Shown one piece after another: positions 1 to 21,058 of a DNA stretch of 21,058 nucleotides. The notes under the pieces are model-generated. The model searched no databases. It had not been told where the DNA came from and saw nothing but the letters and a program-made list of their open reading frames with translations. A program made the translations under genes and the position numbers. The DNA is from a virus: positions 1 through 21,058 of the IMG/VR virus record IMGVR_UViG_3300023179_000596. The stretch is one strand, 5' to 3'. Numbering within the stretch: position 1 is the first letter of the stretch; each line of letters starts with the position of its first letter.

Positions 1-2
1 AT

Positions 3-209
3 GAGGGAACTCCTGAAATCCGAAATCTCGGTTCAGAACTCTACTTTAGCGACCTAAATTGGCGTGAGTTCTTCGTTTTCTTAGCGAAGGGCGATATATT
101 ACTCTACAAGGAGTATATGAAAACATCCGTTGAGGATGTCTTAACTTTGCTCAAGCATTTCCAAGAGGAAAAGCAACGAAAAGCTAAACAAGACACCAAT
201 GGCGGATAG
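3..209 (+). CDS. Probable tail assembly chaperone, 3' end (partial)
   Basis: An open frame runs from the window edge to a TAG at 207-209 and encodes at least 68 residues. It contains ELYFSDLNWREFF and FLAKGDILLYKEYM and ends in a charged helix rich in Lys, Glu and Gln. It overlaps the tape measure start by 11 bases in another frame. In siphoviruses the gene directly before the tape measure usually encodes a tail assembly chaperone (gpG/gpT type), often made with a programmed frameshift. The position and the small, helical, charged character fit that role, but I see no diagnostic motif, so the call rests on context. The 5' end, and any slippery site, lie outside the window. A competing frame from base 1 ends at 57 and could be the tail of an unshifted product. 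Confidence 0.5.
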   Translation, partial: EGTPEIRNLGSELYFSDLNWREFFVFLAKGDILLYKEYMKTSVEDVLTLLKHFQEEKQRKAKQDTNGG

Positions 210-3200
210 AATATCAGTAACCTATGATGCGAATATAGACGATTTAAGACGAAAGCTTGACGAGCTTATTGGTCTAAACGACAAGCTCGCTCAACACGCT
301 TTTGCTGCGGCCAAGGCCATTGGTGCCATATCCGATGCCCAAAAAGGAATGTCGGGAAATCTTAAAATTGTTAATCAGGATATTACAAAAATTGACAATT
401 CAACCAAAACGTTCAATAGCACCACCAATAAGTTACAGCAATCCATTCAAAGTACGACCAATACCACCAATAAGTTACAACAATCCATTAGCGTTACAAC
501 CAATACCGTTAATAAGTTTGATAACTCCATAAGGAACTCTGGCAACACGGTCAATAAGTTTGATGAATCCATAAGGAACTCCTTTAACACTCTAAGTCGT
601 TTTGGCGGTCAGGTTGGCTCGGTAGCGAAAAATGTTTCTGGATTTGATGGATTGTTGTCTCGTGTTGCATCAAGAATGGCCGCCTATTTTGCGATTGAGT
701 CGCTTGTAAACTTCGGAAAAGAACTCGTTAATGTAGAAAGGCGATTTGAGCTTTTGGAGAACAGAGTGAGCTTTGTGGCAGGAGCGACCACTATCGGCGA
801 TGCTATTATGGGTAGGCTCAAGAATACCGCTAACGAATTGGGCATTGGATTGGAGGAGTTGGTAAATGGTTTTGCGGGATTTGGTATTGCCGCAAAGATG
901 GCGGGATTTGGTGCTACGCAAACCGAGGAGATATTCACAAAGGTTGCCGTTTCGTTGCGTGCCGCAGGAGCAAATTCACTTCAAACACAAAGAGCATTTT
1001 ACGCTTTACAGCAAATGCTTTCTAAAGGCGTGGTATCTGCGGAAGAATTAAGGAGGCAGTTGGGCGAATCTCTTCCTGGGGCATCTGACCTTATGGCGGA
1101 GGCTTATCGAAGGTTGCATCCCGAGGCTAACATTACGAACAGAGAGTTTACTAAATTGCTTGAAAACGGTAAGATAATATCTGCGGAAATATTACCTGAG
1201 TTTGCTAACGTTCTTGAAGAAGAATTTTCTCCAGCATTATCGGGAAAGAAAAATTCATTGGACGCAGCTTTAACGAGAGCAGGCAATAGGCTCCTTGAGT
1301 TCAAGCGAATATTAGGTGATAAGGAATTTTTCAAAAGTGTGATTAATTCTTTTGACGATTTCGTTAAAGACGTTAATGCCGTTTTTTCCAATGCGAATCT
1401 TAGTGGAGTAGAGAAATTCTATGGATTCCTTAGGGCGGGAGCTTTGCTAACCGATGCCGAAATACGGGATTACAAGAGCAAGCTCATTGAATTGCCTTTT
1501 GGTATGGGGACTTTTGGAAGCCCCCTCATAAAGGCAAGGCTTGAAGGAGATAGGATTGTAAAGGAATCACTGAAGGCTCAAGAGAAACAAGCGGAGGACT
1601 TGGCGAAGAAAGAAGAAAGGCTGAATGAAATATCCAAAGAGCGAATAGGTATTTACTCAAAGCTATCTCAGGCAGGTAAAGAATCATATATAGAGCAAAA
1701 TAGGGCTTCAATAAAAAATTATGAAGACCAAATTGCGGCAATAAAAACACAGGCATCAGAGCAGAACGTTCTTCTTAAAATAACCGATGGACACAGAAAG
1801 GCGCTTGGTTACACAAAGCAAGAGTGGGCCGATATTGTAGAACTTGGTGATGCTTACGCTAAAATAGGAAGCAGATGGGGAGGGAAGTCGGTTCAGGCAA
1901 TAAAGGATAGAGTTAAACAAGAGCAGACCTCATTAAAAGAGCAGGAAAAGAGGCTTGTATTGTTAAAGGAGGAGGAGCTTGCAACCAAGGCCGCAATTAA
2001 AGCATATAAACCCGAAGGAGCAGGCGTAGATTCGGAAGGCGGTTCTATTACTGACATTAAGAAAGCCGAAATCGCTGCTTCCAAGGAATTGCTCGCCGCC
2101 GAAGAAACAAGACTTGAAAAAACCACCGAAGGAACGGTAGCTTATTACGACCAACTCATAAAAGTCATTGAGGCACGCAAGAACCTTGCCAAGGTTGAGC
2201 TAAGAGGCACGCCACAAGCAATGGCTTTGAGCCTTGCAAAGCTTGACAAAGACATGGAAAAGGCAAAGAAGATGATTTCGTCTTTTGACCCAAGCATTCC
2301 CGAAGTAATCATAGAGCCAGAGGTTGACATGGAGCCTCTTGAAAAGCTCGACAAGGAGATTAAGCAAATAAGGCAAGACGAACTTGAGTTAGCCGTGTAC
2401 AACGCCAAGGTTTTCGTTGAAAAATCCAAAGAGGGCACGACACAAAGGCTTGACGCCGAAAAACTTTTGGCCATAGAGACAGCCGCCCTTGAGGCGTTCA
2501 AGGTCAAAATTTCTTCCGACTCTCAGGAGTTGAAGGCGAAAAAAATAGAAGAAATAAATGCGAGATTAACCAACGAACTTGGTGAGCTTGGCAAAGAACA
2601 GGTTGACAGCGTTGAAAAGACAAACAAAGAAATTGTTGATATTATTCAAAGAGCAAACGACTTAATTGAGAAAACCGAATTAGACAGTTACAGTCGAAGG
2701 AGAGCCGTCTTGAAACAGCAATTTGAAAAGATGGCTCGGGACATTAAGGAAGCCATGTCCAAGACCGGTGATTTTGACACATTAGCCAAATTAACCAAGG
2801 CTCTTTCGGACGTAGAGGAGGCGGGCAAAAAGGCCATATCGAATCTCGACCTAAACCAAGTGGGAGAGACAATAGATGAGGTTGGGGGATTGTATTCGGC
2901 GGTTGCAAACTATCAGTCAACGATACTTCAAAACGAGGCAGACCTATTGAAAAAACAGCTTGACCAAAAGTTGATTAGCGAGGAGGAGTACAACATGAGG
3001 TCTATGCAAATAGAGAAAAAGAGGTTTGAACACGAGAAACAAGTAGCAACGCTTGAGGCCACGATAAATGCCGCATCGGGCATTGTAAAAGCCATTGCCC
3101 AACAGAGGTATTGGCAGGCGGCATTGATAACGGCTACTGCGGCCATTCAGATTGCAGCCATTCAGTCGCAACAATTTCCCGGATTCAAGGATGGCGTTAT

Positions 3201-3564
3201 TGACCTTGACGGCCCAGGCACGGGCACATCGGACAGCATACCTGCGAGGCTGTCTCGTGGAGAATCCGTAATGACCGCAGAGGAGACGAGGGACTATAAG
3301 CCTGTGCTTCAAGCCATTCGTGACAATAATTTCGAAGAGTTTATCACCAAGAAATACATTAACGCAATGAACGTTGAAGGAGGGGCAAGATCTCAGTCTT
3401 TTGCCGAGAACATAAGTAATTCGTTTGACATTCAGACCGCAGAGTTGGCGAATTTGCTGAAACAAAACAGGAAGGTGTCCATAAGAAACGTGGACGAGCT
3501 TGCCAGGGCGATGAGGCGGGAAAGCACTTCGGTCAAGGTGATAAATAGGAGGAGGTTTAAATGA
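199..3564 (+). CDS. Phage tail tape measure protein
   Basis: This 1121-residue protein should span the lumen of the tail tube and set tail length. Residues about 77-132 are four 14-residue tandem repeats (NKLQQSI/NKFDNSI type). Residues about 140-400 match the tape-measure N-terminal domain family, including the typical stretch around QMLSKGVVSAEELRRQLGES and LPGASDLMAEA. Long charged coiled-coil segments follow (about 455-520, 575-610, 715-930). A hydrophobic, Ala/Ile-rich helical segment lies at about 950-992, followed by a conserved-looking Gly/Asp end (GFKDGVIDLDGPG, SIPARLSRGESVM; about 995-1025). At the usual 1.5 angstrom per residue the tail would be about 170 nm, which is an estimate. 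The ATG at 199 lies inside the previous gene's end. The stop shares ATGA with the next gene. It is the most secure tail-gene call here. Confidence 0.95.
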   Translation: MADRISVTYDANIDDLRRKLDELIGLNDKLAQHAFAAAKAIGAISDAQKGMSGNLKIVNQDITKIDNSTKTFNSTTNKLQQSIQSTTNTTNKLQQSISVTTNTVNKFDNSIRNSGNTVNKFDESIRNSFNTLSRFGGQVGSVAKNVSGFDGLLSRVASRMAAYFAIESLVNFGKELVNVERRFELLENRVSFVAGATTIGDAIMGRLKNTANELGIGLEELVNGFAGFGIAAKMAGFGATQTEEIFTKVAVSLRAAGANSLQTQRAFYALQQMLSKGVVSAEELRRQLGESLPGASDLMAEAYRRLHPEANITNREFTKLLENGKIISAEILPEFANVLEEEFSPALSGKKNSLDAALTRAGNRLLEFKRILGDKEFFKSVINSFDDFVKDVNAVFSNANLSGVEKFYGFLRAGALLTDAEIRDYKSKLIELPFGMGTFGSPLIKARLEGDRIVKESLKAQEKQAEDLAKKEERLNEISKERIGIYSKLSQAGKESYIEQNRASIKNYEDQIAAIKTQASEQNVLLKITDGHRKALGYTKQEWADIVELGDAYAKIGSRWGGKSVQAIKDRVKQEQTSLKEQEKRLVLLKEEELATKAAIKAYKPEGAGVDSEGGSITDIKKAEIAASKELLAAEETRLEKTTEGTVAYYDQLIKVIEARKNLAKVELRGTPQAMALSLAKLDKDMEKAKKMISSFDPSIPEVIIEPEVDMEPLEKLDKEIKQIRQDELELAVYNAKVFVEKSKEGTTQRLDAEKLLAIETAALEAFKVKISSDSQELKAKKIEEINARLTNELGELGKEQVDSVEKTNKEIVDIIQRANDLIEKTELDSYSRRRAVLKQQFEKMARDIKEAMSKTGDFDTLAKLTKALSDVEEAGKKAISNLDLNQVGETIDEVGGLYSAVANYQSTILQNEADLLKKQLDQKLISEEEYNMRSMQIEKKRFEHEKQVATLEATINAASGIVKAIAQQRYWQAALITATAAIQIAAIQSQQFPGFKDGVIDLDGPGTGTSDSIPARLSRGESVMTAEETRDYKPVLQAIRDNNFEEFITKKYINAMNVEGGARSQSFAENISNSFDIQTAELANLLKQNRKVSIRNVDELARAMRRESTSVKVINRRRFK
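427..594 (+). repeat. Four in-frame 42-bp tandem repeats in the tape measure gene
   Basis: Four contiguous units start at 427, 469, 511 and 553, each beginning AATAAGTT. The unit is exactly 42 bp (14 codons), so repeat gain or loss keeps frame. Units 1-2 share AATAAGTTACA; units 3-4 share AATAAGTTTGAT. The encoded motif is NK(L/F)(Q/D)xSI plus a polar Thr/Asn/Ser-rich half. A degenerate copy (STTNKLQQSI without the full upstream half) precedes and a diverged one (LSRFGGQV) follows. Confidence 0.9.
3547..3555 (+). promoter_or_regulatory. Strong Shine-Dalgarno (AGGAGGAGG) before the 3561 start
   Basis: AGGAGGAGG lies 5 bases before the ATG at 3561, inside the last codons of the tape measure gene. 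Most other starts in this window have no such sequence. It supports the ATGA-overlap start at 3561. Confidence 0.75.
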
Positions 3565-5519
3565 GCTACACGATAATTCTTGACGGCAATGTCTTGGTCA
3601 ACGAGCCGATGGGCTTATTGGATGCCAAGCTGGAAATATATCGAGACAACCAAAACCCCGGCATATTTAACAGCTTTATTTCGGATGTTACTTTTTGGGG
3701 AGACGGGTACGACATTCTATTGTCGTATTTCGAGTCAAATGCTCCTTGCAAAACAGTTAAGATAAAGATAACGGAAGATTGCAACAACGGGCTTGACTTC
3801 AACGGGATTATTTATGTTGAAGACCTTGAAATAAACCTTGACAGATGCACGATATCATGTTCCATTGAGGACGATTCGGTGATTGGCCGTATAACGAGGT
3901 TTTCGGACACAAAGGTTCCCATAAATGGCGGGAAGAGTATGTCGTTACCTGCGGACGGTGGCGTGTCGCTCACCAATATAGGCTCGATAAAAAATACTCC
4001 TTACTATAATTCGTTTTCGGGCACATACACAACCATCCAAAAAAGATGGTTCAACATATTAGAGACCACGGATTATGTGCTCAAATACTTGACCGATGGC
4101 CAATGCAATGCCACGAGCAATTATCTTACCGATGCCTCTAAGGTTTACCGACCAGATACTTGGCAGATAACGGTTACTTTTGCGAACCTTCCTTCCGTTA
4201 TTGTTCCTTCGGCAAACTATTGGTTTGTTACGTTTAGAATTAAGGGAGATGTATTTGGCGATGACATATTGATTACCTCGATATTGTCGGGCCTTCAACC
4301 GTGGGCTGCGGCCTACAACTTGGCAAATGTTTTGAGTTCGCACACATGGAATATTCTTCAGCCAGGCGTTATTAATTTCACCAATGATGATGTGAACAGG
4401 GGGAACATTCCCACAAGGGCCTTTTCTTTGTATTCACCAACAAATCTTCCCGCAACCCCTGCCACCGACCCCGCCCCAATTTATCTTGAATTTCCGTGGA
4501 ATGTATCGGCGATTGAACTTGTTGATGTAAGAAATTGGAACAACACCGTATCGGATTTAAGCAGGTTGCAGGTTACCATAACGAGTCCTGCGAGTGAGTC
4601 GGGCGGATCGAATACAACTTTTAATTATGGAGCGACCAACTTCGTGTTTACTTCGGGGAACATATTGAGGTCTCCTTCTGCCAACACAAATGCCCCTTTC
4701 GTTGGTAAGGATGAAATAATGAACGTTTCTTTCAGCGACTTGTCTCAGGGCGTTTTCAGTCTTTTCAATCTTTGCATTATACCGAAAAGAAATCCAAACG
4801 GGACTTATACGATAGAGCTTGAGACGGAGCCCGAAACCTTTGACTCTTCCACGCAGATTCTTCAGATTGACGATATAAAAGACTTGATGCTTAAGAGAAG
4901 CGATGACTTTGTTTTTTCTTCTCTTGAAACGGGGTTGACCAATTCAAGAACTAATTTCCCGCTACACCAATCCACGGGCTTCACCACCAATAGCTGTTCG
5001 GACAATTCGTATAATGCTGTTTCTCCATTTTGCCCCTCCAACTATGGAGATATTGCGTTTAGAAGCGAGAACATTTCGGAGGAGAACATTTATATGGCGG
5101 AGCTTTACACTCCGAACCCAAATTTGATAGCCTTCTATCAGGTAACGAAATCTCAATATTCTACGGTATCGTCGGCCCAGGGTAATATTCAGAGGCAATC
5201 TTATCAGGAGTCTTGTTACTCGGTGATAAACCATTTTGTTGCAAGAAACCACGTAAACAAGAGTCGTAACGGCTATTTGCTTAGGGGTCAGAGTATTCCT
5301 AAGTTGAACAATTATTTCCCCTGGTGGAACATAACGGGTCTTGACGTTTCGATTCGCAACTCGATTGAGTTTGAGTACCCGATTACCACGAGCGATATTA
5401 ATGCTATTTTAGCAAATCCGTTTGGCTATATTCTTTGCAATGGAAGAAAGGGATGGATAAACAAGATATCGTATTCTATAAGAACGGGAATGACAACCTT
5501 TGAACTTCTGACCGAATGA
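3561..5519 (+). CDS. Probable distal-tail/baseplate structural protein
   Basis: The 652-residue protein is encoded directly behind the tape measure gene (ATGA overlap), the usual place for the distal-tail or tail-tip hub protein. It is soluble and beta-rich, with no signal peptide or membrane helix. The N-terminal ~130 residues (IILDGNVLVNEPMG, GLDFNGIIYVEDLEI) read like an adaptor domain. The C-terminal ~60 residues (EFEYPITTSDINAIL, GRKGWINKISYSI) resemble the closing strands of tail-tip proteins. The middle is Ser/Thr/Asn-rich. I do not recognise a catalytic motif. The strong ribosome-binding site at 3547-3555 makes the start secure. The function follows from position and composition; it could also be the tail-tip hub rather than a Dit-like ring. 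Confidence 0.6.
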   Translation: MSYTIILDGNVLVNEPMGLLDAKLEIYRDNQNPGIFNSFISDVTFWGDGYDILLSYFESNAPCKTVKIKITEDCNNGLDFNGIIYVEDLEINLDRCTISCSIEDDSVIGRITRFSDTKVPINGGKSMSLPADGGVSLTNIGSIKNTPYYNSFSGTYTTIQKRWFNILETTDYVLKYLTDGQCNATSNYLTDASKVYRPDTWQITVTFANLPSVIVPSANYWFVTFRIKGDVFGDDILITSILSGLQPWAAAYNLANVLSSHTWNILQPGVINFTNDDVNRGNIPTRAFSLYSPTNLPATPATDPAPIYLEFPWNVSAIELVDVRNWNNTVSDLSRLQVTITSPASESGGSNTTFNYGATNFVFTSGNILRSPSANTNAPFVGKDEIMNVSFSDLSQGVFSLFNLCIIPKRNPNGTYTIELETEPETFDSSTQILQIDDIKDLMLKRSDDFVFSSLETGLTNSRTNFPLHQSTGFTTNSCSDNSYNAVSPFCPSNYGDIAFRSENISEENIYMAELYTPNPNLIAFYQVTKSQYSTVSSAQGNIQRQSYQESCYSVINHFVARNHVNKSRNGYLLRGQSIPKLNNYFPWWNITGLDVSIRNSIEFEYPITTSDINAILANPFGYILCNGRKGWINKISYSIRTGMTTFELLTE

Positions 5520-7285
5520 TTACACCGAATCAACCTATATCGTGCGTGCCAAGCACCATAACGAATGTCGCTCCTGTGGATGCCGCAACAAAGGCTAATT
5601 ATTATACCCCAGGAAGCGGTTCGGTTGGAAGAAGTAACCTCTCGGGGCTTGGCGTTGACGTTACTTTCACGGGCTCTGGGGCAAGATACTTGGCTGTTAA
5701 TTACGGAGTAATATCAAATAAAGACTGCAAAAACTCTATTTTAACAATCACTATATCCAATTTCACACAAACGGGAAGCAATATTTTATACATCTATGGA
5801 TATAATGGAGTTGAGATTACAGGGAATGGAACATACAATATCCCAATCAAAACGGCTGAATTTAATTTTGAATTAGCAGGCACTACCACGCTATCGTTCA
5901 GAATAACCTCGGTTCAGGTTTATTGCATTTCCGAGATTGAAGGCTGTGATAATTGCAAGACAGGAGAGTACCAACAGCCTATACTCATAGAGTACAATGG
6001 CTCTGGGTGGGTTTCGGAGTCTCTCAGCTTTCAGGCTCCTGCGCTTAGGTTCAAAAATCTTGTTTATAGCATTTGCGAAGGAAACCCCGAGTGGACATTA
6101 TCGCCTGGATGGGGAACGATAGACACAACGCCGGTTTGCGGTGTGGACTTAAACTATTGCTATCCGAGCGCAGGAACATACAATGGTTTTGTGAATGGCC
6201 TTTTTTCTTCTTCTTTAATAAATGGGAAGAGGTATAGAATATCTTATACTTTGGAGGAGATAGGGGGAGAGTTTTGCGGATTTGTAAATACAATGGGCAT
6301 CCTTAGTCCTTCTGCGGCAACGTTTACCGATGACGCTGTTTGTCCGGGCGATTATGTTCATTATTTTGATTATACGGGAGCAAGCTATTTGACAGGGACA
6401 AGCATAAACTTTAGCGTTAGGACAAATTCGGATGGCAAGATAAAGATGAGAATTAGCAACGTGAGGGTGGATGAGCTTGGAGGATACACGGCCACCTTGC
6501 TTCCATCGGATTTGATTTGGTCTTCTGGGTTTTCTAATTTCTACCAAAGCATAAAGACGCAGGTTGATTCCGAGTCTTTTTATGGAGACACCTTTTTCTC
6601 CACTTTTCACTTTGTATCCAACCATCCTAACGCAGCATTTAATAAAAACGATTGCTTTAGGCTGCTTATTACAAGCGACACAAATAATGGTGGAAACGAT
6701 TGGTATTGCTTGAGCGAGGAATACAAATGGGTTACGGATGAGTGCAATACTATAAGGGTTATGGCCACTCAAGACGTAACGAGTACCGAGGGAGTTTGTG
6801 CTTTTGGCTTTGATTACAAGCCCACTCCAAAGTTCTTTCATCTAATGAGGGTTTACGGAGAGCTAAGGAATCCGCAATACGATGGCGAGGTGGTATCGTA
6901 TCAAGATAGCGCAGGTCGCAAGAAGGTTGTTTATGCGGAGAGCAGGGAGTTTATGGAGCTTGTGATTAACCACGCACCCAAGTATATCCACAACTTCCTG
7001 AGACTTGCTTGTAGGCACGACATATTCAATCTTAATGATTCTATCCTCCCTGCGGCAGATTACTTCACAAGGTCTGAGACGTACTCTCCCACTTGGATTC
7101 GCACACGCACTCTTGCCCCTGCTTTCCTTGAGGTGGAGGTGAAGGAGCAGAATTTGAGGAAAGTTCCTTGTTGCGATCCTATTCACGAAAATCCTTCCGA
7201 GTGCGATGTGGATTGTGAGCCTTGTGAAAGAGCGCCTGTTGTAGAGCCTGGAGGCGGAGGTGGTGAAGAGCCTGGAGGCGGTTAA
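5516..7285 (+). CDS. Large tail-tip protein with beta-rich, carbohydrate-binding-like segments and Cys/Gly-rich C-terminus
   Basis: The 589-residue protein starts in an ATGA overlap with the preceding tail gene. Two beta-rich segments (about residues 45-140 and 190-320) read like jelly-roll carbohydrate-binding modules: alternating hydrophobic/Thr strands, GTYNIPI and GKRYRISYTLEE turns, closing in RITSVQVY and RISNVRVDEL. Between them lies a CDNC pair (C144, C147). A different segment (about 430-550; FHLMRVYGELR, VVYAESREFMELVI) is probably the virion-anchoring part. The C-terminus carries Cys 552, 553, 563, 567 and 570, then VVEPGGGGG and EEPGGG. It is probably a tail-tip or receptor-contact protein. 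The codons around 5700-5880 look more AT-rich than their neighbours, consistent with module acquisition. No enzyme motif is visible. Confidence 0.55.
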   Translation: MITPNQPISCVPSTITNVAPVDAATKANYYTPGSGSVGRSNLSGLGVDVTFTGSGARYLAVNYGVISNKDCKNSILTITISNFTQTGSNILYIYGYNGVEITGNGTYNIPIKTAEFNFELAGTTTLSFRITSVQVYCISEIEGCDNCKTGEYQQPILIEYNGSGWVSESLSFQAPALRFKNLVYSICEGNPEWTLSPGWGTIDTTPVCGVDLNYCYPSAGTYNGFVNGLFSSSLINGKRYRISYTLEEIGGEFCGFVNTMGILSPSAATFTDDAVCPGDYVHYFDYTGASYLTGTSINFSVRTNSDGKIKMRISNVRVDELGGYTATLLPSDLIWSSGFSNFYQSIKTQVDSESFYGDTFFSTFHFVSNHPNAAFNKNDCFRLLITSDTNNGGNDWYCLSEEYKWVTDECNTIRVMATQDVTSTEGVCAFGFDYKPTPKFFHLMRVYGELRNPQYDGEVVSYQDSAGRKKVVYAESREFMELVINHAPKYIHNFLRLACRHDIFNLNDSILPAADYFTRSETYSPTWIRTRTLAPAFLEVEVKEQNLRKVPCCDPIHENPSECDVDCEPCERAPVVEPGGGGGEEPGGG

Positions 7286-7385
7286 TAAAAATATCGCAAA
7301 TGACATTATCTTTGCAATTACATCGTGCGCTGTGGTCTGCCCGCCAAATAAAGGGTAAAAACAAAATCCTTTAATTTTTAACAAA
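7286..7385 (+). promoter_or_regulatory. Promoter (-7 box 7307-7314) and A/U-rich leader of the 7386 gene
   Basis: This 100-base gap contains TATCTTTG at 7307-7314, an exact Bacteroidota TAnnTTTG -7 element. I see no clear -33 TTG at the expected distance. Transcription would begin near 7318-7320 and give a leader of about 65 bases ending CCTTTAAT at 7368-7375 and TTTTTAACAAAATG across the start. There is no Shine-Dalgarno sequence. Confidence 0.65.
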
Positions 7386-7964
7386 ATGGCTTATTTAGAA
7401 TATGGATGTGGTGCTTTGCCAAACCATGAGCTTGTCCTTTGCGGCAACTATTTGCGTGGAGGTATTTCTGCGATAGGTATTCTTGAGGAAGATGCGTTTG
7501 GTACGGGTGCGACTTTTGCTACTGCTGCCGATTGGAGTAATGGAGCAAAATACACCACGGCTATCAACGCTGGAGACCTCAAGATTATCAAGAATGTTCG
7601 TGGAACTGTTCCCGATGCTTCGCCCGTAGATGTGGACAATCCCGTTGGCTGTGGCCCAACCTCGCTCTTAGCTGGGTTTGATTTTACCGCTACTTGGATG
7701 GATGCCAACACAACCGATGGAACGATTGACTTTTACAACGCTCTTAACAAGCGTGTAACGGGATTGGTTCTGTACTTGTGTGGCTCTAACGAGGTGATGG
7801 TAATCACTCAACCCGTGAATTATGTGTGCCTTCCCGTGAACGTTCCTGCCTCCAACAAGGAGTTGCAGATGTTCAACTGTACGGCCCGTGCTTCGCTCGG
7901 CCCAGACCAACTCCCACAGAAATACGCTGCGCCTTCCAACGCAGACGCTATCTTCGGAGCATAA
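7386..7964 (+). CDS. Probable major tail tube protein (abundant virion protein)
   Basis: The 192-residue, acidic, beta-rich protein has no signal peptide or membrane helix. It sits in its own transcription unit, with a -7 box about 70 bases upstream and a strong terminator right after it, as expected for a virion protein needed in many copies. The middle and end (GFDFTATWMDANTTDGTIDF, FYNALNK, VTGLVLYLCGS, QPVNYVCLPVNVP, then an LPQKYAAP-like tail) resemble tube proteins of siphoviruses: sheet-forming strands, a loop, and a C-terminus ending in P..Y..P. It has several Cys residues (the first near residue 8). The location after rather than before the tape measure gene is unusual. Alternatives are a head decoration or neck protein. 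The call is an inference from context and strand pattern. Confidence 0.45.
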   Translation: MAYLEYGCGALPNHELVLCGNYLRGGISAIGILEEDAFGTGATFATAADWSNGAKYTTAINAGDLKIIKNVRGTVPDASPVDVDNPVGCGPTSLLAGFDFTATWMDANTTDGTIDFYNALNKRVTGLVLYLCGSNEVMVITQPVNYVCLPVNVPASNKELQMFNCTARASLGPDQLPQKYAAPSNADAIFGA

Positions 7965-7985
7965 GTTTCGGTTTGGCTTTTTTTG

Positions 7986-8017
7986 AATCCTCGGCCATTA
8001 TTGGTCGGGGATTTTTT
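7986..8017 (+). terminator. Intrinsic terminator after the 7386 gene
   Basis: The 5' arm AATCCTCGGCC (7986-7996), loop ATTATT (7997-8002) and 3' arm GGTCGGGGATT (8003-8013) pair over 11 bp with two G-U wobbles. A T run (8012-8017) follows. It lies 21 bases after the stop codon and should end most transcripts of the small virion protein before the glycosyltransferase cassette. Confidence 0.9.
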
Positions 8018-8026
8018 ATATCTTTG
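8001..8026 (+). promoter_or_regulatory. Promoter of the glycosylation cassette, overlapping the terminator
   Basis: TATCTTTG at 8019-8026 is an exact TAnnTTTG -7 element. A TTGG at 8001-8004 could act as the -33 contact, though the gap of about 15 bases to the -7 box is short. The ATG at 8032 begins only 5 bases after the box, so the mRNA is expected to be leaderless or nearly so. The -33 candidate overlaps the loop and 3' arm of the terminator. Confidence 0.65.
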
Positions 8027-8031
8027 CACAG

Positions 8032-8979
8032 ATGAGTGAACAAACCACGGGAATAGTGATTATGGCTTTTGGAAAGTCAGCCTATCACGAAATGGCCTAC
8101 AACTTTGCAATATCGGTTAAGGCTAATGACAGAGACCTCCCCATTCAGTTGATATGCGACAGCAAGGATGTGCTTTTGCCAAGCAAGTATTGGGTCTTTG
8201 ACATTATTACGATTATTGACCAAGAGGACTTGTACTCTGGTCGTGGGTTCAGCCCAGGTAGAGCCAAGACGAGAATGGACAAGTATTTAGCCTTTGACAA
8301 CAACTTGTATTTTGACACCGATGGCGTGGCGTTAAAGTCTTTACAGCCATTGATTGACTTGCTTCTTGCGTTACCTGAAATCGGTTATTTCTATTCGCAA
8401 GTAGCCTCTTGGGACAACCCAAGAGGAGGAACGCCCAAGGCGAACTTAAAAAGGGATGGAGCGGATTTCCCTGCAATGCAATGGGCTACTCTTGACGCCA
8501 TTTGGGAGTTCCACGAACTTGACGATGATGCCGAAGTTGTGGCGATAAACAGCTCGTTTATGTTCCTTCGCAAAGGGCAGAAGCTCACCAATTTCTTTGA
8601 GCAAGTAAGGGACAACATTGACAATGGAATCCCTGTGGATAGGCTTAAAATGGCTTGGGGAGGCACTTATCCTGATGAACTCGCCTTCAACATCGCTTGT
8701 GCCCAATACAAGATTGACCCGTTTTGCGGCGTGAATCCTGTTTACTTTCAATACCGAAATGCTTTATCGGCCAAGGTTATTCCTTGGATGAACGAGAACT
8801 ATTATGTTCTTGGGTTATTTGGTGGGGCGGGTTTTTCGCACAATTCGGCTTGGGAGCATTCCTGTGCCCTTTTGGGGCAATACCACGCCAAGTTCGGATT
8901 GACACACGAGTACAAGTGGCACAACCTTGTGAGACAAAAGCACGCAGGACAGCAAAAGCAGCTGATACGATGGAAATGA
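8032..8979 (+). CDS. GT-A fold glycosyltransferase (cassette gene 1)
   Basis: The 315-residue cytosolic protein begins with a first Rossmann-type strand (TGIVIMAFG), so the start cannot be far downstream of 8032. A typical metal- and nucleotide-sugar-binding DxD is at residues 95-97 (YFDTDG), preceded by RAKTRMDKYLAF as in GT-A enzymes that read a host or glycan acceptor. Further on, AINSSFMFLRKG and WGGTYPDELAFNIA resemble the acceptor/catalytic half of GT8-like enzymes. There are no membrane segments. It is the first gene of a five-gene sugar cassette and shares ATGA with the next gene. The transferred sugar cannot be read from the sequence. The family is best described as a poorly classified GT-A glycosyltransferase. 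Confidence 0.7.
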   Translation: MSEQTTGIVIMAFGKSAYHEMAYNFAISVKANDRDLPIQLICDSKDVLLPSKYWVFDIITIIDQEDLYSGRGFSPGRAKTRMDKYLAFDNNLYFDTDGVALKSLQPLIDLLLALPEIGYFYSQVASWDNPRGGTPKANLKRDGADFPAMQWATLDAIWEFHELDDDAEVVAINSSFMFLRKGQKLTNFFEQVRDNIDNGIPVDRLKMAWGGTYPDELAFNIACAQYKIDPFCGVNPVYFQYRNALSAKVIPWMNENYYVLGLFGGAGFSHNSAWEHSCALLGQYHAKFGLTHEYKWHNLVRQKHAGQQKQLIRWK

Positions 8980-9617
8980 GCGGATTCATTTCGGTAATAA
9001 CCTCCTGCAAAGGCCGTATGCACCATTTGGAGGAGACTTTACCCACTTGGCTTTCGCAGATTGGAGACAATTACGAGGTTATCGTGGTGGACTATGGAGA
9101 CCCCGACAAGAGTGCCGACTATGTGGAGGCTTTGAAAGACCCAAGAGTTCGTGCTGTTAGGCACGATGCCGAAGGCTTTAACCTTAGCCACGCAAGAAAC
9201 ATTGGTGCTTTGGCTGCTTCGGAGAAGGCGGATACCTTTATGTTTATTGATGCGGATGCGTTGATGACCAACCATTCGTTCTTGAATTACCACAAGATGA
9301 AGGTTATGGAAGGAGGAACATTTGTAACGGGATGGCGATATGGCGATGGTACGGGATGTTGTATGATTTGGAAGGAGTTGTTTTACAGAGCGAAGGGTTA
9401 CAACGAGGTAGTGGATGGGTGGGGCATTGACGATGTTGATTTTTATTGGAGGGTGGAGCAGATGGGCTTTGAGCAAAGGGGATTTCACAACGGTATTGAA
9501 ACGATTAAGCACGATGATGAGGACAGGGTAAGATTTTATGCGAACAAGAATATTTGGGATACCAATGATAGAAACCATCGGCTTTCCAAGAGGACTTTCA
9601 TAAGTTGCATACCGTGA
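8976..9617 (+). CDS. GT2-type glycosyltransferase with GT7C-like motif (cassette gene 2)
   Basis: The 213-residue protein should transfer a sugar from a nucleotide donor. It has the GT2 opening (SVITSCKGRMHHLEETLP, then YEVIVVDYGDPD), a donor/metal motif FIDADAL with D92 and D94, and the galactosyltransferase C-terminal signature G-W-G-I-D-D-V-D-F at 148-156. That combination is typical of galactosyl/N-acetylgalactosaminyl-transferases related to chondroitin-synthase domains. The start at 8976 is chosen because its ATGA overlaps the stop of gene 1 and the GT2 fold begins right there; the ATG at 8970 is also possible. The open frame extends upstream to 8724, but that part overlaps gene 1 and does not look like a GT domain. 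No signal peptide or membrane helix is present. Confidence 0.85.
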   Translation: MSGFISVITSCKGRMHHLEETLPTWLSQIGDNYEVIVVDYGDPDKSADYVEALKDPRVRAVRHDAEGFNLSHARNIGALAASEKADTFMFIDADALMTNHSFLNYHKMKVMEGGTFVTGWRYGDGTGCCMIWKELFYRAKGYNEVVDGWGIDDVDFYWRVEQMGFEQRGFHNGIETIKHDDEDRVRFYANKNIWDTNDRNHRLSKRTFISCIP

Positions 9618-10477
9618 GCATTAAGGTAAGGGCAATATGTAATTGGACTGATTCTACGTCTTTGAATCGCAGGATTATGGAGCAGTCTTTATGGAGTGAG
9701 GCCGATGGCATTGAGTTTGTTGATGACGATTCCTATGATTGGCTTGTAGTGTTTAACGACAAAAGAGGGGCAGAGCCTCGTGTCCCCAAGGAACGAGTCA
9801 TAGGTTTCATCCAAGAGCCACCAGACCACGATTTCTTTGACCGAGGCATTGGGTCTTACTGCTCCGTTGTTTACACTTGCACCGAGCCACAAGCCTATGG
9901 TATTGAGGGCAACTTGGTTGGGTTTCCTTGCGGTATGTTTTACCACATGGATGGGCCTTTGTCGGATTACCTTGACGGCTTTGACAAGCGGAGGGCGATA
10001 AGCATGGTAACGAGCAACATCGCCCACGGATTTTACCTCTTTAGATATAAGATAGCCAAGGAACTTGCCTCTTGCGGATGGGTTGATGTTTATGGCCGTG
10101 GCTTGAATGTAAGGGGATGCAAGGGCGAACTCGGCAACAAGGCCGATGGGTTGATTCCTTACAAGTTCTCGGTATGTATGGAGAACGGCATTTGGAACGA
10201 TTACATCTCCGACAAGATTATTGATGCTGTTCTATGTAGAACCGTTCCGATTTATGTGGGGGCAAGGAACATCCACGAGCATATCCCTTTTGCCATTCGC
10301 CTTGAATCGTATGGCAACGCTTCCTTTGCAAAGGCCGAGATTGAACACATCGTGTCTTCAGTTGATTACGATTTCATTCTGCCACAAATGAACGCTTGGG
10401 TTCATAAGTATGCGAACGAATACACGATTTACTCAAAGATAAAAAACCACATTTATAGTGAAAAAAGTATTTCTTGA
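9614..10477 (+). CDS. GT10 fucosyltransferase-like glycosyltransferase (cassette gene 3)
   Basis: The 287-residue protein carries the GT10 donor-site signature: VYGRGLN (about 159-165), GCKGELGNK, then IPYKFSVCMENG (181-192), NDYISDKIIDAVL and TVPIYVGARN. GT10 enzymes are mostly alpha-1,3/1,4-fucosyltransferases using GDP-fucose, although the sugar used by phage members is not fixed by the motif. The start is taken as the GTG at 9614 because it forms a GTGA overlap with gene 2; a TTG at 9605 is in frame but less likely. There is no signal peptide, as in bacterial GT10 enzymes. The gene overlaps the next one by 20 bases. Family assignment is secure; the acceptor is unknown. Confidence 0.88.
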   Translation: MSIKVRAICNWTDSTSLNRRIMEQSLWSEADGIEFVDDDSYDWLVVFNDKRGAEPRVPKERVIGFIQEPPDHDFFDRGIGSYCSVVYTCTEPQAYGIEGNLVGFPCGMFYHMDGPLSDYLDGFDKRRAISMVTSNIAHGFYLFRYKIAKELASCGWVDVYGRGLNVRGCKGELGNKADGLIPYKFSVCMENGIWNDYISDKIIDAVLCRTVPIYVGARNIHEHIPFAIRLESYGNASFAKAEIEHIVSSVDYDFILPQMNAWVHKYANEYTIYSKIKNHIYSEKSIS

Positions 10478-11042
10478 TTGCGGAACGCACCTTTGCGAGG
10501 GGCTGAATCACTTTATCGCAAACGGCCTTATAGACAATTCCTTTGAGGTACACACCTTTGAGGCCAATCCTGCCTGCAACATAGGCGAGAGAGTCAAGGA
10601 TTTGCCTATCAAGGTCAAATGCCACAATGTAGCCGTTTGGGTAAAGGACGGTTATGTTCAGTTCAACCAAGAGAACCACAAGAAAAGTGGGAGCAACTCG
10701 CCGACAGACGGGGCTTCTGACATTGACGGATGGGGTTCTTCAGTAAGCGAAACGGGCTTTGTTCATGCCGGATATGATACGCAAGTAAAAGTCAAGAGCA
10801 TTGACTTTTCCAAATTCCTGGGCAAGTTCTCCAAAGATGATTTGATTTACTGCAAGATGGACATTGAGGGAAGCGAGTTTTTCGTGTTGAGGCATTTGAT
10901 TGAAACGGGTGAGATTGCTAAGATTAACACCCTTTTCGTTGAGTTTCATCCGATAAACATTGCCTGTGAATCTCAAAAAACGATTGATGGCCTGGTTCAC
11001 CACATTAAGAGCCACGGGGTTGATGTGAAGATGTGGTGGTAA
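10458..11042 (+). CDS. FkbM-type SAM-dependent methyltransferase (cassette gene 4)
   Basis: The 194-residue protein has the SAM-binding motif I at its very N-terminus (FLDCGTHLCEG, residues 5-15), an acidic second-strand residue (HTFEANP) and the FkbM hallmark MDIEGSEFFVLRHL starting at residue 134. FkbM enzymes are O-methyltransferases that often methylate sugar hydroxyls in glycan and antibiotic clusters. The GTG at 10458 is needed because motif I starts five codons later; it lies inside the end of the GT10 gene. The position between glycosyltransferases suggests that it methylates the glycan they build. Which hydroxyl is modified cannot be told. No membrane or export signals are seen. Confidence 0.88.
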   Translation: MKKVFLDCGTHLCEGLNHFIANGLIDNSFEVHTFEANPACNIGERVKDLPIKVKCHNVAVWVKDGYVQFNQENHKKSGSNSPTDGASDIDGWGSSVSETGFVHAGYDTQVKVKSIDFSKFLGKFSKDDLIYCKMDIEGSEFFVLRHLIETGEIAKINTLFVEFHPINIACESQKTIDGLVHHIKSHGVDVKMWW

Positions 11043-11055
11043 TTGATTTACACGG

Positions 11056-11658
11056 ATGCGACTTGTAGCCATAAACTATGCCACGGAAGATTACTTATCC
11101 GCAGCAAGAGCGCAGGCGAGAGATTACAGCATCCCTGTAAAGACGTACCAAGACGAAAAAAAGCACATAAGGGGCAATGGTTGGTGGAGGTGGAAGCCCA
11201 AAATAATCTTGGACGCTTTGATGGGCCTTGGCGAAGATGAAGCCTTGATTTACTTTGATTCAAGAGACATCCACACCCAAGTGCATTTTGACCTTGCAAA
11301 GGAGTACCTTACCGACAATCCTTTGCTTTTGAGGAAAGACTATCATCCGCATATCCGTTACACGAAGGGCGATTGCTATGCCTTGATGGATTGTATGCGG
11401 TTTTTCAACGAAGAGCCAATTCAATTAGAGGCTGGATTTATAGGGCTTCGTAAGACGGACTTTACGATTGCCTTTATGAAGGAATGGAGTAAATGGCTTG
11501 ACGTTGATAAAGTTGTGAACGATGACCCAAGCGAATATCCGAATCACCCCTCGTTTATTGACCACCGGCACGACCAAAGCGTTTTAATGAATCTCGCCTT
11601 AATACACGACCTCCCTATGGTGACTATTCACGGCATTGATTGCAATAAAAGGCCATAA
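11056..11658 (+). CDS. Small GT-A-like glycosyltransferase (cassette gene 5)
   Basis: The 200-residue protein starts at the first in-frame ATG after an in-frame TGA at 11044. It contains RGNGWWRWKPKIILDAL (residues 39-55), a stretch typical of small capsule/polysaccharide glycosyltransferases with the pattern YWRWKP. An acidic metal-site candidate YFDSRD follows (D68, D71), and then HDQSVLMNLA (172-181), which resembles the late catalytic Asp region of such enzymes. It lies 13 bases after the methyltransferase and ends the cassette. It lacks a canonical DxD, so activity is less certain than for genes 2 and 3. No signal peptide or membrane helix is visible. Confidence 0.6.
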   Translation: MRLVAINYATEDYLSAARAQARDYSIPVKTYQDEKKHIRGNGWWRWKPKIILDALMGLGEDEALIYFDSRDIHTQVHFDLAKEYLTDNPLLLRKDYHPHIRYTKGDCYALMDCMRFFNEEPIQLEAGFIGLRKTDFTIAFMKEWSKWLDVDKVVNDDPSEYPNHPSFIDHRHDQSVLMNLALIHDLPMVTIHGIDCNKRP

Positions 11659-11665
11659 GCACACC

Positions 11666-11697
11666 TTTCGCAAATAGCGAATTATACCTTAATTTTG
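11666..11697 (+). promoter_or_regulatory. Promoter for the head module
   Basis: TAATTTTG at 11690-11697 matches TAnnTTTG. TTTCG at 11666-11670 could be a degenerate -33 element with about 19 bases between. Transcription would start near 11702, giving a leader of about 50 bases before the portal ATG. A small TTCGC-AAATA-GCGAA hairpin (11667-11681) lies inside the promoter but has no T run, so I see no clear terminator for the sugar cassette. Confidence 0.55.
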
Positions 11698-11750
11698 AGC
11701 GTAAAATCATTCTCAATGTGCAAATGCAGAGGCGGTAAAAAGCGATAATT

Positions 11751-13616
11751 ATGACAACAGAGGAAATTCTGCCGTTGTTAGACCATATCATAGCGGAGTA
11801 CAAGAAGTACGAGGTTAAGAAAAAGTCTGACAAGTTCTATATTCCCGATTTCTACCCAACCTACAAGGCTTGTGTGGAGATGGAGATGAGGCTTCGGATT
11901 CACTCCGATTACGATGCCTTCCCCGAAAAGCTATTTCGAGAGAAAGCTCCCAACGAGCTTCCCCACGAGTTCAATTACCGAAAGAACATTTACAAGCCGA
12001 TTACCGTTCCTTACTTCCATAAGGCGGTAAACATTGCGGGGAGGGTATGGAACAGGCAGAATTACGAGGTTCGCTTTGAGGATGCCTCTCAGGAAAAGTA
12101 TTTCAATGAGGAATATCCTCGTTTTGGCTCGTTAGAGAATTACTTTCAGCAGATTACCAACTTTATGACCTTGACCGACCCCAATGCGGTCTTGGCCATT
12201 ATGCCCACCGACCTTCAATACTTTGAGGATGGAACGTTTAATGACACGGTAGAAACCACTCCCGTTGCCCGTTGCTTTCACTCCAAGCGAGTTTGGGGGT
12301 GGAAAGAGAATGAGTATGCTATCCTAAAAGCCGATTACGGCTCGGAGGTTGAGCATGGTCGTGTTAAGTCCGATGAAGGCTTGGTATTCTACATCTTTGA
12401 TAAGAATGAGATTCAGATAGCCAAGCAAATCGGGAAGAAGGGCGATTACGAGTTTGAGATAGAGCTTTACTATCGCCACAACCTTGGTTATTTGCCTTGC
12501 ACGAGGCTCGGAGGTATTTCGGTGCAGGAACACGGAGATTACTATTTCCAATCGTTTTACACCCCTGCTATCCCTGCATTAGACCAAGCCGTGTGCGATT
12601 TCAGCACCTTGCAGATGTCCAAGTTCAGCCACGCTTTCTTGCAGAAGTGGGAGTATGTGGATGATTGCGATAAGTGTAACGGATCGGGGCAGATTGAGGA
12701 GGCTTTAGGCTTTGAGGAGAAGGTGGCGATTGCTTGTTCAAATTGCGGAGGTTCTGGCACGAAGCGAATGTTCGGCCCGATGTCTGTCTATCAAGTGCAG
12801 ACCCCGAATCGCTTTACTACCGAGGTGGAAACTAAGGTGAACATCCCTCCTGCGGGTTTCATTGAGTTAGACCCACAGATTCTTGATTTCTTGAACAAAC
12901 AAGTCATTACGAATATTCAAATGGCCTTTGAGTTGTTGTCTATTGACGTAATGAACAACGAGAAGATTTCGGGAAGGGAAACCGCCACAGGTAAGGCTAT
13001 TGACAGGGAGGAATTGTATTCCTTCCTGCTCCGTTTTGCCAACACCATCTTTGCCGACTATGAGTTCGCTATGGACACGATTGGGAGGATGCGTTATGGG
13101 GATGCTTGGTCTATGCCTGCGGTTCGCTATCCGCAGAACTTTGAGATGCGTACCGATGCGGAATTGACCGCAGAGATTAAGTTAGCTCCGACCTTTTCCA
13201 AGGCGATGTTGGCACAGCAGTACCTTGACACTCGCTTTCCCATTCAGGAGGAGAAGAGTGCGATAATGAAGTTGAGCGTGCAGGTTGATCCGTTCTTCAA
13301 TCTTGAAACGAGGGATGTCTTGGCGTTGGTTGCTTCGGGCATTGCCCCCAAGTGGAAGGCGATAATGCACTTTGAGTTGGAGTCTTTGATTAAGGAGGCT
13401 TTGTCGGAGAACGAGCAGTTCTTGACGCTGACCTTGGCCGAGCAGAAGGCGGTGTTGATAGAGATGGCCAAGAAGTTAGTGCCAGAGGATGAAGGCTCTT
13501 CGAGGCTTACTGCTCAGAGCGTTATGAACGCACGGACGGCTGTACCTGCCGCACCGGTAGAGGAAGAAGAAGATGAAGAAGGCGAGGAGGAAGAGGAGGA
13601 GGAGGAAGAATCGTAA
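11751..13616 (+). CDS. Portal protein with DnaJ-like zinc motif
   Basis: The 621-residue protein is read as the portal, the ring through which DNA enters and leaves the capsid. Its size, mixed helical fold, position directly before the Mu F-like minor head protein, scaffold and capsid genes, and segments such as NYRKNIYKPITVPYF, PAIPALDQAVCDF and ATGKAIDREELYSFL fit portals of Bacteroidota siphoviruses. An insert at about 300-340 carries C306-x2-C309-NGSG and C329-x2-C332-GGSG, the repeat of the DnaJ cysteine-rich domain. The C-terminus (about 603-621) is almost pure Glu/Asp. Its GAG/GAA codons create the ribosome-binding site of the next gene. The start at 11751 follows a -7 box and a leader of about 50 bases. 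No Shine-Dalgarno sequence is seen. Confidence 0.85.
   Translation: MTTEEILPLLDHIIAEYKKYEVKKKSDKFYIPDFYPTYKACVEMEMRLRIHSDYDAFPEKLFREKAPNELPHEFNYRKNIYKPITVPYFHKAVNIAGRVWNRQNYEVRFEDASQEKYFNEEYPRFGSLENYFQQITNFMTLTDPNAVLAIMPTDLQYFEDGTFNDTVETTPVARCFHSKRVWGWKENEYAILKADYGSEVEHGRVKSDEGLVFYIFDKNEIQIAKQIGKKGDYEFEIELYYRHNLGYLPCTRLGGISVQEHGDYYFQSFYTPAIPALDQAVCDFSTLQMSKFSHAFLQKWEYVDDCDKCNGSGQIEEALGFEEKVAIACSNCGGSGTKRMFGPMSVYQVQTPNRFTTEVETKVNIPPAGFIELDPQILDFLNKQVITNIQMAFELLSIDVMNNEKISGRETATGKAIDREELYSFLLRFANTIFADYEFAMDTIGRMRYGDAWSMPAVRYPQNFEMRTDAELTAEIKLAPTFSKAMLAQQYLDTRFPIQEEKSAIMKLSVQVDPFFNLETRDVLALVASGIAPKWKAIMHFELESLIKEALSENEQFLTLTLAEQKAVLIEMAKKLVPEDEGSSRLTAQSVMNARTAVPAAPVEEEEDEEGEEEEEEEEES
12666..12746 (+). 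other. DnaJ-type CxxCxGxG pair encoded inside the portal
   Basis: Two motifs, CDKCNGSG (from C306) and CSNCGGSG (from C329), are 20 residues apart between the inner cysteines. In the DnaJ family two such motifs form one four-Cys zinc site. Here they would form a single zinc-ribbon hairpin projecting from the portal body. The motif is seen directly; zinc binding is inferred. Confidence 0.8.
13594..13605 (+). promoter_or_regulatory. Shine-Dalgarno-like AGGAGGAGGAGG in the portal's acidic tail
   Basis: AGGAGGAGGAGG lies 12 bases before the ATG at 13618 and is part of the Glu codons ending the portal gene. It supports 13618 as the start of the minor head protein, although the spacing is longer than usual. 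Confidence 0.5.
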
Positions 13617-13617
13617 T

Positions 13618-14424
13618 ATGACTTTAGAGCAAATTCAGTCCAAGAAGCAGAAGAACTTGGACACGATTGGCGAGGAGTTTGGCAAGCAGGTGGAGGAATC
13701 GCAGAACGAGGTTCTGCCCCTTATCATTGCCCTGCTCGCCTTATTTGATTACGACAAGGATGGGAACATCTCGTTTGACACGGCCAATTACGCTCGTGTC
13801 AATGCCTTTATGGATGGAGTGGATGGGGCCGTTGCCGGGAGCAAGTATTTTGATGCCTTGGTCTTCTTGATGGGCAAGGTGGATGCCCAGGCCGAACTTA
13901 CCAGAGAGATGTACCGCAAGATGGGCCTTGACCCCGATGCGGTTTCAGGCATTGATTACGAGGCCCAAGCGACCTCTATGCTTGAGGACTTGACCAACTT
14001 TAAGTCGGGCTTTTCAACGGCCTTGAGAAACTTTATCCTTGCGTCTATTGCCTCTGGCTCTGACCGAACCGCTTTGGAGGAGGGCATTGCCCAAATCGTG
14101 AAAGGGGGTGGTGGAAAAAAGGGGTTGCTCTTTGACACGGCCACGCTTACGGCTGACACGATGTTTGCGGTGATTGACCGCTCCTTCACCTTTGCGATGG
14201 GCGAGGCTTTGGGCATTAAGAAATACTTGTACGCAGGAGGCTTAGTAAACGATTCTCGGCCATTTTGTGTGGCGAGGGATGGTAAGGTATTCACGAAGGA
14301 AGAAGTGCGCTCCTGGGGCAAATTAGGCGATTGGAAGGGCAAGATTGTTGGCACCGATGAATCCACCATTTTTATCTACTTGGGAGGCTATCGTTGCAGG
14401 CATTGGCTTATCCCTCAAGTTTAG
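13618..14424 (+). CDS. Mu F-like minor head (head morphogenesis) protein
   Basis: The 268-residue protein follows the portal by one base. The first ~200 residues are helical and Ala/Leu/Asp-rich. The end carries the Mu gpF/SPP1 gp7-like signature: NDSRPFCVARDGKVFTKEE (N211-C217 onward) and GGYRCRHWLIP (C260, H262), the Cys/His pattern typical of this family. Such proteins are packaged in small numbers with the portal and act in head assembly or early DNA delivery. The start at 13618 is preferred over the in-frame ATG at 13573, which would add a run of Lys/Arg created by reading the portal's Glu codons in another frame. FDYDKDGNISFD (about residues 43-54) looks like an EF-hand-type DxDxNG loop, an unusual feature for the family. 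Confidence 0.8.
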   Translation: MTLEQIQSKKQKNLDTIGEEFGKQVEESQNEVLPLIIALLALFDYDKDGNISFDTANYARVNAFMDGVDGAVAGSKYFDALVFLMGKVDAQAELTREMYRKMGLDPDAVSGIDYEAQATSMLEDLTNFKSGFSTALRNFILASIASGSDRTALEEGIAQIVKGGGGKKGLLFDTATLTADTMFAVIDRSFTFAMGEALGIKKYLYAGGLVNDSRPFCVARDGKVFTKEEVRSWGKLGDWKGKIVGTDESTIFIYLGGYRCRHWLIPQV

Positions 14425-14440
14425 TTTGCCCATTATTGTT

Positions 14441-14448
14441 TATATTTG
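14441..14448 (+). promoter_or_regulatory. -7 box (TATATTTG) before the 14482 gene
   Basis: TATATTTG at 14441-14448 is an exact TAnnTTTG match in the 57-base gap after the minor head gene. The -33 side is weak (TTTAG near 14420). The leader would be about 30 bases, with CCTAAA repeated and CCTTTAAT at 14471-14478 just before the ATG. The promoter should serve the small acidic protein and the scaffold gene. Confidence 0.6.
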
Positions 14449-14481
14449 CGGTACAAACCTAAAACCTAAACCTTTAATCTT

Positions 14482-14847
14482 ATGAACGAAAGAATTACAG
14501 GACGATGCGTCCCTGTTCTCCGTGCGGATGGGGAGCAGATTCTCGTGACCATTGCGGTTGCGCAGAACACCGAGTTTCTCAAAAAGTACGGTATGCGTAT
14601 TCTTGATGAAACGCTGCTCCACGCCAAGCCCGAAACCTTCTCGGCTTCTATTGAGGAGTTGCCCAAGCGCAGACCGATGTTGGTGAATCAAGAGCCTGTG
14701 GCCGTTGTTTCAACGCAGGAGTTTATGGATCAGACCCCCGAAGTCCCTGCCGATGAAGAGGTGTTTGAGCAAGAGGTAGCGACCCAAGAGGAGCAGGCCG
14801 AGATTCCAACCGAAGAAACCACAACCACTAAAACCCGTAGAAAATGA
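14482..14847 (+). CDS. Small acidic protein before the scaffold gene, unknown function
   Basis: The 121-residue protein has a compact N-terminal half (ITGRCVPVLRADGEQILVTI, then LKKYGMRILDETLL). The C-terminal half is disordered and acidic (DQTPEVPADEEVFEQEV, EEQAEIPTEE) and ends with TTTTKTRRK. I do not recognise the family. It shares ATGA with the scaffold gene and is probably translated with it, which suggests a role in head assembly, such as a second scaffold component or a capsid accessory. That is inference from position. No membrane or export signal is present. Confidence 0.6.
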   Translation: MNERITGRCVPVLRADGEQILVTIAVAQNTEFLKKYGMRILDETLLHAKPETFSASIEELPKRRPMLVNQEPVAVVSTQEFMDQTPEVPADEEVFEQEVATQEEQAEIPTEETTTTKTRRK

Positions 14848-15659
14848 GCATAGACTCCAAAGAGATGGCCAAATGGCTGTTTGACCAAGAGAAGGATTTT
14901 GAAAGCCTTGACCAATTCAAGGAGGAACTCGCCAAGAAATATGTCGCTCGTGAGGTGGCCGTTGATGACGAAGACATCCGCAACAAGGTAACGGGCAAGA
15001 CGCTCGGGAGCCTTGAGACCAAGTTCAAGCGTGCCTTCAACCTCACCGAGGATGATGTGAAGGGCAAGAAATTGTCGGATTTGTTTGAGGTTGCCCAACA
15101 GCGCATTCAAGCTCAAGTGGATGAGCTGAAAACTCAAGCCCAAAACAATGGCAAGGACGATGAGGCTTACAAGGCTCAACTCGCCGAACTGAAAAGGCAG
15201 AAGGGCGAGTACGAAACTCTGGCCGGGGAGTTGACGCAGAAGTTGGAGCAGAAGGAGGTGGAGTCGCAGAAGGCCATTGAGAATTACATTGTGAACCAAG
15301 AGGTTATGAAGATTAAGGCCAATGTGCCTTGGAGCGATTCGGTCAATTCCCTTGCGAAGAAAGGCTTTGACATAGAATTGAATGAAAAGTATATCTTTGC
15401 ATTGTCGGATGGGAAGTTGACGGTGACGGACAAGCAGGGCAACCAAATCAAGAATGATAAGGGTACTGCGTATCTTTCGCCCGAAGAGTTGGTAAGGAGT
15501 GAGGCTGAGAAGGCTCAAATGCTCAAGAAAGCAGGAGATGCCGGTAAGCAAGACACGCCTCCAATTCGGACTTCTTCTTCCAGCAAGGAAGGTACTCGTG
15601 GTGAGCGTTTTCTTCACCCAAGGGCCGTAAAGCATAGAGAAGAACTGAACGCACGATGA
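14844..15659 (+). CDS. Capsid scaffold protein
   Basis: The 271-residue protein lies directly before the major capsid gene. The middle (about 85-155) is a Lys/Glu/Gln-rich coiled coil (ELKRQKGEYETLAGEL, TQKLEQKEVESQKAIENY), followed by a less charged segment (IKANVPWSDSVNSLAKKGF) and a disordered, Lys/Ser-rich C-terminus that could bind the capsid protein. This order is typical of siphovirus scaffolds (GP20-like) which fill the procapsid and leave before DNA packaging. No protease domain is seen. The strand opposite this coiled coil is open for hundreds of codons, but that is a by-product of its codon use. Confidence 0.75.
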   Translation: MSIDSKEMAKWLFDQEKDFESLDQFKEELAKKYVAREVAVDDEDIRNKVTGKTLGSLETKFKRAFNLTEDDVKGKKLSDLFEVAQQRIQAQVDELKTQAQNNGKDDEAYKAQLAELKRQKGEYETLAGELTQKLEQKEVESQKAIENYIVNQEVMKIKANVPWSDSVNSLAKKGFDIELNEKYIFALSDGKLTVTDKQGNQIKNDKGTAYLSPEELVRSEAEKAQMLKKAGDAGKQDTPPIRTSSSSKEGTRGERFLHPRAVKHREELNAR

Positions 15660-15738
15660 TGTGTCGGGAGGACAATAAGCTCCATAGTGCCTGGCTTGGC
15701 AAGAAATAGCCGACAAATCTTTATTTCATTTTTACAAA
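15660..15738 (+). promoter_or_regulatory. Leader of the major capsid gene with a possible RNA fold
   Basis: TGTCGG (15662-15667) can pair with CCGACA (15710-15715). Inside lie two short hairpins, GAG/CTC (15668-15670 with 15680-15682) and TGCC/GGCA around 15688-15701. After the closing stem comes an A/U-rich stretch ending ATTTTTACAAAATG. I see no exact TAnnTTTG box; AATCTTTA at 15716-15723 is a poor match. The fold may be chance or may regulate capsid translation. Confidence 0.3.
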
Positions 15739-16800
15739 ATGTCATACGCTTTTTCATCCTTCGTATCGTGTCCTAATATTCAGGAGCGTTTGGATGCCGG
15801 TTACTTCAATGCCGACCCAACGATGTTCCCTGGACACATCAATACCCTTCGTGCGGTTACAAGCCCAATGAACGAATCGGGTATTTTGCAAAACCAGATT
15901 GACTCCAAGAACGGTCATTACCGCCAAGTGGAGGTCGTGTATCAGCCTCGAATGACTGATGCCACCTCTGTTTCTGCGACCTTGAACTGTGCTGCTGGAG
16001 CCGAATATGGTGAAACCTCACGGGTTTACAACATTGACCCCAATGTAGGCGCATCTCGCAGATGGTCTATTGGTCTTGATGATTTAGCTCCTCGTTGCGA
16101 AAACGATGAGACCTATATCGCTCGCCAATTAGCTATGCAGATGCAGGCTATCAAAAGGTTCATGAACCAAGAGGCCGTTACATTCATTGCCACAAACAAT
16201 GGCTTGTACTCCTCCGACCCAGGTTCTACCGTGAATGTGGCTCGCACCCTGTTGACCACTCGGACCAAGGCTCAAAACGTATCTTACGTTTATGCCGATG
16301 ACTTCATGTCCGATGTGATTTATCAGTATCAGTTGGCCGAGGCTTGGGACCGCCCCATCATCATTGGCGGTGAGCTTGTCCAGAAGTACATGACCGCATT
16401 GAAATCTCATTGCTGTGCAACGGTAAACGTTGACCTTCAGCAAATGATGAACTCCGATGCTCAGTCGTATTTCTTCTTTGAGCCTCGCATTGGTGCTGCC
16501 CAGGGCAACGCTAACGGCTTCGCATTCCTCGCCCCAGGCGGTGTGCAGATGATCCGTTACAACGCCTTCCGTGGTGCTAACGGCATCCGTGTAATTGATG
16601 ACCAATCCATTAAGAAGGGTACGATTTCCGACCCTGAGACCGGCTTGGAATTTGATTACTATGCTCAGTTGGATTGTAACCAATGGAAATTCTTCATTGG
16701 TCTTTCCTACAAGTTTGTAACGCTGCCTTCTGATGTGTTCTTCTTGAACGACCAGCTCCGTGGCGTGAACTACATCTTCGAGGGTACTGTGAACAACTAA
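15739..16800 (+). CDS. Major capsid protein (HK97-like)
   Basis: The 353-residue protein lies between the scaffold and connector genes, and its gene is followed at once by a strong terminator. It has the length and order expected of an HK97-fold capsid protein: an N-terminal arm (SCPNIQERLDAGYFNADP), a long helix (YIARQLAMQMQAIKRFMNQE), a central P-domain region, and a beta-rich end (FFIGLSYKFVTLPSDVFFL). There is no obvious prohead protease gene in the window, and the arm is short, so a maturation cleavage is not evident. A/U-rich leader bases precede the ATG, with no Shine-Dalgarno sequence. The identity is from position and fold-like pattern; the exact family could not be checked. Confidence 0.8.
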   Translation: MSYAFSSFVSCPNIQERLDAGYFNADPTMFPGHINTLRAVTSPMNESGILQNQIDSKNGHYRQVEVVYQPRMTDATSVSATLNCAAGAEYGETSRVYNIDPNVGASRRWSIGLDDLAPRCENDETYIARQLAMQMQAIKRFMNQEAVTFIATNNGLYSSDPGSTVNVARTLLTTRTKAQNVSYVYADDFMSDVIYQYQLAEAWDRPIIIGGELVQKYMTALKSHCCATVNVDLQQMMNSDAQSYFFFEPRIGAAQGNANGFAFLAPGGVQMIRYNAFRGANGIRVIDDQSIKKGTISDPETGLEFDYYAQLDCNQWKFFIGLSYKFVTLPSDVFFLNDQLRGVNYIFEGTVNN

Positions 16801-16825
16801 TCCTTCGGGTTGTATGCGACAAGAA

Positions 16826-16851
16826 GGGGGTGCGAAAGCATCCCCTTTTTT
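16826..16851 (+). terminator. Intrinsic terminator after the major capsid gene
   Basis: GGGGGTGC (16826-16833), a GAAA tetraloop and GCATCCCC (16838-16845) form an 8-bp stem with one G-U pair. The T run is 16846-16851, followed by G and four more T. It stands 25 bases after the capsid stop codon. Confidence 0.93.
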
Positions 16852-16855
16852 GTTT

Positions 16856-16863
16856 TACCTTTG
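16856..16863 (+). promoter_or_regulatory. -7 box (TACCTTTG) directly after the capsid terminator
   Basis: TACCTTTG at 16856-16863 matches TAnnTTTG and begins 4 bases after the terminator's main T run. The ATG at 16868 is only 4 bases downstream, so the transcript would be leaderless or nearly so. I see no good -33 element; the expected place is inside the terminator stem. Confidence 0.6.
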
Positions 16864-16867
16864 CCTT

Positions 16868-17875
16868 ATGAGTAATTGTTGGGATAATTTAATTGGTATT
16901 CGTGGACTTTGCTCTGCGGGTACACCGCCCATTAGTGGCCTGTATATCAACGACCTAACGGGCATAGGGCTTCGAGACCTTGATTCTGGCGTGGACGAGG
17001 AGGACAAGACCGCCTATACGCTTATTGAGCGCAAGATTGACCAAGCGGCCAATATGCTGAAAGCGGAGTCTTTGGCTTACTTGCAGAGCCGTTGGAATTA
17101 CACGACTTCGGCCTTTAATGGCGATTTGGGGTTCTATGGTGAGTCGCTTGAATCGTTACCTGCTGCTGCGGTTTGGAGGGGCATAGGAATGAGGTATCGG
17201 CAGGTGGATTACATTTCGGTTACGATTTCTTCTATCAGCCTGTTGCTTCCAAGTTCGGGTGTTGTGCCGGTGAGGGTGGTGGATTTGAGAACAGGAACGA
17301 CCTTGGACACCTTCAATATCACTTTGGTAGCCAATGCGGTTACGAGGGTTGTGATTAACAAGACGTACCAATCCAACGGACAGATGCTGAACCTGGCGGT
17401 CCTTTACAATGCGACCTCGGTGGCTTCCTTCCAAACGGGCTTGTACCCGACCTATGGATGTGGTGGATGTGGCAGGAATTATCGTTGGACGGAGAATATG
17501 TTGGAGAGAACTATTGAGATACCAACGAGTGCGCCTTTGCTTGACTTGAACATAAGCGGAGGAGCCTTCACGGGAGGCTTGAGCGTTCAGTATCAGGTCG
17601 CTTGCAGCTTTGATTCGCTCTTGTGCGCTCATGTCACGCAACTCGGCTATCCTTTGCTTTACAAGGCTGGGATGTTGCTATTGAAGGAGATGGAGTTCTC
17701 CAAGCGATTGAATGGGGTGATTGTCTTTAATCGTGATATGAACCAAGAGCTTTCGGAGTATTACCAAGCTCAATACGACCAATATATGAAGCGGTACTTT
17801 GAGCAGGCGAACCTGCCCGAAGATGGCTGTTTTTCGTGTCGGCAGAGGGTAAGACAAGCCTCTCGCATTCCATAG
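16868..17875 (+). CDS. Probable head-tail connector/virion structural protein with CxxC pairs
   Basis: The 335-residue protein starts at 16868; an in-frame ATG at 16814 lies upstream of the terminator and is rejected. The N-terminus CWDNLIGIRGLC, then SGLYINDLTGI, is a conserved-looking opening I associate with Bacteroidota phage structural proteins. The middle is a beta-rich domain. Two CxxC pairs follow (C198/C201 in YGCGGCGRNYRW, and C321/C324 in DGCFSCRQR), and the protein ends in SRIP. The position right after the capsid gene suggests an adaptor or connector protein on the portal. I do not recognise an enzyme motif. The predicted leaderless start is discussed under findings. Confidence 0.5.
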   Translation: MSNCWDNLIGIRGLCSAGTPPISGLYINDLTGIGLRDLDSGVDEEDKTAYTLIERKIDQAANMLKAESLAYLQSRWNYTTSAFNGDLGFYGESLESLPAAAVWRGIGMRYRQVDYISVTISSISLLLPSSGVVPVRVVDLRTGTTLDTFNITLVANAVTRVVINKTYQSNGQMLNLAVLYNATSVASFQTGLYPTYGCGGCGRNYRWTENMLERTIEIPTSAPLLDLNISGGAFTGGLSVQYQVACSFDSLLCAHVTQLGYPLLYKAGMLLLKEMEFSKRLNGVIVFNRDMNQELSEYYQAQYDQYMKRYFEQANLPEDGCFSCRQRVRQASRIP

Positions 17876-17877
17876 CA

Positions 17878-18414
17878 ATGACCATACAGGACTATATCCG
17901 CAAGTTGGAGGCGCAGGTTGTTCGTTTGCCCGAAGCGAGGTTGTATGCGTTGAAGGGAGCGGCAGAGGAGGCCCATAACGGCAAGGATGGTATGGTGAGT
18001 AGGATTCACGATAGGAGGCTTGCTGCGGATTCAAGGATTATGAGAAAGTACAGCAAAAAGAGTTGGAAGGAGGACTATCAGACCGGTGAGACGATGCAGT
18101 ATATCGAGTTAAGGAAAAAGTATGGGAGGCAGGTTCAGTCTTGGGATTTGGAGTTCACAGGCACATTGAGGAACGAGTTAAAGGTATTGCACAAGCGAAG
18201 CGAAGGCTCTCCGTTTATGTTTGGTGGGCCGAACTTTGTTTCGCAGATTACGACTCGCAAAGGCCCAGATGGTGGGGTGAACGTGGACAAGATGACCTGG
18301 GCTGAGGGAAGGATTGGTCTGAGGAGCATATTTGCCCTTAGCCAAAAAGAAAAGAGGATATTTCGTAGTACTTTTGCCAAGCTATTTGCTAACAGGCTAT
18401 TCCGACTGAAATAA
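17878..18414 (+). CDS. Probable neck/head-completion protein
   Basis: The 178-residue basic protein starts at the ATG two bases after the preceding stop. The open frame reaches 17836, but that part overlaps the previous gene. It is Lys/Arg-rich and helical at the start (MTIQDYIRKLEAQVVRLPEAR), with GTLRNELKVLHKR in the middle and a hydrophobic basic end (IFRSTFAKLFANRLFRLK). Its size and place between connector and tail-terminator-like genes resemble HK97 gp10-type neck proteins. The call is by order only. The stop shares TAATG with the next gene. Confidence 0.5.
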   Translation: MTIQDYIRKLEAQVVRLPEARLYALKGAAEEAHNGKDGMVSRIHDRRLAADSRIMRKYSKKSWKEDYQTGETMQYIELRKKYGRQVQSWDLEFTGTLRNELKVLHKRSEGSPFMFGGPNFVSQITTRKGPDGGVNVDKMTWAEGRIGLRSIFALSQKEKRIFRSTFAKLFANRLFRLK

Positions 18415-19043
18415 TGATAGCAACACAGATTATTGACGAGATATTCGCTCGGTTGAATGCTTACAAGTTGGTAAGGCACACAGGGTTTGCGGAGATGTTG
18501 CCCGATAGGGATGGCAAGGTTATCCCTGCTATCTATTGTAGCAATGGCGATTACAGGCACGTTGTGGATGATTACGATTGGAACGAGGGCATTGCTTACA
18601 TTCGTTACAACGGTAGGGAGCGTTCAGAGGTAAAAGACGATGGCAATTACATTGGATGCCAAGACCTCCTTCGGATTGTGTACCCCTTGTCTTTGGTGAT
18701 TATCGGGAAGCGGAAGGCCAAGAGACCCTACGAGGTTGCCTCCTTGGTGCAGAGCAAGATTAGCGGTATGTACGAGGCTTTGGCTTCGAGTGTTGGGGCG
18801 ATAAGCATTGATGTTACTTCTATTTCTGCAAATTACTCAATTAGGAATAATTTAGAAACAGAATTTGAAGGAGCGAAGGTTGTATGGGATACGGCCTTGT
18901 ATATGGTTTCATTGGATTTGGAGGTGGAGGTAATTGGCGATGCGTCTTGCTTGAATGACGAGGAGCCTTGCGATTACAATACTCTGGCTGTTGACGATGA
19001 CTTTGATTTCTCTTACGAAGATTACAACATTTTAACCTATTGA
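18414..19043 (+). CDS. Probable tail terminator/tail completion protein
   Basis: The 209-residue protein overlaps the preceding stop by one base. It begins MIATQIIDEIFARLNAYKLV, a helix of the kind that opens small tail-completion proteins. A mixed alpha/beta core follows (YPLSLVIIGKRKA, VASLVQSKISGMYEAL, VVWDTALYMVSLDLEVEV), and the end is acidic (CDYNTLAVDDDFDFSYEDYN). Order after the neck gene fits a tail terminator that caps the tube. No direct motif proves it. The codons around 18825-18875 look more AT-rich than the rest. Confidence 0.45.
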   Translation: MIATQIIDEIFARLNAYKLVRHTGFAEMLPDRDGKVIPAIYCSNGDYRHVVDDYDWNEGIAYIRYNGRERSEVKDDGNYIGCQDLLRIVYPLSLVIIGKRKAKRPYEVASLVQSKISGMYEALASSVGAISIDVTSISANYSIRNNLETEFEGAKVVWDTALYMVSLDLEVEVIGDASCLNDEEPCDYNTLAVDDDFDFSYEDYNILTY

Positions 19044-19044
19044 T

Positions 19045-19617
19045 ATGGCACGCAAAAGAATTAGGGAGTTAGATGCACAGGCTTCAATTACTTCCACGCT
19101 CAAATTAGCGGTTGACGATACGTCTTTGACTTCGGCTAAGCGCATTGATATTTCGCAATTAGATGCGAGGTACGGGGCTGTTGGCGCACCTTGTTACTTG
19201 GAGTGGTTTCAGGTAACGGGAGAGGCCACGAGCATATCACAGCAAGGCGTTTTTCAGAAGTTCACTTTGAGTTCTGCTACTGCGGGCGTTACTTCGGGCA
19301 ATGGCCTTGTGGTTAATTCGCAGGGAAGGGTTACTTACACAGGTGCAACGGCTGTATTTCGTGTTCAGGTGTTCGCCTCTATATCTGGGCAAAACAATGA
19401 TGATGTTCATATAGCGATTGCATTGAACAACTCTGTTTTAGCAAAGACAGACCAATCCCTCATATTGGGGTCTGGAGCGAAGGATGGCGGCGTTGGCACA
19501 CAATGTTTGGTAAGCGTTGCCTCTGCGGGATTTTTGGATATTTTCGTTAAAAACGCAAGCGCTACAAGTGCCGTAACTTTGGAGAAGATTATTGTGATTG
19601 TTGAAAAAATAGGTTGA
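19045..19617 (+). CDS. Beta-rich fibre-like virion protein
   Basis: The 190-residue protein has a short N-terminal anchor (MARKRIRELDAQASI, then TLKLAVDDTSLTSAKRIDIS) and a beta-sandwich, jelly-roll-like body: GVFQKFTLSSAT, VVNSQGRVTYTG, VFRVQVFASISGQ, VHIAIALNNS, CLVSVASAGFLDIFVKN, EKIIVIVEKIG. This resembles TNF-like knobs on phage head or tail fibres. It lies just before another structural gene and a fibre gene. The start follows the previous stop by one base (TTGATATGGCA, repeated at the next junction). It could be a head fibre or a tail-fibre adaptor. Confidence 0.5.
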   Translation: MARKRIRELDAQASITSTLKLAVDDTSLTSAKRIDISQLDARYGAVGAPCYLEWFQVTGEATSISQQGVFQKFTLSSATAGVTSGNGLVVNSQGRVTYTGATAVFRVQVFASISGQNNDDVHIAIALNNSVLAKTDQSLILGSGAKDGGVGTQCLVSVASAGFLDIFVKNASATSAVTLEKIIVIVEKIG

Positions 19618-19618
19618 T

Positions 19619-20134
19619 ATGGCATTAGCACGGCTCACATCGTTTTCGTTTGGGGAAAGGCTCTTGACCTTGAATTATAGTGGCTCGGAGGTCTATTATG
19701 TCCCCTATGCCCATTTGATATCCTTTGAGTACGACCCCACGACTTTAGACCCCAAGGTTTACATCTATTTGCACGGCACGCTTGACAATGTGTTGTCGGT
19801 ATCTGAATCCGAACTCGTTGCCATTGGGAGCAGCATTAGTGCGTTCCTGGCCTCGTTGCAAGGCGTGATGTCGAATCAGTTGTTTTGGTTTGATATATGG
19901 GCGAATTTTCTTGCTCGTGCCAAGGCCAATTCTGCGTTGACCCCCGAACTCGCAAGCACTTGCGGTCGGTATTTCCGATACGAATTGAATCCTCCCTTGG
20001 TCCCTACGGCCACGGAGGACTATGCAGACTTCTGGTACTTCAATCAGCGGTGCGACAACGATAGTGCCACCGTGAAGGAGGCATCGGCCTATAATTGTTT
20101 GCTCACGAGGTTTTCAACCTTAAATCCGAATTAA
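19619..20134 (+). CDS. Unrecognised protein between two fibre-like genes
   Basis: The 171-residue protein is soluble, with no signal peptide. Its N-terminal half has beta strands (LTSFSFGERLLTLNYSGSE, then YIYLHGTLDNVLSVSESELV). A helix follows (AIGSSISAFLASLQG), then an aromatic- and Cys-containing C-terminal half (QLFWFDIWANFLARAK, CGRYFRYELNPP, WYFNQRCDN). I do not recognise a family. Tight coupling to both neighbours suggests a virion or fibre-assembly role, for example a chaperone or attachment piece. That is inference only. Confidence 0.55.
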   Translation: MALARLTSFSFGERLLTLNYSGSEVYYVPYAHLISFEYDPTTLDPKVYIYLHGTLDNVLSVSESELVAIGSSISAFLASLQGVMSNQLFWFDIWANFLARAKANSALTPELASTCGRYFRYELNPPLVPTATEDYADFWYFNQRCDNDSATVKEASAYNCLLTRFSTLNPN

Positions 20135-20136
20135 CG

Positions 20137-21058
20137 ATGTCTGACCCATCTTTATTGAATATCCCTTACCGCTTCAAGGCGAGTAAGTTGTATAGCCAAA
20201 TCCCCGATAGCGGTTTGGGGGACTTTGTTGTAAGCCGTTCTGCGAGTAATGCAGCAACAAGGGTTAATGCTCAGGGCTTCATTGAAACCGTTGCCGATAA
20301 TGTCCCTCGTCTTGATTATCCTTTGGGGGGGATTGCTAACGGATGCCCTGCGTTGCTCGTGGAGCCGAGTGCGCAGAACATTATGGCGCAGTCCGAAACT
20401 TTAAGCGTAAGCGGAAACTGGGCAAGAACTAATGTGTTGGTTTCGGGTGGTGCAATCGCATCCCCTGACGGCTTGACTTCGGGGACTTTGATTGTTGCGA
20501 CTTTGGGAAGCAATACCCATTGGATTGAGCGCAATGCAGCCACTACGGTTACAAGCGGTGCGGTAGTTACGACAAGTTGCTTTTTTAAAGCGCATGGAAC
20601 AAACACTTTTGCTCAATTAGTAATTGGCAATATAGGATTTTCGCCTGCAAGCCCGTTCGCAAATTTCAATCTTACGGGTAGTGGTTCAGTAACGGCGGGC
20701 AATTATACATCCGCATTCATTCAAAATTACGGCAATGGATGGTATCGTTGTGGCTTTACAACAACAGCAGCAGCCAATGGAACTCCTGCAATTACTATTT
20801 GCCCAATCCTTGCAAGTGGAACTGGAAGAGCGACGACTTTTACAGGCGATGGCGTTAATGGCGTTTACGCTTGGGGCGCACAACTCGAAACAGGCTCCGT
20901 CGCAACCTCCTACATCCCCACAACAACCGCCGCCATAACCCGTGGCGCAGATTTAGTGAGCAAGACGGGCGTGAGTTCTTTGATTGGGCAGACCGAGGGG
21001 GCAATTTATTGGGAGGGGTCTTTTGGGCAAATTGACAAGATATTCTTTTCTATCGGAG
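20137..21058 (+). CDS. Tail fibre/spike protein with carbohydrate-binding-like domain (3' end missing)
   Basis: The open frame runs from the ATG at 20137 (two bases after the previous stop) off the window end, giving at least 307 residues. The N-terminus (MSDPSLLNIPYRFKASKLYS, then DFVVSRSASNAATRVNAQGF) is a fibre head. Residues about 75-265 form a carbohydrate-binding-like beta-sandwich: NIMAQSETLSVSGNWAR, SPDGLTSG, NGWYRCGF (from N200), WGAQLETGSVATSYIPTTT (from W246) and ITRGADLVS. This is a common module in phage fibres and spikes that contact cell-surface polysaccharide. The stretch around 20880-20950 is rich in C and A, unlike the purine-rich neighbours. Whether an enzyme domain follows cannot be seen. 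Confidence 0.7.
   Translation, partial: MSDPSLLNIPYRFKASKLYSQIPDSGLGDFVVSRSASNAATRVNAQGFIETVADNVPRLDYPLGGIANGCPALLVEPSAQNIMAQSETLSVSGNWARTNVLVSGGAIASPDGLTSGTLIVATLGSNTHWIERNAATTVTSGAVVTTSCFFKAHGTNTFAQLVIGNIGFSPASPFANFNLTGSGSVTAGNYTSAFIQNYGNGWYRCGFTTTAAANGTPAITICPILASGTGRATTFTGDGVNGVYAWGAQLETGSVATSYIPTTTAAITRGADLVSKTGVSSLIGQTEGAIYWEGSFGQIDKIFFSIG

Follow-up and report, generated by a model that had tools for sequence, protein, structure and literature searches.

A slot between the tail-tube and portal genes of uncultured phages holds a putative virion-glycosylation cassette with exchangeable outer genes

The glycosylation of virion proteins by phage enzymes is already known from a few mycobacteriophages. 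Glycosylated capsid and tail-tube subunits of mycobacteriophages are reported in two papers (PMC12363180, PMC12619734), and citing papers credit Freeman et al. 2023 with virion glycosylation in the phages Che8, Corndog, and Myrna. Corndog, a mycobacteriophage of cluster O, carries genes for an O-methyltransferase, two glycosyltransferases, and a putative GlcNAc-transferase between its portal and protease genes; infected cells express the products, gp35-gp38, which were not among the proteins identified in virions (PMC4351075). Two other types of locus bear comparison. Bacterial O-antigen and capsule serotype loci have conserved flanks around exchangeable glycosyltransferase, methyltransferase, acetyltransferase, and DegT-like genes, and the gtr seroconversion clusters of temperate phages (P22/SfII type) contain phage-encoded glycosyltransferases.

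The locus described here is closest to the Corndog type of virion-glycosylation cassette. In both, a methyltransferase and several glycosyltransferases are encoded among virion genes beside the portal gene. As expected of this type, the cassette in the window encodes soluble enzymes, as judged by a coarse hydropathy measure, and no membrane export genes. The Corndog set lies between portal and protease, whereas the present one is flanked by tail tube and portal and is preceded by a terminator and a predicted Bacteroidota-type promoter of its own. Its gene content is also exchanged among close relatives, and its first gene, A1, forms a pair with the tail-tube gene (TT). The glycans of Che8, Corndog, and Myrna are placed on capsid and tail-tube subunits by the papers that cite the work. 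A tblastn search of 50,697 phage records with the five cassette proteins detected no sequence relation to deposited mycobacteriophages, and A1 and the FkbM protein showed no similarity to deposited phages at a threshold of E 1e-3. The cassette resembles bacterial serotype loci in its conserved flanks and exchangeable genes. Unlike them, it lacks Wzx, Wzy, and a membrane transferase for initiation, belongs to a phage, where it occupies a slot among structural genes, and has a predicted acceptor that is a protein and not a lipid. It differs from gtr clusters in that its proteins have no hydrophobic segments and in that three relatives have neither GtrA nor an integrase.

The window, meaning the whole stretch of DNA that we analysed, is a linear IMG/VR virus record of 21,058 bases. 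All of its open reading frames are on the + strand, in the order tape measure, two large unassigned proteins, the 7386-7964 product, A1, GT2, GT10, FkbM, A2, and portal. A tail-fibre-like gene is found among the reading frames 3' of the portal gene. The features needed here are as follows.

7307..7314, + strand: TT promoter box, TAnnTTTG (-7 type); motif conserved among relatives
7386..7964, + strand: tail-tube protein (TT) by AlphaFold model and fold matches, 192 aa; candidate glycan acceptor
7985..8014, + strand: predicted intrinsic terminator 3' of TT; stem of 13 pairs followed by a T run
8019..8026, + strand: cassette -7 box TATCTTTG of Bacteroidota type, 5 nt before the A1 ATG; TAnnTTTG in relatives
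8032..8979, + strand: A1, GT-A-fold glycosyltransferase (GT8-like) by model, fold, and DxD, 315 aa; predicted initiator
about 8976..9617, + strand: GT2 with a GT7C-type C-terminal half (Pfam); predicted to add the second sugar
9605..10477, + strand: GT10, fucosyltransferase family (PF00852); TTG start
10458..11042, + strand: FkbM-family methyltransferase (PF05050, TIGR01444), GTG start; predicted glycan O-methylation
11056..11658, + strand: A2, possible GT-A-like protein; reading frame with an invariant residue pattern
11690..11697, + strand: portal-unit promoter box TAATTTTG, the 3' boundary of the cassette; TAnnTTTG in relatives
11751..13616, + strand: portal protein (phrog_7376)

The initial annotation had proposed a five-gene glycan-building cassette from the letters alone. 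The five reading frames are present where it placed them, and the identities that it gave to A1, GT2, GT10, and FkbM were upheld. Its description of A2 as GT-A-like was not, as A2 had no family match and no convincing match in the PDB. The start of GT2 is an ATG at 8970 or 8976 and overlaps the A1 stop. GT2 scored above the curated Pfam cut-offs for PF00535 (E 1.2e-13) and PF02709 (GT7C, 2.1e-6) and keeps the motifs DAD and GWG(x)[DE]D, the former of the DxD type. GT10 matched PF00852 (2.4e-10, 40.8 bits against a cut-off of 23.9) and alpha-1,3-fucosyltransferases in the PDB (1.7e-6). Its donor-site motif, Y-x-[ST]-[ED]-K, reads Y-x-S-D-K in the window and Y-x-S-D-[KE] overall. An NCBIfam TldD label on this protein was judged spurious. 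FkbM was above the cut-offs of both PF05050 (1.7e-13) and TIGR01444 (53.2 bits against 37.7).

A1 matched no Pfam or NCBIfam family, the GT8 profile included, and a sequence search of the PDB returned nothing useful. Its AlphaFold model (mean pLDDT 89.7, pTM 0.90) resembles GT-A enzymes of the GT8/GT24 kind in structure comparison, among them LARGE1 (Z 17.8), UGGT, glycogenin, GlyE, and LgtC, with Z of about 16-18 and identities of 8-16% over the aligned regions. The DxD motif (D95, D97) is invariant in 19 sequences with identities down to 32%. By its model, A1 is a GT-A-like enzyme that shares fold and DxD with these proteins but has no Pfam GT8 match. Several GT8/GT24-type GT-A enzymes act on protein or glycoprotein acceptors; fold likeness alone is no proof of protein glycosylation by A1.

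None of the five proteins contains a hydrophobic segment by a coarse hydropathy measure (19-residue Kyte-Doolittle peak mean <=1.4), in agreement with the earlier view that all five products look cytosolic. That the cassette encodes no flippase, polymerase, or membrane initiator likewise holds for the five genes in the window. Both flanks were also borne out. The 192-aa product of the gene at 7386, previously a presumed tail tube, gave a model of modest confidence (pLDDT 72) with a tail-tube beta-sandwich fold. Its Foldseek matches were mostly tail tubes. The model matches lambda gpV and the tail tubes of Sf11, T1, and others, with VIA Z of 8-9 against lambda gpV and others, and this fold supports the identification; a sequence search of the PDB returned nothing useful. 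The portal protein matched PHROG 7376 (1.7e-16). Among cultured phages, it has only weak similarity, to the portals of Polaribacter and Pseudanabaena phages, and the Polaribacter phage has no annotated glycosyltransferase genes near its portal gene.

We collected 39 distinct tail-tube-to-portal intervals from IMG/VR, merging overlapping fetches of the same contig by interval sequence; the counts come from metagenomic contigs of uneven independence. A glycan cassette was present in all 39, down to 50% portal identity. A1 is the first gene in 39/39 and GT2 the second in 35/39, and GT10 is present in 36/39. There are 14 different gene contents among the intervals. The five-gene order that the earlier reading had suggested looking for in related genomes proved rare, and the exact set in the window occurs in 2 of the 39. 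What is conserved is the slot, A1 in first position and, mostly, GT2 and GT10, but not the later gene set. The other cassette genes of the relatives encode FkbM or other methyltransferases, extra GT2s, a Nucleotid_trans protein, hexapeptide proteins, a short DegT-like protein (208 aa), and an acetyltransferase of the NeuD/PglD type, and each cassette has a methyl- or acetyltransferase-type gene. By class, the cassette enzymes are of the sort that build and cap glycans. The earlier statement that there is no nucleotide-sugar gene is correct for the window but does not extend to the relatives, which have probable sugar-modifying genes (DegT-like, NeuD/PglD-type). Profile scans for TT and for A1 found 61 loci each, with 59 and 59 free of contig-end cuts, and in these the two genes were adjacent in 59/59 in each direction. 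Shared ancestry and linkage alone could explain this adjacency. A higher distance correlation for TT-A1 (0.91) than for A1-portal (0.82) was set aside as evidence of pairing, being confounded by linkage.

Phages that are otherwise almost identical can differ in the genes after A1, and almost identical cassettes can stand next to diverged portal genes. Loci L010 and L012 have portal genes with 97.3% and A1 genes with 94.9% DNA identity, and most of the genes between them differ. L012 and L015 share a cassette at 96.3% over 3.4 kb, but their portal genes are only 84.6% identical. Among 37 pairs whose portals have an identity of 95% or higher, the cassette differs in 29, and portals are below 95% in 13 of 21 pairs with the same cassette. 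These sequence comparisons indicate that cassette content is swapped by module exchange in a manner resembling a serotype locus. Median dN/dS was 0.10 for A1, 0.08 for GT2, 0.14 for GT10, and 0.13 for FkbM, similar to the structural genes measured alongside them (portal 0.08, tail tube 0.09). Thus, these four genes are under purifying selection and are functional, not debris. The conserved slot and the values of 0.08-0.14 exclude the idea, once raised for this DNA, of a stray host fragment.

Of 29 distinct regions upstream of A1, 27 have a hairpin followed by a T run no more than 90 nt from the gene (shuffled mean 0.0), with stems of several unrelated sequences. No such terminators were found upstream of the TT, portal, GT2, GT10, or h4 gene. 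The box TAnnTTTG precedes A1 in 30 of 31 distinct upstream regions, nearly always 11-13 nt from the start (about 1.8 expected), TT in 34 of 34, mostly 75-80 nt from the start codon (about 2 expected from shuffling), and the portal gene in 35 of 35, mostly 61-64 nt upstream of it (about 1.4 expected); chance counts over the three sets were 1.4-2.2. The six motif bases are constant and the flanks variable. In Flavobacterium johnsoniae, a member of a phylum, Bacteroidota, without Shine-Dalgarno sequences, the -7 element is TAHHTTTG and transcription starts 4-5 nt downstream (PMC6847099). The cassette box fits this motif and, by the same spacing rule, the A1 mRNA is predicted to be near-leaderless, beginning at or near the ATG. 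With a terminator and a -7 box in front of A1 and a further box in front of the portal gene, the cassette is probably its own transcription unit. It does lie inside the run of virion-structure genes, as had been said, but the terminator and boxes suggest a separate unit and not one operon. The host is probably a member of the Bacteroidota. This assignment comes from the promoter boxes and weak Shine-Dalgarno signals, as a search of genome contigs with portal and A1 profiles found no host or prophage relatives. In a 44-kb relative, the same box precedes the terminase, tape measure, tail tube, A1, portal, and other genes. It also precedes early-strand genes, so the timing of expression cannot be read from the location among late genes; assigning a temporal class from the box was rejected for the same reason.

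We think it reasonably probable that the phage encodes a cassette for glycosylating its own virion, in which the start is fixed and the outer modules are exchangeable. In the cytoplasm, A1 would attach the first sugar to a virion protein, the most likely acceptor being the tail-tube subunit, whose gene lies immediately 5' of A1. A second sugar would be added by GT2, a fucose-like one by GT10, and perhaps one more by A2; FkbM would methylate the glycan, and the host would supply the sugar donors. The TT transcript would start at its own promoter and end at the terminator, so expression of the enzymes would be separate from that of TT and probably lower. Between TT/A1 and the portal gene, recombination within the slot would swap the outer enzymes and, as a result, close relatives would wear different glycans, that is, differ in virion serotype. 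We infer the role of A1 as initiator, the acceptor, the glycan structure, the expression level, and the benefit. Decoration of a virion protein in the cytoplasm had been suggested before. The enzyme classes, soluble proteins, tail-tube fold of the neighbouring product, universal slot, and purifying selection support that suggestion, whereas the cassette probably does not share one operon with the structural genes, and the exact five-gene order is rare.

Another explanation, put forward earlier in a simpler form as a block to superinfection, is that the enzymes modify host surface glycan during infection, blocking competing phages or the re-adsorption of progeny to debris, with modules that track host surface types. 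Genes for GT10, GT2, and FkbM enzymes are characteristic of surface-polysaccharide loci, the exchangeable outer modules resemble capsule and O-antigen loci, and cytosolic glycosyltransferases could work on lipid-linked precursors at the membrane. Nevertheless, we regard this as unlikely given the missing flippase, polymerase, and membrane initiator and five proteins without a hydrophobic stretch, and an obligate pairing with TT has no obvious reason there. It also found no support in three relatives of 41-44 kb, whose records may be incomplete, where neither an integrase nor GtrA was found; the cassette proteins in the window had no Pfam match to GtrA. The same relatives bear on the very improbable case that the glycosyltransferases decorate hypermodified bases of phage DNA. 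Phage glycosyltransferases acting on DNA have been reported (Pyle 2024, as cited in PMC12619734), but the three relatives have no thymidylate synthase and no Tet/JBP match (in a search with no positive control), one has a C-5 cytosine methylase, and neither the combination of GT10 and FkbM nor the TT pairing suggests DNA. Because the relatives' records may be incomplete, these absences only weaken the host-surface and DNA explanations.

The target could also be a host protein, a small molecule, or another virion protein, for example fibres or capsid, the slot being merely tolerant of insertions. Descent can explain the linkage of A1 and TT, and we found no acceptor motif, TT having no S/T-rich motif that is conserved across all members. 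However, a cassette that is never absent from 39 intervals, down to 50% portal identity, is unlike a tolerated insertion, and we consider this explanation quite doubtful.

A2 has a second home. Pfam and NCBIfam gave no match for it, and its hits in the PDB (repeat designs, Plasmodium proteins, and the phosphodiesterase MJ0936) were not convincing and were judged to be chance. It does contain an invariant pattern, WKP...ILD...YxDxxD; a GT-A-like glycosyltransferase is possible. There are 131 A2 relatives in IMG/VR, mostly 67-70% identical among the matches listed. In an unrelated phage group, those listed belong to a block of four genes, among them one for a methyltransferase, that is located 3' of the large terminase gene. 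Median identity in that group is 95-99% for the block, compared with 78% for the terminase and 67-71% for two downstream genes. That the block is far more identical than these genes hints at its recent spread. The occurrence of A2 in an unrelated, abundant phage group points to a flow of glycan genes between phages.

If virion glycosylation is the function of the cassette, the locus may be, as a tentative extension that we hold at somewhat less than even odds, a lineage-wide virion serotype locus of Bacteroidota phages, in which an initiating glycosyltransferase is obligately paired with TT, outer genes are recombined, and near-identical phages have chemically different coats. Whereas such glycosylation is known from a few mycobacteriophages, here all of an uncultured lineage would have a slot reserved for it, in which one enzyme is fixed and the others are exchangeable. 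It then becomes possible to test whether phage coats change chemically in the way that bacterial O-antigens do, and which environmental pressure, be it host defence, predators, or adsorption, drives such variation. The A1/TT pair provides a direct biochemical test case.

Relatives of A2 (window 11056-11658, +), the last of the five cassette genes and a possible GT-A-like protein, numbered 131, and nearly all came from one unrelated phage group. In that group A2 belongs to a block of four genes encoding a 220-aa protein, a methyltransferase, a 207-aa protein and A2 itself.

L136:4206-6612, four-gene A2 block of the unrelated phage group, behind the large terminase gene
Window 16856, TAnnTTTG ahead of the probable start of h5, a gene downstream of the portal gene (within region 16814-16870)

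The block is far better conserved than its surroundings in this group, with a median identity of 95-99% compared with 67-78% for the flanks. There is a TAACTTTG box at the stop of the large terminase gene, ahead of the block.

The position of the TAnnTTTG box at 16856 suggests, from sequence, that translation of h5 in the window probably starts downstream of the ATG at 16814. In the relative G001 (near 19642), the ATG of the h5 homologue is immediately preceded by a TAACTTTG box and, with it, a hairpin resembling a terminator, and this order (hairpin, box, ATG) matches the design between the tail-tube gene and the glycosyltransferase gene A1.

The portal protein contains a zinc-finger-like insert of the CxxCxGxG type at residues about 304-337 (window 12660-12760), which gave weak matches to DnaJ and Anti-TRAP profiles and in which most key residues are invariant among relatives. 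Its C-terminal end is a long acidic tail with glutamate runs (window 13560-13613), a region that varies among relatives. A putative DegT-like protein in the tail-tube-to-portal locus L010 (12164-12787) and its relatives is only 208 aa long, compared with a Pfam profile of 360 positions.

The tail-tube leader (window 7315-7385) carries a TCGTGCG(T/A)TGTGGCC-type sequence that is kept in most relatives and is possibly a translational or RNA-stability element.

Follow-up and report, generated by a model that had tools for sequence, protein, structure and literature searches.

A conserved four-cysteine motif, probably a zinc knuckle, in the predicted clip of PHROG 7376 phage portal proteins

In known phage portals, the polypeptide runs in the order stem, clip, stem, tunnel loop and long helix, and the clip differs from phage to phage. 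To our knowledge, descriptions of portal assemblies do not usually include a metal. Paired CxxCxGxG repeats belong to a different setting: in the DnaJ-type class two such repeats make one zinc site, and DnaJ itself has four repeats and two zincs. According to two reports, the clip of other phages sits outside the capsid, against the adaptor (PMC12886913, PMC11445458). In the tailed Staphylococcus phage 812, one of the neck proteins, the stopper, carries a tetra-cysteine loop in which a zinc is held by four cysteines, and loops of this type are said in that report to be confined to Herelleviridae (PMC12886913). In the literature searched, where most subscription papers were outside its reach, no description of zinc in a phage portal was recognised.

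The DNA analyzed here (the window) comprises 21,058 nucleotides of IMG/VR virus record IMGVR_UViG_3300023179_000596, and its ORF at 11751-13616 is a portal gene. The PHROG 7376 'portal protein' profile matched residues 195-555 of the 621-aa product (E = 1.7e-16). The match persisted over residues 367-555 when residues 300-340 were masked (E = 3.5e-8), indicating that membership in PHROG 7376 does not depend on the cysteine motif described below. The AF2 model of the portal (mean pLDDT 72.7, pTM 0.59, input alignment of 35 sequences) gave 62 Foldseek matches in the PDB at E ≤ 0.001, and the titles of the 50 that were listed are all portals or tail, neck or vertex entries containing a portal. 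With VIA-align, the best match was the SH-Ab15497 portal (Z 20.2, rmsd 6.2, 323 residues); the T7 (Z 18.5) and SPP1 (Z 17.8) portals and other portals (Z 15-20) also matched, and the lambda and P22 portal chains likewise aligned. The expected portal elements were present in the model, namely the wing, two stem helices flanking the clip, the tunnel loop and the long helix.

Within this portal, two half-sites of the forms C306xxC309xGxG and C329xxC332xGxG are separated by a loop (Table 1). The interval 12666-12746 begins with the codon of C306 and ends with that of C332, and the final glycine ends at 12758. Among 200,000 shuffles of the portal protein, at least one CxxCxGxG occurred in 29 and a pair of them within 60 residues in none, so the paired motif is not a product of chance. 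An earlier note on this DNA had reported two exact DnaJ-type repeats inside a portal ORF, and our analysis confirmed their sequence, their coordinates and the identity of the portal. The word 'exact' is true of the motif; the Pfam DnaJ_CXXCXGXG profile (PF00684) scored 21.7 bits on the whole window portal and 32.3 bits on the window clip alone, both under its cut-off of 32.7 bits.

Table 1 Features of the portal gene and its cysteine motif in the window
Feature	Position	Strand	Basis
Portal protein gene, 621 aa	11751-13616	+	PHROG 7376 match and AF2 portal fold
Putative first stem helix, residues 271-295	12561-12635	+	AF2; assigned from fold order
Putative clip domain, residues 296-374	12636-12872	+	AF2, beta-rich between stem helices; fold order
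First half-site CDKCNGSG, residues 306-313	12666-12689	+	Translation; C306 and C309 in 122/122 aligned portals covering them
Loop between half-sites, residues 314-328	12690-12734	+	Length and sequence variable in relatives
Second half-site CSNCGGSG, residues 329-336	12735-12758	+	Translation; C329 and C332 in 122/122 aligned portals covering them
Putative second stem helix, residues 375-395	12873-12935	+	AF2
Probable tunnel loop, residues 399-411	12945-12983	+	Low-confidence AF2 loop; named by analogy

The AF2 secondary structure consists of a helix at residues 271-295, strands at 299-305, 314-319, 323-328 and 346-350, a helix at 375-395, a loop of low model confidence at about 399-411, and a helix at 412-452. 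This helix-clip-helix-loop-helix order is that of known portals and would place the motif in the clip, between the two stem helices. The placement derives from a monomer model with middling confidence in the clip, where pLDDT is 46-70 across the block and about 64-70 around the motif.

We analyzed the conservation of the four cysteines across relatives of the window portal. A first scan identified 77 viral loci, of which 72 cover both half-sites and the other 5 end at contig edges; both half-sites are kept in all 72, including one locus at 51% identity (L076). Later scans added a locus at 37% identity (L094) and a second clade (L095-L119), which was recovered using seed peptides from outside the motif. 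In the conservation alignment of 111 rows, named phage portals included, C306, C309, C329 and C332 are each cysteine in 111/111, and a further 11 named portals all carry the four. Overall, 122/122 aligned portals spanning these positions, 103 of them distinct, keep the four cysteines, even where identity falls to about 13-20%; the relatives include portals from phages of Bacteroides, Flavobacterium, Polaribacter and Pseudanabaena. Conservation in relatives was the check that the earlier note had set for its proposal, and the proposal passed it. The full set of cysteines in the window portal is 41, 175, 250, 282, 306, 309, 329 and 332; those outside the motif vary, being cysteine in 67 (C41), 70 (C175), 73 (C250) and 48 (C282) of the 111 rows. 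In 32 representatives with less than 80% identity, only eight residues are invariant (D217, P249, C306, C309, C329, C332, P352 and L426). The cysteine codons switch between TGC and TGT among close relatives while the residue stays constant (C309: TGT in 43 and TGC in 29 of 72 loci), as expected if selection acts on the residue. PHROG 7376 was matched by 8/8 portals scanned, as well as by those of P12002L and Pan5. At the level of sequence, the four-cysteine motif is characteristic of PHROG 7376 portals and no local insertion. A genome-contig scan for prophages related to the window clade found no relative.

The spacing of the cysteines is less uniform. The commonest arrangement, C-x2-C-x19-C-x2-C, is found in 75/111 rows, mostly close relatives of the window, and across other portals the inner cysteines are separated by 10 to 25 residues. 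The spacing of the first pair differs by clade (x2, x4 or x9-10): in phages of Bacteroides, Parabacteroides, Alistipes, Elizabethkingia and Croceibacter the first pair is C-x9/10-C and the second CPxC-like, and in three Flavobacterium phages the first pair is C-x4-C. A tree of 31 rows gathers the x9-10 forms into a single group (support 95/91), and the x4 form occurs at two places, once in L094 and once among the Flavobacterium phages; the deep branching order is insecure because the window clade is attached via a long branch. The glycines of the DnaJ pattern are mostly missing in the Bacteroidales phage branch and, given the changes of spacing between clades, are not universal. Among the portal sequences read, only some members of the family therefore show the glycine pattern, and all of them have the four cysteines.

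To characterize the kind of motif, the clip was folded alone (67 residues, mean pLDDT 70.7). In a Foldseek search with this model, the first twelve rows were UvrA chains and the next ones DnaJ domains and lambda Q, and the UvrA zinc modules superposed with an rmsd of 1.1 Å over 35 columns. These structural matches were weak (best Foldseek E 0.1, none reaching 0.001; best VIA Z 4.2), and they partly restate the motif, since Foldseek uses sequence too. A clip profile search returned E. coli DnaJ (1exk, E = 3.8e-7), UvrA (3e-4) and lambda Q (0.02), and PF00684 matched 29/29 clip sequences, picked from 35 rows of a larger alignment, at E ≤ 0.1. The portal is not a DnaJ chaperone, as only a stretch of the central domain matches; no J domain or full-length DnaJ was detected in it, and NCBIfam DnaJ_bact scored 18.1 bits against a cut-off of 377.2. 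The PHROG 'anti-termination protein Q-like' and Pfam Anti-TRAP annotations were discarded because their matches cover the knuckle only. The four clip cysteines very probably form a small zinc-holding knuckle. The zinc hairpin proposed in the earlier note is well supported: the cysteines are invariant, the glycines are mostly kept and the modelled clip is knuckle-like.

We infer that the metal is zinc, that its role is structural and that it recurs around a dodecameric ring. It is likely that the four cysteines make up one structural zinc site, a knuckle of the DnaJ/UvrA type, that locks the base of the clip hairpin. Each CxxCxGxG half-site would supply two cysteines to one zinc, which would give one zinc per subunit and twelve around the ring. 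The zinc would stand in for a hydrophobic core, stapling the base of the hairpin, and the stapled clip would hold its shape while binding the terminase motor during packaging and, later, the neck adaptor. By analogy with other phages, the clip of this portal would dock both partners, and a docking role for the motif is plausible from its position alone. A more far-reaching proposal is that this whole family of tailed-phage portals cannot do without a ring of twelve zinc knuckles at the channel exit, which would dock terminase and adaptor and maintain the shape, and that packaging would consequently require the portal to be loaded with zinc; this seems to us rather unlikely.

The same knuckle could instead serve chiefly as a binding surface, with a ring of twelve at the mouth of the channel recognising terminase, adaptor or DNA and the variable loop providing specificity. 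The position of the motif in the clip would suit such a role, as would the fact that variation falls in the loop between the half-sites, with its 10 to 25 residues, and that the related knuckles of UvrA and lambda Q come from proteins that handle nucleic acids. However, the conserved part is the metal core, without a conserved surface patch, and the loop has no invariant residue in the relatives. Conservation of the cysteines but not of the loop tip points to stabilisation more than to a conserved binding surface, and we regard recognition as the chief function as a possibility to be taken seriously, though not the expected one. Among the roles that the earlier note had proposed for the hairpin, stiffening is favoured. 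Binding of scaffold is less likely, because the motif lies in the predicted clip, which in other portals projects from the capsid towards the terminase and adaptor. A related suggestion, in which the portal gained a DnaJ-like module that binds scaffold or capsid protein in the manner of a chaperone, draws on the match of the DnaJ central-domain profile to every one of the 29 clip sequences. The portal has just two of DnaJ's four repeats, however, and neither a J domain nor a full-length DnaJ match; most of the glycines are absent from the Bacteroidales phage branch, and in known portals the clip is on the side away from the scaffold. We consider this origin very improbable.

Other chemistry could also be asked of four invariant cysteines. 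Two CxxC pairs are able to form disulfides, which do occur in a herpesvirus portal, and a disulfide or redox switch might alter the clip on leaving the reducing cytoplasm. The CxxCxGxG signature and the knuckle-like model fit a metal better, however, and the first pair in Bacteroidales phages is C-x9/10-C, which is no CxxC redox motif; disulfides or a switch are therefore improbable. Four invariant cysteines could likewise ligate one iron-sulfur cluster, but the glycine pattern and the closest structural rows are those of zinc proteins, and [4Fe-4S] entries for TudS appeared only as very weak Foldseek rows (prob 0.03-0.04). A cluster is very improbable. The reading that best accommodates the evidence is a structural zinc site in the clip.

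The neighborhood of the portal gene in the window was also inspected. Upstream, at 8724-11042, lie genes for a glycosyltransferase of family 2, a glycosyltransferase of family 10 and an FkbM methyltransferase. The called start of the ORF that follows the portal (13573-14424; MKKARRKRRRRKNR...) reads the poly-Glu codons of the portal in a different frame, and the ORF more likely begins with the ATG at 13618, immediately after the portal stop. The C-terminal end of its product (RPFCVARDGKVFTKEEV...YRCRHW) presumably resembles a Mu F-type minor head protein; no Mu F-type minor head Pfam match was listed for the product at E up to 1. Genes probably coding for scaffold and capsid protein, assigned by position and without a family match, come after the portal. 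The ORF at 15739-16800 is, by position only, the probable major capsid gene, and a tblastn search of 50,697 phage records with its product found nothing at E 0.001. Elsewhere in the window, the ORF at 199-3564 encodes a tape measure protein (PF20155, E = 5.9e-24) with zero cysteines in 1121 residues, and a 589-aa ORF at 5516-7285 has 20 cysteines, two CxxC pairs and no family match. In four relatives (G001, G002, G003 and G005, the contigs of L019, L011, L035 and L094), the candidates for the terminase large subunit (PF03237) are separated from the downstream portal gene by about 14-17 kb and are not adjacent to it, unlike in Polaribacter phage P12002L, Pan5 and Rhodobacteraceae phage MD05, where the terminase adjoins the portal.

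Comparison with known systems places the window portal within a family whose members keep the site. The PHROG 7376 portals of Polaribacter phage P12002L and Pseudanabaena phage Pan5 are homologous to it and keep the four clip cysteines, and those of Bacteroides phage B40-8, Parabacteroides phage PDS1 and Flavobacterium phage Fpv5 are likewise homologous and keep the four cysteines, the window clade standing on a long branch relative to the family. The portals of Bacteroides, Parabacteroides, Croceibacter and Flavobacterium phages differ from it in their C-x9/10-C or C-x4-C first pair and in mostly lacking the glycine pattern. A solved structure is available within this family: PDB chain 9wwa_A, a portal protein, is identical to the Parabacteroides phage PDS1 portal over 575 residues, and the window-family profile matched it almost end to end (E = 7.7e-35). 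Its four clip cysteines, residues 284, 295, 318 and 321 of the PDS1 portal, align with those of the window portal, in the form C-x10-C ... CPKC. The 9wwa chain did not appear in the rows of the structure search, an absence that carries no weight. No publication on the 9wwa structure was found in the literature searched, and the Cys4 site may already be known to its authors.

The feature that this family conserves most strongly is a probable metal site, at the place where docking of motor and neck proteins would be expected, in a family that ranges over phages of gut Bacteroides and Parabacteroides, of flavobacteria and of a cyanobacterium as well as uncultured metagenome viruses. The four cysteines and zinc chelation offer a simple, testable approach to what preserves the shape of the clip when the motor is exchanged for the adaptor. 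The Cys4 signature also provides a way to recognise portals of this family; in sequence records, many of them carry the name 'hypothetical protein' or 'capsid protein'.

With the knuckles of the DnaJ Cys-rich domain, the UvrA zinc module, lambda Q and Anti-TRAP, the portal motif has CxxCxGxG pairs and probably a hairpin shape in common; these proteins are otherwise unrelated to the portal, which has one pair of repeats. The tetra-cysteine loop of phage 812 differs in belonging to a stopper protein and in its Cys-Pro-Cys pattern. Among model portals, no CxxC occurs anywhere in HK97 gp3, T7 gp8, lambda B, P22 gp1 or T4 gp20. The earlier note had described the motif as no part of the standard portal fold, which is correct against these five and does not hold within PHROG 7376, where the motif is standard. 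In the sequences compared, every PHROG 7376 portal read has the Cys4 site and none of the five model portals does.
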